This document shows, one piece after another, positions 1 to 64,000 of a stretch of 64,000 bases of DNA (positions within the stretch are counted from its first letter, which is position 1; every line of letters starts with the position of its first letter). The notes below the pieces were generated by a model. That model was not told the DNA's origin and ran no database searches. It saw only the letters and a program-made list of their open reading frames with translations. Both the position numbers and the translations under genes were made by a program. Origin of the DNA: Chitinophaga niabensis (lineage in GTDB: Bacteria > Bacteroidota > Bacteroidia > Chitinophagales > Chitinophagaceae). The DNA is taken from the NCBI RefSeq assembly GCF_039545795.1, contig NZ_CP154260.1, forward strand, positions 5,523,001 through 5,587,000, given 5' to 3'.

Positions 1-2084
1 TTCATCACCAGGTTGGAGAATGCAAACACTGCGCGGGTGGTGGTCATCAGGGCAATGGCACCTCCTTCTTTCCTGTTCAATAATTGCTCTCCCAATGAAT
101 TGAAATTGGGATTGTCGAAGGAGGCGAAATCGCAGGTGGCAGTGACCATCAGGGGCAGGCGGTTGGCATTGTTCCAGTTGTTGGGAGAAGATTCTTCGAG
201 AATGGCTTCTTCCGCGAGGCGGGAAAAACTTCCGTGACCGGTGTAATTCCAAACGAGGGTGCCGTTGAACATTTTATTATTGACGGCTTCATTTGCAGCA
301 GGGTAGCGGCTTCCGCCAGCATCAGCAACTTGCGGAAAGGCATCCAGGTAGATCTTGCTGATGTTGTATTGCGGTTGTTCCTGCGCAATGATATTGCTTA
401 CTTTTTCTGCGTCTTCCAGGTGGAGGTTATCATCTTCATCATCTGCCACAAAGGTCATTTCATTACGCCATGCGCCGAAACCTTTGGGAGAATGATACCC
501 TAAGATCTTATCCACTACATTGGCTGCTTCGGTGATATTCTTAACCGGCAATCGGCCGATCGCTACGTCCAGCAAGGGGTTTCCGGCAATATCGTCTGTA
601 TTGTCAAGGAAACCGAAGTAATCGTCTGACATGTAGGAATTGATGCCGTGAAAGGAGGCCAGGCTTTGCCAGGTGGGTACGATATTGGTATTATTAGCCA
701 TACGGTTCTTGTAATCAAAAGAGGCACGGCCAAAAAGCAACAGGTACTTTATACCATGACGGTCATACTGCATCTTCACGAAATCCCTGATGGCAGTGGG
801 ATCTGCGATACCGGAACTGAATTCGTTATAGATCTCTTCCACATTCACCACCCTGGCCTGGTGATAAGCAGCTAAACGTACAGCTTCCGAACGCAAACTG
901 CCGGCGGTAATGATCAGCATTTCTGTGGGGCCGCCGCCGTGGAGGTTTTGATTGGGTACCGGACCAACATAAACTGGTTTGGCGGTGGTGGAAAATGCGA
1001 TGTATTCTTTCAGTGTTGCAGCATCTCTTGTGAAACGTAAAGTGCTGCCATTCAAAGTAGTTGCGATGGAGATGGGTTTGATGGGATCTGTGATATCCCA
1101 TACCTGTGTTTGTGCGTTGGCCTGGCTGATCAGGAACTCTCCTATCCTTCCCAGGCTGCGGGAATCGCGGAAATGGAGCAGGCCTTCAGTTGGTAAGCTG
1201 AGTGCAGTTCTTCCAAAGATCTCTATATAATCCAACCAGCCTTTTGCACCGGCATTGCCAACGTATTTGATATTAAAATTAGCGGGGCCGTTGGCATTGA
1301 AGGTACCATCGGCAATAGTAGCATAGGTGTCGAAGATATTTCCTGAAACCGGGGTAACAGAAAGACTGCCGAGCTGCGCACTATTCATCGATATTTCAAA
1401 GCGGGAACCACTGGTAGTTCTGGCGGCGCCGCGAAAATGTACATTTATATCCGTTAAACCACTGGCGGGCAATGGAATAGTGAAATTCCTTTCCGGTGTA
1501 ACGTTGTTAAACTCTTCGCCCAGCCAGTTTTTTCCGCTGGAGAGCAGGTTCACCAGGTCTTTTTCATAAAAAGCCCGAAAATCAAAAGAATTAATTTGCA
1601 TATTTGGGACGGGGCTGGCATTATCTGTTGTCATGCGAAGCCCGCCAGGTGCGATGTTCAGGAAATAACAGGCAGAATCCGCGTACAGATTCTGTACATG
1701 CTGGTTATTTTGCCAGGAATGCGGGCCGGGCGCGTAAAATAAAACGTAGTCGCTACCGTTTAATAAACCGTCACCCCCATCTATTACGGCAAGCGCATTC
1801 TGGAGGAGATCGTCAGGCCGGGGTTGGGCATTATCTTCCGGAAGCATCCGGCCACCGTTGCCAAATAACCGGATCTGGGAGGAAGCGAGATTAGTGGTGG
1901 AAATGCCCATGGTATTGAGCAGCGGGATGTCTATTTTATAAACGCCGGGTTCTTTTACCGCTAATTTATACCAGTTGCCATCTGCCAGAACGGAGCGGGA
2001 AGCATAGGTCCTTTGGCTGAAAACCTTGCCCTGCCAGCAAAGCAGGCAAATAAAAGCACAAAGAACGGAGCGGCGGAAGAACAT
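1..2084 (-). CDS. porU: Type IX secretion system sortase PorU (3' truncated by window edge)
   Basis: Secreted C25 (gingipain-type) cysteine peptidase that, in the T9SS, removes the C-terminal signal of cargo proteins and attaches them to the cell surface. About 694 N-terminal residues are visible; the frame stays open to base 1, so the C-terminus is outside. The chosen ATG at 2084 gives a hydrophobic signal segment ending near VFSQ. The catalytic pair is visible: His617 in NYTGHGS and Cys651 in TATCDFAS, both in the conserved C25 context. The gene diverges from gldJ, and porU and gldJ are also neighbours in flavobacteria, which supports the call. Two shorter conserved stretches (LLFGRASFDYK, DVAIGRLPVKN) fit the gingipain fold. 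The only doubt is the exact start. Confidence 0.9.
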   Translation of the reverse strand, partial: MFFRRSVLCAFICLLCWQGKVFSQRTYASRSVLADGNWYKLAVKEPGVYKIDIPLLNTMGISTTNLASSQIRLFGNGGRMLPEDNAQPRPDDLLQNALAVIDGGDGLLNGSDYVLFYAPGPHSWQNNQHVQNLYADSACYFLNIAPGGLRMTTDNASPVPNMQINSFDFRAFYEKDLVNLLSSGKNWLGEEFNNVTPERNFTIPLPASGLTDINVHFRGAARTTSGSRFEISMNSAQLGSLSVTPVSGNIFDTYATIADGTFNANGPANFNIKYVGNAGAKGWLDYIEIFGRTALSLPTEGLLHFRDSRSLGRIGEFLISQANAQTQVWDITDPIKPISIATTLNGSTLRFTRDAATLKEYIAFSTTAKPVYVGPVPNQNLHGGGPTEMLIITAGSLRSEAVRLAAYHQARVVNVEEIYNEFSSGIADPTAIRDFVKMQYDRHGIKYLLLFGRASFDYKNRMANNTNIVPTWQSLASFHGINSYMSDDYFGFLDNTDDIAGNPLLDVAIGRLPVKNITEAANVVDKILGYHSPKGFGAWRNEMTFVADDEDDNLHLEDAEKVSNIIAQEQPQYNISKIYLDAFPQVADAGGSRYPAANEAVNNKMFNGTLVWNYTGHGSFSRLAEEAILEESSPNNWNNANRLPLMVTATCDFASFDNPNFNSLGEQLLNRKEGGAIALMTTTRAVFAFSNLVM

Positions 2085-2207
2085 AAAATATGGCAGGGTT
2101 TTATATTTATCACAAACCTAATATTATCCCGGGATATTTCACAACCAGCAGATTATGGCGAGGTTCCCCGGATAGCTATTAAACGCATAATGTTATAGAT
2201 TAATTTT

Positions 2208-2238
2208 TTTTGCCATAAAATAAAAAAGATTACATTTG
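2208..2238 (+). promoter_or_regulatory. Bacteroidota-type promoter of gldJ
   Basis: TTTG at 2208-2211, a 19-bp spacer, then TACATTTG at 2231-2238, an exact fit to the Bacteroidota sigma consensus TTTG-N19-TAnnTTTG. A second -7-like box, TATATTTG, lies at 2246-2253. The gldJ start codon is 50 bp downstream of the first box and has no Shine-Dalgarno sequence. Confidence 0.7.
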
Positions 2239-2288
2239 CGTTTACTATATTTGAATACCTAAATTGAATTAATAAAAGCTGTTTTTGC

Positions 2289-3833
2289 ATGCGCAGATTA
2301 ACCTCCTTATCCTTGATCCTCGGCACCGGCGTATTAATGTCGATGTCGGCCTGTAAGAATGGTGGTCTTTTTGGTAAGAAAAAAGAATCATCTTCCGCCA
2401 CCGGCTGGGCTTATAACGACCCAAAAATGGGTGGTTTTTCCGTTGCTAAAGCAAAGGACCAGTTCACTGGCCCTGGTTTAGTGTTTGTTCAGGGCGGTAC
2501 ATTCGCCATGGGCGCTACTGAGCAGGACGTAATGGGTGACTGGAACAACATTCCCCGCCGTATCACGGTTTCTTCCTTCTATATTGATGAGAATGAAGTT
2601 TCCAACATCAACTATCGTGAGTACCTGTATTGGTTAAACCGCATGTACTACGAATCCTTCCCTGACGTTTACCGCAATGCTTTACCGGATACCCTGGTAT
2701 GGCGTAGCGAGTTGGCCTATAATGAGCCGCTGGTGGAGTACTATTTCCGCCACCCTGCTTATAATAACTACCCGGTTGTAGGTGTTAGCTGGAAACAAGC
2801 TACTGACTATGCCAAATGGCGCTCCAACCGTGTGAATGAAAAACTGCTGATGGATGCAGGTCTCCTCTCCAAAGCAGATATCATGAACCAGGCAGATGAC
2901 AATACATTCGACAGTAAGGCTTACATGGCTGGTCTGTATGAAGGTACGCCCGGTAAAATGACCAAATCCGCTAAGAAGCAATTTGCTAATCCGGATGGTT
3001 CTCCACGTGGTGCTCAATTCGAAGATGGTATCATGTTGCCTAACTACCGGCTCCCAACAGAAGCTGAGTGGGAATATGCAGCGCTTGGCTATATTGGTCA
3101 GAACCCGAATCCCTCCAAGAAAGAAGGAAAACGTGGGGAAGAGCTGATCATGAACAAACAGATCTATTCCTGGGGTACTAATAACAGTGGTTTGAGGGAT
3201 ATCCGCCGCGGTAACTGGCAAGGTCAGTTCCTGGCGAACTTCAAACGCGGTTCCGGTGATAACATGGGTATGGCTGGCGGGCTGAACGATAAAGCCTCGA
3301 TTCCTGCTCCTGTTCTTTCTTACTTCCCTAATACTTTTGGTATCTACAATATGTCCGGTAACGTGAGTGAGTGGGTGAATGACGTTTACAGACCATTGAC
3401 TACCATTGATGGTGATGACTTCAACTACTTCCGGGGTAACAAATTCCAGACTGTTTATCAAAATGCTGAGAAGGAGTTTGAGAAGGATAGCCTGGGTATG
3501 CTGAAGATGCGGGATGTTACTGATGAGGAAAGTGCAAGCCGGTTGAACTATCAGAAAGGGGATGTGATCAACTACCTGGATGGTGACTCTCTTTCTCTTG
3601 TTGAATATGGTTATGGTATTACTTCGCTGGTGAATGATAAATCCCGGGTGGTCAAGGGGGGTAGCTGGAATGACAGGGCTTATTGGTTGTCTCCTGGTTC
3701 GCGTAGGTTTATGCAGGAGGATATGGCGACTAATACTGTTGGTTTCCGTTGTGCGATGGACCGTGTGGGGTCTCCTGAGGGTAATAAGTTCAAGACTGGT
3801 AATACTTTCAAGAAGCAACGTCAGAAGAGATAA
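2289..3833 (+). CDS. gldJ: Gliding motility lipoprotein GldJ
   Basis: Outer-membrane lipoprotein needed for gliding and for stability of the T9SS motor (known for Flavobacterium GldJ). 514 aa, with signal peptide and lipobox MSAC, lipidated Cys22. Residues about 60-500 form a formylglycine-generating-enzyme (SUMF1-like) fold: GGTFAMG, EVSNINYREYLYWL, LPTEAEWEYAALGY, GNVSEWVNDVY, RVVKGGSWND and GFRCAMD are all recognisable. The paired active-site cysteines of true formylglycine enzymes are missing (the GGSWND stretch has none), so the fold is structural, as in other Gld proteins. The divergent porU neighbour favours GldJ over the related GldK, which sits with gldLMN. The ATG lies after a clear promoter; a hairpin terminator follows the stop. 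Confidence 0.92.
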   Translation: MRRLTSLSLILGTGVLMSMSACKNGGLFGKKKESSSATGWAYNDPKMGGFSVAKAKDQFTGPGLVFVQGGTFAMGATEQDVMGDWNNIPRRITVSSFYIDENEVSNINYREYLYWLNRMYYESFPDVYRNALPDTLVWRSELAYNEPLVEYYFRHPAYNNYPVVGVSWKQATDYAKWRSNRVNEKLLMDAGLLSKADIMNQADDNTFDSKAYMAGLYEGTPGKMTKSAKKQFANPDGSPRGAQFEDGIMLPNYRLPTEAEWEYAALGYIGQNPNPSKKEGKRGEELIMNKQIYSWGTNNSGLRDIRRGNWQGQFLANFKRGSGDNMGMAGGLNDKASIPAPVLSYFPNTFGIYNMSGNVSEWVNDVYRPLTTIDGDDFNYFRGNKFQTVYQNAEKEFEKDSLGMLKMRDVTDEESASRLNYQKGDVINYLDGDSLSLVEYGYGITSLVNDKSRVVKGGSWNDRAYWLSPGSRRFMQEDMATNTVGFRCAMDRVGSPEGNKFKTGNTFKKQRQKR

Positions 3834-3859
3834 TTACATTCTCTCCATACTTACTTATT

Positions 3860-3890
3860 GGCCGTCTCGTTTTGAGGCGGCCTTTTTTTT
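3860..3890 (+). terminator. Rho-independent terminator of gldJ
   Basis: Stem GGCCGTCTC / GAGGCGGCC with a 5-nt loop followed by eight T residues, starting 27 bp after the gldJ stop. Confidence 0.9.
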
Positions 3891-3904
3891 ATTCCGCCGC
3901 TCCC

Positions 3905-3999
3905 AATAAGCATAAAAAAAATTCGACCGAAAAAACTAGCCCATTGGTTATAAGAGGCAATAGGGAACAGTTTTCGGACGAATTTTTTTTATGCTTATT
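3905..3999. repeat. Long inverted repeat, possible MITE-like element or large hairpin
   Basis: The arms at 3905-3925 and 3979-3999 are perfectly complementary over 21 bp (AATAAGCAT, A8, TTCG). After one mismatch they pair for seven more (CCGAAAA / TTTTCGG). The roughly 30-nt interior itself contains CCCATTG and CAATAGGG, which can extend the stem. No reading frame. The A/T runs make it a possible terminator in both directions, but a strong one already lies just upstream. Confidence 0.75.
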
Positions 4000-4036
4000 T
4001 CCGCTGGTGTAGGGGTTTGCCGGGCATAATATGGGA

Positions 4037-4069
4037 AGAGCGCTGCTGTTATCAGAGGCGCTCTTTTTT
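4037..4069 (+). terminator. Terminator-like hairpin with no assigned gene
   Basis: AGAGCGC / GCGCTCT stem with a 14-nt loop followed by a T-run. The region 3834-4287 has no gene I can support; apart from the gldJ terminator and the long inverted repeat, this hairpin is the only structure seen. Confidence 0.5.
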
Positions 4070-4287
4070 ATTGGAATTTAAACATCAGGTTGCGCGGTTT
4101 TTGGACTCCGGGGTAGCCATCCCATCCCGGTATTGTTTGTTGCCGGGGTTGTTGGCTTTTATGCCGATGCTTAAGGGGAATTCACATGTGGTGTGAATAG
4201 TATGCACAAGGTACAGGGAATCCTTATCGCTGATCTTAATGATCAGGAATTAGATTTACGCAGAAGGGAATTTATTACTGATGGGGG

Positions 4288-4794
4288 CTATGGTCTTATT
4301 TCCTGACTTATTTCCTGTGTGCAGATATTACCTGCGATGTCATATACGATCACTGTAAAGGGGAGTTCTACAGGTTTATATTCCCAGCGGTTGTTTTTAA
4401 AAACTGCAAACCCTGTTGCTTTTGGGGTAATGATCTTTACTTTTTCAATGCGATGTTTAGCTTTTGTTTTTACGATCACTGTTTCTTTTTCTACACTTAC
4501 TTCTACTTCAGGTTTATTATAAGCATCCTGGAAAGCTGCGTTGAAGGCTGTTTGGGTGGGCTTGGCGATGGATTGATAATAGGCCTTCTTTTCGGGGTCT
4601 TTGATGGCTGCTTTCGCGAAATCATTGGCCCTTTTGAAGCGCTCCTGGTTGGCTACCTGGGTGGCGGTTTTGGGAGGATACTTGCAGGGAGGTTTGCACA
4701 TCACGGTTTTGCCGTTCCGCTGGCGGAAGACGATCTGTTTGCCGAAGGTGCCGGTGGCGCCTTTTGTGATGACGTTATGTTCAGATACTGCCAT
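4288..4794 (-). CDS. Hypothetical protein (168 aa)
   Basis: Not recognised. The start MAVSEHNV at 4794 is preferred over an upstream ATG at 4821 because a -7-like AATCTTTG box lies between them. Visible features: a Gly-rich N-terminus (TKGATGTFGKQ), a basic stretch with two cysteines (CKPPCKYPPK), a Lys/Ala-rich helical middle (RFKRANDFAKAAI..AYYQSIAK) and a beta-rich C-terminus (VIVKTKAKHRIEKVKIITP). No signal peptide or membrane segment. Its layout resembles small Bacteroidota proteins of the DUF6266 kind, but I am not sure of that assignment. It stands alone, followed by the gene-free 3834-4287 region and preceded on the other strand by a small ORF. Confidence 0.6.
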   Translation of the reverse strand: MAVSEHNVITKGATGTFGKQIVFRQRNGKTVMCKPPCKYPPKTATQVANQERFKRANDFAKAAIKDPEKKAYYQSIAKPTQTAFNAAFQDAYNKPEVEVSVEKETVIVKTKAKHRIEKVKIITPKATGFAVFKNNRWEYKPVELPFTVIVYDIAGNICTQEISQEIRP

Positions 4795-4978
4795 ATCGCT
4801 AAGATAAGACAAAGATTGCACATAGCAATACGTATCTTAAGCCTATGTCAAGCGAATCTAAGATATGGGATACTTATAGGAAAGAGCCGGTATATCCTTC
4901 CTGGGGATAACAAGGTTTTAACGGAGGGGTGGCTGTTAAAGTCATTAATTAGCAGCGGGTTAACTAAACGGCACGTAT

Positions 4979-5158
4979 ATGGAATATGAGATTAGTTCTT
5001 CTGCTGATTATGATGAAATAAGGGCTGCTATTGTTAAGCTGATGACTAAAGAGGATCTGACTCCGGAAGAGTTGGAGCAGTTATTTGTCATGGCCATTGC
5101 TGCAGAGAGATATGAGGGGGATGTTTTGTGCCTTAAGCAGCTTATTAGGCAGCAGTGA
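4979..5158 (+). CDS. Small acidic hypothetical protein (59 aa)
   Basis: A short frame starting MEYEISSSADYDEIRAA and ending KQLIRQQ, with a composition typical of a soluble helical protein (LTPEELEQLFVMAIAAERYEGD). The acidic, amphipathic pattern and the hairpin terminator 47 bp after the stop support a real gene. There is no signal peptide and I recognise no family. It diverges from the hypothetical gene at 4288-4794. It could be a small helical regulator or an immunity-type protein, but nothing in the sequence decides. Confidence 0.5.
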   Translation: MEYEISSSADYDEIRAAIVKLMTKEDLTPEELEQLFVMAIAAERYEGDVLCLKQLIRQQ

Positions 5159-5204
5159 TGATTTAGCTATTCCATTTGTTGATCCTGGGCCTTAAATGGC
5201 ATGA

Positions 5205-5234
5205 AAAAGGCCGTATCGGGTGATACGGCCTTTT
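5205..5234. terminator. Bidirectional terminator
   Basis: AAAAGGCCGTATC / GATACGGCCTTTT, a 13-bp perfect stem with a 4-nt loop, A-rich on one side and T-rich on the other. It lies between the convergent small ORF (+) and the peroxiredoxin fusion gene (-) and can serve both. Confidence 0.9.
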
Positions 5235-5254
5235 AATATTAAGAAGGGTCAGGA

Positions 5255-6559
5255 TTATCTCTTTTTCCCTTTTTTAGCGGCGGCTTTTTTTGGAGCTGCT
5301 TTTGCTTTTGGTGCGGCCTTTTTAGCTGCTGCTTTTTTAGGAGCGGCTTTCTTTGGTGCTGCTTTCGCTTTTGCTTTAGGGGCTGCTTTTTTGGCAACTG
5401 CTTTTTTAGGTGCAGCTTTTTTAGCTACTGCCTTTTTTGGAGCGGCTTTTTTTGGAGCTGCTTTGGCTTTTGCTTTAGGGGCTGCTTTTTTGGCAACTGC
5501 TTTTTTAGGTGCAGCTTTTTTAGCTACTGCCTTTTTAGGGGCTGCTTTCTTTGGCGCTACTTTAGCTTTTGCTTTTGGTGCGGCTTTTTTAGCTACTGCT
5601 TTTTTAGGAGCGGCTTTCTTTGGTGCTGCTTTCGCTTTTGCTTTAGGGGCTGCTTTTTTAGCGGCTGTTTTAGCTTTTGCTTTGGGAGCAGTTTTAGCGG
5701 CGGCTTTCTTTGCTGCAGGTTTTGCAGCAGCTTTCTTAGCAGCTGGTTTGGCAGTGGCCTTTTTGGCTGCAGATTTTGCGGCGGCTTTTTGGGCAGCGGG
5801 TTTTGCTGCTGGTTTGGCTTTCGCTTTTGCTTTAGGGGCAGCGGCTGGTTTTGCTTCTTCTACTTTAGCAGGAGCAGCTGGTTTGACTTTAGGTTTGGCC
5901 ACACGTTTAGCTTTGGGCTTTGGTGCCGGAGCTGCTTCTGCAGTTGGTTCTGCGGCTTCCTCTTCTACTTTCGGAACCGGGTGTGGTTTGGGCGTAAAGG
6001 CGCGAACGGCTTTTTCTATGGGAGACATCTGGTCTGCAGCTTCGGCAGGGGCGTCAGCTTCTTCTTCAGCGGGTTCTGTTTTGAATTCAGCGCCATCGCC
6101 TTCCCAGAGTTCGATTATTTCTGCGGCGTGGTCGCCGTTGTTTGGTTTGTGGATGATGTGTGCGATCACTCCTTCTTCATCGATGAGGAAAGTGGTGCGG
6201 TGGGTACCGTCAAAGGTGCGGCCCATGAATTCTTTTTCGCCCCACACGCCATAATCGTTGAGGATGGCGTGGCTTTCGTCCACTAACAATGAGAAAGGCA
6301 GATTGTATTCGTCTGCGAATTTCCTGTGGCTTTTTTCGTCATCTTCGCTCACGCCCAGAACTACATAGCCTTTGCTCAGTAGACGGCTGTGGTGATCCCG
6401 CAGATTACAGGCCTGGGTAGTGCAGCCTGGGGTCATATCGTGCGGATAGAAGTACAGGATCACTTTCTTTCCTTTAAAATCAGCAAGCGATACGCTTTGA
6501 CCGTGCTGATCAATGGCTGTGAATGAAGGTGCTATATCCCCTTCTTTAAGATGTGTCAT
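5255..6559 (-). CDS. Peroxiredoxin (BCP/PrxQ type) fused to a histone H1-like Lys/Ala tail
   Basis: Residues 1-155 are a thioredoxin-dependent peroxiredoxin of the bacterioferritin-comigratory type: YFYPHDMTPGCTTQACNLRD gives peroxidatic Cys46 and resolving Cys51, with the typical five-residue spacing. Residues about 156-225 are an acidic, Pro/Ala/Glu-rich linker. Residues about 225-434 consist almost only of Ala, Lys and Pro in AAPKKAVAKK and AAPKAKAK blocks, like the C-terminal tail of histone H1 and bacterial Hc1/AlgP-type proteins. A normal BCP is about 150 aa, so the tail more than doubles the length. It lies 5 bp downstream of the M23 peptidase gene on the same strand. The tail predicts nucleoid binding, hence DNA-local peroxide removal (inference). 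Confidence 0.88.
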   Translation of the reverse strand: MTHLKEGDIAPSFTAIDQHGQSVSLADFKGKKVILYFYPHDMTPGCTTQACNLRDHHSRLLSKGYVVLGVSEDDEKSHRKFADEYNLPFSLLVDESHAILNDYGVWGEKEFMGRTFDGTHRTTFLIDEEGVIAHIIHKPNNGDHAAEIIELWEGDGAEFKTEPAEEEADAPAEAADQMSPIEKAVRAFTPKPHPVPKVEEEAAEPTAEAAPAPKPKAKRVAKPKVKPAAPAKVEEAKPAAAPKAKAKAKPAAKPAAQKAAAKSAAKKATAKPAAKKAAAKPAAKKAAAKTAPKAKAKTAAKKAAPKAKAKAAPKKAAPKKAVAKKAAPKAKAKVAPKKAAPKKAVAKKAAPKKAVAKKAAPKAKAKAAPKKAAPKKAVAKKAAPKKAVAKKAAPKAKAKAAPKKAAPKKAAAKKAAPKAKAAPKKAAAKKGKKR

Positions 6560-6564
6560 TTTAA

Positions 6565-8253
6565 TTATCGTTTAAAGGTCAATGTGTAAGTCGATTCGTT
6601 GTTGGCGATATCCGTTACCGTCAGGGTCAAAGTATGATTTCCGGGCTGGCAATGTTCATCAAAGGTATACGATAAAACATTGCTGCGGCGGGAAAACATT
6701 ATCCACTTGCCATCTAATTCTGCGCGGTAGGATTTAATGCCGCTGGCATCGTTCATGGAGAACGCAATCCTGCCGGCTTTGGATAGGTTCGCGCCCTGTT
6801 TGATACCGCCGAGGACTGCGATCCTTGGTGCGTCCGTGTCTGTGGTCAGATAAAAATCTCCGAGATCGCGGAACGTTCCTTTATACCATCCGTCCTCAAA
6901 GGTAGTAGCTGAAACGCTTTCTCCCAAACCTTTACGCACGATTATCATTTTATTTTGCAACGCTGCGGAAACCGGGCGGTTTGGTTTGATCCTTAGTCCA
7001 AAGCTATAGTGAACGGGCACCAGTGCCGTGTGCAGGCGGTAAGTGCTGGAATAGGCTGTGGCGTTAGGGATTTCGAGATACCGGAAACAAATTTCATCAT
7101 ATAAAGATCCTTCCTCAAGATAAAATTCTACCTGATTATTTTCAAATATATTCCTTGAATCTGCGTACATCTTATTGGCACAAACGGATTCTGCAGCGCC
7201 ATTCCCCTCCTGCTGTAAAGTGATCTGCACATTACTGGTATTTCCGTAAGCGTCTGTTACACGGATGGTTAAGGGATGGGGTTGTTTATCGGACAGATTA
7301 ATGATACCATTACCGGACACATCCTGGTAAATATCGAGATCATTTCCGGGGAGTGCAAACAACAGCTGTACGTAGGGGCCGCCGCCTTTTTTCATCTTAT
7401 AATCAATATGGGCATTGAGGTAGCGGGTTTCATCGTAGCCAATATTATCGAGTTGGAAACCGCAGTCTACCTGGCCATTCTGAATGATCATGGCTTCGTA
7501 GATGCCGTTGGGATTGGCGGAATTGCTTTGCCTGTCCAGCGCACTGAGGCCCAGCCCTACTTTGTCTGTGGCTACTTTCACGAGGGGGCGGGTGGCAACG
7601 TATCCTGCTTTTGTGTTCTTTACGGGAACAACTATGGGGGATTGTTCGTAGAGGCTTTTGTTACGATCATATATCACTATCCTTTGGATCTCGGGGGCAC
7701 GGGTATCCGGAATGCTGAACCCGAAAAGCATGGGGTTGAGGGGTTTTTCGGTTTGAGTATCGCGGATCTCAAAGTGCAGGTGCGGACCGGCAGAGCCTCC
7801 TGTGTTTCCGCTCCAGGCTACGAATTCGCCTTTTTTAACGGGGAAAAGGCCCGGTGGCAGCACAATGTCTGATGCCCAGCTTTCCTGTTCATATTGCTTT
7901 CTTTTTACGTATTCTTCCACCAGGGGGTAAAATCTGTTAAGATGTGCGTAGACGGTAGTGTAGCCATTGGGGTGAGTGATGTATAATACATTCCCGAAGC
8001 CAAGATGGGATACGCCTACTCTGCTTACGTAGCCATCTGCGGCTGCGTGTACGGGGAGGTTTTCCCGTTGTTGTGTTTTGAGGTCTAATCCGGAGTGGAA
8101 GTGGTTGGGTCGGAGTTCCCCGAAATTACCGGCCAGTTCTATTGGTACGTTCAGCGGATTCCTGAAATATCCTTTGGGATAATGCTTTTCCGCTAACCCT
8201 TGTGCCTGCAGGAGTTGGGGCAGCAAGAGCAAGAATGCGATCGTTCTTTTCAT
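6565..8253 (-). CDS. M23-family peptidoglycan endopeptidase with long C-terminal region
   Basis: Secreted zinc metallopeptidase of the LytM/M23 type, expected to cut peptidoglycan cross-links in the periplasm. Signal peptide about residues 1-18 (MKRTIAFLLLLPQLLQAQG). The zinc and catalytic residues are intact: His53 and Asp57 (HSGLD), His104, and the HLH pair His158/His160 (GPHLHFE). Residues about 190-562 are beta-rich and resemble several Ig-like modules, including a last one with RAELDGKWI and TLTVTDIANNEST. Total 562 aa, an arrangement common in Bacteroidota M23 proteins. The peroxiredoxin-tail gene follows after 5 bp, so the two are probably one operon, though no functional link is obvious. 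Confidence 0.88.
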   Translation of the reverse strand: MKRTIAFLLLLPQLLQAQGLAEKHYPKGYFRNPLNVPIELAGNFGELRPNHFHSGLDLKTQQRENLPVHAAADGYVSRVGVSHLGFGNVLYITHPNGYTTVYAHLNRFYPLVEEYVKRKQYEQESWASDIVLPPGLFPVKKGEFVAWSGNTGGSAGPHLHFEIRDTQTEKPLNPMLFGFSIPDTRAPEIQRIVIYDRNKSLYEQSPIVVPVKNTKAGYVATRPLVKVATDKVGLGLSALDRQSNSANPNGIYEAMIIQNGQVDCGFQLDNIGYDETRYLNAHIDYKMKKGGGPYVQLLFALPGNDLDIYQDVSGNGIINLSDKQPHPLTIRVTDAYGNTSNVQITLQQEGNGAAESVCANKMYADSRNIFENNQVEFYLEEGSLYDEICFRYLEIPNATAYSSTYRLHTALVPVHYSFGLRIKPNRPVSAALQNKMIIVRKGLGESVSATTFEDGWYKGTFRDLGDFYLTTDTDAPRIAVLGGIKQGANLSKAGRIAFSMNDASGIKSYRAELDGKWIMFSRRSNVLSYTFDEHCQPGNHTLTLTVTDIANNESTYTLTFKR

Positions 8254-8257
8254 CCTA

Positions 8258-8265
8258 CAAATGTA
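8258..8265 (-). promoter_or_regulatory. -7 box (TACATTTG) just upstream of the M23 gene
   Basis: TACATTTG ends 4 nt before the start codon at 8253. Transcription would begin at or very near the ATG, so the message may be almost leaderless. No good -33 element is seen. Confidence 0.5.
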
Positions 8266-8381
8266 ATAGTTATGTGTCTTCAGCGTTAAAAATACGATGT
8301 CAATCAGTGAATTAACATATTTTTAAACCAAAGGTTCCGGGTTTTCCTTAATTTCCGATCTTCAAACAAACTGAAACAACG

Positions 8382-8789
8382 ATGAGTTATCCGATACATG
8401 AGATCCAGGGCATTGGGCCTAATTATGCGAGTAAGCTGTTAGGTGTTGGTATTAATACCGTGGAGAAATTATTAGAAGATGGGGCTACCCGTACCGGCAG
8501 GTTGAAACTGACGGAGACAACGGGGATTCCTGAATCTTTGATACTTACCTGGGTGAATCATGCTGATCTGATGCGGATCAATGGGATCGGGGATCAGTTT
8601 GCTGAGTTGCTGGAGGCAGCTGGAGTTGATACAGTGAAGGAGTTGAGGACAAGGGTGCCGGAGAATTTGCATGCGAAGGTGACGGAGGTGAATGCTTTGA
8701 AGAATTTGAGTGGCAGGGTGCCTACTTTGAACGAGTTGACGCAGATGATTGAACAGGCGAAGGATCTTGAGCCGGTTGTGACGCACTAG
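8382..8789 (+). CDS. DUF4332-like helix-hairpin-helix protein
   Basis: 135 aa, soluble, made of repeated helix-hairpin-helix elements: IQGIGPNYASKLLGVGINTVEKLL at the N-terminus and INGIGDQFAELLEAAGVDTVKELRTR in the middle, followed by NLSGRVPTLNELTQMIEQAK. This matches the DUF4332 layout (IxGIGP...L..AGI.T...LL). HhH repeats often bind DNA backbone, but no enzymatic motif is present and the family has no settled function. It is monocistronic between the M23 gene (divergent) and the 123-bp repeats, whose first unit contains a terminator-like hairpin immediately after the stop codon. Confidence 0.8.
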   Translation: MSYPIHEIQGIGPNYASKLLGVGINTVEKLLEDGATRTGRLKLTETTGIPESLILTWVNHADLMRINGIGDQFAELLEAAGVDTVKELRTRVPENLHAKVTEVNALKNLSGRVPTLNELTQMIEQAKDLEPVVTH

Positions 8790-8792
8790 CAG

Positions 8793-9104
8793 AGACCTTG
8801 CCGCGCAGCAGAGGGCGGAGGTTTTTTCTTTTTGAGGAGGCGGGTGTTTTTATTTTGAGTTTTGAGGAGCGTGAGGTTGGTGGGTGTTTTTGTTTTAGGA
8901 GAAGAGTTTTTGCGGAGATCTTGCCGCGCAGCAGAGGGCGGAGGTTTTTTCTTTTTGAGGAGGAGGGTGTTTTTATTTTGGGTTTTGAGGAGCGTGAGGT
9001 TGGTGGGTGTTTTTGTTTTAGGAGAAGAGTTTTTGCGGAGACCTTGCCGCGCAGCAGAAGGCGGAGGTTTTTTCTTTTTGAGGAGGAGGGTGTTTTTATT
9101 TTAG
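8793..9104. repeat. 123-bp tandem repeat, about 2.5 copies, each with a terminator-like hairpin
   Basis: Copies begin at 8793, 8916 and 9039 (period 123 bp), differ by only a few bases, and the third stops early. Each begins with CCTTGCCGC ... GCGGAGG followed by TTTTTTCTTTTT, a bulged hairpin plus T-run typical of a terminator, then a G/T-rich stretch. Because 123 is divisible by three, a 103-codon frame stays open across it, but the strongly skewed composition (Phe/Arg/Glu) and lack of a good start argue against coding. The first unit directly follows the DUF4332 stop codon. Confidence 0.9.
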
Positions 9105-9524
9105 GATGAGGGTTTTCTTTTTAAGGGAGAGGTGCTTTTTTAAGGATGTTTATGGAGGATGTTTGTTTTTAAAGAGATGGCTGCCGGGGGATTTCCACAA
9201 GAAAGAGTTTTTTTGTAATAAGAAAATAAAAAGGCATTTTGCGGTTAGAAGAAGCAGGGTTTTGATCGTGTAAGAAGAATGAATGAATCCCATGCCGCAG
9301 GAAAAGCTAGTAATGAAGTCTTTTGTATTAAACGCATTAATTTTAGGATCCTATACCGTAGAATGTTGAGAAAAAAAGGCGCTGCCCAGTTGTGATTTGC
9401 TTTCAAATTTCAATCACACAACGGCTACGATCAAAGAACCAAACGCTGAAGTGAGTGACACAACGGCGGCTGAGCATTGAACAAGAGCTGGTTACCAAAT
9501 TGCATTTATTTCCTTAAAGATAAA
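9105..9524. other. Gene-free spacer with a CRISPR-repeat-like hairpin
   Basis: No supported gene. At 9389-9423 the + strand reads GTTGTGATTTGC-TTTCAAATT and then TCAATCACACAAC. This pairs on itself (GTTGTGATT with AATCACACAAC, 2-nt bulge) and starts like Bacteroidota type II-C CRISPR repeats as I remember them. Read on the minus strand, the hairpin is followed by a T7 run (9371-9377 as A), so it may be a small RNA end. The 10-mer ACACAACGGC occurs twice (9416-9425, 9458-9467). No cas genes are in the window. Confidence 0.35.
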
Positions 9525-9558
9525 ATGACCACAGGCTAAATAGGTCACCTGTGGCCAT
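9525..9558 (-). terminator. Terminator of the five-gene ABC/OmpA operon
   Basis: Read on the minus strand: ATGGCCACAGG / CCTGTGGTCAT, 11 bp with one wobble, 12-nt loop, followed by TTTTATC. It lies 20 bp past the stop of the ATPase gene. Confidence 0.85.
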
Positions 9559-9577
9559 TCTTCAAGTTTTTTTTGAC

Positions 9578-10381
9578 CTACAACTGTTCCTTAATTTCGT
9601 CGATCAGTTCGACAAACTTACGATCTGTGCGGATCTCCGGCTTCCAGGCCAGAGCCATCTCGCACAGGTCGTATTCTTTTTTAATGGTAGCCCCGGGTTT
9701 GCCTTCCTCATTACCCAGTACCCAAACGGTGTCTGCAACAGCTGTAGCGTTTTCTATATCGTGGCTCACAATGATAAGGGTATTATGCTCACTCAGCGTA
9801 GACACTTTCAACAGCAGTCTGATCACACGGTCCACCATCAGGATGTCCAGACCGGAGAAGGGTTCATCCAATAAAATGAACTTGTTGCCGGTGAGTACCT
9901 GCTGGATAATACTTACGCGCTGGCGCTGGCCACCACTGAGCTGTGCGGGGTATTTTTTCAGATGCTCCGTGAGTTCAAAGGTATTTGCGTAATCTTCTAT
10001 GATCCGGCGTTTTTCATCTTCGGTGAGTTTCACTTCTCCATTGTCCAGGCCTATCCTGAGGTTCTGATATATGGTGCGGTGATTGAAAAGAATGTAATTC
10101 TGCGGCACGATACCTACCTCGCCTGCTTTTACGGGATGCTGGTCTTCGCCGATCCTTACTATTCCTTCGGTTGGTTTGATCAGACCCGACAGGGTTTTAA
10201 ACAGCTGTGTTTTACCAATACCACTCCTTCCGATCAAAGCCACTACCTGGCCTTGTTCCAGGCCTTCGCGGTGAATATCCTTGATGCTGAAATTGATATC
10301 GCGGAGGATCTTTTTCTCTCCGTATTGCAGATGAATGTTCTCGGCACTCAGCAATACTTTGTTCTTTGAATAGTTGTTCAT
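9578..10381 (-). CDS. ABC transporter ATP-binding protein (NitT/TauT-like)
   Basis: Cytoplasmic ATPase subunit, 267 aa. Walker A GRSGIGKT at 51-58, Q-loop GIVPQNY, signature LSGGQRQR, Walker B FILLDEP, and switch His in IVSHD are all intact, so it should hydrolyse ATP. Sequence style is closest to ATPases of nitrate/sulfonate/taurine-type importers. It is the last gene of a five-gene minus-strand operon; its ATG overlaps the stop codon of the permease by one base, which implies translational coupling and a physical complex with that permease. The C-terminal about 40 residues (CEMALAWKPEIRTDRKFVELIDEIKEQL) extend past the usual core. Substrate unknown. Confidence 0.9.
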   Translation of the reverse strand: MNNYSKNKVLLSAENIHLQYGEKKILRDINFSIKDIHREGLEQGQVVALIGRSGIGKTQLFKTLSGLIKPTEGIVRIGEDQHPVKAGEVGIVPQNYILFNHRTIYQNLRIGLDNGEVKLTEDEKRRIIEDYANTFELTEHLKKYPAQLSGGQRQRVSIIQQVLTGNKFILLDEPFSGLDILMVDRVIRLLLKVSTLSEHNTLIIVSHDIENATAVADTVWVLGNEEGKPGATIKKEYDLCEMALAWKPEIRTDRKFVELIDEIKEQL

Positions 10382-11163
10382 CAGCGGGTTTCCAGTTTAG
10401 TGTAAGGAAATAACCAGTGCCGGAAGAGGCCCAGTATGAAATCAAAAAAGATCCCCAATGCAAAGATGATCAGGAGTGTGGCGAATACGATATCCAATTG
10501 CACGTATTTGTTTGCTTTGATGAGCATTACGCCCAACCCACCTTCGCTCATGCTCAAACCTTCTACAGATGTGATCATCAGCCATGCGATAGCAAAGTTC
10601 TGGCGCATTACCTCAAACACCTGGTCGAGACGGCCGATGATGATCACCTCCCATAATTGCTGCCATTTGTTCATCCTTAAAGTGGTACATAATTCAAACT
10701 CCTGTTTGTTGATGTTCTCTATCACAGACAGCAGGGAGGTAACAAAGAAGGGCACAATACCAAAGATCAGCAGGCTCAGCTTTAATTGATGACCGTTGCT
10801 GGTGAGTAGTGTGAACAGGAAGATGAGACCGGTTAATGTGAGATACCGGCACTTTACGATAAAACGTGCTATAGGCTGAAACACGGGCACGATGGACAGA
10901 TAACTGATGAACAGGGCGATCACTATCGAAAAGAACATTCCTTTGATGGTGAGCGTTAAACTTGCAAAGAGGTTATCTATAAAATCCGGATAGCTGAAAA
11001 TGGTGCCGATAGCTGAAAACACCTTTGCAGGCGTTGGTATCAGGCCTCCTCCACTCAACTGCCAGAGCAATACTGCCATGATCACTTCTGCGATCACGAG
11101 CAGCATCATGGCTCGTTTATCCAGTATACGGAGCGGTTCAAAAAATGCTTTTATTTTATCCAT
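10381..11163 (-). CDS. ABC transporter permease (binding-protein-dependent type)
   Basis: Inner-membrane permease of 260 aa. The ATG at 11163 is chosen because the upstream open frame overlaps the preceding gene. About six hydrophobic segments are visible, e.g. MMLLVIAEVIMAVLLW, IKGMFFSIVIALFISYLSIVPVF, LSLLIFGIVPFFVTSLLSVI and the C-terminal ATLLIIFALGIFFDFILGLF. The cytoplasmic coupling (EAA-like) loop reads EFELCTTLRMNKWQQLWEV. It lies between the substrate-binding/OmpA gene (58-bp gap) and the ATPase (1-base overlap). This makes it an importer-style transporter whose only visible substrate-binding partner is the OmpA fusion protein. Confidence 0.88.
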   Translation of the reverse strand: MDKIKAFFEPLRILDKRAMMLLVIAEVIMAVLLWQLSGGGLIPTPAKVFSAIGTIFSYPDFIDNLFASLTLTIKGMFFSIVIALFISYLSIVPVFQPIARFIVKCRYLTLTGLIFLFTLLTSNGHQLKLSLLIFGIVPFFVTSLLSVIENINKQEFELCTTLRMNKWQQLWEVIIIGRLDQVFEVMRQNFAIAWLMITSVEGLSMSEGGLGVMLIKANKYVQLDIVFATLLIIFALGIFFDFILGLFRHWLFPYTKLETR

Positions 11164-11221
11164 GCCATTTGGTGATTGCAAAGGCCAGCACTTTTGCAAG
11201 CGCTGACCTTTGATATGAACA

Positions 11222-12988
11222 TTAGTTACCCAATACGATCTGTACGCGGCGGTTTTGTGCACGGCCTTCCGCAGTTGCATTTTCTGCTATTGGTTTGGCT
11301 GCACCAAAACCTTTGGATTCCAGCCTTGCAGCAGCTAAACCTTTGCTTAAGAGGTAAGCTTTTACAGACTCTGCACGGTCGTTGGAGAGTTTGAGGTTGG
11401 CGGTTTCGTTACCAACATTGTCTGTGTGACCATAGATACCAAGTTTCAGCCCTTCTGCCACCACGGCGCTTTTCAGGATATCGTCCAGTGTGCTGTAAGA
11501 TTCAGGTCTGATCACGGCGCTGCCGGTTTCAAACTGTACCTGTACAGATCTGGAAGACACTTCTTTGGTGATCTCTGCAGCGTACTGCTCTTTGATAGCA
11601 GTACCAGTGAGTAGTTCCGGGTGATTGCTCACTACGGAAGCCAGGAAGGATTTATCTACTACCTTGTTGTACACAGGGTATGTGGGTACCAGTTCAGGAT
11701 ACATCTTTACGAGGATGTCGCCGAAGGTGCCGTATACGATCTTGTAACGGTCCAGTTTATCATCTCCGAGGCCGAACATGTTAGCAGCGTCTGCTAAGTT
11801 GAAGGCCATGGAACCGCCCAATGCCAGGTTGATGCCCTGCGCGTCTTTTTCTTCCACACCGTTGTAATATTTCAGCCAGTATGCACCGTTCTGTTCGTTG
11901 TATACTTTGGCGGAAATGTCTGCCGCAAATTGCTTGGCATCTGTGAAAGAACGTACCTGATCTCCGGCTTGTGCGAGTGCCATGATCAGGTTCTCAATGT
12001 CCGTGCGGTGGTCATTGGCGAACTTCCTGATGGTGATAGAGATGTTCGGCATCTGGGATGCGTACTCTCTTGTAGTGGCGATGTTGATCAGACCACCTTT
12101 TTTCTGGGCGATGTTTACGTCACCCGGCGTCCAGGTGGCAACACCGTCTACACCAACAGTGGTGTCTTTTGCAATCTTCTTACCATTTACTACGAGCTTG
12201 CGGCCTTCTGTGTAACCGGCAATGTATTTATTGGCGGCATCCAGGAAGTCGTTCGCAGCGATCAGGTTGATGGCGTTACGATCGTAAGTGGTTTCATCCG
12301 GGTTTACGCGCAGGCCATTGTCGCCAGCCCATTTCACGAGGATGTTCATGTCACCGTCCCTCATTACGCAGGATACTGTTTTACCCAGTGCGTTTTTAGG
12401 ATCTACTTTCCATTCTGCGGGGCCCATCAGTTTGTCTTCACCATAACTTTTACCCATGGTGTAAAAAGCAACGGGCTGGTATTCAGGGCCCAGTGGCTCC
12501 AGTTCTTTTGCCAGTGCGGCAAAGAACATGGGCATACCATCTCCCATGAAGGAAGCGAACACGCCGGGGGTGTTGGGATTTGATTTATAGTCCTGTGCAA
12601 ACTTCACCACGTCTGCAATGGATTTGTTACAATCGTCCTGGCGAACTATTTCGATCTCCAGGTTCGCTTTATCGACCAGGGAGCCTTTGGTAGTTTTCGG
12701 GCCACCATTGGCATACATCAATGGAAACTGGGAGTTCCAGGCCATGATCTTCCAGCTGATCCTGGTTCCGCCGTTTGCAGATTCTTCTGCGCCGGGGAGT
12801 GGCAGTTTTGCAGCATTGCTGCTTAAAGATGCTTCGGGCGCATCCGGCAGTGCAACTTTACCGATTTCGGCAGCCGCTTTTGCTTCCTGGGGGCGCTTGT
12901 CCCACCATAATACTTTACCAGCATAGATTGCTCCGAGGAGGAGAACGATACCCAGGACTTTACCCCCTGGTTTTACTTTAATTGCCAT
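11222..12988 (-). CDS. ABC substrate-binding domain fused to peptidoglycan-binding OmpA domain
   Basis: 588 aa. Residues about 11-30 are a single N-terminal membrane helix or uncleaved signal (KVLGIVLLLGAIYAGKVLWW). Residues about 75-460 look like a type II periplasmic binding protein of the phosphate/NMT1 kind (ISWKIMAWNSQFPLMYANGG, VFASFMGDG, TVSCVMRDGDMNILVKW). Residues about 470-588 are an OmpA-C domain with the diaminopimelate-binding signature (YGHTDNVG ... LKLSNDRAESVKAYL ... GFG ... NRRVQIVL). The protein could therefore bridge the inner membrane and the cell wall while presenting a ligand-binding domain to the permease encoded next. Fusions of this kind are known to annotation pipelines as phosphate-ABC/OmpA proteins but I know of no defined function. 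Confidence 0.85.
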   Translation of the reverse strand: MAIKVKPGGKVLGIVLLLGAIYAGKVLWWDKRPQEAKAAAEIGKVALPDAPEASLSSNAAKLPLPGAEESANGGTRISWKIMAWNSQFPLMYANGGPKTTKGSLVDKANLEIEIVRQDDCNKSIADVVKFAQDYKSNPNTPGVFASFMGDGMPMFFAALAKELEPLGPEYQPVAFYTMGKSYGEDKLMGPAEWKVDPKNALGKTVSCVMRDGDMNILVKWAGDNGLRVNPDETTYDRNAINLIAANDFLDAANKYIAGYTEGRKLVVNGKKIAKDTTVGVDGVATWTPGDVNIAQKKGGLINIATTREYASQMPNISITIRKFANDHRTDIENLIMALAQAGDQVRSFTDAKQFAADISAKVYNEQNGAYWLKYYNGVEEKDAQGINLALGGSMAFNLADAANMFGLGDDKLDRYKIVYGTFGDILVKMYPELVPTYPVYNKVVDKSFLASVVSNHPELLTGTAIKEQYAAEITKEVSSRSVQVQFETGSAVIRPESYSTLDDILKSAVVAEGLKLGIYGHTDNVGNETANLKLSNDRAESVKAYLLSKGLAAARLESKGFGAAKPIAENATAEGRAQNRRVQIVLGN

Positions 12989-13088
12989 GTTATAAATATT
13001 TATAGGTTTAAGAATACACTTCGTTTATTCATACACGTTAGTATACGGTGCATACGTATGGCTATCCATGCATTTATGTTGATGGTTA

Positions 13089-14075
13089 TCAGCTCAGGAG
13101 ATCGTTATAATTATCTTTTGGTAATTGTCCGGGCTTACGTGGTGTGGTATTGGGTTCCCACTTTTTCACGTCCAGTTTGAATTCCGTATCGGGATTGAAG
13201 GATTCCAGCATAGTGAGTCCTTGCAGCTCATAAGTTGCGTTATCGAGGTCGATAGAGCGCATGAAGTCTGTAGAGTAGCTGATGGCTTTTTTCATACTGC
13301 TCAACTTGGTGGCAATATCTTCTTTGAGGAACTCCATAGATTGTTCCACCATCAGTTTCTTTTCGGGATCACCGTTAAAGATCTTCAATGCAGAGCTGAG
13401 GGCTTTGTTACCGGAAGAAACAGATTTGTAGAGATCTTTTTTCAGTTCCAGTTCATTACGTGCGTCTTCAATCATGTATCCGCTGTTCTTGTGTACTTTG
13501 GTGAGGTAGTCACCGATACGGGCAAGGTTATCGCGGATGGGTGTGAGTTGCATGATGTATTCTTTGATCCGGGCAATGTGGCGCGTAGCATTTCCCAGCT
13601 CAGGCAGCATGTTATTGCTCTGTGCGGCTTTTGCGCGGCTCATCAGTTGTGCCATGTCTTTTTCCTTTTCATCGATCTTCAGGTCGATCTTCTCTTTCTG
13701 GGCATCCACTTCGATGGATTGCTTGTAGAGTTTTTCGCGTTGTTCTTCCATATCGCCGATATAATCTTCGGCAATGAGGAAGGGGTCCAGTTCGATCACC
13801 ACACCTACGAGTTTTTTCATGAGCCATTCATACAGGTAGAATAAGCTCAGGCGCAGTTTGCGGTGTGTTACTGTATAGAGGAATAAACCAAGGCATACCA
13901 ATGCGATGCCGAAGTTGAGTGTGTTCCATACCACATTTGTGAGGATGGGGATCACATAGTAACCGATCAGCACCAATAAACCGAGTCCGATAACGATACC
14001 GAATTTGCCACCAGGGCGGTTCCAGTAGGATTTCAGTTTCTGGCCTGATTCTGCAGGGAAGAATTGAGTGTCCAT
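13089..14075 (-). CDS. Two-helix membrane protein with long coiled coil (unknown function)
   Basis: 328 aa, family not recognised. Two adjacent transmembrane helices at about residues 25-47 and 50-68 (FGIVIGLGLLVLIGYYVIPIL; FGIALVCLGLFLYTV) are followed by a basic stretch and a long charged alpha-helical region (about 110-300), rich in Glu/Lys/Gln heptads, e.g. EEQREKLYKQSIEVDAQKEKID and LELKKDLYKSVSSGNKALSS. Topology suggests both termini in the cytoplasm. The last about 30 residues are Pro/Lys-rich. It starts 2 bp after the preceding coiled-coil gene and is followed 100 bp later by the substrate-binding/OmpA gene. Possible role: membrane scaffold of the transporter system (inference). Coiled-coil TelA-type proteins are an alternative comparison. 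Confidence 0.8.
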   Translation of the reverse strand: MDTQFFPAESGQKLKSYWNRPGGKFGIVIGLGLLVLIGYYVIPILTNVVWNTLNFGIALVCLGLFLYTVTHRKLRLSLFYLYEWLMKKLVGVVIELDPFLIAEDYIGDMEEQREKLYKQSIEVDAQKEKIDLKIDEKEKDMAQLMSRAKAAQSNNMLPELGNATRHIARIKEYIMQLTPIRDNLARIGDYLTKVHKNSGYMIEDARNELELKKDLYKSVSSGNKALSSALKIFNGDPEKKLMVEQSMEFLKEDIATKLSSMKKAISYSTDFMRSIDLDNATYELQGLTMLESFNPDTEFKLDVKKWEPNTTPRKPGQLPKDNYNDLLS

Positions 14076-14077
14076 AA

Positions 14078-14734
14078 TTAAAGGGTTGTTTGAATGAATT
14101 GAATGTCTGACTGAATTTTAGTGATCATGGCCTGGCAGGCTACATCATACCCCTGCCGGCTGCTGGCAATCTTTTGCTCCTGTTCGGATACCTGGCCTTT
14201 CAGTTCTTTCATACTGGTTTGGGCACTGGTAATTTCCTGTGTGAGCTGTTGGATCTTCTGCGAATGTTCAGCGATGGTTTTTTCCAGGTCAGCAATTTGC
14301 TGTACTCTTCCCTGGATCTCCTGTTTCGCTTTATCATCAGCGGCTTTGTCGAATTCATCCCGGTCTTTTTCCACCATGCTTTTATACAGGGTAGCGGTTT
14401 CCAGCAGTTTATCCTTTGTGAGGCCCTGGATACTGAGGGTGGCAAAAACTGCCCCTATACGTGCTTTGTCGTCTGGCACGTGCGTTTCCAGTGTTTCCAT
14501 CATCTTCCAGAACTCGAAATAATCGGGTCCGGGCAGATTACTGCTTTCAAATAACCGGGAGAAGTGTTGCTCGAACTTGTCGAGTTCTTCAGCCGTGATA
14601 TTCGCGGTGGCGGTTTTTGGGCCGCTCAGCGGAAATTTTTGGGCAAGGGAATCCCCTCCGGGCTTGCCAGTCTGTGAAGCATCGGGGTCAAATTCAACGA
14701 AAATGCCCAACGCTTTCCTAAGAAAGTTTGTCAT
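14078..14734 (-). CDS. Cytoplasmic coiled-coil protein, first gene of ABC/OmpA operon
   Basis: 218 aa, soluble, no signal peptide, no family recognised. The N-terminal half contains a compact helical region (TAEELDKFEQHFSRLFESSNLPGPDYFEFWKMMETLETHVPDDKARIGAVFATLS), and residues about 120-218 form a continuous coiled coil (IADLEKTIAEHSQKIQQLTQEITSAQTSMKELKGQVSEQEQKIAS). The spacing to the next gene is 2 bp, so the two coiled-coil proteins are likely made together and may form a heteromer. Upstream lies a 340-bp spacer with a perfect palindrome at 14798-14814. Function unknown. Confidence 0.8.
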   Translation of the reverse strand: MTNFLRKALGIFVEFDPDASQTGKPGGDSLAQKFPLSGPKTATANITAEELDKFEQHFSRLFESSNLPGPDYFEFWKMMETLETHVPDDKARIGAVFATLSIQGLTKDKLLETATLYKSMVEKDRDEFDKAADDKAKQEIQGRVQQIADLEKTIAEHSQKIQQLTQEITSAQTSMKELKGQVSEQEQKIASSRQGYDVACQAMITKIQSDIQFIQTTL

Positions 14735-15074
14735 TGCTTGTGTGTGTAAAGGGTAAATTGATTGTTGGAAAAAAGAAGCACACTAAGAACTCGTGCAGTT
14801 GTTTGTGAAACAACCAGAGTAAAAAGAAATGAATATGTGTGTACTACATTGCGGTATTGATTGAAGACGTAAAATTACACATTTTTCCACATATGGCAAT
14901 TTTTGGGGCTGCGTGGGGGCTGCGTTTAAATTGAAATCCGTTAACTACAGTGGCTTTTAGTCATATATCCATTATTCCGCAAGCCTGCGTGTTCGAAAAT
15001 TTGCATTCCGGGGGCACTGGAATTAACGGTTAACTATTTTTTTTCGCTTACTTTAGCCAACGCAAAAACTATCC
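14735..15074. promoter_or_regulatory. Divergent intergenic region with palindrome GTTGTTT-gtg-AAACAAC
   Basis: A perfect 7-bp inverted repeat with a 3-nt centre lies at 14798-14814, about 65 bp upstream of the coiled-coil operon start, and could be an operator. Facing right, TACTTTAG near 15050, shortly before gldA, is a one-mismatch -7 box. A direct repeat GGGGCTGCGT / GGGGCTGCGT lies near 14906-14925. No gene is visible. Confidence 0.4.
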
Positions 15075-15977
15075 ATGTCCATCCTTGTAACAGAACTTAG
15101 TAAGCTGTATGGCCAGCAAAAAGCAGTGGACGGCATCTCTTTCGGGCTGCAGAAAGGTGAGATTGCAGGCTTTTTAGGTCCTAATGGCGCCGGCAAATCC
15201 ACTACCATGAAGATCATTACCGGCTACCTCCCTCCCAGTGCGGGACAGGTAAGCGTTTGCGGTTTTGATGTGGTGAAGGAGCCGATGGAAGTGAGGAAGC
15301 GCGTGGGTTACCTCCCGGAAGCCAATCCCCTTTACCCGGATATGTATATACGGGAGTTCCTGGAATTCATGGCGGGTATGCATCAACTGGGGAAGATCTC
15401 TGGTACCCGCATCACAGAAATGATAGGCCTGACGGGACTTACACCGGAAAAGCATAAAAAGATAGGAGCCCTTAGTAAAGGCTACAAACAACGTGTGGGC
15501 CTGGCGCAGGCGCTTTTGCATGATCCGGAAATACTGATCCTGGATGAACCTACTTCCGGGCTGGATCCCAATCAGTTAGCGGAGATCCGGAACCTGATCA
15601 GGAACCTGGGAGAAAATAAAACGGTGATGTTATCCACCCATATTATGCAGGAAGTGGAGGCGATGTGCAGCAGGGTGATCATTATCAATAAGGGCAATAT
15701 TATAGCAGACGGGCCGCTGAGTTCCCTTCAGCAGGGTTCGCAGGGTTATATTCAGGTTACTTTTGGGGAAGCTGTTGCGTTGGAAGAGCTGGAACAATTA
15801 CCCGGCGTATCCCGCGCAGTGGCTGCTGAGGGTCATATCTGGCGATTATACACGACAGATGCAGAAACCGTCCGCAAAAACCTGCTTCAATTCTCTTTGA
15901 TTAATAACCGGAACATCCTTTCTTTGCAGAGCAATTCGCAAAGCCTGGAAGATGTGTTTAAGGAGTTGACAAATTAG
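15075..15977 (+). CDS. gldA: Gliding-motility-type ABC transporter ATPase GldA
   Basis: 300 aa ABC ATPase. Walker A GPNGAGKST, signature LSKGYKQR (the SKG variant of exporter ATPases), Walker B ILILDEPTSGLDP, switch His in LSTHIMQEVEAMCSR. The N-terminus SILVTELSKLYGQQKAVDGISFGLQKGEI closely follows Flavobacterium GldA in spacing and motifs, and a C-terminal domain of about 80 aa is present as in that family. Known role: energises the GldA-GldF-GldG exporter needed for gliding in flavobacteria. gldF and gldG are not adjacent here, as is also the case in Flavobacterium. Because the DrrA/NatA-like family is broad, a generic exporter ATPase is the alternative. Confidence 0.75.
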   Translation: MSILVTELSKLYGQQKAVDGISFGLQKGEIAGFLGPNGAGKSTTMKIITGYLPPSAGQVSVCGFDVVKEPMEVRKRVGYLPEANPLYPDMYIREFLEFMAGMHQLGKISGTRITEMIGLTGLTPEKHKKIGALSKGYKQRVGLAQALLHDPEILILDEPTSGLDPNQLAEIRNLIRNLGENKTVMLSTHIMQEVEAMCSRVIIINKGNIIADGPLSSLQQGSQGYIQVTFGEAVALEELEQLPGVSRAVAAEGHIWRLYTTDAETVRKNLLQFSLINNRNILSLQSNSQSLEDVFKELTN

Positions 15978-16035
15978 TGGTGCCGTGTGAATGGGGAGAC
16001 GCCATTTGCCGTGAGTTGGTATTTTTTAAGAATAA

Positions 16036-17346
<1,311 letters not shown>

Positions 17347-17391
17347 TTTTTAGTATCACTACGTTATTAATTAGTGGTCAATACAAATTTT

Positions 17392-17419
17392 TCCGGGTAC
17401 TGGTCTTCCAGTACCCGGA
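17392..17419 (+). other. Perfect 12-bp hairpin between eno and ftsB
   Basis: TCCGGGTACTGG / CCAGTACCCGGA with a 4-nt loop. It starts 45 bp after the eno stop and ends about 22 bp before the ftsB ATG. No T-run follows, so it is not a canonical terminator; more likely a processing or mRNA-stabilising hairpin between the two cistrons. Confidence 0.8.
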
Positions 17420-17441
17420 TACCAAATCAGCCTTTGTGAAT

Positions 17442-17762
17442 ATGGACCTGTTGAAGCGTTTTAAAAAAGTACCTGCCATCCTGCGTAACAAGTATATTGT
17501 AGGCGGGGTGCTTTTTGTGGTCTGGTTACTTTTTGTGGACCGGAACAACGTTTTCACCCAATTCACCCTGAGTTCAGAAGAGAACAAACTGGAGGGTCAG
17601 AAGGCGTTTTACAAGCAGGAAATAGACAGAGCACGCCAGGACCAGTTCGAATTACTGTCCAGCCCCGAAAAACTGGAGAAATTTGCCCGGGAGCAGTACC
17701 GGATGAAAAAAGAAGATGAGGATCTGTTCATTATCCCCGAGCCAAAGCCCAAAATCGACTAA
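17442..17762 (+). CDS. ftsB: FtsB/DivIC-type septum formation initiator
   Basis: 106 aa from the ATG at 17442 (a GTG two codons earlier is possible). Short basic cytoplasmic tail, one transmembrane helix (about residues 18-34, YIVGGVLFVVWLLFVD), then a periplasmic coiled coil (EENKLEGQKAFYKQEIDRARQD) and a short C-terminal domain containing LEKFAREQYRMKKEDEDLF, the typical FtsB/DivIC ending. Known role: part of the FtsQLB-type divisome complex that activates septal peptidoglycan synthesis. The position after eno matches the conserved eno-ftsB order. Confidence 0.85.
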   Translation: MDLLKRFKKVPAILRNKYIVGGVLFVVWLLFVDRNNVFTQFTLSSEENKLEGQKAFYKQEIDRARQDQFELLSSPEKLEKFAREQYRMKKEDEDLFIIPEPKPKID

Positions 17763-17934
17763 TTTATTGGTTCCCAAGCCCCATTATCCTCTTAAGGCTT
17801 TGTTAAAAACTTGCATTTTCTAAAAAAATGGGCTAAATTAACAATACTAACCCGTCATTATCCGTTATGTAACTGTTATATCTTATACAGCCTTCTGTAT
17901 TGATAGTATTCTATTTAAAATAACAATCTATCGC

Positions 17935-18147
17935 ATGAGCAATTTTACACTCCCTTTTTCTACTCCTAACTATGTTGTAACCGACCCGGAAGGGCAAACT
18001 GCACCTATGCAAGTGAATCAAGAATTATTACGTGAAGAAAAGAAATTGCATCTTTTGACCTTACAGGCGTTGAATACTGTGAAGCTCGCCCCTCGTCAGT
18101 CTACCCTCATCGCAATTTTTGACCACGCACAAAAACGCGAGGTATAG
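17935..18147 (+). CDS. Small hypothetical protein (70 aa)
   Basis: 70 aa, soluble, no signal peptide. Sequence runs MSNFTLPFSTPNYVVTDPEGQTAP and ends LAPRQSTLIAIFDHAQKREV, with a charged central helix (VNQELLREEKKLHLLTLQALNTVKL). No family recognised. It ends 18 bp before the nth start codon, so it probably shares its transcript. Codon use is like that of its neighbours, and the good start and compact spacing support a real gene. Confidence 0.6.
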   Translation: MSNFTLPFSTPNYVVTDPEGQTAPMQVNQELLREEKKLHLLTLQALNTVKLAPRQSTLIAIFDHAQKREV

Positions 18148-18165
18148 TTTTTGTATTTTGCAGGC

Positions 18166-18807
18166 ATGACGAAGAAAGAACGATTCCAGTTTGTAATCGA
18201 CTATTTTGAGAAACATGCCCCGGATGCAGAAACTGAACTGCTGTACGACAATACCTACCAATTACTGGTAGCGGTTATCCTGTCTGCCCAATGTACAGAT
18301 AAGCGGGTGAATATGACCACCCCTGCTATCTTTGAGCAGTACCCGGATATTCCTTCCCTCAGCAAAGCTACTTTTGATGATCTGTTCCCACTGATCAAAA
18401 GTATCAGCTATCCCAACAATAAAACGAAACACCTCATTGGCATGGCCAATATGGTGATGGATGATTTTAACGGTGAGATACCGGAAACGGTGCCTGAACT
18501 GGTTAAATTACCCGGCGTTGGCCGTAAAACGGCGAATGTGATCACCAGCGTTGTGCATCATCAACCCAATATGGCAGTGGATACCCATGTATTTCGTGTA
18601 TCCGCAAGGTTGGGGTTGACGACCAATGCTAAAACTCCTTTACAAACAGAGCAGCAACTTCTTCAGTATATACCCCGGGAGAAGGTGCATATTGCGCATC
18701 ACTGGCTGATCCTGCATGGGCGGTATATTTGTTTGGCGAGGAGCCCGAAATGCGGGGAGTGTGGGTTGCGGCCTATCTGTAAGTATTACAAACAGTTAGT
18801 TTCCTAG
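18166..18807 (+). CDS. nth: Endonuclease III
   Basis: DNA glycosylase/AP lyase removing oxidised pyrimidines in base-excision repair. 213 aa from the ATG at 18166 (MTKKERFQF), preferred over an ATG five codons upstream. Helix-hairpin-helix LPGVGRKTANV with the catalytic Lys context (SAQCTDKRVN), catalytic Asp in VDTHVFRVSARLG, and a complete [4Fe-4S] motif C-x6-C-x2-C-x5-C in CLARSPKCGECGLRPIC. Length is normal. Preceded by the 70-aa gene. Confidence 0.95.
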   Translation: MTKKERFQFVIDYFEKHAPDAETELLYDNTYQLLVAVILSAQCTDKRVNMTTPAIFEQYPDIPSLSKATFDDLFPLIKSISYPNNKTKHLIGMANMVMDDFNGEIPETVPELVKLPGVGRKTANVITSVVHHQPNMAVDTHVFRVSARLGLTTNAKTPLQTEQQLLQYIPREKVHIAHHWLILHGRYICLARSPKCGECGLRPICKYYKQLVS

Positions 18808-18891
18808 CCAGGTGACTTTGCCCGCAGTGTTTTTGCGAGTATAGTTTTGCTGGGTTTTTTATTATCTTGGAGAGAGCTAAAACCCTCCCAC

Positions 18892-20073
18892 GTGAATAAT
18901 ACAAAAATACAGCTATCCTTCATGATGTTCCTCGAATACTTTATTTGGGGAGCATGGTATGTAACCATGGCTACTTACATGGTAGCCAATCTTCAGGCCA
19001 GTGGCAGCGAGGCCAGTTATGCTTATACAGCATTGGCTATTGCCACCATGGTTTCTCCTTTTTTGGTAGGAATGGTGGCAGACCGGTATTTTGCTGCACA
19101 AAAGATCATGGGTGTACTGCATATCGTTGGTGCGCTGGCGTTATACTCCATGACGCTTACTACTAATACTTATGTTTTTATTGGCGTTGTATTATTCTAT
19201 TCCCTGTTGTACATGCCCACCATTGCACTCAGCAACAGTGTGGCCTTTAGCCAGATGAAGGATCCGGGGAAAGAATTCCCTGCCGTAAGGATGTTCGGTA
19301 CTATCGGATGGATCTGTGCCGGCTTACTAATCGGCTATATGGCTATCGAAAAAACCATGAACACGTTTTATATAGCGGCCGGGGCTTCTTTGCTACTGGG
19401 ACTTTTCAGCTTTACACTGCCCAATGTTCCACCTAAAGCTAAAGGAGATGTTTCTGCTTCGCAGGTATTGGGAACAGAGGCTTTTGTGTTGTTCAAAAAC
19501 AGGTCTTACCTCGTATTCTTTATCTCCGCTATCCTGATCTGCATTCCTTTAAGCTTCTACTACGGATTTACCAATCTCTACCTGCATGAGGCAGGCATGG
19601 AAAATGCTGCCGGGAAAATGATCTATGGCCAGGCTTCCGAAGCTATCTTCATCCTTGCCATTCCTTTATTACTCCGCCGGCTTGGCGTGAAGAAAATGTT
19701 GCTGGTAGGTATGGCCGCCTGGGTGCTTCGTTATATCCTCTTTGCTTATGGCAACAGTGGTTCGAACTTATGGATGTTATACACCGGCATTATCTTACAC
19801 GGCGTTTGTTATGATTTCTTCTTTGTGACCGGTTATATGTATACAGATAACAGGGCAGGCGAAAAGATCAAAAGTGCGGCACAGGGGTTATTCACTTTTG
19901 CTACTTATGGTCTTGGTATGGTGATCGGTACCTGGTTCTCAGGGATCGTGGCAGATTATTATGTAGCGAACGGCGTACGCGAATGGCAGAGCATCTGGAT
20001 GGTGCCTGTATATATCGCAGCAGCCGTGATCATCTATTTTGCGTTGGCATTCCACGATAAAAAACCAGTTTAA
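18892..20073 (+). CDS. MFS transporter, nucleoside:H+ symporter (NupG/XapB) type
   Basis: Inner-membrane major-facilitator transporter of about 393 aa with twelve hydrophobic segments. A GTG at 18892 is proposed as start because the protein then begins NNTKIQLSFMMFLEYFIWGAWYVTMATYM, which aligns with the start of nucleoside permeases; an ATG at 18847 adds 15 unlikely residues. Conserved pieces: GMVADRYFAAQK between helices 2 and 3, LSNSVAFSQM, FPAVRMFGTIGWI. The oxidoreductase that follows after 18 bp suggests uptake and oxidation of a nucleoside, sugar or sugar derivative. Confidence 0.85.
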   Translation: MNNTKIQLSFMMFLEYFIWGAWYVTMATYMVANLQASGSEASYAYTALAIATMVSPFLVGMVADRYFAAQKIMGVLHIVGALALYSMTLTTNTYVFIGVVLFYSLLYMPTIALSNSVAFSQMKDPGKEFPAVRMFGTIGWICAGLLIGYMAIEKTMNTFYIAAGASLLLGLFSFTLPNVPPKAKGDVSASQVLGTEAFVLFKNRSYLVFFISAILICIPLSFYYGFTNLYLHEAGMENAAGKMIYGQASEAIFILAIPLLLRRLGVKKMLLVGMAAWVLRYILFAYGNSGSNLWMLYTGIILHGVCYDFFFVTGYMYTDNRAGEKIKSAAQGLFTFATYGLGMVIGTWFSGIVADYYVANGVREWQSIWMVPVYIAAAVIIYFALAFHDKKPV

Positions 20074-20091
20074 CTTATATAAAAATTAATT

Positions 20092-21282
20092 ATGGCGAAA
20101 ATTGCAATGCTTGGGTCCGGATTCATCGGGAGATTCTATGCGGATTCTTTAATTGGACAAAGAAGCAGGGATACGATCGTGAGCATCTACTCCCGCCGCG
20201 AAGAAAGCGCTAAGAAATTTGCAGTGGACTATAACTGTACCCACTGGACCACCAACATGGAAGAAGCAATCAATCATCCTGATGTGGATATGGTTTGCAT
20301 CTCCCTGCCCAACAATCTCCACGAAGCTGCTGTAATGGCTTGCTGCAAAGCAAAAAAAGCGGTGATGTGTACCAAGCCATTAGGACGTAATGCGGAAGAA
20401 GCAAAACGTATGATGGAAGCGGTAGAAAAAGCAGGCATCTTCAACGGTTACCTGGAAGACCTCTGTTATACCCCCAAATTCCTGAAGGCTTTAAAGAGTG
20501 TACAGGAAGGAGCACTGGGCAGAATACTCTGGGCTAAATCCCGCGAAACACATCCTGGCCCGCACAGCGAATGGTTCTGGGATAAAGAGCAGGCAGGCGG
20601 CGGTTGTATCCTGGACCTGGGTTGCCATTGCGTTGAGATTGCACGCAACTTCATCGGGAAGGACATTAAACCCGTTGAAGTGATGTGCTGGGCGGATACA
20701 CAGGTGAAACCAATTGATGCAGAAGATCATGCGATCGGCCTTGTGAAATATGAGAACGGTGCTATCGGTCAGTTTGAAGTGAGCTGGACCTTCCGCGGCG
20801 GGCTTGATCTCCGTGATGAAGTAATGGGCTCTGAAGGTACAATATGGCTGAATAGCTTTTTACGTACAGGGTTTGATATGTTCACTACCGGCAAGGGAGC
20901 TGATTACGTTGCAGAAAAAGCAGAAAGCAATACAGGCTGGTTGTTCCCTGTAGGTGATGAACTGAATGAACTGGGGTATAATCATATGTTCGCAGATATG
21001 TTCAATGCAGTAGAAGCCGGGAAAGCACCACGCGAAACTTTCTATGACGGGTATGTGGTGAATGCAGTGCTGGATGCTGCTTACAGGTCTGCAAAATCCA
21101 AATTATGGGAACCGGTGAAGCTGGATGTATGGCGCGGGAAGGAAGGTTTGGAGAAAGAGAAAACACTGACAGATTATAATGAGCAATATTACCTGATCAA
21201 GGAAGAGATGACGCACTTTGGGACGGCGAAGCTGATACTGAAGGATAAGAAAACGGGGCAGATCATTGAGAAGGTGATATAG
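20092..21282 (+). CDS. Gfo/Idh/MocA-family NAD(P)-dependent oxidoreductase
   Basis: 396 aa cytoplasmic dehydrogenase. The Rossmann dinucleotide-binding motif is at the N-terminus ([13 protein letters not shown], GxGxxG); the [13 protein letters not shown] stretch supplies the family EKP-like motif, here TKP; and the catalytic region [21 protein letters not shown] contains the usual D..H pair. The C-terminal domain is the beta-sheet substrate domain. Substrate cannot be told; the co-transcribed MFS transporter points to a sugar or nucleoside-derived compound. A terminator hairpin follows. Confidence 0.9.
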
Positions 21283-21314
21283 GCCTGGAGGCGTTTTGCA
21301 GGCTGAGCTTTTTG

Positions 21315-21345
21315 CCGGCGTGAGTATTTTGCCTGCGCCGGTTTT
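21315..21345 (+). terminator. Terminator of the MFS/oxidoreductase operon
   Basis: CCGGCG / CGCCGG stem with a 15-nt loop followed by TTTTATTTT, just after the oxidoreductase stop and overlapping the end of the convergent gene. Confidence 0.7.
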
Positions 21346-21964
21346 ATTTTCCCTGTAATAAACGGAAGTACGCCTTGCCAAACTGATGATTCACTTCCAC
21401 CTCCATTAACTTCCCTTTCTCATAGCGATAATAAATACGCTTATCATCAGGCATCACTACTTCATACCGTTTATCAGCCAGTTGTTTGATCGGGAGGAAC
21501 GCTCCATGTGTTTCTGAGTATACTTCCTTGAGCTCTTTCGGTTCTGAAAAATATAATTCACTCACGGAATAGGTGATCTCCCTGTTAATGGTAGCGGGCT
21601 GTCCTTTGCGGACCACATTATATCCTTTCTCCGTTTTTTCCGTGGAAGTTTCTTTGCTGTCTGCCCCTTTGCTTACGCGGGAGGCTTTGGCCCTGATCAG
21701 TATATTATTGTGATATTCAGCGGTAATGTCTGTTTCCATCCGCGATAAGAGCTTCATTTGAATGCGGCTTTTGATATGGATCTTGCGGGTGGGGCCGTTG
21801 GTTTCCTGTTTCACATCGAGGAGGCCGATCGTGTTATTGGCATACCTTATCTCGTAAGTATGGGATTGTCCTGCTGCCTTGAGGGCTGCCAGGTAAGGAA
21901 TTATCCCGCATATCAATACAAGGAAAATCCTTTTTAGCCTGTATTGCTTGAGGGTCTTGTACAT
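21344..21964 (-). CDS. Secreted hypothetical protein (DUF6134-like)
   Basis: 206 aa with an N-terminal hydrophobic segment (IFLVLICGIIPYLAALKAAGQ), so exported. The mature part is beta-rich: YEIRYANNTIGLLDVKQE, MKLLSRMETDITAEYHNNILIRAKASR, YSVSELYFSEPKELKEVYSE and KRIYYRYEKGKLMEVEVNHQFGKAYFRLLQ. This pattern fits the Bacteroidota DUF6134 family as I know it, whose role is unsettled. It lies downstream of the 2-oxoacid oxidoreductase gene on the same strand, but two palindromes lie between them, suggesting separate regulation. Confidence 0.65.
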   Translation of the reverse strand: MYKTLKQYRLKRIFLVLICGIIPYLAALKAAGQSHTYEIRYANNTIGLLDVKQETNGPTRKIHIKSRIQMKLLSRMETDITAEYHNNILIRAKASRVSKGADSKETSTEKTEKGYNVVRKGQPATINREITYSVSELYFSEPKELKEVYSETHGAFLPIKQLADKRYEVVMPDDKRIYYRYEKGKLMEVEVNHQFGKAYFRLLQGK

Positions 21965-21984
21965 GGCCTTGGATCAGTATAATA

Positions 21985-22044
21985 CGTATAGCAATATACG
22001 AAAATCTATTACGAAACGCATTATATCTATAACGCGTTTCGTAA
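21985..22044. promoter_or_regulatory. Two palindromes upstream of the DUF6134-like gene
   Basis: CGTATA-gcaa-TATACG (21985-22000) and TTACGAAACGC ... GCGTTTCGTAA (22009-22019 and 22034-22044, perfect 11-bp arms, 14-nt spacer). They occupy the gap between the korA stop and the next start. The larger may end korA transcription on the minus strand (ATTTT follows), or both may be operator sites. Confidence 0.6.
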
Positions 22045-22061
22045 CTGATTCATTGTGAATG

Positions 22062-23909
22062 CTAGAGCATTTCGCGGATCCTTGTTACCAGCTCACCTTT
22101 TGTGATGGGAACGCCCATTATCTTATTATAACCCTGGGCAGGGATCAGGAATTGATCGCGGATGATCTTTATAAGCTGGCCATTATTGATCTCAGGGATC
22201 AATACATGATCATAGCTATGCAGTATTTCTTCGAGATTTTTTGGGAAAGGACGCATGTGGCGGAGGTGCGCATGTGCCACCTGATGGCCTTCTGCCAGTA
22301 ATTCCAACACGGCACTCTTGATAGTACCAAAAGTAGAACCCCATCCGAGCACCAGTACTTTTCCTTTTTCAGGCCCTACTTCTATTTTCTGTAATGGAAT
22401 GTGGTCTGCGATCTTATCTACTTTCTCCTGACGGATCTTCACCATGAGCTGGTGATTTTCAGGATCATAACTCACGTTACCGGTGATATTCTGCTTTTCC
22501 AATCCACCGATCCGGTGTTCCAGACCAGGGGTTCCGGGAACAGCCCAGGGGCGTACGAGGTTTTCATCCCGCTGGTAGGGGAAGAATTGGTCTTCTCCTT
22601 CTTCCAGGCCTTTCTTGTATTTCACGGTAATGGGCTGCAGATCATCACTCTTCGGGAATTTCCAAGGCTCTGCGCCGTTGGCAATATACCCATCGCTGAG
22701 GAAGATCACAGGCGTCATATGATTTACCGCAATGCGGAAGGCTTCGTAGATACCATCAAAGCAATCTGAGGGTGTGGATGCGGAAATGATGGGCATGGGG
22801 CATTCGCCATTACGACCATAATAAGCCTGCAGCAGATCTGATTGTTCTGTTTTGGTAGGCAGACCGGTAGAAGGGCCTCCACGTTGAATATCAATGATCA
22901 GCAACGGAATTTCAAGCATTACGGCAAGCCCCATGGCCTCTCCTTTTAATGCCATGCCGGGGCCTGAAGTAGTAGTTACGCCCATATGGCCACCATAGGA
23001 TGCACCAATAGCAGAAGAGATACCGGCAATTTCATCTTCCGCCTGGAAAGTACGGATACCGAAATTCTTATAACGGCTCAGTTCATGCAGGATGTCTGAG
23101 GCTGGTGTAATAGGATAAGTACCCAGGAAAATAGGCAGGTTCGCTTTCTGGGAAGCTGCGATCAGTCCGTAAGACAAAGCAGTATTTCCTGTAATGCTCC
23201 TGTAGGTACCGGGGTCCATCCTGGCTTTTTCCACTTTATAGCGGGTGGAGAAGGCTTCCACAGTATCGGCGAAGTTGTATCCGGCTTGCAGGGAGCGGAT
23301 GTTACTTTCGAGGATCTCGGGCTTTTTACCAAACTTCTCTGTGAGGAAGTTGACGGTGCTTTGCATATCGCGATCATAGAGCCAGTAAAGGAATCCGAGC
23401 ACGAACATGTTCTTGGCGCGGTCTTTTTCCTTCATACCCATGTTGATGTCCTTCAATGCCTCGCGGGTCATTTTGGTAACATCCATGGTATGTAACTGGT
23501 AATTCACGAGGGAGCCATCTTCCAATGGGTTCACACCATCCGGGAAGTTAGCCAGGCGGAGGTTCTTAGAGTCGAAACCATCTGTATTGGCGATAATGAT
23601 ACCGCCTTTTTTGAGCCCTTTGAGATTGGCTTTCAATGCGGCGGCGTTCATGGCCACCAGTACATCGCAGGTATCTCCGGGAGTAAATATACGGTTAGAG
23701 GAAAAGTGAAGTTGGAAACCACTCACACCAGGCAGGGTACCTTGCGGAGCACGTATTTCCGCCGGGAAATCCGGGAAAGTACTAAGATCGTTCCCGATAA
23801 GGGCGGTATTGTTAGAGAACTGAGTACCAGTTAGTTGCATCCCGTCTCCACTATCACCAGCAAACTTGATCACTACATCTTCAACCTGTTGAATCGCTTT
23901 ATTGGACAT
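22062..23909 (-). CDS. korA: 2-oxoacid:acceptor oxidoreductase, fused gamma-alpha subunit (KorA type)
   Basis: 615 aa. Residues about 1-190 are the gamma domain (VIKFAGDSGDGMQLTGTQFSNN ... APQGTLPGVSGFQLHFSS) and about 210-615 the alpha chain (FLGTYPITPASDILHELSR ... GASYGGHMGVTTTSGPGMALKGEAMGLAVMLEIPLLIIDIQRGGPSTGLPTKTEQSDL), the usual fused form of 2-oxoglutarate:ferredoxin oxidoreductase. The enzyme converts a 2-oxoacid plus CoA to acyl-CoA, reducing ferredoxin. It needs a thiamine-diphosphate beta subunit, normally encoded directly downstream; here the next gene is the unrelated DUF6134-like one, so beta must be elsewhere. Substrate by name only: 2-oxoglutarate is the commonest for this form. 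Confidence 0.9.
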   Translation of the reverse strand: MSNKAIQQVEDVVIKFAGDSGDGMQLTGTQFSNNTALIGNDLSTFPDFPAEIRAPQGTLPGVSGFQLHFSSNRIFTPGDTCDVLVAMNAAALKANLKGLKKGGIIIANTDGFDSKNLRLANFPDGVNPLEDGSLVNYQLHTMDVTKMTREALKDINMGMKEKDRAKNMFVLGFLYWLYDRDMQSTVNFLTEKFGKKPEILESNIRSLQAGYNFADTVEAFSTRYKVEKARMDPGTYRSITGNTALSYGLIAASQKANLPIFLGTYPITPASDILHELSRYKNFGIRTFQAEDEIAGISSAIGASYGGHMGVTTTSGPGMALKGEAMGLAVMLEIPLLIIDIQRGGPSTGLPTKTEQSDLLQAYYGRNGECPMPIISASTPSDCFDGIYEAFRIAVNHMTPVIFLSDGYIANGAEPWKFPKSDDLQPITVKYKKGLEEGEDQFFPYQRDENLVRPWAVPGTPGLEHRIGGLEKQNITGNVSYDPENHQLMVKIRQEKVDKIADHIPLQKIEVGPEKGKVLVLGWGSTFGTIKSAVLELLAEGHQVAHAHLRHMRPFPKNLEEILHSYDHVLIPEINNGQLIKIIRDQFLIPAQGYNKIMGVPITKGELVTRIREML

Positions 23910-24414
23910 TGACGTATTCTTTATATTAGATATATATGAGTCTATAAGACCGTAAATTTAGGGAATCGGCTGCTAACTTTAGAGTTCTATCCCTGCCACA
24001 AAAGTACACAAACCCTGTAGACTTTTAATAAAATATCCTGAAAGCTTTGCCCCTTGTAGCTTTGAGGGGTCTCAAAGCCTTACTGCTGTTATGTTTGGCA
24101 AAATATTTGTGTACAGTAATGCTTCGCAGGAAAAAGTCCTGCGGTCGCCAAGCTTTACCAGCCTGCATTTGAGCATAGTAACAGGAATGCACACACGAAA
24201 TTACTTAAATGAGTAATGCCCGCAAACCCTCGATGTTAAAGGTTCTTTAAAGAAATGTTAAAGAAAGGAATTTGAGGGTTATGGCATGGTAATTGCAAAA
24301 TTTCACACGAAACCGATTCACATACAATCATTCATCTAAAAAGAGAATACTATCGAGAACAACCTTTACTTGAACCATTTCTTTATTATTTAAACCTTTT
24401 AAAAATTGTATGCT
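23910..24414. other. Gene-free spacer with two short hairpins
   Basis: No supported gene in about 500 bp. Visible are GCTTTGAG-GGGT-CTCAAAGC (24059-24078, 8-bp stem) and CGCAGGA-AAAAG-TCCTGCG (24125-24143, 7-bp stem), 46 bp apart. Neither is followed by a T-run. They could be part of a leader or small RNA; nothing more can be said. Confidence 0.4.
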
Positions 24415-24732
24415 ATGAAAAGGACTAAATTAAGCCTGTTAGCACTTGCGGCCGTAACATTCGGCGCATTCGCCTTTACTTCATTTGAAGGCGGTTCTAT
24501 TTCCGGTAAAGTTGTTCCAGCTGAAGGAGCTACTGAAGCATGGGCTATTTCCGGAACAGATACTTTGAAAACAGCTGTAGCACAGGGTGCATTCTCCTTT
24601 ACGAGTGCAAAAGCCGGTACTTACACTGTAGTTGTTGACGCAAAAGAACCATTTAAGGACGCAACTATTACAGATGTGAAAGTGGAAGATGGTAAAGCTA
24701 CCGATCTCGGCGAAATCAAATTAGCACAATAA
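24415..24732 (+). CDS. Small secreted protein with carboxypeptidase-regulatory-like (Ig) domain
   Basis: 105 aa from the ATG at 24415. Signal peptide MKRTKLSLLALAAVTFGAFAFTSF, then one compact beta-sandwich: GGSISGKVVPAEGATEAWAISGTDTLKTAVAQGAFSFTSAKAGTYTVVVDAKEPFKDATITDVKVEDGKATDLGEIKL. This is the CarboxypepD_reg/SpaA-like fold (GxVxP...G.F.F....GTYTV). No enzymatic or lipobox motif. It is transcribed alone, with a strong terminator after it. Likely a periplasmic or surface structural protein; function unknown. Confidence 0.75.
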   Translation: MKRTKLSLLALAAVTFGAFAFTSFEGGSISGKVVPAEGATEAWAISGTDTLKTAVAQGAFSFTSAKAGTYTVVVDAKEPFKDATITDVKVEDGKATDLGEIKLAQ

Positions 24733-24754
24733 TTGGTTTTCATAGGGGTTAAAC

Positions 24755-24792
24755 AAGCCGGTCTTACTTAAGTAAGGCCGGCTTATTTTTTT
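24755..24792 (+). terminator. Strong terminator
   Basis: AAGCCGG-t-CTTAC / GTAAG-g-CCGGCTT, a near-perfect 13-bp stem with a TTAA loop, then A and seven T residues. Confidence 0.92.
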
Positions 24793-24866
24793 GCAGGTAT
24801 TCTAGGGGTAGGGTTTCCATTGGCCGTTATATTAAGGAAGTCATCATTGTGACTTATCCCCCTAAA

Positions 24867-25640
24867 ATGAATACCAATATGAAAATGACAGGCAAACAGG
24901 AATACCTGATCACTTACAGCGGGCTCAGTGTGAGCCTTTTACTCTGCCTCCTGGCAATTTTTGGATTGATCCTTTCCGGCTGTGCCCGTGAAAATGTTCA
25001 TGGCTCCGGCCGCGTGATCACAGAAGAAAGGCCGGTGGACAGGTTTGAAGACCTGACCGTTGACGGGCCGCTTGAAATACATGTAAAACAAGGCAGTCCC
25101 TTACCGCTCCGCATTGAAGCAGAAGATAATGTAATGCGGGTGATTGAAACTTCCGTAAGCGGCACCAATCTTCGCGTGAGGATCCGTAACGGCGTGAACC
25201 TGAAGAGTTTCAGACCGATCCATATATATGTGCAAAGTGAAAAATACCGCAGGATCATCTTTTCCGGCTCCGGTTCTCTTACAGGAACAGACACTATCAG
25301 AACTCCCCAATTCCTCTATGAAGTGAACGGTAGCAATGATGCACACCTGAAAGTGGATGCCAATGAGGTGAGGGTATTAGTGAACGGCTCCGGGAATATT
25401 GACCTGGAGGGCCTGTCCAGGGATTATTATTCGGAGATCAATGGTAGTGGAGATGTGAGGGCTGAATTACTGAAAGCCAACAGCGCCAATGTGGAAACCA
25501 ATGGCTCCGGCGAGCAGCGGATCTGGGCAGTAGATAAATTATGGGGCCATATCAGAGGCAGCGGGAATGTAAAATACAAAGGATCACCGGCAGATTTTAA
25601 CGTAAAGGTTTCAGGATCAGGAAGGGTTAGCAAGTTATAG
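24867..25640 (+). CDS. Lipoprotein with head GIN domain (DUF2807)
   Basis: 257 aa from the ATG at 24867 (an upstream GTG is less likely). Hydrophobic signal ending in the lipobox LSGC, lipidated Cys39. Residues about 55-257 are a DUF2807/GIN beta-helix: GSGRVITEERPVDRFEDLTVDGPLEIHVKQG and then repeated SGSG / NGSGNIDL / NGSGDVRAEL / NGSGEQRIW / RGSGNVKYKG turns. The family occurs on the Bacteroidota cell surface; a bactofilin-like or adhesin-like structural role has been proposed but not shown. The ECF sigma gene begins about 100 bp downstream. Confidence 0.85.
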   Translation: MNTNMKMTGKQEYLITYSGLSVSLLLCLLAIFGLILSGCARENVHGSGRVITEERPVDRFEDLTVDGPLEIHVKQGSPLPLRIEAEDNVMRVIETSVSGTNLRVRIRNGVNLKSFRPIHIYVQSEKYRRIIFSGSGSLTGTDTIRTPQFLYEVNGSNDAHLKVDANEVRVLVNGSGNIDLEGLSRDYYSEINGSGDVRAELLKANSANVETNGSGEQRIWAVDKLWGHIRGSGNVKYKGSPADFNVKVSGSGRVSKL

Positions 25641-25727
25641 GAATAACATTTTTACATGGAAGCTATTGGAATACTGTCACCCGTTGCATTAGGCATGAAT
25701 GGCCACGCTGTAAATCAGAGTAATGGT

Positions 25728-25735
25728 TATTTTTG
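25728..25735 (+). promoter_or_regulatory. -7 box (TATTTTTG) immediately before the sigma gene
   Basis: An exact TAnnTTTG match ending 4 nt before the ATG at 25740. It supports that start over the ATG at 25656 and implies a leaderless or nearly leaderless sigma-factor mRNA. Confidence 0.45.
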
Positions 25736-25739
25736 CACC

Positions 25740-26276
25740 ATGCCCGAAAATGCCCGGTTACAAAACCTTTTGCAGGAAGACGAGCGCCAGTTCATGGAGG
25801 CGCTCTTCAAGACCTATTTTCCATTGGTCTGCAAAGCAATATACCGCTTAGTGCCTGATATGGCTACGGCGGAAGATCTGGCGCAGGAAGTATTTATCAA
25901 AATATGGAATCGCCGGGAACAGTTGAAGGATGTTTATTTTAAAGCGTACCTGCATCGTGCAGCGGTGAATATGGCACTTGATCACATAGATAAGAACAAA
26001 CGGCGCGGCGGTGCTCACCAGGAGATCAGTCCAACTCATGAAGAAGCACAAGTGCAGGCGCCGGTGATACATCTGAAAGAAACAAAACTGCGGATACAGC
26101 AGGCGATCGATCTGTTACCTGAAAAGTGCAGGGAGATATTTGTGCTGAGCCGCTATGAAGAAATGAGCTATAGAGAAATTGCCGAAACATTGCAGATCTC
26201 CGTCAAAACGGTGGAGAACCAGATGATGACGGCATTGAAAAAGCTGCGCGTTTCATTGAAGGAATACCTGGAATGA
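25740..26276 (+). CDS. ECF RNA polymerase sigma factor
   Basis: 178 aa. Region 2: FMEALFKTYFPLVCKAIYRLV ... TAEDLAQEVFIKIWNRRE ... FKAYLHRAAVNMALDHIDKNKR. Region 4: LRIQQAIDLLPEKCREIFVLSRYEEMSYREIAETLQISVKTVENQMMTALKKLRVSLKEYL. This is the Bacteroidota-expanded ECF family that works with FecR-type anti-sigma factors. The start at 25740 is chosen because the residues encoded upstream do not look like a sigma N-terminus and a -7 box precedes the ATG. It is followed by fecR and a TonB-dependent receptor, so it should direct transcription of that receptor unit on an extracellular signal. Confidence 0.93.
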   Translation: MPENARLQNLLQEDERQFMEALFKTYFPLVCKAIYRLVPDMATAEDLAQEVFIKIWNRREQLKDVYFKAYLHRAAVNMALDHIDKNKRRGGAHQEISPTHEEAQVQAPVIHLKETKLRIQQAIDLLPEKCREIFVLSRYEEMSYREIAETLQISVKTVENQMMTALKKLRVSLKEYLE

Positions 26277-26342
26277 TTACGCCTTTTTTTATCAACCAAC
26301 AGAGCAGCAAACAACATTCGAAATTCGTAATTGAATATCAGC

Positions 26343-27329
26343 ATGATCAACAACGATCACATAGACGCACTGATTGCCCGTGAAATAGCCGGCGACATCT
26401 CCACAAAGGAGCAGGCAGAGCTACAGGCCTGGTTACAGGAAGATGTTGCCAACCGGGAATACTATACCGCCATGAAGCAAACCTGGGACCTCACAGCCGA
26501 TGCATTTGACGATGCCCCGGAACCAGATCTTGAATCTAACTGGCAAAGGTTCAGCCACCAGATGGATGCCCCTGCTCCGCTTAAAGTGGTGAGATCCTCC
26601 AAACAAAATAACTGGTGGAAACTAGCCGCAGCAGCCATTATTATCGTAGCTGCCGCCAGCCTTGTTTTCACCATGGTGAACCAGGGTAGTACTACTGTTA
26701 TCACTGCGGAGGCCGGTAAAAAAGAAGTTACACTTCCGGATGGCAGTAAAGTATTCCTGAACCGCAACAGCCAGATCAGCTATAAAAAAGGATTTGCAGC
26801 TAATCACCGCCTTGTGGAACTGGAAGGGGAAGCCTTCTTTGATGTAAAACCGGATGCCTCCAACCCTTTCATTGTTACAGCAGGCGCTTCGCAAACACAG
26901 GTGCTGGGAACTTCCTTCGTGATAAAAGCTTACGAGAACAAAACCATTCAGCTGAATGTGGTAACCGGTAAAGTTGCCTTCTCCGGCAAACAAAGCACTC
27001 AGGAAGCATTGGTGCTCACAGCAGGCCATACCGCTATTTTGCAGTCTAACAAAGAACCTAAACAGATACAGAATTCCGATCCTAATTTTATGGCCTGGAA
27101 AGAGAACCGGCTGGTTTTCGATAATGTACCCCTGTTTCAAACACTCAGTACGCTGGAAGAATATTTTGATGTGAAGTTCATCGTAACGGATTCCAGCCTG
27201 CTGAACATCAAATACTCTTTGACCGGAAATGATAATCCTTCCCTGCCCCGTGTGCTGGAAGTACTGTCTGAAACAATGCATATCACTATCAAAGAAGAAT
27301 CGAAAGGCGTGTATAAGGTCAGCCGATAA
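26343..27329 (+). CDS. FecR-family anti-sigma factor
   Basis: 328 aa. The N-terminal cytoplasmic anti-sigma region is about residues 1-80 (IDALIAREIAGDISTKEQAELQAWLQEDVANREYY). One transmembrane helix follows at about 92-113 (WWKLAAAAIIIVAAASLVFTMV). The periplasmic FecR domain contains VTLPDGSKVFLNRNSQISYKKGF ... RLVELEGEAFFDVKPDASNPFIVTAGASQTQVLGTSF, and the C-terminal DUF4974 ends in DNPSLPRVLEVLSETMHITIKEESKGVYKVS. It senses the state of the neighbouring TonB receptor and holds or releases the sigma factor. The ATG at 26343 is preferred over one four codons earlier, though not certainly. Confidence 0.93.
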   Translation: MINNDHIDALIAREIAGDISTKEQAELQAWLQEDVANREYYTAMKQTWDLTADAFDDAPEPDLESNWQRFSHQMDAPAPLKVVRSSKQNNWWKLAAAAIIIVAAASLVFTMVNQGSTTVITAEAGKKEVTLPDGSKVFLNRNSQISYKKGFAANHRLVELEGEAFFDVKPDASNPFIVTAGASQTQVLGTSFVIKAYENKTIQLNVVTGKVAFSGKQSTQEALVLTAGHTAILQSNKEPKQIQNSDPNFMAWKENRLVFDNVPLFQTLSTLEEYFDVKFIVTDSSLLNIKYSLTGNDNPSLPRVLEVLSETMHITIKEESKGVYKVSR

Positions 27330-27350
27330 AATCTATATACCAGCAACCCC

Positions 27351-29960
27351 ATGCTGCAAAGGCTTTGTTTCATCCTGCTGCTGATCATTCCTTTTTGCGG
27401 ACACGCGCAATGGTTAAAAAAGCGCGTGAGCATCCAGGAGCATAATGTTACCATCGAAGAGATCCTGGTGCAGCTGCATCAACGTTACCAGGTGCCGTTC
27501 TCTTATGTACGGCAATACCTCCCTACTGCCACACTCAGCATAAATATAACAGAACAACCGCTTTCCGTGGTGCTGGATGAAGCCCTGCTGGGAAGCGGTA
27601 TGGATTACAAAGAGATCTCCTCCCAGATTGTTTTAAGCACGGCTGATCACGCACTCACGCAAACGGTGCATGGTGTGGTACTGGATAAAAACATCCGCAC
27701 ACCAGTGCCTGGTGTTACAGTTCAACTCTCCAACTTATCCGGCAAAGGCAGTGTAACAGATGAACAGGGCCGCTTTCTGATACCACAGGTGCCACTCGGC
27801 AGATATGACCTGGTAGCGAGTTCCATCGGTTACAAACCTGTACGCATCAACCAGGTGCTGGTTATTTCAGGGCGGCAAACGGTATTGCCTGTATTACTGG
27901 AAGAAAACATCTATGAATCCAAAGAGGTGCAGGTAACCGCATCACGCAAAACGGATAAAACAAGAAGTATTAATCCTCTGGCGGTAGTAAGCACCCGCAT
28001 CTTATCTGTAGAAGAAGCAAACCGCTTTGCCGGTACACGTACAGATCCTAGCCGTATGGCTGCAAATTATGCCGGCGTGGTGAACCTCAGCGATCAGAAC
28101 AACGATGTCATTGTAAGAGGTAATAATCCTTTCGGTGTGTTATGGCGGCTGGAAGGTATCGATATACCTAACCCGAACCACTACACGTACATCAATACTT
28201 CCGGAGGCATTTTCAGTGTATTGAATAATAACTTGCTGGCCAACTCTGATTTTATGACCAGCGCCTTCCCCGCAGAGTATGGCAACAAAAATGCTTCGGT
28301 ATTTGACATCCGCCTGCGCAAAGGGAACAGTGAAAAAAATGAGTTCAATGCACAACTGGGTTTAAGCGGACTGGAGTTCAATGCAGAAGGCCCACTGGAT
28401 AAAAAAAAAGGCGCTACTTACATAGCAGGTTACCGTTTCCTGAGTTTCAACTTCCTGCAAAAACTTGGGTTGGACATCACTATAGATGGTATACCACAAT
28501 TCCAGGACCTTACTTTTAAAGTAAATGTTCCGGATGGGAACAATGGTGCATTTGTGTTCTTTGGCCTTGGTGGTAAAAGCAAGATCCGCTTCCGGGATGC
28601 TTTTACAGATAACCGGCAGATCGCTAACCATGTTATAAGTGGAAGCAGTTATTTCGGTTCAGACGTGGGGGTACTGGGCATGCGGTATGATCATTACTAT
28701 TCCACAAAAACATTCGGGCAGCTACTGAGTGCTATTTCCGGCAGTCATATTGTTTCAGACAGGAATATTCACTTTGAAGACAAAAGCATTGTGAAAGATT
28801 CAGATGGCAGGTTTAAGGAGAAAGGTGTTTCTCTCGGCTATCATCTCACACATAAGTTCAACACAAAACATCTCTTAAAAACCGGCATCAACTTTAGCTC
28901 CCGGCAATACCACTATTTCCTGCAAATATTATGGAATGATACTTCAAGGATACACGTTCTCAGACTGGATGATCATGTACCCATGAACCTGTTGCAGGGC
29001 TTTGCGCATTGGCAGTTCAGCCCTGTACCATCCTTAACTTTCCATACTGGCCTGCATTATCAGCACCTGTTCTATAACAGTCAGCAGGCCCTGGAGCCAA
29101 GGCTTTCAGTGGAATGGCGTTTGGCGCCCAAACAACGCATCACGGCGGGTTATGGATTGCATCATCAAATGCAGCCGGTGAACATGTACATCAACCGTAA
29201 CTACAACCGCAGTTCTCAAACATATACACCCGCAAATAAACACATTGCTTTTACAGGCAGTCATCATTATGTAGCGGGATATGAAAACAATTTCTCCTCC
29301 TGGTTCCGCTTCAAAGCTGAAACGTATTATCAGTCTATCTTTCATGCGCCGATCCCGATCAGTCCTGATTTTTATTCAGGGTTAAATCAGGGGTTATCCT
29401 ATAATGATTTTGTGCCGGATACTTTGGTAAGTAAAGGCAGGGGTCGCAATTATGGTGTGGAGTTAACATTGGAAAGATTCCTTCATAAAAACTATTATTT
29501 CCTGCTCACTACAACATTGTATGATTCCAAATACAAGGCATCCAATGGTAAATGGTACAACACTACCTTCAATGGTAACTACATTGTGAACCTGGCTGTG
29601 GGCACGGAATTCCGTGTAGGTAAAAAGGAAAATGTTCTTGCGGTGGATGGGCGGATCATACAAGCCGGAAATAAAAGAGTGTTACCTGTGGATGAGGAAG
29701 CTTCCCGTAAGAACGGGAAGGTGGTGATAGCATCTGACGGTTATTATGAAGAGCAGTTGAAAGATTATAGTCGTGTTGATATGAAGGTAAGTTACCGCCT
29801 GAACCGGCTACGGTCTACCCATTCATTCTTTGTTGCGGTGGATAACGTGTTGAACAGAAAGAATGTGCTGAGTAAGGATTATTACTATTATGAGCAACGG
29901 GTGAACACGATGTATCAGTTGGGGAGATTTCCTTATGCGGGGTATAAGATTGAGTTTTAA
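27351..29960 (+). CDS. TonB-dependent receptor with N-terminal signalling (STN-like) domain
   Basis: 869 aa outer-membrane receptor. Signal peptide about 1-19 (CFILLLIIPFCGHAQ). Residues about 24-95 form an STN-like secretin/TonB short N-terminal domain (VTIEEILVQLHQRYQVPFSYV ... NITEQPLSVVLDEALLGSGMDYKE). At about 103-190 is a carboxypeptidase-regulatory-like domain (VHGVVLDKNIRTPVPGVTVQLSNL ... TDEQGRFLIPQVPLGRYDLVASSIGYK). The plug follows (about 210-340; VIVRGNNPFGVLWRLEGIDIPNPNHY), then the beta-barrel, ending in an aromatic residue (KIEF). No SusD-type gene follows, so the substrate is not necessarily a glycan; an iron chelate or signal molecule is possible. With the sigma factor and FecR it forms a complete trans-envelope signalling unit. 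Confidence 0.92.
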   Translation: MLQRLCFILLLIIPFCGHAQWLKKRVSIQEHNVTIEEILVQLHQRYQVPFSYVRQYLPTATLSINITEQPLSVVLDEALLGSGMDYKEISSQIVLSTADHALTQTVHGVVLDKNIRTPVPGVTVQLSNLSGKGSVTDEQGRFLIPQVPLGRYDLVASSIGYKPVRINQVLVISGRQTVLPVLLEENIYESKEVQVTASRKTDKTRSINPLAVVSTRILSVEEANRFAGTRTDPSRMAANYAGVVNLSDQNNDVIVRGNNPFGVLWRLEGIDIPNPNHYTYINTSGGIFSVLNNNLLANSDFMTSAFPAEYGNKNASVFDIRLRKGNSEKNEFNAQLGLSGLEFNAEGPLDKKKGATYIAGYRFLSFNFLQKLGLDITIDGIPQFQDLTFKVNVPDGNNGAFVFFGLGGKSKIRFRDAFTDNRQIANHVISGSSYFGSDVGVLGMRYDHYYSTKTFGQLLSAISGSHIVSDRNIHFEDKSIVKDSDGRFKEKGVSLGYHLTHKFNTKHLLKTGINFSSRQYHYFLQILWNDTSRIHVLRLDDHVPMNLLQGFAHWQFSPVPSLTFHTGLHYQHLFYNSQQALEPRLSVEWRLAPKQRITAGYGLHHQMQPVNMYINRNYNRSSQTYTPANKHIAFTGSHHYVAGYENNFSSWFRFKAETYYQSIFHAPIPISPDFYSGLNQGLSYNDFVPDTLVSKGRGRNYGVELTLERFLHKNYYFLLTTTLYDSKYKASNGKWYNTTFNGNYIVNLAVGTEFRVGKKENVLAVDGRIIQAGNKRVLPVDEEASRKNGKVVIASDGYYEEQLKDYSRVDMKVSYRLNRLRSTHSFFVAVDNVLNRKNVLSKDYYYYEQRVNTMYQLGRFPYAGYKIEF

Positions 29961-29996
29961 CTATTGCAGTATTTATGGGGCTTATACGTTCCTATT

Positions 29997-30033
29997 AAAA
30001 AAAATTCCGGACCACTTTGCAGCGATCCGGAAT
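29997..30033 (-). terminator. Terminator of the RGG-2H phosphoesterase gene
   Basis: On the minus strand: ATTCCGGA / TCCGGAAT, 8-bp stem with a 14-nt loop, then eight T residues. It also closes the convergent TonB receptor gene. Confidence 0.85.
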
Positions 30034-30055
30034 CTTATATTTTACTGGTTCCTTC

Positions 30056-31429
30056 TTATGCTCCTCCGAGCTTGCATTTCTGCAGTACTTCCCATGATTT
30101 GCCGTTGTGGCGCAGGAAGTAAAGGTTATTTACTTTAAAGGAAGCTTTGTATTCTTTGTTTTCGTACTCAGGCCATGACTTTTCGAACTGTGCGTCTTCC
30201 AGGTCTTTGAAGGCAACTGTTACATGAGGAGTGAAGCCTGTGCGTGCAAGCATGGTACTGAAACCAAATTCCTTACGCAGGAAGTTGATCAGTTGACGAT
30301 GCATGGCGCTCATGGTTTCGCTTTTCTCAACGTTGATGAAGAGTACGCGGTTTTGTTTGTTAGGGAAGGTACCAAAGCCGTTGAGCGTTACTTCAAAAGG
30401 CGCTTGTGTTTTGGCAAATTCCGTAAGTTCTTCGCAGAAAGATCTTTCCAGGCTTGGATCTGCTGTGAAAGGCACCTGCAGTGTGATGTGCGGTAATACT
30501 TTCAGTGCATACATTGGTCCATACTGTTCAGCATAGTCCTGTTTGATCTTTATAATTTCTTTACCTACTTCAGCTGTTGGCAGGAGTGCGATAAAGTATA
30601 TTTTATTATCTGGACGAGGGGGTTTGTTGAAGTTCCTTGGACCTCCTGAGCTACGGCCCTGGTAGCCACCGCCACCACCGCCACGGTTGAAACCACCGCC
30701 GCCACCGCCACGGTTGTAACCACCGCCGCCACCGCCGCGATTGTAACCACCGCCGCCACCGCCGCGATCATAGCCTCCACCACCACCGCCACGGTTGTAG
30801 CCTCCGCCACCGCCGCCGCGATCATAACCTCCGCCGCCACCGCCGCGATTGTAGCCACCGCCACCACCGCCACGATCATAACCGCCGCCACCACCGCGAT
30901 CATAACCTCCGCCGCCACCGCCACGGTTGTAGCCTCCGCCACCGCCGCCGCGATCATAGCCACCACCGCCACCGCGGTCGTAACCACCACCACCACCACG
31001 ATCATATCCACCACCACGGTCGTATCCGCCACCACCATCACGGTTGTAGCCTCCACCACCCTGGTCGCGATTATAGCCGCCACCATCGCGATCACGATAG
31101 CCACCACCTTCATTACGAGGTCCGTAGCTGCCGCCGCCTTCACGGTTAAATGTTCCTTCACGGTTAAAGTTGGCGCCATCACCGGCTGGAGGACGAGGGG
31201 TGTATCCACCTTCTCCGCGAGGAGTGTAACCACCTTCCCTTCGGGGAGTGTAGCCACCTTCACGAGGTGTGTAACCGCCTTCACTACGAGGAGTATAAGG
31301 TCTGTCTCCGTCTTTGCCAAATTCGGGTTTTTTGGAATCACCGCCTTCCTGGTCTTGGTTGGGTTCTTGTGGATCTCTGTTGTAGCCAGGAGAATACTTT
31401 CGGGGGCGTTCGTTTCTCTCAAAATTCAT
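30056..31429 (-). CDS. Arg/Gly/Tyr-rich low-complexity region fused to a 2H phosphoesterase (2'-5' RNA ligase family)
   Basis: 457 aa, no signal peptide. Residues about 1-45 are charged; about 45-90 carry GGYTPR repeats; about 90-270 are GGGGYDRG / GGGGYNRG repeats, resembling eukaryotic RGG/YG low-complexity regions. Residues about 278-457 form a 2H phosphoesterase of the LigT / 2'-5' RNA ligase kind: the two H-x-T motifs are HIT (VLPHITLQVPF) and HVT (TPHVTVAFKDL). Such enzymes act on cyclic phosphates or 2'-5' bonds in RNA or nucleotides. The repeats would give RNA binding or condensate formation (inference). A promoter and a leader of about 200 nt lie upstream. DNA repeats at 30650-31130 encode the low-complexity part and are prone to slippage. 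Confidence 0.85.
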   Translation of the reverse strand: MNFERNERPRKYSPGYNRDPQEPNQDQEGGDSKKPEFGKDGDRPYTPRSEGGYTPREGGYTPRREGGYTPRGEGGYTPRPPAGDGANFNREGTFNREGGGSYGPRNEGGGYRDRDGGGYNRDQGGGGYNRDGGGGYDRGGGYDRGGGGGYDRGGGGGYDRGGGGGGYNRGGGGGGYDRGGGGGYDRGGGGGGYNRGGGGGGYDRGGGGGGYNRGGGGGGYDRGGGGGGYNRGGGGGGYNRGGGGGGFNRGGGGGGYQGRSSGGPRNFNKPPRPDNKIYFIALLPTAEVGKEIIKIKQDYAEQYGPMYALKVLPHITLQVPFTADPSLERSFCEELTEFAKTQAPFEVTLNGFGTFPNKQNRVLFINVEKSETMSAMHRQLINFLRKEFGFSTMLARTGFTPHVTVAFKDLEDAQFEKSWPEYENKEYKASFKVNNLYFLRHNGKSWEVLQKCKLGGA

Positions 31430-32086
31430 CTTACTTAATTAAGCGTGTTTGAAGCAATTTTCAATGATTTCATAAAAATGAAATTCACCTACTTGTTTAG
31501 GTTTTTTATTACTATTACAAGGTGCCGGTGGTTTTTGTTCCCGCATTACATAACGTCGGGTTTGTCTTCCTTTTTCAATAAATACCGGCTTCCGTTTTAA
31601 TACTGTGTTGTTACTCTAATTACATTTCTCGGAATAGCAAAGATAATTGAGTGCCGCTTGCATTACAATTTTTTAGCGGGATTTTTCAAAATTATTCCTT
31701 TCAGCCATCTCGACAGGAATTTTAGGTAGTTTGGTTAACCATTCACAACTCGTTTGTGGAATGCTTTCAGGGCTACCGTTAATTAGACCTGGGAAAAAGT
31801 TTAAACTTGCTTTGGATTCACCTGAACTTTACATGAGTAAGTAACTCTTCTTATTCATACTTCATATTCATAGCACCAGGATAATCGATCAAAACATGCG
31901 CCAGTTTTATACTGTTGTAGCACCCACACAGTGCCAGCCGCCGTTTAGAACTCTAATATACTAAAAATCTGGTGTATTGGTTAAGCCTCCGCGCAATATT
32001 AAGACAATACTACCATTCTGTTCGTTAATAATTTGCAAAAAAAGGATAAATGGAGCGCTTTTTTTATAAAATTGTTCAGACCACTC
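31430..32086. other. Long intergenic region: about 200-nt leader plus unassigned sequence
   Basis: Bases 31430 to about 31630 would be the leader of the 2H gene; it contains the perfect inverted repeat TTTCAT-aaaaa-ATGAAA near 31468. From about 31670 to 32086 no gene, tRNA or clear repeat is seen, only AT-rich sequence. Confidence 0.4.
31638..31668 (-). promoter_or_regulatory. Promoter of the RGG-2H phosphoesterase gene
   Basis: On the minus strand: TTG (31668-31666), a 20-bp spacer, then TATCTTTG (31645-31638), a good fit to the Bacteroidota consensus. It predicts a leader of about 200 nt. Confidence 0.55.
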
Positions 32087-32125
32087 AAAAAACAAACCGC
32101 GGAGAACAATGTATATCCTCCGCGG
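32087..32125 (-). terminator. Terminator of the AIM24-family gene
   Basis: On the minus strand: CCGCGGAG / CTCCGCGG, 8-bp GC-rich stem, then TTTGTTTTTT. Confidence 0.85.
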
Positions 32126-32161
32126 CTCTTTAATAAATTATTGGTTATCAATACCTTTTAA

Positions 32162-32953
32162 TTAACGACCATCTCCATCGAGCAGGTTGCCTAATCCGCC
32201 CAGGATACTGCCTTCTTCCTTCCTTGCCCCGGTTCCATAGGCCAAAACCCTGCTTGCCAACCGGCTGATCGGCAAACTTTGCAGCCATACTTTACCCGGA
32301 CCTCTCAGTACGGCAAAGAATAAACCTTCTCCGCCGAACACCATATTTCTAATACCACGAATAAATTCTATATCAAAATCTACTTGTTGTGTGTAAGCTA
32401 CTACACAACCTGTGTCCACTTTCAACACTTCACCTGGTTGCAATTCCCGCTCGATCACAAGACCACCTGCGTGTACAAACGCCAAACCATCTCCTTCCAG
32501 TTTCTGCATAATGAAACCTTCTCCGCCAAAGATACCGGTACCCAGTCTGCGTTGGAATTCGATGCCTACATTCACGCCGCGGGCTGCGCAGAGGAACGCA
32601 TCTTTCTGGCAGATCACCTTTCCGCCGAGCAGGCTTAGGTTCATGGGGATGATCTTACCTGGATATGGAGCGGCAAAGCTCACGCTTTTTTTGCCCTGTC
32701 CCATATTGGTAAAAGCAGTGATGAACAGGCTTTCACCGGTGATGAGGCGTTTGCCGGCAGACATCAGTTTACCCAGAAAGCCTTGCTGCTGGCCGGAGCC
32801 ATCGCCAAACAATGTTTCCATTTTTATCTCCTGGTTCATCATCATAAAGCTGCCGCTTTCTGCTACACAGCTTTCCTGAGGGTCCAGTTCTATTTCTACT
32901 ATCTGCATTTCTTCGCCGTGAATGCGGTAGTCGATCTCATGATTTTTAAGCAT
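32162..32953 (-). CDS. AIM24/TIGR00266-family protein
   Basis: 263 aa, soluble beta-rich protein of the TIGR00266/AIM24 type: ESCVAESGSFMMMNQEIKMETLFGDGSG near the N-terminus, SLFITAFTNMGQGKKSVSFAAPYPGKIIPMNLS, then FQRRLGTGIFGGEGFIMQKLEGDGLAFVHAGGLVIERELQPGEVLKVDTGCVVAYTQQVDFDIE and MVFGGEGLFFAVLRGPGKVWLQSLP. These GGEG and AGG.V turns define the family, which is widespread and of unknown biochemical function (in yeast a mitochondrial inner-membrane organiser). The C-terminus is Gly-rich (GSILGGLGNLLDGDGR). No membrane segment. Next to, but apparently not co-functional with, the SGNH hydrolase upstream. Confidence 0.88.
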   Translation of the reverse strand: MLKNHEIDYRIHGEEMQIVEIELDPQESCVAESGSFMMMNQEIKMETLFGDGSGQQQGFLGKLMSAGKRLITGESLFITAFTNMGQGKKSVSFAAPYPGKIIPMNLSLLGGKVICQKDAFLCAARGVNVGIEFQRRLGTGIFGGEGFIMQKLEGDGLAFVHAGGLVIERELQPGEVLKVDTGCVVAYTQQVDFDIEFIRGIRNMVFGGEGLFFAVLRGPGKVWLQSLPISRLASRVLAYGTGARKEEGSILGGLGNLLDGDGR

Positions 32954-32994
32954 AGGTTATTGTGCTTTTTATAATGAGCAAGTTACGAAATTGC

Positions 32995-34089
32995 TCACTT
33001 GGTTCCGCTGGATTTTTTCACCAGTTGCTGTACAACCGGCCATACTTTTTCTGCCTGGCGCTGAAAACCGATGTCGTTGAGATGCACGCCATCTGTAGCC
33101 CCTTCATGATCTTCACCAATGAGGCCTTTAGCAGATAAATAATGCAACTGTTTGAATCCTTCCTGCTTTAATTTGGTATAGATCTCTGTGAGCAATGCAT
33201 TCTTTTTCCTCACTACTTCTGCTATGCGCTGATCAAAGTTGCCGCTTTCATAAATAGCAGATTCCACCAGCAGCACGGGCACTTCCGGACGTTTGGTCAA
33301 CAGGTGTTTGATGAAGGGGTAACCCCGTTCCTTTATTTCATCCAATGAAGGATTAGGCATACAGTCCAGCACAAAAACGGATGCTTTCATGGTAACGAGT
33401 ATTTCCGCTACGGGGAATTCCATTTTGCCTGCTCCGCTGAAACCCAGGTTCACTACATCCCAACCACTGTGGCGTGCAATGATGGCAGGATATGCCATCC
33501 CCGGCCTGGAAGCAGATGCACCCTGCATAATGCTGGAGCCGTACATCACCACTCTTTTTGTGGTATCGATACCCGGTTTGGAAGGTACGCGTATCGTTGC
33601 TCCTGATGCTACTCCTATTTCCAGGGAGGTAAGTTCGTTATAAGTGGGTGCGTAGAGCATGAATTGCTTGGTAGTGGAATCCATGTTATTAACGATCACA
33701 GATTCCGCATCTACTCTGTTCACCGGGCGGCCTACCCCAGCCCATACCCATTTGCCATCTTTCTTTCCGTAGAGGTCCAGACCGCTATGTACAATAGGTG
33801 TCATATTGGAATGATACGCCACGCGGTTCACATTCCATTTCACTTTAATGAATTTGGAATTGGTTTCAAACAGAACGGCAATACCGGCACTGTTGGTGCT
33901 GAGGTATTTCACAGCTGGCGTGAGTTCACGGGTTTGAATACTGTCCAGCCTCACATAAGGTTTGTTGGTGGGCAGGCCTTTACCAATGAGCATAAAGCTG
34001 GTGGCATTCGTATAAGTAGTGTCCTGTGCATACGTTGCGCTGATAGCGCAAAATGAAAGGGCGAGTGGGAGGAGTGTCTTTTTCATCAT
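32995..34089 (-). CDS. Secreted SGNH/GDSL-family hydrolase
   Basis: 364 aa from the ATG at 34089 with signal peptide MMKKTLLPLALSFCAISATYAQ; the longer frame to 34149 runs across a terminator and is rejected. Residues about 20-170 are a beta-sandwich accessory domain (AVLFETNSKFIKVKWNVN ... DGKWVWAGVGRPVN) and about 175-364 the esterase: nucleophile Ser in VVMYGSSIMQGAS, Gly block in NLGFSGAGKME, and catalytic Asp/His in TDGVHLNDIGF. Likely deacetylates a carbohydrate or peptide in the periplasm or at the surface; substrate unknown. Confidence 0.85.
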   Translation of the reverse strand: MMKKTLLPLALSFCAISATYAQDTTYTNATSFMLIGKGLPTNKPYVRLDSIQTRELTPAVKYLSTNSAGIAVLFETNSKFIKVKWNVNRVAYHSNMTPIVHSGLDLYGKKDGKWVWAGVGRPVNRVDAESVIVNNMDSTTKQFMLYAPTYNELTSLEIGVASGATIRVPSKPGIDTTKRVVMYGSSIMQGASASRPGMAYPAIIARHSGWDVVNLGFSGAGKMEFPVAEILVTMKASVFVLDCMPNPSLDEIKERGYPFIKHLLTKRPEVPVLLVESAIYESGNFDQRIAEVVRKKNALLTEIYTKLKQEGFKQLHYLSAKGLIGEDHEGATDGVHLNDIGFQRQAEKVWPVVQQLVKKSSGTK

Positions 34090-34114
34090 TTCGAAATTTA
34101 ATAGAAATAATCCT

Positions 34115-34146
34115 AAAAAGAAAACCGTCCCGATGAATCGGGACGG
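34115..34146 (-). terminator. Terminator of the RND efflux operon
   Basis: CCGTCCCGAT / ATCGGGACGG, perfect 10-bp stem with a 2-nt centre; on the minus strand followed by TTTTCTTTTT. It lies 64 bp past the RND stop. Confidence 0.9.
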
Positions 34147-34209
34147 CATTTGTTAACCTACAACTGTTACACTGTTTGCTCTGATTATTACTATTAGAAA
34201 AACAGTCTC

Positions 34210-37200
34210 TTAATGCATTACTACTCCTTTGGCGGATCTAGCTTGCTCTTTATCTTTTTCATCGGCATGGCCGTTGAAGAAATTGTAAGGACGTGGAGAT
34301 TGGTACTCCAGGTTGTGCATCTTCCTGATAGTTTCCTTTTTGGAAAGCATTTTCAGGATCAGCACCAGGAATGGTACGTATTTCAGACCACGTGGCCATC
34401 CGTAATGATCCAGTATATCGATACTGCGCTTGTTCATGAAATACATTACAGGCACGAGGATCAATGTAAGGAAGGTGGCGAAGATGAGGCCGAACACCAT
34501 TGTCCAGGCCAGCGGGCCCCAGAAGGCAACGTTATCACCTCCAAAGAACAGGTGTGCTTTACCTTCATCGAAGAGGGTCCAGAAGTCGATGTTCAGACCA
34601 ACTGCCAGAGGGATCAGACCTAAGATCGCAGCGATGGCAGTAAGGATAACGGGGGTCATCCGTGTTTTACCACCTTCTACTACAGCTTCAGGAACCGGTA
34701 CACCTTGTTGTACCAGGAGGTCGATGAACTCAACCAGTACGATACCATTCCGTACCACGATACCAGCCAGTGCCATGATACCTACACCAGTCATTACGAT
34801 GGAGATATCCATACCGAACACCGCAAAACCTAAGAACACACCGATGATACTGAATACAATCTCGGAGAGGATGACCAATGGGCGGCCCACAGAATTGAAC
34901 TGTGTTACCATGATCATAAGGATCAGGCCGAAGGCACCTAACATAGCCAACATAAGGAAGTTCATGGTTTCAAGCTGATCTTCCTGCTCACCGGTCATTT
35001 TAACGGTGATGCCATCCGGCGGGCTGAAATCCAGCACCGCGCTATTGATCGCAGCTACCACTTCATTGGCATTGAAACCGGTTAGAATGTTGGAATACAG
35101 CGTCACCACCCTTTTCTCGTCGATATGTTTGATACCGGCATATGTATTGGAATAACGGATATTAGCAACGGCACTCAAAGGAACCTGACGTATCTGACCG
35201 CCCATGTTCATATCACGGTAAGTGAGGTTCAGGTTCATCAGTGTATTAATATTGTTACGCTGATCTTCTTTAAGACGTATCGTAATGGGATAATCATCTT
35301 CCGGATCACGGAATTTTGAAACCTCCTGACCAAAGAGAGCGATACGCAATGCGTCACCAATCTGTTTAGTAGAGATCCCTTCCCTGTTTGCTCTTTCACG
35401 ATCAATAGAAACAATGATCTCCGGCTTATTGCTCTGGAAATCGCTTTTCAGCTCTTCCACACCACCAATCTGCAAGCTATCCAGATAACGTTTCAAACGG
35501 TCTGAGGTATTTGCCAGCAGTTCGAACTCATCACCAGTGATCTCGATGTTGATAGGCTTACCTGTTGGGGGGCCGCCTTGTTCCTGTTCAACAGTAATAT
35601 CTGCTCCGGGAATACCTTTCACAGCACCGCGGATCTTATCCAGATAGTCTACAGTAGAGAGGCCGTTACGTTTAGCGAACTCCACGAAGGCTACTGTTAC
35701 CTTACCCTTATTAGGACTTATTGAGAGATCCATTTGGCTTGGGTCTCCGGCTCCTACTGCTACGTTGGAGATAATGGACTTCACCAGTGGGTTTTCAGCT
35801 CCTACAACTTTTGTAATGCGTTGCTCAACAATATTAGTAATAGAATCCGTTACGATCTGGTCAGTACCGATCGGTAACTCTATATAAGCAAAAATAAAGT
35901 TAGGGTCTGATTGCGGGAAGAACACAACTTTAGGGTTACGGATACCGGTGACGATGATACTGAACACCAGCAGACCAAAAGTGGCTACCAATATCCATAC
36001 AGGGCGCCATCCGATAATACACCATTGTAATAAACGTTTGTAACTGTTCTGCACACGTGGCCAGAGCCTGGTCTGGAATTTGCGTGCCACACCACCCAAC
36101 CAGAAACGTTCAATCACAATCAGTAAGTAAAGGAAAACGATCAGGTTACCTGCACCCATGCTTCCGGAATAGCCCAATAATGCGGCCACACCAAATGAAA
36201 TGGAGAGGATAAGGAACTTCTTATTGAAAGTTGGTTTAGGATGATTCTCTCCTTCGTGACGATCCATGAAGTCCACCGCAAATACCGGGTTGATGATATA
36301 AGCCACTACCAGGGACGCGATCAGTGTTACGATGAGGGTAACCGGCAGGAAGAACATGAACTTACCAATGATACCAGGCCAGAATAACAGCGGGAAGAAT
36401 GGTGCAAGTACTGTGAGCGTACCTGAGAATACAGGGAGGAACACTTCACCTGCCGCTATTTTAGCGGCGTGCACAATACCAAGGTCCTTTCGTTCATAGA
36501 AGATCCTGTGCACGTTCTCGATCACCACAATGGCGTCATCTACCACAATACCCAGTGCCAGCAGGAAGGAGAAAAGCACCATCATGTTGAGCGTAAAGCC
36601 CATTGAAGGCATGATGATAAAGGCGATGAACATGGAGATCGGAACAGACAATGCCACGAAGAGCGCGTTCACTGCCCCCATGAAGAACATGAGTACAACC
36701 GTTACCAGTATAAAACCAATGATAATGGTGTTGATCAGATCGTGCAAAGTTACACGGGTGGATTCAGACTGGTCTGCCGTGATGGTTACTTCCAGCCCTT
36801 TCGGCAGGTAGTTGGCCTCCATATCTTTTACGATAGCAGAGATCTTATCGGAAGCATTGATCAGGTTCTGCCCACTTCTTTTAATAACGTTCAGCGTGAT
36901 TACGCTTTTGCCATCCAAACGCGCATAACTTTCCTGTTCCTCAAATCCATCCTTTACTTCTGCGATATCGCGGAGATACACCACTGATCCCGACTGGCTA
37001 CGGATAATAATGTCTCTGATCTTGGTAGGATCTTTATACTCCCCTTTCACACTCAATGAACGTTTTTGACCGTCCATTGAAACTACACCGCCTGACATTG
37101 TTTTATTTTCAGCATTCACTGCAAACATCACATCGTCAAAGTTCACTCTGGCGGCGTCCATTTTAAATTTATCCAGGTTGATCTGGATCTCCCTTTCCAA

Positions 37201-37764
37201 TGCCCCCACAATATCCACACGGGTGATCTCATTGAGAGATTCGATCCGGTCCTGCATTTCATCTGCATACTTTTTAAGGGTCTGCAGATCAAAGTCACCA
37301 CTCATGTTTACGTTCATGATGGGGATCTGGCTCACATCTATTTTGATGATCTGCGGCTCCTGCCCAACTGTGGAAAGATCGGTAGGCAGGTCCGGCTTAG
37401 CTTCATCTACCTTTTCTCTCACTTCCTGACGAGCAGCTTCAATATCTTCTCCCGCATCAAATTCAATATTGATGGCAGAGTAATCCTGTACAGAAGAGCT
37501 TGAGATCTTCTTTACACCGGATATCGCTTTCAGCTTTTTCTCAAGTGGTTTGGTCACGAGCGTTTCCATATCCTCCGGAGAAGTACCTGGATAAGTGGTG
37601 CTGATATAGAACTGCGGGAATACTACTTCGGGAAATTGTTCCTTTGGTAGTGCGTTATAGGATAATATACCCGCCAGCGCGATAATAATGGTGGCCACAT
37701 AAATGCTCACCTTATTATCAATGGCCCAACTGGTGGGTTTAAATTCTTTTTCTAAGTCCTTCAT
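34210..37764 (-). CDS. RND-type multidrug efflux permease (AcrB/HAE1 family)
   Basis: 1184-aa inner-membrane proton-driven exporter. Opens with WAIDNKVSIYVATIIIALAGILSYNALPKEQFPEVVFPQFYISTTYPGTSPEDMETLVTKPLE, the typical RND start. Central membrane domain ...ALGIVVDDAIVVIENVHR with the proton-relay Asp pair (VVDDAIV) and a second copy ...MALAGIVVRNGIVLVEF. It is about 130 residues longer than enteric AcrB, with an extra hydrophobic insert after KKFLILSISFGVAALLGY, a feature also seen in other Bacteroidota homologues. It is the last gene of the tetR-tolC-MFP-RND operon. Confidence 0.95.
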   Translation of the reverse strand: MKDLEKEFKPTSWAIDNKVSIYVATIIIALAGILSYNALPKEQFPEVVFPQFYISTTYPGTSPEDMETLVTKPLEKKLKAISGVKKISSSSVQDYSAINIEFDAGEDIEAARQEVREKVDEAKPDLPTDLSTVGQEPQIIKIDVSQIPIMNVNMSGDFDLQTLKKYADEMQDRIESLNEITRVDIVGALEREIQINLDKFKMDAARVNFDDVMFAVNAENKTMSGGVVSMDGQKRSLSVKGEYKDPTKIRDIIIRSQSGSVVYLRDIAEVKDGFEEQESYARLDGKSVITLNVIKRSGQNLINASDKISAIVKDMEANYLPKGLEVTITADQSESTRVTLHDLINTIIIGFILVTVVLMFFMGAVNALFVALSVPISMFIAFIIMPSMGFTLNMMVLFSFLLALGIVVDDAIVVIENVHRIFYERKDLGIVHAAKIAAGEVFLPVFSGTLTVLAPFFPLLFWPGIIGKFMFFLPVTLIVTLIASLVVAYIINPVFAVDFMDRHEGENHPKPTFNKKFLILSISFGVAALLGYSGSMGAGNLIVFLYLLIVIERFWLGGVARKFQTRLWPRVQNSYKRLLQWCIIGWRPVWILVATFGLLVFSIIVTGIRNPKVVFFPQSDPNFIFAYIELPIGTDQIVTDSITNIVEQRITKVVGAENPLVKSIISNVAVGAGDPSQMDLSISPNKGKVTVAFVEFAKRNGLSTVDYLDKIRGAVKGIPGADITVEQEQGGPPTGKPINIEITGDEFELLANTSDRLKRYLDSLQIGGVEELKSDFQSNKPEIIVSIDRERANREGISTKQIGDALRIALFGQEVSKFRDPEDDYPITIRLKEDQRNNINTLMNLNLTYRDMNMGGQIRQVPLSAVANIRYSNTYAGIKHIDEKRVVTLYSNILTGFNANEVVAAINSAVLDFSPPDGITVKMTGEQEDQLETMNFLMLAMLGAFGLILMIMVTQFNSVGRPLVILSEIVFSIIGVFLGFAVFGMDISIVMTGVGIMALAGIVVRNGIVLVEFIDLLVQQGVPVPEAVVEGGKTRMTPVILTAIAAILGLIPLAVGLNIDFWTLFDEGKAHLFFGGDNVAFWGPLAWTMVFGLIFATFLTLILVPVMYFMNKRSIDILDHYGWPRGLKYVPFLVLILKMLSKKETIRKMHNLEYQSPRPYNFFNGHADEKDKEQARSAKGVVMH

Positions 37765-37799
37765 CGGGTAATTTTTTTTAGGTGGATAGCACTACACAA

Positions 37800-38909
37800 T
37801 TACAGTTTCACGAAGTCATTATCGTTCACGCCCTGGAAGCCGGAAGTAATGATCCTGTCTCCAGCCTGCAGACCAGATTTGATCTCTGCTTTGTCGTTAT
37901 AAGTACGGCCTATCTCTACATTATTACGTACTGCCTGTAATTTATTCCCACTGCCTTTTACGGTCAGCACATAAGGTTTACCCAAAGAATACTGGATCAC
38001 GCTCACGGGCACAACAATAGCATTACCTGCTTTGTAATCAATAATGCGCAGTTGTGCGATCATGTTAGGATTCAGATCAGCAGTACTTTTTAAAGGAACT
38101 TCCACCCTGATGGTACGGCTTACGGGATCAATTGTTTTGCTTGCAAAACCGATGCGGGTGCGTTGTTCTTTGTTGATATCAGGGAAAGTAAGCAGTACTT
38201 CTGCTCCTGTTTTCACTTTACCGGCAAATGATTCTGCTACGTTGGCTATTACCCTCAGGTTGTTGCTATTCACAATACGGAAGGCAGGTACACCTGGTGC
38301 GGCGTTATCACCCACTTTAGCGATCACCTGATCTACAGTACCACTGATAGGAGCAACGATGCGTGACTGTGCGAGTTGATCTTTCATTACAGCCAGATTC
38401 CTTTCCAGTGCTTCTTTCTGGTTCTTAGCAGTAAGGTATTGTACTTCGGAACCGATCTGTTGTTTCCAAAGGTTAGCTTGTTTTTCGAACAGTACATTAG
38501 CGAGGTCCAGCCGGGTTTGCAATTCAGCCAGACTTGAACGAAGTACCTGATCATCTATCTGTGCAAGTGCCTGACCTTTTGAAACGGCCTGGCCTTCTTT
38601 CACATAAATAGCTTTTACAATACCGGGCATCTGGGCTGTAGCGTCCACATTTTCTTTAGCGTCCACACTACCCTGGAGATCTATATAGTGTTCAAAAGTA
38701 GTATTCTCAATAGCTGCAACGGTAACGGTTTTCATCTTAACAGATGAATCGCCTGTTTTCAGTTCTTTTTCAAGGGCAGAGATCTTTGCGTCCAGTGTAG
38801 CCTTCTCTTGCTTCAGCTTTTGCAGCTCTTCAGTTTTGTTACCGCCACCGCCACCGCAAGCAGCCAGGATCACTGTGATCAGGGGGAGTACAAAATATCT
38901 TTTAGTCAT
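37800..38909 (-). CDS. Efflux periplasmic adaptor (membrane fusion protein)
   Basis: 369 aa lipoprotein: MTKRYFVLPLITVILAACGGGGG, lipobox LAAC with Cys18. A short coiled coil (NKTEELQKLKQEKATLDAKISALEKEL) is followed by the barrel-sandwich/lipoyl halves (DLQGSVDAKENVDATAQMPGIVKAIYVKEGQAVSKGQALAQID and IVAPISGTVDQVIAKVGDNAAPGVPAFRIVN), an alpha-hairpin (AELQTRLDLANVLFEKQANLWKQQIGS) and beta-barrel domains. It links the RND pump to TolC. 35 bp upstream of the RND gene and 33 bp downstream of tolC. Confidence 0.93.
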   Translation of the reverse strand: MTKRYFVLPLITVILAACGGGGGNKTEELQKLKQEKATLDAKISALEKELKTGDSSVKMKTVTVAAIENTTFEHYIDLQGSVDAKENVDATAQMPGIVKAIYVKEGQAVSKGQALAQIDDQVLRSSLAELQTRLDLANVLFEKQANLWKQQIGSEVQYLTAKNQKEALERNLAVMKDQLAQSRIVAPISGTVDQVIAKVGDNAAPGVPAFRIVNSNNLRVIANVAESFAGKVKTGAEVLLTFPDINKEQRTRIGFASKTIDPVSRTIRVEVPLKSTADLNPNMIAQLRIIDYKAGNAIVVPVSVIQYSLGKPYVLTVKGSGNKLQAVRNNVEIGRTYNDKAEIKSGLQAGDRIITSGFQGVNDNDFVKL

Positions 38910-38942
38910 GGTATTATAGATTTTAGGCAGATTGTAGTTTGA

Positions 38943-40307
38943 TTAGAGTTTTCCGTATGCTTTCAGGTAATCGACCCTGGAGATGATCACATTGAACAAT
39001 GCCGTAAAGTAGTTGTTCTGTGATTCGAGCAAAGCTGTTTCTGCAGTGATCATTTCAAGGCTTGAGCCTACTCCTTCTTTATACTTGATGTTTGTTGTTT
39101 TATATACTTCGTTAGCCAGTGCCATATTCTCCTCCTGGTTTTCCAGTGTGGTGATATTGTTCCGCAGGTTCGTAGAAGATGAAGTCTGCTCCAGATCTAT
39201 AGCATGGCGGGTATTTTCGAGCTGAAGATCTGAACGCTTTACCTCAATAAAGGCCTGGTCCACCTTCCGTTTTCTTTGCAATCCGCTAAAGATTGGGATC
39301 CTGAGGTTGAGCCCCCATGCTACATAACCATACCAGAGTTGTTGCTGGAAGTAGTTAAAAGTATTGCTGGCGCGGGAAACACCTGCCTGTCCAAACGCAT
39401 TCAAAGAAGGTAACCCTTCCAGGCGATATCTCTTCAGGTTATATTCGTTGGCTTTCTTTTGTACTTCAGCCAGCTGGTATTCGATCCTGCTATTATAAGT
39501 GAATCCCTGCTGATCATCGATACCGGCTGTAAGTGCTTCAGTGCTGAGCGTATCCGTTAATTCCAGTTGTTGTTTCATAGGCATGCCCATCTGGAATTTC
39601 AACGCAGCGAGACCTACTTCGCGGACATTACGGATACGAACCACTTCAGACTTAAGGTTATTGTATTGTACTACCAGCCTGTCCACATCCAGTTTTTCCA
39701 CGAGACCGTTCTTATAGGTTTCTCTCGTTTCGTTCAGTGTTTTTTCCATGCGGAGTACACTTTCTTCCAGGATCTTCTGCGCTTTGTCTGCGGCCAGTAC
39801 GTTATAGTAAGCCTTATAGACCTCTGTTTTTACATCGATCTCTGATTTTTTAACGCCTTTCCTTGCCAGGTCTTCCAATGTTTTGCGGGCCTGAAGGGCA
39901 ACGAGCACACTTGGATCAAATAATACCTGGTTCAGATCTACATTGCCTACAGCATTGTATTTAAGACCAAAAGCGAAAGGAACCAGCGTACCTTTAGGTA
40001 CAGAGGGGTCAAAGTTGGATGCATCGATCAATTGTTTCTGAATGATCGGATTGTCCTGAAAAGTACCGGTACCTGAAACCTGTGGCAATGCGAGGCCACT
40101 GACTTCTTTGTTCACGGCAAGCTGGCGCAATTCATCCAATTTGGCATTCCGAACCGCGTATTGATTCACCAGCGCGTAGTCCACTGCTTCTTTTACAGTA
40201 AACCTCACATTTCCTTCCGGTATAACGGCAGGTTGCTGGGCATTAGCGTAGGTTAATAATTGCATCATCATACCTGTTAAAGCGATGAGCTTCCATTTAA
40301 ACTGCAT
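38943..40307 (-). CDS. TolC-family outer-membrane efflux channel
   Basis: 454 aa with signal peptide (KLIALTGMMMQLLTYANAQ). Two repeats of long alpha-helical coiled coils typical of outer-membrane efflux proteins: VKEAVDYALVNQYAVRNAKLDELRQL ... and QAFIEVKRSDLQLENTRHAIDLEQ ..., with beta-strand segments such as WYGYVAWGLNLRIPIFSGLQRKRKVDQA that form the barrel. The C-terminal part (YKEGVGSSLEMITAETALLESQNNYFTALFNVIISRVDYLKAYGKL) is the second signature. Forms the exit duct of the efflux complex encoded downstream. Confidence 0.93.
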   Translation of the reverse strand: MQFKWKLIALTGMMMQLLTYANAQQPAVIPEGNVRFTVKEAVDYALVNQYAVRNAKLDELRQLAVNKEVSGLALPQVSGTGTFQDNPIIQKQLIDASNFDPSVPKGTLVPFAFGLKYNAVGNVDLNQVLFDPSVLVALQARKTLEDLARKGVKKSEIDVKTEVYKAYYNVLAADKAQKILEESVLRMEKTLNETRETYKNGLVEKLDVDRLVVQYNNLKSEVVRIRNVREVGLAALKFQMGMPMKQQLELTDTLSTEALTAGIDDQQGFTYNSRIEYQLAEVQKKANEYNLKRYRLEGLPSLNAFGQAGVSRASNTFNYFQQQLWYGYVAWGLNLRIPIFSGLQRKRKVDQAFIEVKRSDLQLENTRHAIDLEQTSSSTNLRNNITTLENQEENMALANEVYKTTNIKYKEGVGSSLEMITAETALLESQNNYFTALFNVIISRVDYLKAYGKL

Positions 40308-40319
40308 AGTTCTGTGTGT

Positions 40320-40934
40320 TTATTTCGGGTAATCTTTGGATTTATATTCTTCTATCTGCTTATACCCTTTGAGCGTGACTACCCCAAACAGGAAATTTTC
40401 CAGCAGCACTCTTTGCACACGCGTCATGTCGAAACCGCTCATTGCAAACATATCCGGCTGAAAGCAGAACATGGCTGAAGCTGTGCGGAAGCGGCTGAGG
40501 ATCTCCAGATCAAGGTCCGGGCGGTACAGCTCTTCGCGGATACCTCTTTCCAGGTTCTGGCGGACCATCTGCAACATGAATACATCTTTATGCTGTTCAA
40601 AGATCTGGTAGGCTTTTGCATGGAATTTCTGAAGGTCCATCATGGCTACCGGGTTCATATTGCGTAATTTATCCTCCAGCATTTTCATCACCAGGAACAG
40701 TTCCTCGATGGCATCTTTGGATTGTTCCTTACCGGCCAGGCATTGTTCTTCCATCAATTTCAGGTGCCGGCTCATTACATTCACCACCAGATCGCTCTTA
40801 TCCGCAAAGTGCGCATACAGCGTTTTCTTGGAGATCCCCATTTTCTGGGCAATTTCGTCCATGGTAATGGAACGGGTTCCGTATTGCCTGAAAAGGTTGA
40901 ATGCAGTATCTAATATTCTCTCTTGTACTTCCAT
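40320..40934 (-). CDS. TetR/AcrR-family repressor of the efflux operon
   Basis: 204 aa from the ATG at 40934 (the longer frame to 40970 runs toward the operator and is not favoured). N-terminal helix-turn-helix: ERILDTAFNLFRQYGTRSITMDEIAQKMGISKKTLYAHFADKSDLV, the standard TetR_N pattern. The C-terminal ligand/dimer domain is all-helical and variable. It is the first gene of the tetR-tolC-MFP-RND operon, 12 bp from tolC, so it probably autoregulates the whole operon through the palindrome at 40978-41007 directly upstream. Inducer unknown. Confidence 0.92.
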   Translation of the reverse strand: MEVQERILDTAFNLFRQYGTRSITMDEIAQKMGISKKTLYAHFADKSDLVVNVMSRHLKLMEEQCLAGKEQSKDAIEELFLVMKMLEDKLRNMNPVAMMDLQKFHAKAYQIFEQHKDVFMLQMVRQNLERGIREELYRPDLDLEILSRFRTASAMFCFQPDMFAMSGFDMTRVQRVLLENFLFGVVTLKGYKQIEEYKSKDYPK

Positions 40935-40977
40935 TGTTGTTAAAACCCTGAATTTCTTAAATACACGCACAAAACTA

Positions 40978-41007
40978 TGGAAACTTTTTAAACTACCAAA
41001 GTTTCCA
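40978..41007. promoter_or_regulatory. Operator palindrome for the TetR regulator
   Basis: TGGAAACTTT (40978-40987) and AAAGTTTCCA (40998-41007), perfect 10-bp arms with a 10-bp centre, 44 bp upstream of the tetR ATG. Length and position are typical of TetR operators. Confidence 0.8.
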
Positions 41008-41069
41008 TCAGTTATTTTTCACCTTTGAGCTTTTCGGCGTTTTTTGGGTCTTTTGAGGGTCGGATGCTG

Positions 41070-41077
41070 TACCTTTG
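41070..41077 (+). promoter_or_regulatory. -7 box (TACCTTTG) of the DUF502 gene
   Basis: An exact TAnnTTTG match 20 bp before the ATG at 41098; TTTG at 41043-41046 with a 23-bp spacer could be the -33 element. Confidence 0.5.
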
Positions 41078-41097
41078 CTCTTTCAACACCATATCAC

Positions 41098-41742
41098 ATG
41101 TCTCCAAAATTGAGGTTCAGGTTGTTATTGTCCCGGATATTGCGCTATTTTTTCCAGGGTTTGCTCATATTGGCGCCTATCGGAGTCACGGCTTTTACGT
41201 TATACTGGGGTTTTGTAACCATAGATAATATATTACCGCGTGACCTGCTTCCACTGGACCATCCGCTTAACATATTGAAATACAAAGGAGTAGGATTTGC
41301 CATTGTGTTGATCATGGTTGTTTTTGTGGGTTATATCAGTTCTTCCTTCATTGTGGGCAGGCTGATAGATATGTTTGACCATATCCTGGAGCGTACTCCA
41401 TTTATTAAGTATATCTATTCTTCCGTGAAGGATGTTTTTGATGCCTTTGTGGGAGAGAAGAAGAAATTTGACCATCCTGTGCTGGTGAATGTGTATGGAG
41501 AGGATGTGTGGGAAATGGGGTTCATCACCCAGGAGAATGTGAACAGTCTTGGTTTGGAGGGTTATATGGCAGTATATGTACCCCATGCTTATGCTATTAC
41601 AGGTAAGGTATTTATTGTAAAGGAGGAGAAAGTACGGCCCCTGACGAATATCTCAGCAGGTGAGGCCATGAAGTTTGCCGTTTCGGGAGGGGTGACACAT
41701 ATTACGGAAATTGTTAGTCACAGGCAAAGTGAAGTGAAGTAG
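41098..41742 (+). CDS. DUF502 membrane protein
   Basis: 214 aa from the ATG at 41098, chosen because the -7 box at 41070 lies inside the longer frame. Two transmembrane helices: YFFQGLLILAPIGVTAFTLYWGF and GVGFAIVLIMVVFVGYISSSFIVGRLI. Conserved family pieces: the R..P..KYIYSSVKDVFDAFVGEKKKFDHPVLVNVY region and a C-terminal beta-rich domain (MGFITQENV ... MAVYVPHAYAITGKVFIVKEEKVRPLTNISAGEAMKFAVSGGV). Family widespread; function unknown, with no obvious link to neighbours. Confidence 0.85.
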   Translation: MSPKLRFRLLLSRILRYFFQGLLILAPIGVTAFTLYWGFVTIDNILPRDLLPLDHPLNILKYKGVGFAIVLIMVVFVGYISSSFIVGRLIDMFDHILERTPFIKYIYSSVKDVFDAFVGEKKKFDHPVLVNVYGEDVWEMGFITQENVNSLGLEGYMAVYVPHAYAITGKVFIVKEEKVRPLTNISAGEAMKFAVSGGVTHITEIVSHRQSEVK

Positions 41743-41798
41743 AACTAACAATATCTCAGTTCTTTCTTTGCCTGCATTTTTCTTCGGATCTTCATCCC

Positions 41799-42773
41799 AT
41801 GTATCCATTGTTCCGCGCCATCCTTTTGCTGGTGGCTTGTTTGTTAGTTCCCGCCCATCCTGCTAAGGCATGGGGTTTCTTTGCACATGAGCGCATCAAC
41901 CGCCTCGCCGTTTTTTCCCTTCCGCCGGAAATGATGGTGTTTTTCAAGCCACATATTGAATACATCGTTCAGCAATCCACGGCTCCTGATAAACGCAGGT
42001 ATCTGCTGGCGGCAGAAGGTCCCCGTCATTACCTGGATGCAGACCATTACGGGCAAGCTCCTTTTTCTGCTGTTCCCCGCTCCTGGCCGGAGGCCCAGGC
42101 AAAATTCACTGCGGATACATTGCAGCGGTATGGTGTTCTGCCCTGGCATCTTGAGAAAATGATGGCACAGTTAACAACGGCTTTCCAGGCCAGGGACGGC
42201 AGCCGGATACTTAAGCTGGCAGCGGAACTGGGGCATTATATGGGAGATGCCCATGTACCATTACATGCCTGCTCCAATCATAACGGGCAATTCACCGGCC
42301 AGCACGGGATCCATGGATTGTGGGAATCCCGCATTCCGGAATTGCTGGCGGACCAGTCCTTTGATCTCTGGACGGGGCCTGCGGCTTATATAAAGGACCC
42401 ACGGGAACTCATATGGCAGGTGATCACTGCCAGTGCACTGGCAGCAGATACAGTATTGCGGCTGGAAAAAAAGCTGAGTTTACGTTTCCCGGCAGACCAG
42501 CGATATGCTTATGAGTCACGGAAAGGGCTATTGGTACGCAATTACTCAACCGCCTATACGAAAGCCTATCACCGTTTACTGGGAGATATGGTGGAACGCA
42601 GAATGCGGGCTGCTGTGGCAACAGTTGCTGCCTGCTGGTATACAGCATGGGTGGATGCAGGCCAGCCTCCTCTTCATTCATTAACAATATTATTGCCGGA
42701 CAAAGCCGCCATACATCAGCTGGACAGTCTCTGGCGGCATGGTAAAATATTTAACAGGGAACATCAAGATTAA
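41799..42773 (+). CDS. Secreted zinc-dependent phospholipase C / S1-P1 nuclease-like protein
   Basis: 324 aa with signal peptide MYPLFRAILLLVACLLVPAHPAKA; the mature protein begins with Trp (WGFFAHERINRL), as in the three-zinc phospholipase C / P1-nuclease fold. Candidate metal ligands: N-terminal Trp, His in FFAHERI, Asp/His in YLDADHY, the HYMGDAHVPLHA cluster and HGLWESRIPE. Lacking the full S1/P1 signature, it fits better as the zinc-dependent phospholipase C family common in Bacteroidota. Substrate lipid or nucleic acid; cannot decide. Its 3' end overlaps a longer serC reading frame that is not used. Confidence 0.85.
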   Translation: MYPLFRAILLLVACLLVPAHPAKAWGFFAHERINRLAVFSLPPEMMVFFKPHIEYIVQQSTAPDKRRYLLAAEGPRHYLDADHYGQAPFSAVPRSWPEAQAKFTADTLQRYGVLPWHLEKMMAQLTTAFQARDGSRILKLAAELGHYMGDAHVPLHACSNHNGQFTGQHGIHGLWESRIPELLADQSFDLWTGPAAYIKDPRELIWQVITASALAADTVLRLEKKLSLRFPADQRYAYESRKGLLVRNYSTAYTKAYHRLLGDMVERRMRAAVATVAACWYTAWVDAGQPPLHSLTILLPDKAAIHQLDSLWRHGKIFNREHQD

Positions 42774-42921
42774 CAAAAGAAATATTATCTTTGAGCCTCT
42801 ATCTTTTTTAACCTTTTCCTACCCATCCTCCGGTTTTGATTTCAACCGCGATTTTTTGCCAATTCCTTCGAAAAACCATAGACAAGTGGAACAAGAAAAC
42901 GTATACAATTTAGATCGCAAC

Positions 42922-43992
42922 ATGAAGGTGCACAATTTTAATGCAGGTCCTTCTGTATTACCAAACGAAGTGCTGTACAAAGCCAGCAAAGCGCTGATCG
43001 ACTTTGACGGTAGCGGGATGTCAATCCTTGAAATAGGACATCGCACGGAGCCATTTGTAGCCGTGATGGAAGAGGCGCGCAGTCTTGCCAAAGAGCTTAT
43101 GCAGCTGGAGGACGACTATGAGGTGCTGTTCTTACACGGAGGGGCTACTACCCAGTTCCTGCAGGTTCCGATGAACTTGCTGGAGAGCGGGGAAACAGCT
43201 GCTTACATTGACACCGGCGTATGGTCTAATAAAGCCATCAAAGAAGCTAAACAGTTTGGTTATGTAGATGTCATCGCCAGCTCCAAAGACAGTAATTATA
43301 ATCACATCCCCAAGCAGTATACGGTTCCATCACAGGCCAAATACCTGCATATCACTACCAACAATACCATTTATGGTACGCAATGGCATACCACTCCGGA
43401 AACGGATGTGCCACTGATAGCTGATATGAGCAGTGATATCCTCAGCCGCCAGATGGACTTTAACCGCTATGCATTGATCTATGCCGGCGTGCAGAAGAAC
43501 ATGGGTGCAGCAGGTGCCACCATGGTAGCTGTCCGCAAAAGCATACTGGGCAAGATCACACGCAAGGTTCCCAGTATCATGGATTATAAATTGCATATTG
43601 AAAACGGCTCTATGCTCAACACCCCTCCGGTGTTTGCCGTATATATCTCCATGCTTACGCTCAGATGGCTGAAAGGCCAGGGTGGTGTGGCTGCTATTGA
43701 GAAGATCAATAACAAAAAGGCCGCATTATTATATGATGAAATAGATCACAATCCGCTGTTCCGTGGTAATGTTGCCAAAGAAGACCGCAGCAAAATGAAT
43801 GTGACCTTCACCATCGACAAACCAGAGCTTGAAGAGGAATTCCTCAAATTCGCCAAGAAAGAAGATATCGTTGGCATCAAAGGTCATCGCCTGTCAGGCG
43901 GTTTCCGCGCATCCCTTTACAATGCACTGCCCCTTGAAAGTGTTGAAGCCATGGTGGAAGCCATGAAATTCTTCTCCTTAAAGAAGGCATAA
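42922..43992 (+). CDS. serC: Phosphoserine aminotransferase
   Basis: PLP-dependent enzyme of serine and pyridoxal-phosphate biosynthesis (3-phosphohydroxypyruvate + Glu to phosphoserine). 356 aa from the ATG at 42922, which gives the conserved start KVHNFNAGPSVLPNEVL; the open frame to 42739 adds 61 unlikely residues overlapping the previous gene. PLP-lysine region LIYAGVQKNMGAAGATMVAVRK; substrate residues in IGHRTEPF and NNTIYGTQW; C-terminal GHRLSGGFRASLYNALPLESVEAM. DUF1015 follows, as in other Bacteroidota, but serA is not in the window. Confidence 0.97.
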   Translation: MKVHNFNAGPSVLPNEVLYKASKALIDFDGSGMSILEIGHRTEPFVAVMEEARSLAKELMQLEDDYEVLFLHGGATTQFLQVPMNLLESGETAAYIDTGVWSNKAIKEAKQFGYVDVIASSKDSNYNHIPKQYTVPSQAKYLHITTNNTIYGTQWHTTPETDVPLIADMSSDILSRQMDFNRYALIYAGVQKNMGAAGATMVAVRKSILGKITRKVPSIMDYKLHIENGSMLNTPPVFAVYISMLTLRWLKGQGGVAAIEKINNKKAALLYDEIDHNPLFRGNVAKEDRSKMNVTFTIDKPELEEEFLKFAKKEDIVGIKGHRLSGGFRASLYNALPLESVEAMVEAMKFFSLKKA

Positions 43993-44017
43993 CCGCATAA
44001 GAAAATATTATATATGA

Positions 44018-44047
44018 AGGACCGACCTAAAAGTCGGTCCTTTTTTT
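44018..44047 (+). terminator. Terminator of serC
   Basis: AGGACCGAC / GTCGGTCCT stem with a 6-nt loop followed by a T-run. Confidence 0.92.
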
Positions 44048-44113
44048 ATACCGTTCTCTGATTCCTACCCTGCTTTTCTTATTTTTACCGCTCTTAACAG
44101 AAAACTCAAGATC

Positions 44114-45349
44114 ATGGCAATTATCAAACCTTTCCGGGCATTACGTCCGCAACCGGCGTTGGCAAAAGAGGTAGCCGCAAGGCCTTATGATGTATTAAAT
44201 TCTAAAGAAGCAGCGGAAGCAGCAGCAGGAAATCCCAATTCCTTCTACCATGTTTCCAAATCTGAAATAGATCTACCGGAAGGAACGGACATTCACAGTG
44301 AGGCGGTATATGCCAAAGCAGCTGAAAATCTTCAGAAACTGCAAACGTCCGGCACTTTATTCCATGAAGAACAGCCATGTTACTATATCTATAAACTGGT
44401 GATGGACGGACGCTCTCAAACAGGGCTGGTATGTGTTTCCTCTATTGATGATTATAATAAAGGCATCATTAAAAAGCATGAATTTACCCGTCCGGATAAA
44501 GAACTGGACCGTATCAATCATATCACCACCACCCGTGCCCAGACAGGAAATGTATTCCTGGCCTATAATGATGTTCCGGAACTGAACAGCCTGATCAGCC
44601 ACTGGCAGCAAAACCAGCGCCCGGTATATGATTTCACGGCAGAAGATGGCATCAGCCACACCATCTGGATAGTGAATGAGGCTTCCGTGGGAGATGAGAT
44701 CACCCGTCTTTTTGCAGAAAAAGTACCCGCTACTTATATCGCAGATGGCCATCACCGTGCAGCTTCAGCCGCATTGGTACAAAAAGCCTCCGGCGAAGAC
44801 ATTAACAGCGATGCTAACCTGAATTATTTCCTGACCACTATCTTCCCGGCCAGCGAATTAGCCATCCTGGATTATAACCGCCTGGTGAAAGACCTGAACG
44901 GGCATAGCAAAGAGGACTTCCTCTCCCGCCTGGAATATGATTTTACCGTGGAAGCCGTTGGCCACCATGAGCAAAAACCGGCTATGCTGCATGAGATCAC
45001 CATGTACCTGGACCATACCTGGTACCATCTCGTAGCAAGAGAAGGAACCTACTCAGCTGACCCCATCGGCATCCTGGATGTAACCATCCTCCAGAACAAT
45101 ATCCTGGACAAACACCTGGGTATCCGTGATCCCCGTACAGACAAAAGGATTGACTTTGTAGGCGGTATCCGCGGACTGGGTGAACTGGTGAAAAGAGTGG
45201 ACAGTGGCGAGATGCAGGTAGCTTTTGCCCTTTACCCGGTAACCATTCAGCAACTTTTTGATATTGCAGACAGTGGTAATGTAATGCCCCCCAAATCCAC
45301 CTGGTTTGAACCAAAGCTGCGGGACGGACTGTTAACACATTTGATCTGA
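44114..45349 (+). CDS. DUF1015 family protein
   Basis: 411 aa, soluble. Opens with IIKPFRALRPQPALAKEVAARPYDVLNSKEA, and contains YYIYKLVMDGRSQTGLVCVSSIDDYNKGIIKKHEFTRPDKELDRINHI, ATYIADGHHRAASA and LNYFLTTIFPASELAILDYNRLVKDLNG, all family signatures. The IADGHHRAASA motif resembles ParB-type nuclease motifs. It is a conserved neighbour of ser genes in Bacteroidota, suggesting a link to serine metabolism, but the activity has not been defined. Own terminator follows. Confidence 0.9.
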   Translation: MAIIKPFRALRPQPALAKEVAARPYDVLNSKEAAEAAAGNPNSFYHVSKSEIDLPEGTDIHSEAVYAKAAENLQKLQTSGTLFHEEQPCYYIYKLVMDGRSQTGLVCVSSIDDYNKGIIKKHEFTRPDKELDRINHITTTRAQTGNVFLAYNDVPELNSLISHWQQNQRPVYDFTAEDGISHTIWIVNEASVGDEITRLFAEKVPATYIADGHHRAASAALVQKASGEDINSDANLNYFLTTIFPASELAILDYNRLVKDLNGHSKEDFLSRLEYDFTVEAVGHHEQKPAMLHEITMYLDHTWYHLVAREGTYSADPIGILDVTILQNNILDKHLGIRDPRTDKRIDFVGGIRGLGELVKRVDSGEMQVAFALYPVTIQQLFDIADSGNVMPPKSTWFEPKLRDGLLTHLI

Positions 45350-45362
45350 TAATGATCTGAAA

Positions 45363-45399
45363 CGTTGACCCCGCCTTGCTCCGGGGTCAACGCTTTTTT
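45363..45399 (+). terminator. Terminator of the DUF1015 gene
   Basis: CGTTGACCCCG / CGGGGTCAACG, 11-bp perfect stem, 8-nt loop, C then six T residues. Confidence 0.93.
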
Positions 45400-45424
45400 C
45401 TTACATTTACATAAAACACGTTGA

Positions 45425-46513
45425 ATGATGGAATGGCAAAAGGCTGCTAAAAGATGGACCCTTGTGCTGGCGGGGATGCTTACCTTTCAGTGGGCAACCG
45501 CACAGGACAATAGTGAACTGCAAACCACTGCCCGCAATTTCCTGCGGAGCGGCGATTATGCCAATGCTATCCTGGTACTTAACCAGGCAATCCAGTCTGC
45601 GCCGGACGATATTCAACTGAAACAGGACCTCGCTTTTGCCTATTACCTCAAGGGTGATTACAACAGGGCATATACCGTAGTGTCTCCCCTGGTAGATAAG
45701 AAAGATGCAGACATCCACCTCTTTCAGATAGCCGGTAATATTTACCAGGCTAAGCAGGACTGGAAAGGTGCAGAGAAATTATATGTAAGGGGATTGAAGA
45801 AATTCCCCAAAAGCGGAGAACTGTATAATGACTATGGCGACCTGCTGCAGAACATGAAGAATTTTGACGGTGCGCTCCGTCAATGGGTGAAGGGCATCGA
45901 AACAGATCCTAACTTCCCCGGTAATTACTACCATGCCGCCCGTAGTTACCTGTGGACGAAAGAACCCATCTGGGCCATTCTCTACGGGGAAACTTTCATC
46001 AACCTGGAAAGCTTCACTACCCGTACAGCAGAAGTAAGAGAGATTGTGCTGGAGTGTTATAAAAAATTATTCGATGACCCGGCTATCTTCAACAGCGTAC
46101 CGGTAGAAACATCGGAAAAGAAAGGTAAAAAAGGCAGCAAGGAAGCAGAGACCGGTTTCATGGATAGCTTTAAAAGTGTGATGGCAAAACAGGTGAGTGT
46201 GATTGCAACAGGTATTGAGCCGGAATCGCTGATCATGTTGCGCACAAGATTTTTATTGGATTGGTATAATTTTTACGGCGTAAGATATCCATACGCCCTG
46301 TTTGATTTTCAACGCAAGTTATTAAAGGAGGGTATGTTCGAGGCGTATAATCAATGGCTTTTCGGCCCCGTTTCCAACCAGGCAGAATATAAAGCATGGA
46401 CCAATCTCCATAAAGCAGAATATGATTCCTTTTCTGCTTTTCAGCGGAATCATCCATTGAAGCTGAGAAACGAAGAATTTTACAATACCGGCAGACTGGC
46501 TACCATCAAGTAA
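45425..46513 (+). CDS. Secreted tetratricopeptide-repeat protein
   Basis: 362 aa, signal peptide about 1-26 (LVLAGMLTFQWATAQ). Several TPR units between residues about 30 and 190: ARNFLRSGDYANAILVLNQAIQSAPDD, LAFAYYLKGDYNRAYTVVSPLV, AGNIYQAKQDWKGAEKLYVRGLKKFPKSGELYNDYGDLLQNMKNFDGALRQWVKGIETDPNFP. The second half is not a recognised domain and has the sequence PVETSEKKGKKGSKEAETGFMDSFKS. TPRs indicate protein-protein contact in the periplasm or at the outer membrane; partner unknown. An ATG one codon later is possible. Confidence 0.85.
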   Translation: MMEWQKAAKRWTLVLAGMLTFQWATAQDNSELQTTARNFLRSGDYANAILVLNQAIQSAPDDIQLKQDLAFAYYLKGDYNRAYTVVSPLVDKKDADIHLFQIAGNIYQAKQDWKGAEKLYVRGLKKFPKSGELYNDYGDLLQNMKNFDGALRQWVKGIETDPNFPGNYYHAARSYLWTKEPIWAILYGETFINLESFTTRTAEVREIVLECYKKLFDDPAIFNSVPVETSEKKGKKGSKEAETGFMDSFKSVMAKQVSVIATGIEPESLIMLRTRFLLDWYNFYGVRYPYALFDFQRKLLKEGMFEAYNQWLFGPVSNQAEYKAWTNLHKAEYDSFSAFQRNHPLKLRNEEFYNTGRLATIK

Positions 46514-46610
46514 ACAGATGACCATCCTGTAAACCAGCCCCCGATTATACCGGGAGAACCAGCATAGTGTGCCGTTTCAATACAACAACACGAATCTAAA
46601 CTATAGGATT

Positions 46611-48266
46611 ATGCTGATCGCAAAACACCAAAACATTATTGACAATGCCGTAAAAGCGAACCACGAACGCACTTTTTACGCACAGTATCCTGAACACCCC
46701 AAAGCATACGGAGAAGAAGCTCCTCCACAAGGAGAAGCCGCATTTAAAGATATGCTCAACAAACCCTTTTCCCTTTTAAAACAAAAAGTAACAGAAGGAT
46801 GGGCAGGTGAAGAAGTTTCTCCTTATACCAGGGAACCACTTGGTATCACTTATCCTGTTATTGCTGTTGATGAACTGGTAAAAGCAGGTAAACGTGCCGG
46901 CTCCCGCTGGGCACAATTGTCTGTGGCAGACAGGGCCAGCATCCTCACCGAAACGCTGGAAAAGATCAAGGACCATTTCTTTTCTATTGCACATGCTACC
47001 ATGCATACTACAGGCCAGAGCTTTATGATGAGCTTCCAGGCCAGTGGCCCGCATGCCAACGATCGTGCACTGGAAGCAATTGCCATGGGATATCAGCAGT
47101 TGCAGCATTTCCCGGAACAACAGACCTGGGAAAAACCCATGGGCAAGATCAGCATCAAACTGGAGAAAACCTTCAAAGCTATTCCAAGGGGGCTGGGGCT
47201 GGTGATCGGCTGCAGTACTTTCCCGGTTTGGAATTCCCTGCCCGGTATGTATGCAGACCTTATCACAGGTAATGCTGTTATCGTTAAACCACATCCTAAA
47301 GCAGTATTGCCAATTGCTATTGTGGTAGCGGCGATACAGCAGGTGCTGGAAGAAAACGGGCAAGACCCTTATACCTGCCAGCTTGCGGCAGACAGCAGTG
47401 AACACCTGATCACCAAAGAACTGTGTGAACATCCGGAAATTGCACTGATCGATTATACCGGTGGCAGCAGCTTTGGTAATTATGTGGAATCATTGAAGAA
47501 CAAAACTGTATTTACAGAAAAAGCAGGTGTGAACTCCGTGATCCTGGATTCTGTAAAAGATATAGACGCCGTGCTGAACAACCTGGCCTTCTCTGTGAGC
47601 CTTTACTCCGGCCAGATGTGTACAGCCCCGCAGAATTTCTTCATTCCTGAATCCGGTGTGAATACACCTAACGGGAAACTGAGCTTTAATGAAGTAGCCA
47701 CCAAATTCAAAGATGCTATCGTAGCCCTGGTGAACAATCCTAAAATGGGCGCGGGCACACTGGGCGCGGTTCAGAATGATGCCACCGTACAAAGGGTGAA
47801 AGATGCACAACACATTGGTGGTAAAGTATTACTCAGTGGTGCTCCGGTTGCCAATGAAGAATATACCGGTGCCAGAACTTTCTCACCTACCGTATTGGAA
47901 GTAAGTTCTGCTGATACCGGTATTTTTGAGAAAGAATTATTTGGCCCGGTAGTATTACTGGTGAAAACAAAAGATACAGACCATTCCATACAACTGGCCC
48001 GCCAGATGGCTATTTCTCATGGTGCCATTACCTGCGGTGCTTATACAACAGACGATACAGTAAAAGAAAAGATCGCCGATGCCATGAACAGTGCGTTCAC
48101 ACCGGTATCTTTCAACTTTACGGGATTCATCTGGGTGAACCAGCATGCTGCTTTCTCAGATTTTCATGTAACAGGAGGAAACCCCGCAGGGAACGCCAGT
48201 TTCACGAATCCGGAATTCATTGTGAAGAGATTTGTATGGGTAGGGAACAGAACTTATGTGGACTAA
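46611..48266 (+). CDS. paaN: PaaN-type aldehyde dehydrogenase (phenylacetate pathway family)
   Basis: 551 aa from the ATG at 46611 (MLIAKHQN). Aldehyde-dehydrogenase superfamily: nucleotide-binding GLGLVIGCSTFPVWNSLPGMYADLITGNAVIVKPHP, the Glu region VFTEKAGVNSVI, and the catalytic Cys in SLYSGQMCTAPQNFF. This long form closely follows PaaN of the phenylacetate degradation family, whose members oxidise an open-chain intermediate. No other paa gene is in this window, so its role here may be different or the pathway is encoded elsewhere. Followed by a YceI lipoprotein after 15 bp. Confidence 0.85.
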   Translation: MLIAKHQNIIDNAVKANHERTFYAQYPEHPKAYGEEAPPQGEAAFKDMLNKPFSLLKQKVTEGWAGEEVSPYTREPLGITYPVIAVDELVKAGKRAGSRWAQLSVADRASILTETLEKIKDHFFSIAHATMHTTGQSFMMSFQASGPHANDRALEAIAMGYQQLQHFPEQQTWEKPMGKISIKLEKTFKAIPRGLGLVIGCSTFPVWNSLPGMYADLITGNAVIVKPHPKAVLPIAIVVAAIQQVLEENGQDPYTCQLAADSSEHLITKELCEHPEIALIDYTGGSSFGNYVESLKNKTVFTEKAGVNSVILDSVKDIDAVLNNLAFSVSLYSGQMCTAPQNFFIPESGVNTPNGKLSFNEVATKFKDAIVALVNNPKMGAGTLGAVQNDATVQRVKDAQHIGGKVLLSGAPVANEEYTGARTFSPTVLEVSSADTGIFEKELFGPVVLLVKTKDTDHSIQLARQMAISHGAITCGAYTTDDTVKEKIADAMNSAFTPVSFNFTGFIWVNQHAAFSDFHVTGGNPAGNASFTNPEFIVKRFVWVGNRTYVD

Positions 48267-48281
48267 ACAAATCGCAATAAT

Positions 48282-48944
48282 ATGCACATCAATGCTCGTC
48301 TTCTTTTTCTTTCATTGATCCTCGGAGCCTGCCAGCAGGTACCGAAAGCAGATAAAGCGGAGGTTACGGAAGCCCAGTCCGTGAAACCGGAAGATGGCCA
48401 TGGCCGTCACCTGGATACTGCTGCCAGCATATTGTACTGGGTAGGCACCAAACCTACCGGTGAACATAAAGGCTCTTTCCGTTTTACGGAAGGGCAGTTA
48501 TTTACCAAAGACAGTGTATTAACCGGCGGGCAGTTCACCATCAATATCAACAGTCTGGCTAACCTGGACCTTGCCGCTACGCCGGACAATAAACGAAAAC
48601 TGGAAGATGAACTGAGAGGGGAGAACTTCTTTGATGCTGCTAATTTCCCCACAGCAAAATTTGAGATCACGGAGGTGAGTACTTATCATCCCTCTAAAGA
48701 TGATAAAGAGGTACTGTTGAAAGATGCTACCCACATGATCAAGGGTAACCTCACCATGAAAAATGTGACCAAAAACATTACTTTCCCTGCCAAAATTGTT
48801 ATGCAGAAGGGACAAGTAAAAGCGGAAGCTAATTTCAATATAGACCGTACCCAGTGGGGCATGACCTACCGGGCCGATAAATCCCTCCAGGATAAACTTA
48901 TCAATTCTATAGTCAATATCCATTTTGAGATTGTTACTAAGTAA
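48282..48944 (+). CDS. YceI-family lipocalin-like lipoprotein
   Basis: 220 aa, lipobox LGAC with Cys17 (LLFLSLILGAC). Residues about 42-220 are the YceI fold: SILYWVGTKPTGEHKGSFRFTEGQLFTKDSVLTGGQFTININSL, FFDAANFPTAKFEITEVS, IKGNLTMKNVTKNITFPAKI, NFNIDRTQWGMTYRADKS. YceI proteins bind isoprenoid/lipid-like molecules in the periplasm. Terminator follows. Confidence 0.92.
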   Translation: MHINARLLFLSLILGACQQVPKADKAEVTEAQSVKPEDGHGRHLDTAASILYWVGTKPTGEHKGSFRFTEGQLFTKDSVLTGGQFTININSLANLDLAATPDNKRKLEDELRGENFFDAANFPTAKFEITEVSTYHPSKDDKEVLLKDATHMIKGNLTMKNVTKNITFPAKIVMQKGQVKAEANFNIDRTQWGMTYRADKSLQDKLINSIVNIHFEIVTK

Positions 48945-48949
48945 GAAGG

Positions 48950-48981
48950 ATCAGGGCGGATTTGCATCTGCCCTGATTTTT
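48950..48981 (+). terminator. Terminator after the YceI gene
   Basis: ATCAGGGC / GCCCTGAT, 8-bp stem, 12-nt loop, TTTT follows. Confidence 0.8.
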
Positions 48982-49009
48982 GGTTATATTTAATAACAAC
49001 TTTCTTCAT

Positions 49010-49288
49010 ATGGAAACAAACGAACAAAGAGATCAACGCCTTTGGCGCATAGCAAAAGCCAGGGCGGGGTTCCGTACCCACCTGATGACCTATTTGATCA
49101 TCAACGGTTTCCTCTGGGTTATCTGGCTGATCACGGACGATCATAATGGACTTCCCTGGCCGGTATGGCCAATGGTAGGCTGGGGTCTGGGGCTCGCATT
49201 CGCTTATTACAATGCCTTCCATAAAGACACTTTGGGCGATGCCACAAGTGAATACGAAAAATTACAGCAGAAACAGCAGAAAGGCTAG
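49010..49288 (+). CDS. 2TM-domain membrane protein
   Basis: 92 aa from the ATG at 49010. The N-terminal stretch RLWRIAKARAGFRTHLMTYLIINGFLWVIWL and the second segment WPVWPMVGWGLGLAFAYYNAF are two transmembrane helices separated by a short polar loop, with a conserved F..H...Y...N..L..IW pattern: the 2TM domain. Function unknown; often fused to histidine kinases or standing alone, as here. Confidence 0.85.
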   Translation: METNEQRDQRLWRIAKARAGFRTHLMTYLIINGFLWVIWLITDDHNGLPWPVWPMVGWGLGLAFAYYNAFHKDTLGDATSEYEKLQQKQQKG

Positions 49289-49306
49289 TACTTCAACACT
49301 TCAATC

Positions 49307-51088
49307 ATGCACCAACCTACCCGATTATTTGATGTCGTGGCACATCAAATGCAGCATTATTCCAAGCAGGATATGCTCGCCGCAAAAGTAAACGGTGAGT
49401 GGAAAAAATACAGCACTTCCGAAGTTGCGGACACGGCACGCCGTTTCAGTTCCGGTCTTTTACAACTGGGTATTGGCGATAAGGAGCTTACCGTGGAAAA
49501 ACAGGATAAGATCTCCATCATCAGCGCCAACCGGCCGGAATGGATCCTTACGGACCTGGCTTGTCAGCAGATCGGCGCAGTGCTGGTCCCCATCTACCCT
49601 ACCATCAGCATCCCCGAACTGGAATATATTCTGAATGATGCGGAAACGCGGGTACTCTTTGTGCAGGATGCGGATATGTATGAGAAAGTACAAGCCATTC
49701 GTGATAAACTTCCTTCCCTCCGGGAGATCTTTTCTTTTGACCGCATCCATGGTGTAAAACACTGGACGGACATTGTAGCCCTGGCCAAACCGGAAGACGA
49801 TGCCCGCATCTCTTCCATCATGGACAGTATCACTCCGCAAAACCTCACTACCATTATTTATACTTCCGGCACCACAGGTACTCCTAAGGGCTGTATGCTC
49901 AGCCATGAGAACATCATGAGCAATGTAAGTGCCTGTATGCCATACCTGCCGGTCAACGAACAGGCCCGCGCTCTCAGCTTCCTTCCCTTAAATCACATCT
50001 TTGAAAGGATGGTTACCTATCTCTACCTGCAGGCGGGGGTATCTGTATATTATGCAGAAAGCATGGAGGCTATTTCGGATAATTTAAAAGAAGTAAAACC
50101 CAGTATTTTCACTACGGTACCGCGTTTGTTGGAAAAGGTGTATGAAAAGATCATGGCCAAAGGGCTGGAACTGACAGGTATTAAACGTGCGCTTTTCTTC
50201 TGGGCGGTGGACCTTGGAAAACAATACGAGATCAATAAGAACCTGGGGGCCTGGTATAATTTCAAACTTTCCATCGCCAACAAACTCATTTTCAGCAAAT
50301 GGCGGGAGGCCCTGGGCGGTAATGTAAAATGTATCGTTACAGGAGCCGCGGCTTGCCAGGTACGCCTGCTTAAAATATTCACGGCCGCACAAATAGCCAT
50401 ACTGGAAGGTTACGGGCTTACTGAAACCTCTCCGGTGATCAGTGTGAACCGTGCTAATGTGGAAGACCGGATGTTCGGAACCGTGGGACCTGTTATCAGC
50501 AATGTGGAAGTGAAAATGGCGGATGACGGGGAGATCCTATGCAAAGGACCCAATGTAACCATCGGGTATTACAAACGGCCGGACCTGACGGCTGATGCCA
50601 TACAGGATGGATGGTTCCATACAGGGGATATCGGGGTGCTGGTGCAGAACAAATTCCTGAAGATCACTGACCGGAAAAAAGAGCTGTTCAAGACCTCAGG
50701 GGGTAAATTTGTGGCCCCCCAGCCTATTGAGAATAAGTTCAAGGAAAGCCCATTTATTGAGCAGATCATGGTAGTGGGCGCTGATCGTAAATTCACGGGG
50801 GCTTTGATAGTTCCTAATTTCCATAACCTGGAGGACTGGGCCAGGAAGCAGAAAATACCTTTCCCGAGCCATGAAGAAGGGTTGAAGAATCCGCAGGTCC
50901 GGGAGCTTTTTAAGCAGGCGGTGGAGCGGTATAACCAGTTCTTCAACCATATTGAACAGGTAAAGAAATTTGAGCTGATGCCGCATGAATGGACGGTGGA
51001 TGGAGGGGAAATGACGCCTACCCTGAAATTAAAGCGGAAAGTGATACAGGAGAAGTACCGGAACGAGATTGAGCGGATCTATGCATAA
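49307..51088 (+). CDS. Long-chain acyl-CoA synthetase (AMP-dependent ligase)
   Basis: 593 aa. AMP-binding motif TIIYTSGTTGTPKGCMLSHENI, linker SVTG-like region VKCIVTGAAACQVRLLKIF, adenine motif EGYGLTETSPVIS, the hinge/active region DGWFHTGDIG, KITDRKKELFKTSGGKFVAPQPIEN and the catalytic Lys region PTLKLKRKVIQEKY. The FAA1/FadD-like pattern indicates fatty-acid activation (fatty acid + ATP + CoA to acyl-CoA). About 18 bp after the 2TM gene. The tRNA-Arg gene follows. Confidence 0.93.
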   Translation: MHQPTRLFDVVAHQMQHYSKQDMLAAKVNGEWKKYSTSEVADTARRFSSGLLQLGIGDKELTVEKQDKISIISANRPEWILTDLACQQIGAVLVPIYPTISIPELEYILNDAETRVLFVQDADMYEKVQAIRDKLPSLREIFSFDRIHGVKHWTDIVALAKPEDDARISSIMDSITPQNLTTIIYTSGTTGTPKGCMLSHENIMSNVSACMPYLPVNEQARALSFLPLNHIFERMVTYLYLQAGVSVYYAESMEAISDNLKEVKPSIFTTVPRLLEKVYEKIMAKGLELTGIKRALFFWAVDLGKQYEINKNLGAWYNFKLSIANKLIFSKWREALGGNVKCIVTGAAACQVRLLKIFTAAQIAILEGYGLTETSPVISVNRANVEDRMFGTVGPVISNVEVKMADDGEILCKGPNVTIGYYKRPDLTADAIQDGWFHTGDIGVLVQNKFLKITDRKKELFKTSGGKFVAPQPIENKFKESPFIEQIMVVGADRKFTGALIVPNFHNLEDWARKQKIPFPSHEEGLKNPQVRELFKQAVERYNQFFNHIEQVKKFELMPHEWTVDGGEMTPTLKLKRKVIQEKYRNEIERIYA

Positions 51089-51143
51089 TATTTAAGGAAA
51101 TTTGGTAAAAACGCTTATTTTTGCGCTCCCCGGAAGGGGATTT

Positions 51144-51215
51144 GGCCCGGTAGTTCAATGGATAGAATAGAAGTTTCCTAAACTTTAGATACAAGTTCGA
51201 TTCTTGTCCGGGCTA
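51144..51215 (+). tRNA. tRNA-Arg (anticodon CCT)
   Basis: 72 nt without CCA. Acceptor GGCCCGG / CCGGGCT (first pair G-U), D-arm GTTC..GAAT, anticodon stem GAAGT/ACTTT with loop TTCCTAA giving CCT, T-arm ACAAG-TTCGATT-CTTGT, discriminator A. Upstream TATTTTTG (51116-51123) matches a -7 box. CCA is not encoded. Confidence 0.9.
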
Positions 51216-51228
51216 CGAAGAATTTTTC

Positions 51229-51265
51229 GCGAAGGCGCTGGTTATACCGGCGCCTTCGCTGTTTG
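51229..51265 (+). terminator. Hairpin after tRNA-Arg
   Basis: GCGAAGGCGC / GCGCCTTCGC, perfect 10-bp stem with an 11-nt loop, followed by TGTTTGATTTG. Probably the tRNA terminator. Confidence 0.7.
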
Positions 51266-51284
51266 ATTTGTGTATATTTAATTT

Positions 51285-52256
51285 ATGGAACAGTTACCTG
51301 AAGAAAATATCCCACCTATAAACCATCGGCAACGCAAATGGATAGCTGTTGGTGTAACCACTGTAATTTCCTGGTTATTAACAATATTAGTGTTTTACCA
51401 GTTACAGGATTATGGCATTGCATTGTTTATTTTCCTACCTCTTTTTATCGGTTTCGGCACAACAACACTATATGGTTATGGAAGCAAGAAAAGCATAAGC
51501 TTTGGTTATTTCCTTAAGCTGGGTCTATTAACACTTTTAATTTACACAACAGGGCTTCTCCTTTTTGCCGTAGAGGGGTTACTATGCGTTTTAATGTCGG
51601 CCCCAATAGGAATCGCGTTGTCGTTAACCGGAAGTTTGTTCGGCTATTGGGTGGTAACCAGGCTGCCAGGTAAAGCTCCCACTATTATGGTAATACTGAT
51701 AGGTAGTATTCCGCTAATTTCATTTATAGAAAAAGACTCACCGCCTGAATTGAATGCAGTGGTAACCTCCATCGAAATCAATGCTGATCCTCAAACGGTA
51801 TGGAAGAATGTGGTTGAGTTCCCTCAACTCAATGAGCCCACGGAGTTACTTTTCAAAACAGGTATTGCCTATCCCATCAATGCAAAAATAGAAGGGTCAG
51901 GTATAGGCGCCATCAGGCACTGCAACTTCACTACGGGCAGCTTTGTTGAACCTATTACGGTATGGGATGCTCCCCGGTTACTTAAATTTGATGTGCTGGA
52001 GCAGCCGGTTCCTATGAAAGAACTTAGCTTTTGGGATATTGATGCACCACATTTACATGATTATTTTGTTTCTAAAAGCGGGCAGTTCAAATTGACTGCA
52101 TTGCCTAATGGACATACATTGCTCGAGGGTACAACATGGTACTATCATAATATTCGTCCGGCTATTTATTGGAGGCCGTGGAGTAATTATATTATACATG
52201 AAATTCACGGCAGAGTATTGCGGCATATAAAAGTGAATGCAGAGAGAAGAGAATAA
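51285..52256 (+). CDS. Membrane-anchored SRPBCC (START-like) protein
   Basis: 323 aa. Four hydrophobic segments occupy residues about 20-145 (KWIAVGVTTVISWLLTILVF; GIALFIFLPLFIGFGTTTLYG; LLTLLIYTTGLLLFAVEGLLCVL; IGIALSLTGSLFGYWVV), with a further short one near 135-147. Residues about 155-323 form a START/Bet v1-like domain: VTSIEINADPQTVWKNVVEFPQLNEP ... IGAIRHCNFTTGSFVEPITVWDAPRLLKFDV ... LPNGHTLLEGTTWYYH. The combination suggests a lipid- or hydrophobe-binding protein at the inner membrane. It is the first gene after the tRNA in the variable stretch. Function unknown. Confidence 0.75.
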   Translation: MEQLPEENIPPINHRQRKWIAVGVTTVISWLLTILVFYQLQDYGIALFIFLPLFIGFGTTTLYGYGSKKSISFGYFLKLGLLTLLIYTTGLLLFAVEGLLCVLMSAPIGIALSLTGSLFGYWVVTRLPGKAPTIMVILIGSIPLISFIEKDSPPELNAVVTSIEINADPQTVWKNVVEFPQLNEPTELLFKTGIAYPINAKIEGSGIGAIRHCNFTTGSFVEPITVWDAPRLLKFDVLEQPVPMKELSFWDIDAPHLHDYFVSKSGQFKLTALPNGHTLLEGTTWYYHNIRPAIYWRPWSNYIIHEIHGRVLRHIKVNAERRE

Positions 52257-52284
52257 AGGCTTTCAGCATCAGCACAATTACTAA

Positions 52285-52488
52285 GGTTGGTTAATACAAT
52301 TAGTTAAAGCTGTACTTTCTTCAATTGAAGCGCATCTGAACCTGGGGATCCACTTTACACAGGAAGATGTATTATTACCTCATCCTCCATATGGCTCCAT
52401 GTACTGGATATGTGTTGTGAGGCCATCTGAGAAAACCTTTGAATCGTTGAATGAATATTTGCATATAGCCTATAATAAAATCTCATGA
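52285..52488 (+). pseudogene. Start-less 67-codon coding remnant
   Basis: A protein-like frame runs WLIQLVKAVLSSIEAHLNLG through HFTQEDVLLPHPPYGSMYWI and VVRPSEKTFESLNEYLHIAY to a TGA that overlaps the next ATG (ATGA at 52485-52488). An in-frame TAA precedes the first codon (52282-52284), and no start codon lies early in the frame. The composition and the translational-coupling overlap fit the 3' end of a truncated gene. An unrecognised small gene using a non-standard start is the alternative. Confidence 0.4.
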
Positions 52489-53141
52489 GTACAAAATCCC
52501 TCAAACTAAACATTTCACCTTCGATAGGTAAAGTTTCTGCAAAATATATCACGCCAGATAAACCGGTGTGTATCTTTACGCTGGCGCATGGTGCAGGGGC
52601 CGGCATGGACCATGTGTTTATGGAAACACTCGCTGATTCGCTGGCGAAAGTGGGCATAGCTACGCTTCGGTTTAATTTCCCCTTTGCTGAAAACAAAAAA
52701 GGCAGGCCTGATAGCCCGGCGGTTGCTCATGCGACAATAGAAGCGGCTATTGCAAAAGCACAGGAACTACATCCCAAACTGCCGTTATTTGCTTCAGGCA
52801 AATCTTTTGGCGGGAGAATGAGTTCGCAATACCTGGCGGCACATCCGGAGAATCCGGCAAAAGGTTTAGTTTTCTACGGGTTTCCACTTCATCCTTCCGG
52901 CAAGCCGTCCATAGAACGTGCAGATCATCTAAAAGAACTGAAGATACCTATGCTTTTCCTTCAGGGAAGTAAAGATACCCTGGCCACCTGGGAACTGATT
53001 GAAGCAGTAAGCAGCTCTTTGAAGAAAGCTACACTGGTGAAATTTGAAGGAGCAGATCACTCTTTTAAGGCAGGTAAAAAAGATGTAATGTCGTTGTTAG
53101 TAGCAGAAACAAAGAGTTGGGTGGAGAAAATTATTAAGTAG
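52485..53141 (+). CDS. Alpha/beta hydrolase (KANSL3/TEX30-like)
   Basis: 218 aa, cytoplasmic. Nucleophile elbow FASGKSFGGRMSSQYLA (Ser in GKSFGG), oxyanion region TLAHGAGAGMDHVFM, acid in FLQGSKDTLATWELIE, His in EGADHSFK. The HGAGAGMDHVFM plus GxSFGG pattern is that of dienelactone-hydrolase-like proteins of the KANSL3/TEX30 group. Substrate unknown. Its ATG overlaps the stop of the remnant upstream. Confidence 0.85.
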   Translation: MSTKSLKLNISPSIGKVSAKYITPDKPVCIFTLAHGAGAGMDHVFMETLADSLAKVGIATLRFNFPFAENKKGRPDSPAVAHATIEAAIAKAQELHPKLPLFASGKSFGGRMSSQYLAAHPENPAKGLVFYGFPLHPSGKPSIERADHLKELKIPMLFLQGSKDTLATWELIEAVSSSLKKATLVKFEGADHSFKAGKKDVMSLLVAETKSWVEKIIK

Positions 53142-53166
53142 ATCATCTTACATCCAAACGCTACCT

Positions 53167-53490
53167 ATGTCACTCCCGAAAAAGAAAAGAGGATTCAGGG
53201 AAATAATCGTTAATGGGGAAACGTTTAACTGGCGGCTCAGTTCGCAAATAGAAATATGCCCAGCCTCTTGCAAGGACAACAAATTATTAGTAGATTTTGG
53301 ATGGTTTGATCCCTGGCTAAGTATTAATGATAAGTCAGACGTACAACCTAAGCAGAAACTCAGCATAATAACTCCGGGATTCATCAGAAAGGTGATCGAA
53401 TTTTCATTACTTCACAACTGGGATATAACAAGCAAGACAGGAATTACAAAAGTGCAATACAGGGATAATCAATTTAATATTGTTCTATGA
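53167..53490 (+). CDS. Hypothetical protein (107 aa)
   Basis: 107 aa without signal peptide, rich in basic and aromatic residues: KKKRGFREIIVNGETFNWRLSSQIEICPASCKDNKLLVDFGWFDPWLSINDK, then TPGFIRKVIEFSLLHNWDITSK and TKVQYRDNQFNIVL. No family recognised. The C-terminal half looks like an alpha/beta mini-fold of the kind seen in immunity proteins, but this is not firm. Its stop overlaps the next ATG by 4 bp, so the pair is coupled. Confidence 0.6.
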   Translation: MSLPKKKRGFREIIVNGETFNWRLSSQIEICPASCKDNKLLVDFGWFDPWLSINDKSDVQPKQKLSIITPGFIRKVIEFSLLHNWDITSKTGITKVQYRDNQFNIVL

Positions 53491-54356
53491 AGTGCTTTAC
53501 AATACTGTTCCTGATGACAAGTCTTACAGCTACTGCGCAGTCTGTTACACTGCCAACAGGTTTAAAAGTAATGGTTGTTCAGAAAGACTACCCCTTGTTA
53601 AAGATGCTCTTACCCGGCCAATCAACTAATGATCGCGGAATTGAGATCGAATTTCCTGAACATGTGACCGGGTTAAATAAAGCAAACAATAAAATTGAGC
53701 ACCTCTATCTTGTAACCAACGGCAACAGGAATAAAAGAACATTGCCAGCCTGGCGTGTTGAAAACAATTCACTTATCTACGAAACAGAATTAGACAACAA
53801 GATAAAGATGACTGCAACAGCGCATCTTGAAGCAGATGGACTGCGGTATACGTATACGCTCTCTAATCACTCCAACCTTTCTTATCAGAACCTGCAGGCC
53901 GTGACCTGTGTTAAACTATATTCTCTTTTCTCAGACACTTTGTTACAGCGAACATATGTTCATCATTCGAACGGTTTTGATCTACTGGCTTCGGAAACGC
54001 CTCAACGGCTCAAAATGCCGTTATTAAAATGGATACCTTGCCGGTATTTAGTTTCCTATACCTGGCCCATTTCTTCCAATCGTGTTGAAGATGGCATTCA
54101 ACGATATTATAAATCCCGCAAAGCGGATAAGCCATTCATTGCAACCCTCTCGCATGATAAGCAATGGATCGCAGCTACCTATACGAAGGAAACAGGCAAC
54201 TTATGGACTAACCCTGAACGTAGCTGCCAACACGCAGATCCCGCTGTTGATCTTAAACCCGGTCAAACAAAAACCCTTGCATTAAAAACCTTCATCATTA
54301 AAGGCCGGCTGGAACAATTATTACAGCTTGTAAATGCTGAAATGCGGAAAAACTAA
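53487..54356 (+). CDS. Secreted hypothetical protein (289 aa)
   Basis: 289 aa with signal peptide MKCFTILFLMTSLTATAQ. The mature protein is beta-rich (LKMLLPGQSTNDRGIEIEFPEHVTGLN, EHLYLVTNGNRNKRTLPAWRVENNSLIYETELDNKIKMTATAHLEADGLRYTYTLSNHSNLSYQNLQAVTCVKLYSLF) and ends in ALKTFIIKGRLEQLLQLVNAEMRKN. It resembles secreted galactose-mutarotase/glycoside-binding beta-sandwiches only in style; no family assigned. Translationally coupled to the preceding gene. It lies in the tRNA-proximal variable stretch. Confidence 0.65.
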   Translation: MKCFTILFLMTSLTATAQSVTLPTGLKVMVVQKDYPLLKMLLPGQSTNDRGIEIEFPEHVTGLNKANNKIEHLYLVTNGNRNKRTLPAWRVENNSLIYETELDNKIKMTATAHLEADGLRYTYTLSNHSNLSYQNLQAVTCVKLYSLFSDTLLQRTYVHHSNGFDLLASETPQRLKMPLLKWIPCRYLVSYTWPISSNRVEDGIQRYYKSRKADKPFIATLSHDKQWIAATYTKETGNLWTNPERSCQHADPAVDLKPGQTKTLALKTFIIKGRLEQLLQLVNAEMRKN

Positions 54357-54443
54357 GCGCATCCGCTGCGGCATGAAGGGAAGATATTGATTGCAGGGAA
54401 TAAATATGCCTTGCGCAGTGATGTGATGTATAGGGCTTCTTAA
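54357..54443 (+). pseudogene. Short open frame directly after the 289-aa gene, possible remnant
   Basis: 28 codons in frame with the preceding gene but beyond its stop (AHPLRHEGKILIAGNKYALR, then SDVMYRAS and TAA). The sequence looks protein-like, so it may be a 3' gene fragment, but it is short enough to be chance. The rest of the 54357-54449 gap shows no terminator. Confidence 0.2.
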
Positions 54444-54449
54444 ATGCTC

Positions 54450-55229
54450 TTACTGATACACCCTCACCCAATCTACAATCATCTGAACGGGTAATTGTGC
54501 GGGATCTACTTTACCAACCCAGTTACCGCCCAGCTGCTGATCTATCAGGACATAAAAAGGCTGATCATAAGGCCACTGTGATGGGTCTACATTTTTAACA
54601 CGCGGATAGCGAAAGGTTTCTTTGCCGTTGACTGTGAACACGAGTTTATCCGGGTACCATTCCAGGCCGAAGGTATTGAAGTCTTTAATGTTCAATGCTG
54701 CAGTTCCGTGATGCGGTGGATTCTCCTTTTGCTTGAGCTCCAATGTATACCAGGAATGTGTGGTTTGATAAATGATACTATCGTAGTTAAGATGTTCCAT
54801 GATGTCTATCTCTCCGTTCCGGGGATACTTTCCGTATTTATCATGCTCCGCAAGCATCCACATGGCAGGCCAGGCTCCCTGGGCACATTCAAGTTTCGCG
54901 CGGATCTCGATCCTGCCGTATTGAAAAGCGAATTTTCCTTTGGTGTAAACCCCTCCTGTCAGGAAAGGACGTGGGTCTTTGAGGGTGTCAGGATTATTGA
55001 TACCCCTCAGGTACAGATGCCCATTCTTTAATGCGAAACAGGCCGGGTCTGATGACATATGACGGCCCCAATCAGCTTTATTGGGCGGGATCTTCGTCCA
55101 TTTGGTGGTATCCAGTTCAGGGCCATTGAACTGATCTTCCCAGATCAGTTTCCAGTTTTGGGGCTTACTGTCTCCCCTACTTTCTGCTAAAAACGGAAGT
55201 ATTAATAAAAAGTAGCGCAGCTTATTCAT
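54450..55229 (-). CDS. Glycoside hydrolase family 16 (beta-glucanase type)
   Basis: 259 aa, short N-terminal hydrophobic segment (LRYFLLILPFLAES). The GH16 active-site motif E-I-D-I-x-E is present in RNGEIDIMEHLNYDS, with upstream WKLIWEDQFNGPELDTTKWTK and the carbohydrate-binding WPAMWMLAEHDKYGKYP; downstream GLEWYPDKLVFTVNGKETFRYP and the ending DWVRVYQ are typical. Likely cleaves beta-1,3/1,4-glucans outside the cytoplasm; the exact substrate cannot be read. Not in a SusCD locus. Divergent to the RNA ligase operon. Confidence 0.92.
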   Translation of the reverse strand: MNKLRYFLLILPFLAESRGDSKPQNWKLIWEDQFNGPELDTTKWTKIPPNKADWGRHMSSDPACFALKNGHLYLRGINNPDTLKDPRPFLTGGVYTKGKFAFQYGRIEIRAKLECAQGAWPAMWMLAEHDKYGKYPRNGEIDIMEHLNYDSIIYQTTHSWYTLELKQKENPPHHGTAALNIKDFNTFGLEWYPDKLVFTVNGKETFRYPRVKNVDPSQWPYDQPFYVLIDQQLGGNWVGKVDPAQLPVQMIVDWVRVYQ

Positions 55230-55255
55230 ACAACAATATAAGTGAATAAATTATT

Positions 55256-55263
55256 TACCTTTG
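55256..55263 (+). promoter_or_regulatory. -7 box (TACCTTTG) for the RNA-repair operon
   Basis: An exact TAnnTTTG match 124 bp before the RNA ligase ATG, so a leader of about 120 nt is predicted. No clear -33 element. Confidence 0.45.
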
Positions 55264-55331
55264 CATCAATTCGCAAAAACTGCAATCCTTTGGGTCATGT
55301 AATCGGATCAACATATTAAAACTGTTTATTG

Positions 55332-55352
55332 CAGCGGCATCTCATGCCGCTG
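55332..55352 (+). promoter_or_regulatory. Perfect 9-bp hairpin in the RNA ligase leader
   Basis: CAGCGGCAT-ctc-ATGCCGCTG, stem 9 bp with a 3-nt loop, 35 bp before the RNA ligase ATG and without a T-run. It sits in the predicted leader and may control translation or mark processing. Confidence 0.6.
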
Positions 55353-55387
55353 TGTGGAAACTTATTGTTGATTAAATAATTATTTAC

Positions 55388-56098
55388 ATGGCTATTTCTC
55401 AAAAATACGGCCGTACATATCATTACCCTTTCTCACCGGGCACAACCAGTGATGACCGGATCCAGCATGATTATTGGGATCATCTTAAAAAGATCCCGCA
55501 GCTGGTGCATACGGAAAAACTAGACGGAGAAAACAATTGTTTGTCCAGGTACGGTGTGTTTGCACGTTCTCATGCAGCGCCTACTGTTTCACCATGGACG
55601 GAAAGTCTCCGGCGGTTCTGGCAAAGTATCAAAAACGACCTGGGCGAAATGGAAGTTTTCCTGGAGAATTTGTACGCCATTCATTCCATCGAATATCGTC
55701 AGCTGCACCATCACTTTTTTGTGTTCGGTATAAGGGAGAATGGCAGATGGCTAAGCTGGGAGGAAACTAAATTCTATGCTGCAATGCTTGAGTTACCGGC
55801 AGTACCTGAGATCAGTGTTTTCAGCCCACCGGCAGAAAAGGGGCTGTTTGAAAAAGAAGTGAAAGCGATCGCGGCAGAACGGGGTAATTTCGATCCTTAT
55901 AACGCAGGAAGCGGGCAGCCTACTATCAGAGAAGGTATTGTTACCCGTAACACAAATGGTTACGCGCAGGAAGACTTTGCGCTGAATGTATTCAAATATG
56001 TAAGAAAAGGACACGTGCAAACAGATGCGCATTGGACGCGCAACTGGAAGCGGGCACGTTTAAATTACGAAGGAGGTGATCATGTGGACCATAAGTAA
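55388..56098 (+). CDS. RNA ligase (nucleotidyltransferase family)
   Basis: 236 aa. ATP-dependent RNA ligase: nucleotidyl-lysine motif KLDGENN in HTEKLDGENN (Lys44), motif IV-like REGIVTR, and motif V-like NVFKYVRKGH. It is compact compared with T4 Rnl2-type enzymes, suggesting a single catalytic domain. It joins RNA ends after adenylylation of the 5' phosphate. The HD-phosphoesterase/kinase encoded by the overlapping next gene would make such ends, so the pair is an RNA end-healing and sealing module. Same-family ligases act on tRNA broken by nucleases. Confidence 0.85.
   Translation: MAISQKYGRTYHYPFSPGTTSDDRIQHDYWDHLKKIPQLVHTEKLDGENNCLSRYGVFARSHAAPTVSPWTESLRRFWQSIKNDLGEMEVFLENLYAIHSIEYRQLHHHFFVFGIRENGRWLSWEETKFYAAMLELPAVPEISVFSPPAEKGLFEKEVKAIAAERGNFDPYNAGSGQPTIREGIVTRNTNGYAQEDFALNVFKYVRKGHVQTDAHWTRNWKRARLNYEGGDHVDHK
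56070..56081 (+). promoter_or_regulatory. Near-perfect Shine-Dalgarno site before HD-Pnk
   Basis: AAGGAGGTGATC, directly before the ATG at 56082 and complementary to the 16S 3' end over 12 nt. Rare in this phylum, where most genes in the window have none. It fixes the start at 56082 rather than the GTG at 56076. Confidence 0.85.
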
Positions 56099-57188
56099 TA
56101 ATAAATCATGGGATTACCTGGAGGAGCAGTTCGATTGGGTACGGGTGATGAAGGAAATCCCGCAGGATAGTATCCATCATGCGGAAGGTAATGTAGATGT
56201 GCATACGCGTATGGTACTGGCAGCGCTGGAAGGTGATGTAGTTTACCAGCATCTCTCCCCACAGGATAAAGAGATCCTCTGGGCATCAGCTTTATTGCAT
56301 GATGTAGAGAAGCGTAGTACAACTGTTACGGAAGAAGATGGCAGGATCACTTCCAAAGGGCATGCACGTAAAGGTGCGCAGACGGCCAGGGTGATCCTCT
56401 ATCGTGATATCCCCACCCCTTTTTCTATCCGGGAACAGATCTTCGGACTCGTTAAACATCATAGTTTGCCGTTGTGGTTACTGGAAAAACGTGATCCGTT
56501 GAAAACAATTATCACAGCTAGCCTGGAAGTGAATACGGAATGGCTGGCGTTACTTGCAAGGGCTGATGTGCTGGGCAGGACCTGTCATGATAAGGCAGAC
56601 TTGCTTTATCGCATAGACTGCTTTGTAGAATTCTGCAAGGAGCATGGCTGCTGGGGTACTCCCCGGTCTTTTGCTTCCGGGCACGCACGCCTGCATTATC
56701 TGCAAAAGGAGGATGCCTATCCGGACTATGTACCTTTTGATCATCCGGAACCCAAAGTGGTACTGATGAGCGGATTACCAGGTGCCGGCAAGGATACCTA
56801 TATCAGAAAGCATTTTTCAGACCTGCCAGTGATCTCACTGGATGATATCAGGCAGAAACAGGGAACGGCAGCGACAGACAAAACCGGGAACGGGCATGCT
56901 ATACAGGCTGCCAAAGAAAAAGCAAAGGAGTATCTGCGTAACAAAAAAAGCTTTGTGTGGAATGCTACGAACATCACCCGTCAGATGCGGAGTCAGTTGA
57001 TCGATCTCTTCCTTACCTATAAAGCGGAAGTACAGATCGTATATGTTGAGGTTTCATATGCGAAGCTACATCCTCAGAATAAAAGCAGGGAAGCGGCGAT
57101 ACCTGCATCAGCTCTGGAAAAGCTGGTACGTAAAATGGAGGTGCCTGCATTATGGGAAGCGCATGAGGTGGTATACCATGTCAGCTAA
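56082..57188 (+). CDS. HD-domain phosphoesterase fused to polynucleotide 5' kinase (HD-Pnk type)
   Basis: 368 aa from the ATG at 56082, overlapping the RNA ligase gene by 17 bp. The N-terminal HD domain has His41 (VHTRMVLAA), His73-Asp74 (LLHDVEKRST) and later HARKGAQTAR and LVKHHSLP. The C-terminal P-loop kinase has GLPGAGKDT at 231-239 and the lid region DIRQKQGTAATDKTGNGH. This order matches Runella slithyformis HD-Pnk (Munir and Shuman), in which the HD part removes 2',3'-cyclic phosphates and the kinase phosphorylates 5' OH ends. With the RNA ligase next door it completes an RNA repair pathway. The very strong Shine-Dalgarno site suggests high translation. Confidence 0.85.
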   Translation: MWTISNNKSWDYLEEQFDWVRVMKEIPQDSIHHAEGNVDVHTRMVLAALEGDVVYQHLSPQDKEILWASALLHDVEKRSTTVTEEDGRITSKGHARKGAQTARVILYRDIPTPFSIREQIFGLVKHHSLPLWLLEKRDPLKTIITASLEVNTEWLALLARADVLGRTCHDKADLLYRIDCFVEFCKEHGCWGTPRSFASGHARLHYLQKEDAYPDYVPFDHPEPKVVLMSGLPGAGKDTYIRKHFSDLPVISLDDIRQKQGTAATDKTGNGHAIQAAKEKAKEYLRNKKSFVWNATNITRQMRSQLIDLFLTYKAEVQIVYVEVSYAKLHPQNKSREAAIPASALEKLVRKMEVPALWEAHEVVYHVS

Positions 57189-57220
57189 ACAGATATAAAC
57201 ATGTGAGATCAGTTATCATT

Positions 57221-57250
57221 GCCCCGTGGAGTTCATTCACGGGGCTTTTT
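57221..57250 (+). terminator. Terminator of the RNA-repair operon
   Basis: GCCCCGTG / CACGGGGC stem with a 9-nt loop then five T residues, 33 bp past the HD-Pnk stop. Confidence 0.9.
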
Positions 57251-57252
57251 CA

Positions 57253-59274
57253 TCAAAGCAACAATGCCTTCACCTGCTCCTTAATATATCCATTCTCCAG
57301 GTAGGCATATAAGTTTTTACCGGGGCAGGTGGTTTGTTTGGAATGGTCCCTGTGTGAAGCGATGGTTTCATAAGGGATCTGGTATTTTTTGCTCACGTAA
57401 GCGATCAGGCGAACCAGGGCATCCAGCTGTGCAGGCGGCACCTCCTGTTCCTGAAAGTTCCCAATGCAGCAGATCAGCAAATGCCCGGAAGGATCATACT
57501 CCGTGGCCGTTTCACCGGCAGTGGATACATTCCTTCCTTCATAGATTGTTCCATCCAGTGCTATCAGAAAATGATAGGGAATATCACTCCAGTTCCTGTC
57601 TTTTCCCATGCCCCAGATCTGTACATTCCTGAGATGTTTTGCGGCATCATCATTTATGTTAGCACGGGAGCCTTCGTGGTGGATGGTGATCTTTACGGGT
57701 TTATGTGGCTTGTAGGCTTTTGCTTCCACAGCATTCCAGCCGGAGCGGGGAACGATACCTGCAGTGGTAAGCTGTACCGGTAATTCTTTGCGTAAACTTT
57801 CATTGCCGGTACGATCTACTGCAGTGACAGCAACATGGCTCAGGCTCCTTCCGTTTTCCTTCAATTTCAATATTGCAAAACGATCATGGCGATTGAAGAT
57901 CTGGTAATTCCACTGGTTGCCATGCTGGTAATATACTACCCACCTGAAAACATCTGCTGCATTGGTGTGCGACCAGGTGATCCGGATCAAACTGTCTGCT
58001 TCCACTGCGGTTTGCACATCGGGCAAAATGGGTGGGGTTTTATCCAGCCAGGGACTGGCAGGTACCAGTGCATCCTGTTTATAAGGGCCGGTGATCAATG
58101 CTTTGGCCATATTCGGACTGCGGGTAATAGAAGAGATGTGCCAATGTACCACGCCGGGGCTTTGTGGTAACATACCCCGCGATATCATGATCTTGTTCAG
58201 GGTTTCATCTGTGTTCCTGGCACTGGTATCTGTTCCTAAACTGATGCCGGGCCAAAGATGGCGGTGTAAGGTGTTTTCTTGTTCCCACCAGCCTAATAAT
58301 ACTGGATAGCTGTAGGCAGACCTGATCGTCCAGTATAATTGCGGGGAGAAGTAATCTATCCATCCTTTATTCAACCATAGTTTTGCATCAGCATATAATT
58401 CTGCGTACTGATCAAAACCTGTGGGAATGGGCACAGGATGACCGGGACGGTACATGCCAAAGGGACTGAGGCCGAATTTCACATAAGGTTTTACCGCTTT
58501 AATTTCTTTGTATAAACGTTCTATGAAAACGTTCACGGCTTCTCTGCGCCAATCGCCACGGGAGAGGGTTCCGCCTTTTTGTTGATATTCTTTCCAGCTG
58601 GTGCTGTCGGGGAAGTCTGCATTGCCGTTGTAAGAAGGATATGGGTAGAAGTAATCATCAAAGTGCACGCCGTCTATATCATATCTTTTTACGAGGTCCA
58701 TTACTACAGCTACGCCATGATCCTGTGTTCCTTTCTGTGCAGGATCCATCCACCAATAACCTTCTTTTAGTTTCATCACCAGGTTAGGCATTTTCTTTAC
58801 TACGGAACTTTCTGTAACCGGGCCTCCTGTTATGTGATGTGCGCGGTATGGATTCAGCCATACATGTAATTCAAGACCTCGGTCATGGGCTGCAGTGATC
58901 CAGAAATCCAGCGGGTCGTAGAAAGGTTCGGGAGCTTTTCCCTGCGTACCGGTGAGATAATAGGACCAGGGCTCCAGGTCGCTTTTGTATAAAGCATCTG
59001 CCTGCGGGCGTACCTGAAAAACAATGGCATTGAAATGAAGATCTTTCAGGGAATCTATCAGGCGGATGGCTTCAGCCTGCTGTTCTGCAATACTGAGACC
59101 GGGTTTGCTAGGCCAGTTGATATTTGCTACGGTGGCTACCCAGGCAGCTCTGAATTCAGCGGAGGCTTTCAGCGCAGGAGCTGGGTCCAGCTGTTTGGTA
59201 ACTGGTTTTGTTGAGGAACAGGAACAGAGGATGATACCACAAAGGGCAGCTATCAGTGATGATTTATTGAACAT
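57253..59274 (-). CDS. Lipoprotein fusing DigH-like glycosyl hydrolase (GHL10) and peptidoglycan amidase
   Basis: 673 aa, signal peptide ending in the lipobox CSC (ALCGIILCSCSS), so membrane anchored. Residues about 35-385 are a glycoside-hydrolase-like GHL10 domain as in E. coli DigH (YddW): FRAAWVATVANINWPSKPG, LHFNAIVFQVRPQADALY, LELHVWLNPYRAHH, RYDIDGVHFDDYFYPYPSYNG, KPYVKFGLSPFGMYRPG. Residues about 430-510 are a fibronectin-like linker (VEADSLIRITWSHTNAADVFRWVVYY). Residues about 530-673 are an Amidase_2/PGRP domain: KITIHHEGSRAN, IPYHFLIALDGTIYEGRN, SHRDHSKQTTCPGKNL, with zinc His/Cys candidates. DigH cuts glycans stripped of stem peptides; the amidase makes such glycans, so the two parts could act in sequence on septal peptidoglycan. 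Confidence 0.88.
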   Translation of the reverse strand: MFNKSSLIAALCGIILCSCSSTKPVTKQLDPAPALKASAEFRAAWVATVANINWPSKPGLSIAEQQAEAIRLIDSLKDLHFNAIVFQVRPQADALYKSDLEPWSYYLTGTQGKAPEPFYDPLDFWITAAHDRGLELHVWLNPYRAHHITGGPVTESSVVKKMPNLVMKLKEGYWWMDPAQKGTQDHGVAVVMDLVKRYDIDGVHFDDYFYPYPSYNGNADFPDSTSWKEYQQKGGTLSRGDWRREAVNVFIERLYKEIKAVKPYVKFGLSPFGMYRPGHPVPIPTGFDQYAELYADAKLWLNKGWIDYFSPQLYWTIRSAYSYPVLLGWWEQENTLHRHLWPGISLGTDTSARNTDETLNKIMISRGMLPQSPGVVHWHISSITRSPNMAKALITGPYKQDALVPASPWLDKTPPILPDVQTAVEADSLIRITWSHTNAADVFRWVVYYQHGNQWNYQIFNRHDRFAILKLKENGRSLSHVAVTAVDRTGNESLRKELPVQLTTAGIVPRSGWNAVEAKAYKPHKPVKITIHHEGSRANINDDAAKHLRNVQIWGMGKDRNWSDIPYHFLIALDGTIYEGRNVSTAGETATEYDPSGHLLICCIGNFQEQEVPPAQLDALVRLIAYVSKKYQIPYETIASHRDHSKQTTCPGKNLYAYLENGYIKEQVKALLL

Positions 59275-59326
59275 ATCATTTATTAATTGCTGCCTGAATT
59301 TACACTATAAAGGAAACTTTTCCCAA

Positions 59327-60673
59327 CTAGTTATGGTGTTGCGGCCCCCTGATACGTACTGCAGGTGAAAAAATCACAACAAAGGCTGTTCCCTTACCCA
59401 GCTCAGAATGTACTTCTAATTGTATATCATGATAATCCGCAATTGTTTTTACAATGGAAAGCCCCAATCCATATCCCTCATTCTCCGTTCTGACCACTTT
59501 CTTAAAGCGGTTGAAGATAGTGCCGATCTCCTGGGGAGGTATGCCTATTCCCGTATCCCTGATGATCACTTTATAAACATCACCTGTTGTTAATTGCTCT
59601 GTGATAGTGATCTGCCCTTCCGGCCTGTTATACCTGATCGCATTATTCAGCAGATTATAGAAGAGTTGAAAGATCAGATCATGGTTCAGTCCCTGCAATT
59701 CTATATTTTCTGAAAGCTGGCTGCTGAAAGAAAGCTGTTTATCTTCCAAACGATGCCCCAGCTCCTCCATAATTTCTGTTATGATGGTGTGAATAGAGAA
59801 AACATCCGATTTTGCAAATTGATCATTCTCTATCCGTGAAATAAACAACAGGGAGTTAACGATCTTTTTAAGCCGGTTCAGGGTTTTCATCATACCAGCG
59901 ATCTTATGATGTAATTCTTCATCCATCCCGGGCTCCATCATCAGGTTCTCCATTTTATTCTGAAGGATACTGATCGGGGTCATCAACTCATGAGATGCAT
60001 TGGACGTGAATTCCCTTTCCTTTTCAAAAGCATCCTTGACCCGGCCGGTCAGTTCGATAAGAGAATCGTCCAGGTATTTAAAATCGGAAGTGGATGTTTG
60101 AATAGGTGGAATATCTTCTTTAAAGGGAAACTTCCTGTCTACCAGCTTTGTTTTAATGATCACTCCCAGCGGACGGAGGATCAAACGGGTAAATACAAGG
60201 TCTATTAATATGGTGACGATGATCAATCCGGCCAGCACATACAACGCCACTTTTTGCAGTGGGCGATTATACTGCCCGATGCTGGCGGTGGTTTTTCCAA
60301 TTTCAAGTATGTACCTGCTGCTGTCATACAAGAAAACGTGGCTTAGTACCCGGTAAGTAAGTGTATCTTCTTCTACCACACGGCGAACAGTGGCTATCGT
60401 ATCAGGCAGAATGATCTTACCTGCGGGCTCCAGGGAAATGTATTCTTCCTTCAGCATCGTATAACTTCCATAGTTCTCTTCTCCCTGGAAATAAGCTTCC
60501 ACACCATTTTTCCTGATAACGTTCAGCACTTTTTTCTTTTGTTCTTTCAGGTAATAGTCGTTGTATTGATAAGCAATGCGGTCTACCAGAAAAGGTAACA
60601 GCATAACAAACAGTAAAACGATCGCCGTTTTTGAAAGTGTGATGAATAACGTTAGTTTGGTAAATAGCTTCAC
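59327..60673 (-). CDS. Sensor histidine kinase
   Basis: 448 aa. Two transmembrane helices (TLFITLSKTAIVLLFVMLLPFLV and YVLAGLIIVTILIDLVFTRLIL) enclose a periplasmic sensor of about 130 residues. H-box FTSNASHELMTPISILQNKMENL, then N-box LFYNLLNNAIRYNRPEGQITI, G1 RDTGIGIPPQEIGTIFNRF and G2 GYGLGLSIVKTIAD. All kinase motifs are intact. Its ATG overlaps the stop of the response regulator gene by 4 bp, so the two are coupled. It is the last gene of a five-gene operon with three secreted proteins, which may be the sensed or regulated components. Confidence 0.93.
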   Translation of the reverse strand: MKLFTKLTLFITLSKTAIVLLFVMLLPFLVDRIAYQYNDYYLKEQKKKVLNVIRKNGVEAYFQGEENYGSYTMLKEEYISLEPAGKIILPDTIATVRRVVEEDTLTYRVLSHVFLYDSSRYILEIGKTTASIGQYNRPLQKVALYVLAGLIIVTILIDLVFTRLILRPLGVIIKTKLVDRKFPFKEDIPPIQTSTSDFKYLDDSLIELTGRVKDAFEKEREFTSNASHELMTPISILQNKMENLMMEPGMDEELHHKIAGMMKTLNRLKKIVNSLLFISRIENDQFAKSDVFSIHTIITEIMEELGHRLEDKQLSFSSQLSENIELQGLNHDLIFQLFYNLLNNAIRYNRPEGQITITEQLTTGDVYKVIIRDTGIGIPPQEIGTIFNRFKKVVRTENEGYGLGLSIVKTIADYHDIQLEVHSELGKGTAFVVIFSPAVRIRGPQHHN

Positions 60674-61347
60674 CCGTCCGTTTTTATTTTATAACCTACG
60701 CTCCTGATCGTCTGGAGCCATTCTACGGAAGAATAGGCAGATAATTTCTTCCGGATGTTTTTGATATGTACATCGATGTAATTAGAGTCATAATCATCAT
60801 CCGAAAAATTACCCCAGATGTGTTCGCTCAGCTGCATCCTGGTAAGCGGCCTGTTCTTATGTAATAACAGGTAACTCAGCAGGTCAAACTCTTTCCGGGA
60901 TAATTCAACTTCTTCTTTTTCGAAAGCTACTGTCCTTTTATTAAGATCTACTTTGAAGTCCCCTATGGCTACAGTGGCATCGTTGAATCCAAATTTCCTT
61001 CTTGCAATAGCCTGCATCCTGGATTGCAATTCCAGAAGGGAGAACGGCTTAGGGAGATAATCATCTGCTCCAAGGTCCAGCCCTTTGATCCTGTCTTCCA
61101 AATGCCCCCTGGCGGTCAGTATGATGTAAGAGGCATCCGGGCAATTCTTTTTTGCTTCCTGCAACAGGTGCAAGCCGTCTTTATCAGGCAATCCCAGGTC
61201 CAGCAGGATAAAGTCATACTGGTTCTCTTCCATTTTTTCTAGTCCCTGTTTTGCCGTATAAGCAAGGTCGCACAGGTAGGCTTTTTTCAGGAAGCTCTCC
61301 ATTTCAGCAGCCATGGACCTTTCATCTTCTACGATCAATACTTTCAT
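60670..61347 (-). CDS. OmpR/PhoB-type response regulator
   Basis: 225 aa from the ATG at 61347 (KVLIVEDERSMAAEMESFLKKA); the longer frame to 61404 overlaps the preceding gene. Receiver Asp in DFILLDLGLPDKDGLHLL with conserved Lys in GADDYLPKPFSLLEL; the C-terminal winged helix (SRKEFDLLSYLLLHKNRPLTRMQLSEHIWGNFSDDDYDSNYIDVHIKNIRKKLSAYSSVEWLQTIRSVGYKIK) has the typical DNA-binding pattern. Coupled to the sensor kinase. Confidence 0.95.
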   Translation of the reverse strand: MKVLIVEDERSMAAEMESFLKKAYLCDLAYTAKQGLEKMEENQYDFILLDLGLPDKDGLHLLQEAKKNCPDASYIILTARGHLEDRIKGLDLGADDYLPKPFSLLELQSRMQAIARRKFGFNDATVAIGDFKVDLNKRTVAFEKEEVELSRKEFDLLSYLLLHKNRPLTRMQLSEHIWGNFSDDDYDSNYIDVHIKNIRKKLSAYSSVEWLQTIRSVGYKIKTDG

Positions 61348-61351
61348 ATTA

Positions 61352-62200
61352 TCAGAACTGGTAGTAGATACTAAAATTAAGAAATGAATTGGATGTTCCT
61401 GCACCGGATGCGGCCTTTTTACCCAGTATGGAAAGCTGGTAAGCCACTTCTATCATATAGTGGGCCCTATTGTAAGCCAGCGGAACTCTCAGGTTATAGG
61501 ACAGGAGATCGAAACTCGTAGTAGTTGTGGTAGTGGAAGCGGGTTCCGGATCATTCCCCAGTGGCGGCAATAGTATGCCCAGCAAGCTATCCCTCAGATT
61601 CTTGGCTGTGATATACGTTTCATAAAACCGTTGCGTACCTCCTGTTACTTCTATTGATGGTGTTAGGGTGACCAGGTCTTTCCCTTTGAAAATGGAACCC
61701 AGGCTAATGAGTTTTTCCGTGCTTAGCGTAACAAATACATCCTGTTGCTGACCAAAGGCATAATCTACATTCACGCCTGTGGTCATCCAATATGCATAAT
61801 TCAGGGAGGCGCTTATGTTATCAGGATTGGCTGCCTGTAAAAAAGGGGAATTATCAGGAAAGAAGGTATGGCTGTAACCCAGATCTGCCGTCCATTTTTT
61901 GCCCATGTTAAAGGCTATGCCTGCCCCCGCACTGCCGGCAGAAACAATAGAACCGGAATCGTTCAGTAATTTATAGCCTGTTCCGGAGAAGTAGATGCCG
62001 CTGCGTAATTTCAAGGTAGCGCTGGCAGCAACATAAGGCATTTTTTCTTCTGCCTTTTGTCCGTAATAATTAGCGTTATTAGCATACATGGCGCCCAGGG
62101 TGAGCGTTGTTCTTTTATCATTATCCTGCGTGCTGTCCGTTTGTGCGAACGCAGGCAGGCTGCATAACCATGTGATGGATAAGAGCAATACATATCTCAT
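61352..62200 (-). CDS. Outer-membrane beta-barrel-like protein
   Basis: 282 aa, signal peptide MRYVLLLSITWLCSLPAFAQ. The mature protein alternates short beta-strands and ends with the aromatic outer-membrane signature SIYYQF. Strand-like pieces: RTTLTLGAMYANNANYYGQ, YVAASATLKLRSGIYFSGTGYKLL, AGAGIAFNMGKKWTADLGYSHTFF, SASLNYAYWMTTGVNVDYAFGQQQDVFVTLSTEKL, VPLAYNRAHYMIEVAYQLSIL. No named family. 4 bp before the response regulator start, so co-transcribed with it. Could report outer-membrane status to the kinase or be a target of its regulation. Confidence 0.75.
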   Translation of the reverse strand: MRYVLLLSITWLCSLPAFAQTDSTQDNDKRTTLTLGAMYANNANYYGQKAEEKMPYVAASATLKLRSGIYFSGTGYKLLNDSGSIVSAGSAGAGIAFNMGKKWTADLGYSHTFFPDNSPFLQAANPDNISASLNYAYWMTTGVNVDYAFGQQQDVFVTLSTEKLISLGSIFKGKDLVTLTPSIEVTGGTQRFYETYITAKNLRDSLLGILLPPLGNDPEPASTTTTTTSFDLLSYNLRVPLAYNRAHYMIEVAYQLSILGKKAASGAGTSNSFLNFSIYYQF

Positions 62201-62210
62201 ATCGAAGCTT

Positions 62211-62498
62211 TTAAATTACCTTCCGGATGATCTTCGGTTTGATGATCCTGATCGGTTGAATGGGTACCGGCGCAGGAACAGCAATAGGTTTCATTTTCCG
62301 GCGCGACTTTGGTACTTCTTTAATCAGATCAAGCTTTTTTACATCCGGAAGCTCTTCAAGGGGTTTCTTTACGTCCGGCGGCTCTGTAACAGGTTTTTTC
62401 ACTGCAGGTACTGTATCTGTAGGTACGTGCTCTCTTGCAAGGCCAGCCAGTGGCTTTACCAGAACCAATGTAAAGAATATTGCGAGTAGTTTCAGCAT
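62211..62498 (-). CDS. Small Pro/Lys-rich exported protein (95 aa)
   Basis: 95 aa from the ATG at 62498 (the longer frame to 62537 runs through the strong hairpin and is rejected). Signal peptide MLKLLAIFFTLVLVKPLAGLA; the mature part is Pro/Lys-rich with a repeated PPDVKKPLEELPDVKK unit and a C-terminus KPIAVPAPVPIQPIRIIKPKIIRKVI. It is basic and probably unstructured or wall-spanning. Next gene is 10 bp away in the same operon. No family. Confidence 0.6.
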   Translation of the reverse strand: MLKLLAIFFTLVLVKPLAGLAREHVPTDTVPAVKKPVTEPPDVKKPLEELPDVKKLDLIKEVPKSRRKMKPIAVPAPVPIQPIRIIKPKIIRKVI

Positions 62499-62510
62499 TG
62501 TTATAATGGT

Positions 62511-62546
62511 AACCGATCTTTGTGCTTTCCAGCACAAAAATCGGTT
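62511..62546 (-). other. Strong hairpin between cistrons of the two-component operon
   Basis: AACCGAT-x-TTTGTGCT / AGCACAAA-x-ATCGGTT, 7 + 8 bp with one mismatch and a 4-nt loop. It lies between the 149-aa gene (stop 62560) and the start of the 95-aa gene at 62498. No T-run, so more likely a processing or stability element that sets different levels for the first gene and the rest. Confidence 0.8.
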
Positions 62547-62559
62547 ATTCCTATTAAAA

Positions 62560-63009
62560 TTACCTGATAAACAGCCCTGTTCTGCTGATTATTTGAGAAT
62601 TGATCCTTACAGGTGCGATCTTCAGGTTCGTTGTTTTCAATAAACTTCCGCCAATCCCGGCTGAGGTGTTCAGGGTATTTTTTATGCCCTGTGTCACCTG
62701 TACTGTTGATTGTTTACCTGCTTCAATAGCAGTGTTGATGTGTTCATCTGCTATACCTTTTACTTCTGAAGCTGTACCTTTTACTTCCGAAGTAGTACCG
62801 GAGAGATCTTTTTCCAGTGTGATTGCGCTTTGGCTGTTTGCATTTGCGTCTGTTCCATCCTGATGGTCTGCGGCAATATCAGATTTCACCGTGGCATTTC
62901 CTTTAGTGGTTGTTACACTAGTGGTTTGTTCTGTTTTCACAGTAGCCTTCTGAGCAAATACAGTACCAGAGCATAAAAAGGCGATGAGCATTAATCCTCT
63001 TGTTTTCAT
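62560..63009 (-). CDS. Small secreted hypothetical protein (149 aa)
   Basis: 149 aa from the ATG at 63009, which gives signal peptide MKTRGLMLIAFLCSGTVFAQ; the frame to 63033 adds eight unlikely residues. The mature protein is low-complexity, Thr/Ala/Lys-rich (KATVKTEQTTSVTTTKGNATVKSD, SEVKGTASEVKGIADEH, TVQVTQGIKNTLNTSAGIGGSLLK) and ends INSQIISRTGLFIR. No family. First gene of the operon with the two-component system. Confidence 0.65.
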   Translation of the reverse strand: MKTRGLMLIAFLCSGTVFAQKATVKTEQTTSVTTTKGNATVKSDIAADHQDGTDANANSQSAITLEKDLSGTTSEVKGTASEVKGIADEHINTAIEAGKQSTVQVTQGIKNTLNTSAGIGGSLLKTTNLKIAPVRINSQIISRTGLFIR

Positions 63010-63089
63010 AATCTCGATTTTAAGGTTTATCAATAATTACATCACAAAGCTAGACCCCGAAGATGAAGCGAAGATGAAAATTGCTCATA

Positions 63090-63121
63090 AAATAAAAAAT
63101 GGCGCCTTTTGAGCACCATTT
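63090..63121 (-). terminator. Terminator after the WG-protein pseudogene
   Basis: On the minus strand: AATGGTGC / GCGCCATT, about 8 bp with one wobble, followed by TTTTTTATTTT. Confidence 0.7.
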
Positions 63122-63124
63122 CCT

Positions 63125-63420
63125 TTATTTGGCATCCTTAAAATATTCCATGCCATCCTCCCGCACATATCCGGCTTCCTGTTCGGTTTCCACGCTAAAG
63201 AATCTCACCTGCCGGCCTTTATACTCAACAACAAGTGCATGATTGTCCGCTACTGTTTTGTACCTGGCGGGTACTTAGCAGGAATTACAAGTTTACCCGT
63301 CATATCAGCAAAACCCCATTTTGTATTTAACCTATAGGGCACAAGTGCGGGTTGGGCATAGAACGCGGATGTGAGTAACAGCAGGAGGCATGCGAGTAAA
63401 TGATGTTTCTTCACAGGCAT
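63125..63420 (-). pseudogene. Internally deleted, frameshifted WG-repeat protein
   Basis: An ATG at 63420 opens a 56-aa frame with signal peptide (KKHHLLACLLLLLTSAFYAQP) and one WG-repeat start (VPYRLNTKWGFADMTGKLVIPAKY), ending at TAG 63250-63252. From about 63275 a second, shifted frame encodes the true C-terminus ARYKTVADNHALVVEYKGRQ ... EDGMEYFKDAK, stop 63125-63127. The tail matches the complete paralogue at 63427-64000 (FIPARYKDV... EDGMEYFKDAK). The join lies at GCTAAGTAC / GCCAGGTAC, similar repeat-encoded sequences, so the centre was probably lost by recombination between WG repeats. Confidence 0.8.
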
Positions 63421-63426
63421 GATTTT

Positions 63427-64000
63427 TTATTTAGCATCTTTAAAATATTCCATGCCATCTTCACGCACATATCCATATCCCTTGGGGGTTTCCACAGCAA
63501 AGAACCGGATCTTCCGACCCTCATGCTCAATCACTGTTACCGGATAAGGCGACACATCTTTATATCTGGCCGGAATAAATACAGGCTCATTACCATCCAA
63601 TATAATAATTCCGTCTTTATCGCCTTTGGTTGCTATACACCAGAATTGGTCAAGGGGAAAGTACAATCTATCCCACTCAAAAGGGACCAATACATCTCCA
63701 TTGGGTTTCAGTATGCCAAATTTCCCATTCTTCTTACCTGAATACAAATTGTATTTAACGCTGACTGAACCCAATTCTTCATACAGCAAGGGAAATATAA
63801 TATTATTCTTCGGGCCTATCACTCCCCAGAGGCTGTCTTTTTTAACCCACATTATATTGTCATAAACATTGATCTCATCCGTAGCATCATATATAGCAGG
63901 TATAGAATCATATCCCGGTCTTAACCTTTTCACCAGGTATCCCTTTTTGCCGTTCAGGGTGTAGGGGCCGGCAAAAGCTGTATAAGGTTCTACGGATATC
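63427..64000 (-). CDS. WG-repeat protein (5' end outside window)
   Basis: The frame is open to base 64000; at least 190 residues are visible. Each WG repeat is about 30-40 aa: YTLNGKKGYLVKRL, DNIMWVKKDSLWGVIGPKNNIIFPLLYEELGSVSVKY, YSGKKNGKFGILKPNGDVLVPFEWDRLYFPLDQF, KGDKDGIIILDGNEPVFIPARYKDV. The C-terminus is GYGYVREDGMEYFKDAK. WG-repeat proteins are often exported and of unknown function. A deleted paralogue follows 6 bp downstream. Confidence 0.85.
   Translation of the reverse strand, partial: ISVEPYTAFAGPYTLNGKKGYLVKRLRPGYDSIPAIYDATDEINVYDNIMWVKKDSLWGVIGPKNNIIFPLLYEELGSVSVKYNLYSGKKNGKFGILKPNGDVLVPFEWDRLYFPLDQFWCIATKGDKDGIIILDGNEPVFIPARYKDVSPYPVTVIEHEGRKIRFFAVETPKGYGYVREDGMEYFKDAK

Follow-up and report, generated by a model that had tools for sequence, protein, structure and literature searches.

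The window analysed here is a stretch of 64,000 nucleotides from Chitinophaga niabensis, and its minus strand carries five co-directional ORFs between positions 9578 and 14734, in the order A-B-C-D-E. Gene A (14078-14734) encodes a soluble protein of 218 aa, in which a variable N-terminal part is followed by a coiled coil. Gene B (13089-14075) encodes a membrane protein of 328 aa with a probable N-terminal transmembrane hairpin followed by long antiparallel helices. Gene C (11222-12988) encodes 588 aa that comprise a transmembrane anchor, an NMT1/TauA-type binding domain (residues ~72-455), and an OmpA domain (~478-588). Gene D (10381-11163) encodes an ABC importer-type permease of 260 aa, counted from the ATG at 11163; the ORF listing begins it at an upstream ATG, 11280, which lies inside C. 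Gene E (9578-10381) encodes an ABC ATPase of 267 aa with the usual ATPase motifs. The initial annotation, which described one operon with this domain architecture and intergenic distances of 2, 100, and 58 bp followed by a 1-bp overlap (A-B, B-C, C-D, and D-E, respectively), is borne out by the ORFs, the Pfam matches, and the conserved gene order, and its distances are exact by ORF coordinates. After the operon, where it placed a terminator, the 73 nt located 3' of gene E (9505-9577, minus strand) fold as a strong hairpin, with -26.9 kcal/mol and a z of -5.5. This hairpin is a plausible terminator, but the consensus scan gave no minus-strand terminator in 9300-15100, its promoter and terminator matches being at shuffle level only.

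Of 20 further Chitinophagaceae loci, 19 have the order A-B-C-D-E. A first count covered loci containing C and used, for each gene, an HMM of five to seven bacterial sequences; the complete order was present in 62 of 86 bacterial loci and in 42 of 54 loci from the viral collection. With iterated HMMs, 60 of 71 viral-collection loci were complete and in order, and nine of the 11 exceptions were cut by a contig end. Because the full order recurs across bacterial and viral-collection loci, the five genes are grouped far beyond chance and form a real unit. A scattered occurrence of homologues, named in the initial annotation as grounds for giving up a new system, was not observed, and the grouping therefore withstands that check. 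In some loci the cassette genes are separated by inserts as long as 4.6 kb, and A and B are nonetheless kept in nearly all uncut loci. There are two loci of another kind: L156 lacks A and B but has C, D, and E, and the HMMs detected no A or B in the viral locus L190. Two genes 3' of E in L190 were read by eye as displaced B and A, a reading rejected because the HMMs disagree (E 0.13 for the A candidate and no match for B). Given these two loci, C-D-E may be able to work alone. Conservation is higher in C, D, and E than in A and B (mean column identity is 22% for A, 27% for B, and 42% for C). Clustering of the flanking genes revealed no other conserved neighbours comparable to A-E; the next cluster occurs in 19 loci, and the 14 listed are all viral. 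A Band_7/SPFH gene lies directly 3' of E in two bacteria and between D and E in three phage loci. Such SPFH neighbours of the cassette are rare; for B. subtilis, PMC8581546 names an SPFH protein as the link between PspA and the membrane.

The distribution of the cassette in bacteria is patchy, with 23 carriers among 60 genomes in the genus and 23 among 194 in the family. Within the genus, the whole cassette is either present or absent at one chromosomal site, adjoining enolase and gldA, in the genomes examined. Three other carriers have the whole cassette at this same site, and in five of six non-carrier genomes examined the flanking genes adjoin and zero cassette genes remain. Two binding-domain queries had no match in 72,556 plasmid records, and a query including the OmpA domain gave only OmpA-domain matches among the best 60 of 482 records. 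The search of genome contigs consisted of one scan, which kept 80 of 239 relatives and was filled by Hymenobacter because its first row was Hymenobacter-type.

The cassette is also found on many viral contigs, including those of very large phages, with the genes in the same order. This carriage lay beyond the view of the initial annotation, which had the window alone. Altogether 24 records of at least 200 kb carry the cassette; a terminase was matched in 15 of these and had no match on the other nine. A Terminase_6C search of 26 records without Terminase_6N gave one match. The phage copies have dN/dS values of 0.02-0.26, which correspond to purifying selection. Since the same five genes occur in the same order in many huge phages, we suggest that these phages use the cassette too. 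In the tree of C, a quick tree with several long branches from which the direction of transfer is not readable, there are several changes between phage and bacterial labels, and at least three of them are forced by well-supported branches.

Protein C has one hydrophobic segment (residues 11-29) in the hydrophobicity analysis, and its C-terminal part matches PF00691 (OmpA) with an E-value of 9.4e-24 and 84.1 bits, against a gathering score of 27.2. In an OmpA-like domain, a conserved aspartate and a conserved arginine hold diaminopimelate. Among 52 bacterial and phage sequences, invariant residues were found in both the binding and the OmpA domains of C, those of the latter including D523 and R538. 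The folds nearest to the model of the binding domain are TauA, CmpA, SsuA, and NrtA, accompanied by THI5 and PqqT, and PF09084 is matched by some phage-type homologues. Protein C combines a binding domain of the TauA/SsuA/CmpA type with a membrane anchor and with an OmpA domain that binds peptidoglycan. By these nearest folds it is not of the phosphate type, and the reading of C as part of a standard phosphate importer, a check proposed in the initial annotation, is rejected.

Protein D matches PF00528 (E 8.6e-10), with weak SaoP, TauC, and SsuC matches far below cut-off, and protein E matches PF00005 (E 6.7e-28). Among 126 distinct members of the E family, each ATPase motif is present in 118-121 (Walker A in 119, LSGGQ in 121, Walker B in 121). 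By these matches, D and E are an importer-type permease and an intact ATPase. Together with C, the locus has the NMT1/TauA-type binding fold, the BPD_transp_1 permease, and the intact ATPase of the TauABC/SsuABC class. In type I importers of this class the binding protein is a single-domain protein, either free or lipid-anchored, whereas C has a transmembrane segment and a C-terminal OmpA domain. The domains of C, D, and E support what the initial annotation proposed, an importer-like ABC unit whose binding protein is anchored to the wall.

The initial annotation saw no recognised family in the first two proteins, which holds for A and not for B. Protein A has only scattered coiled-coil matches in Pfam and, like E, no hydrophobic segment; its homologues stand first in the cassette in both bacteria and phages. 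Protein B has a hydrophobic stretch (residues 27-62) with room for two helices. The match of the window B to PspA_IM30 (PF04012) has an E-value of 0.004 and 17.2 bits, below the Pfam gathering score of 33.9; this family is matched at E<=0.01 by nine of 53 B-family members, the window B included (best 1.3e-8). Some relatives bear source names such as '5-bromo-4-chloroindolyl phosphate...' or 'PspA/IM30'. The structural model of B is middling, with pLDDT of 82-94 over approximately residues 101-210, an overall mean of 66.9, and a pTM of 0.41. Vipp1 ranks first in Foldseek with no match under E 0.001, and in VIA the BAR domains are as good or better (Z 13.2 for I-BAR versus 10.5 for PspA). For these reasons the fold match could reflect a common helical arrangement only. 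From its profile matches and model, we regard B as a putative membrane-anchored PspA/Vipp1-like (ESCRT-III-type) helical protein. A separate ordinary PspA is present in the same genome. The initial annotation also mentioned TelA-type genes near such fusions; neither TelA nor XpaC appeared among the families that Pfam scans displayed for B, A (25 of 51 families shown), and ten neighbouring or cassette proteins, a result that covers these scanned proteins.

We tentatively propose, with a probability of roughly 0.4, that A-E constitute a self-contained, ligand-triggered machine for envelope maintenance or membrane repair, which serves huge phages as well. The N-terminal helix of C would lie in the inner membrane, with its TauA/SsuA-type domain in the periplasm and its OmpA domain gripping peptidoglycan. 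A putative conserved small ligand would bind C, which would then dock on the permease D, and E would start ATP hydrolysis, in the manner of ordinary type I importers. Together with its partner A, the cytoplasmic helices of B may form polymers or rearrange at the inner membrane next to the transporter, and thereby stabilise, repair, or bend this membrane. In huge phages, the cassette might preserve the inner membrane of the infected cell while a long infection disturbs the envelope. We counted in favour of envelope maintenance the conserved unit, the all-or-none site, the likeness of B to PspA/Vipp1, the fold and invariant residues of C, the motifs of E, the SPFH neighbours in a few loci, regarded as partners in membrane repair, and the dN/dS of phage copies. 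Counted against it were the middling model of B with its Foldseek and VIA results, the score of the window B below the PspA gathering score, the separate PspA, the rarity of SPFH neighbours, L156 and L190, the unequal conservation of A, B, and C, and the purely inferred character of the physical coupling of B and A to D and E.

A plain high-affinity importer for one small solute (of the taurine/sulfonate, bicarbonate, thiamine-precursor, or PQQ-like class) is less probable, though it is the strongest competitor. The OmpA domain would then merely keep C near the wall, A and B would be a chaperone or scaffold, and phages would carry an auxiliary metabolic cassette. Such an importer agrees with the nearest folds of C and the PF09084 matches, with the importer features and better conservation of the C-D-E part, and with the two loci that have C-D-E without detectable B. 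However, A and B are retained despite long inserts, C is tethered at both ends, and no further gene is widely common to the flanks. Use in competition or defence, in which the cassette would seal the inner membrane against the DNA of rival phages (superinfection exclusion) and bacteria would keep it for protection, appears improbable. The huge-phage distribution, the patchiness in bacteria, and the label changes in the tree of C are in line with it, but no defence-island neighbours were recognised by eye at a site next to enolase and gldA. A known defence system was rejected, since the PADLOC matches (the strongest being mad3, 9e-24, to the ATPase E) were judged generic, as for any ABC ATPase, OmpA domain, or coiled coil. 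We consider very unlikely a device that senses or transmits force across membrane and wall, with the ABC motor pulling peptidoglycan via C, a reading that takes up the force-sensing idea of the initial annotation. The succession of transmembrane segment, periplasmic domain, and OmpA domain does recall MotB/ZorB-type stators, and PADLOC has ZorB matches in or beside the OmpA part; yet a mere tether would not need the intact, conserved TauA-like fold of C, and D is an importer-type permease.

A further reading, which we put forward as speculative and rather unlikely, is a mobile ESCRT-III-like membrane-remodelling machine that would be powered and triggered by a ligand-gated, peptidoglycan-anchored ABC transporter in place of a Vps4-type AAA+ ATPase. 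Huge phages would be its main reservoir and control the host inner membrane with it, and Bacteroidota would have received it from phages, or exchanged it with them, on several occasions. If the envelope-maintenance reading is true, a complete membrane-maintenance machine would be common to viruses and bacteria, with an ESCRT-III-like protein acting together with a transporter and a wall anchor, and some of the many unassigned genes of huge phages would be accounted for. The question raised in a passage of PMC11237479, what drives PspA-like proteins that lack an AAA+ ATPase, would become directly testable.

Among known systems, the cassette is probably of the same kind as the PspA/TM-Snf7 operons that a passage of Ravi et al. 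2024 (PMC11237479) describes with an AAA+, an ABC ATPase, a permease, and a PBPB-OmpA protein, with OGG56892.1 as example, a match made by description. Both have a TM-anchored PspA/Snf7-like gene, an ABC ATPase, a permease, and a solute-/peptidoglycan-binding protein, and the third coiled-coil gene mentioned there for Bacteroidetes neighbourhoods may be gene A. The bacterial association, offered as a new system by the initial annotation, is thus already in print as a single remark, while the huge-phage distribution, the all-or-none behaviour, and the binding-domain family were not found in print; phage carriage and the TauA-type binding domain do not figure in that passage. In contrast to the published operons, inspection by eye of the ORFs around the operon in the window revealed no AAA+ gene. 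An AAA+ ATPase as sixth part was rejected, with HMM matches only in the Flavobacteriaceae-type L005-L007 among 144 loci and in none of 20 further loci. Huge (Jug) phages with terD beside a pspA-like gene (PMC12363816) similarly have a PspA-like protein on huge-phage genomes, whereas OmpA, an ABC transporter, and substrate binding, all in this cassette, are absent from the relevant part of that text. PspA/Vipp1 (IM30) of the ESCRT-III superfamily resembles the soluble part of B in sequence and possibly in the helical hairpin, and B differs by its N-terminal membrane segment and by a score under the Pfam cut-off for the window copy. The likeness to the TauABC, SsuABC, and NrtABCD/CmpABCD importers lies in the binding-domain fold and in the permease and ATPase type, whereas here a membrane anchor and an OmpA domain are attached to the binding domain, and two helical partner proteins belong to the unit.

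The five genes of the cassette lie on the minus strand of the window (9578-14734), where an ORF check reproduced exactly the intergenic gaps reported in the initial annotation, which had described a single operon. They encode a 218-aa coiled-coil protein (A), a 328-aa membrane protein (B), a 588-aa protein that combines a TM segment with binding and OmpA domains (C), a permease (D), and an ATPase (E). The window spans 5.52-5.59 Mb of a genome that is one 7.2-Mb contig and whose closest relatives bearing a name belong to Chitinophaga; a search of that genome found no paralogue of B. The cassette adjoins gldA and enolase genes (named from similarity, by eye). Immediately downstream of it is a 123-bp tandem repeat (8792-9102, 2.5 copies, 97% matches). 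Also on the minus strand, a gene at 5255-6559 encodes a 434-aa peroxiredoxin (AhpC-TSA) with a long Lys/Ala/Pro-repeat tail that resembles the DNA-binding tail of histone-type proteins; matches to this protein in related genomes span only about 150-300 residues.

The cassette is conserved and moves as one unit. For a first count, HMMs made from 5-7 sequences per gene (the window and comparison loci L001-L007) were run on the ORFs of 144 loci. The complete A-B-C-D-E order was found in 62 of the 86 bacterial loci with C, which are mostly from Hymenobacter and non-independent, and in 42 of the 54 loci with C on contigs of viral sequence collections; a 63rd bacterial locus has all five genes in the order A-B-C-E-D. 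C was never seen among these loci without any other cassette gene. Within 194 Chitinophagaceae genomes there are 26 places with C, and 20 new ones were retrieved. All but one of these 20 loci carry the five genes in order, and their flanking genes are common only to small groups of two to three loci each, so the cassette occupies many places yet stays together. The remaining Chitinophagaceae locus (L156) and one viral-collection locus (L190) contain C, D and E, with neither A nor B detected in the HMM searches.

Counting the window's own genome, C is present in 8 of the 392 genomes searched across the phylum, 23 of 194 in the family and 23 of 60 in the genus. The family has two deep types of C (67-83% versus 35-38% identical to the binding domain of the window), which occur together in three genomes. 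Three further loci (L145, L146, L171) have the whole cassette at the same gldA/enolase site as the window, and in all seven genus carriers examined for the site the distance between gldA and the C match is about 2 kb. Six of 13 examined non-carrier genomes were retrieved for site inspection. In five of them gldA directly adjoins a DUF4332/helix-hairpin-helix gene or a peptidase gene, with no remnant cassette gene at the site; the view of the sixth (L170) was limited to gldA, enolase and the next gene. Weak matches to E at non-carrier sites overlap gldA. At this Chitinophaga site the cassette is all-or-none in the genomes inspected.

The binding domain was also found on 56 IMG/VR contigs, on 14 further ones with phage-type seeds, and on one GenBank record, LR756500.1, from an uncultured 462-kb phage. 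Iterated HMMs recovered the cassette complete and ordered in 60 of 71 viral-collection loci, a set that includes near-copies and L009; of the other 11, nine run off the end of their contig, A is missing from L014, and L190 has C-D-E only. The IMG/VR 'viral' contig of L009 (IMGVR_UViG_2627853892_000001) is probably bacterial DNA, as its C hardly differs from the Hymenobacter mucosus protein and groups with it in the tree. Searches of 58 distinct records detected Terminase_6N, Gp23 capsid or Terminase_6C on 25 of them, a count in which not each family was run on each record and 13 short or duplicate records were left out. Among records of at least 200 kb, 15 of 24 matched Terminase_6N (14 of 15 in the first set, one of nine in the second); the nine others gave no match to Terminase_6C, and their viral status is that of the IMG/VR classification. 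In one of these nine (L183), genes for a RecD-like helicase, a calcineurin-like phosphoesterase and a DNA polymerase III clamp-loader-like ATPase stand beside the cassette, which fits a phage replication region without proving it.

In seven phage pairs, dN/dS for the genes measured was 0.016-0.26, and in two bacterial pairs it was 0.04-0.33 where computable, these values being rough as dS often exceeded 1. A quick tree built from 77 C proteins places three bacterial groups among phage lineages: Hymenobacter, Chitinophagaceae/Cytophagales, and L005-L007, termed Flavobacteriaceae-type from a reading of neighbouring genes and not from a database label. The tree needs five changes of label between phage and bacterium, at least three of them forced by well-supported branches, and does not give the direction of transfer. 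Two phage C proteins (L010 and L011) share 61% and 68% identity with that of the window.

Genes near the cassette suggest a link to membrane stress, but occur too seldom to define the system. In two Chitinophagaceae loci, E is followed by a Band_7/SPFH gene (L152, 4895-6814; L157, 5276-7192), and three phage loci have such a gene between D and E (L024-L026, the last two of the same sequence). An AAA+ ATPase gene, which we take to be CbbX/SpoVK-like, follows E directly in L005 and L007 (12946-14352 in the latter) and after one intervening gene in L006. Clustering, with one member per cluster scanned, gave PP2C and weak VWA_2 matches near the phage cassettes of L011, L017 and L022, reminiscent of TerY-P stress modules. 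Clustering also placed a TAXI-like binding protein, separate from C, close to the cassette in eight viral loci, with an NMT1_3 match in one of them (L056, 14717-15607).

In type I importers, the ATPase is stimulated when the binding protein, carrying its ligand, docks on the permease. C is anchored to both membrane and wall, and is nearly always accompanied by the coiled-coil A and the membrane-anchored, PspA-like B. On these grounds we propose that the cassette serves ligand-triggered envelope maintenance: ligand-loaded C would dock on the permease and trigger the ATPase, and A and B, possibly by polymerisation, would form a membrane-acting part coupled to the transporter. The main rival is a plain importer, for which the C-D-E loci L156 and L190 speak; with no detectable A or B, they slightly lower our confidence in envelope maintenance.

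The cassette is real and partly known in bacteria; its carriage by huge phages is apparently undescribed so far, and its function is predicted. A literature search, with subscription journals and most preprints outside its scope, found nothing on this cassette in phages, and one preprint mentions Jug phages with a pspA-like gene. The text of Ravi et al. 2024 (PMC11237479) contains neither 'Bacteriophage' nor 'virus', the word 'viral' being confined to one figure legend and one reference. The bacterial operon itself is not new, since a remark in that paper states that an ABC ATPase, a permease and a PBPB-OmpA protein may be found in operons of PspA and TM-anchored Snf7 homologues with an AAA+ ATPase, and suggests membrane remodelling tied to solute transport.
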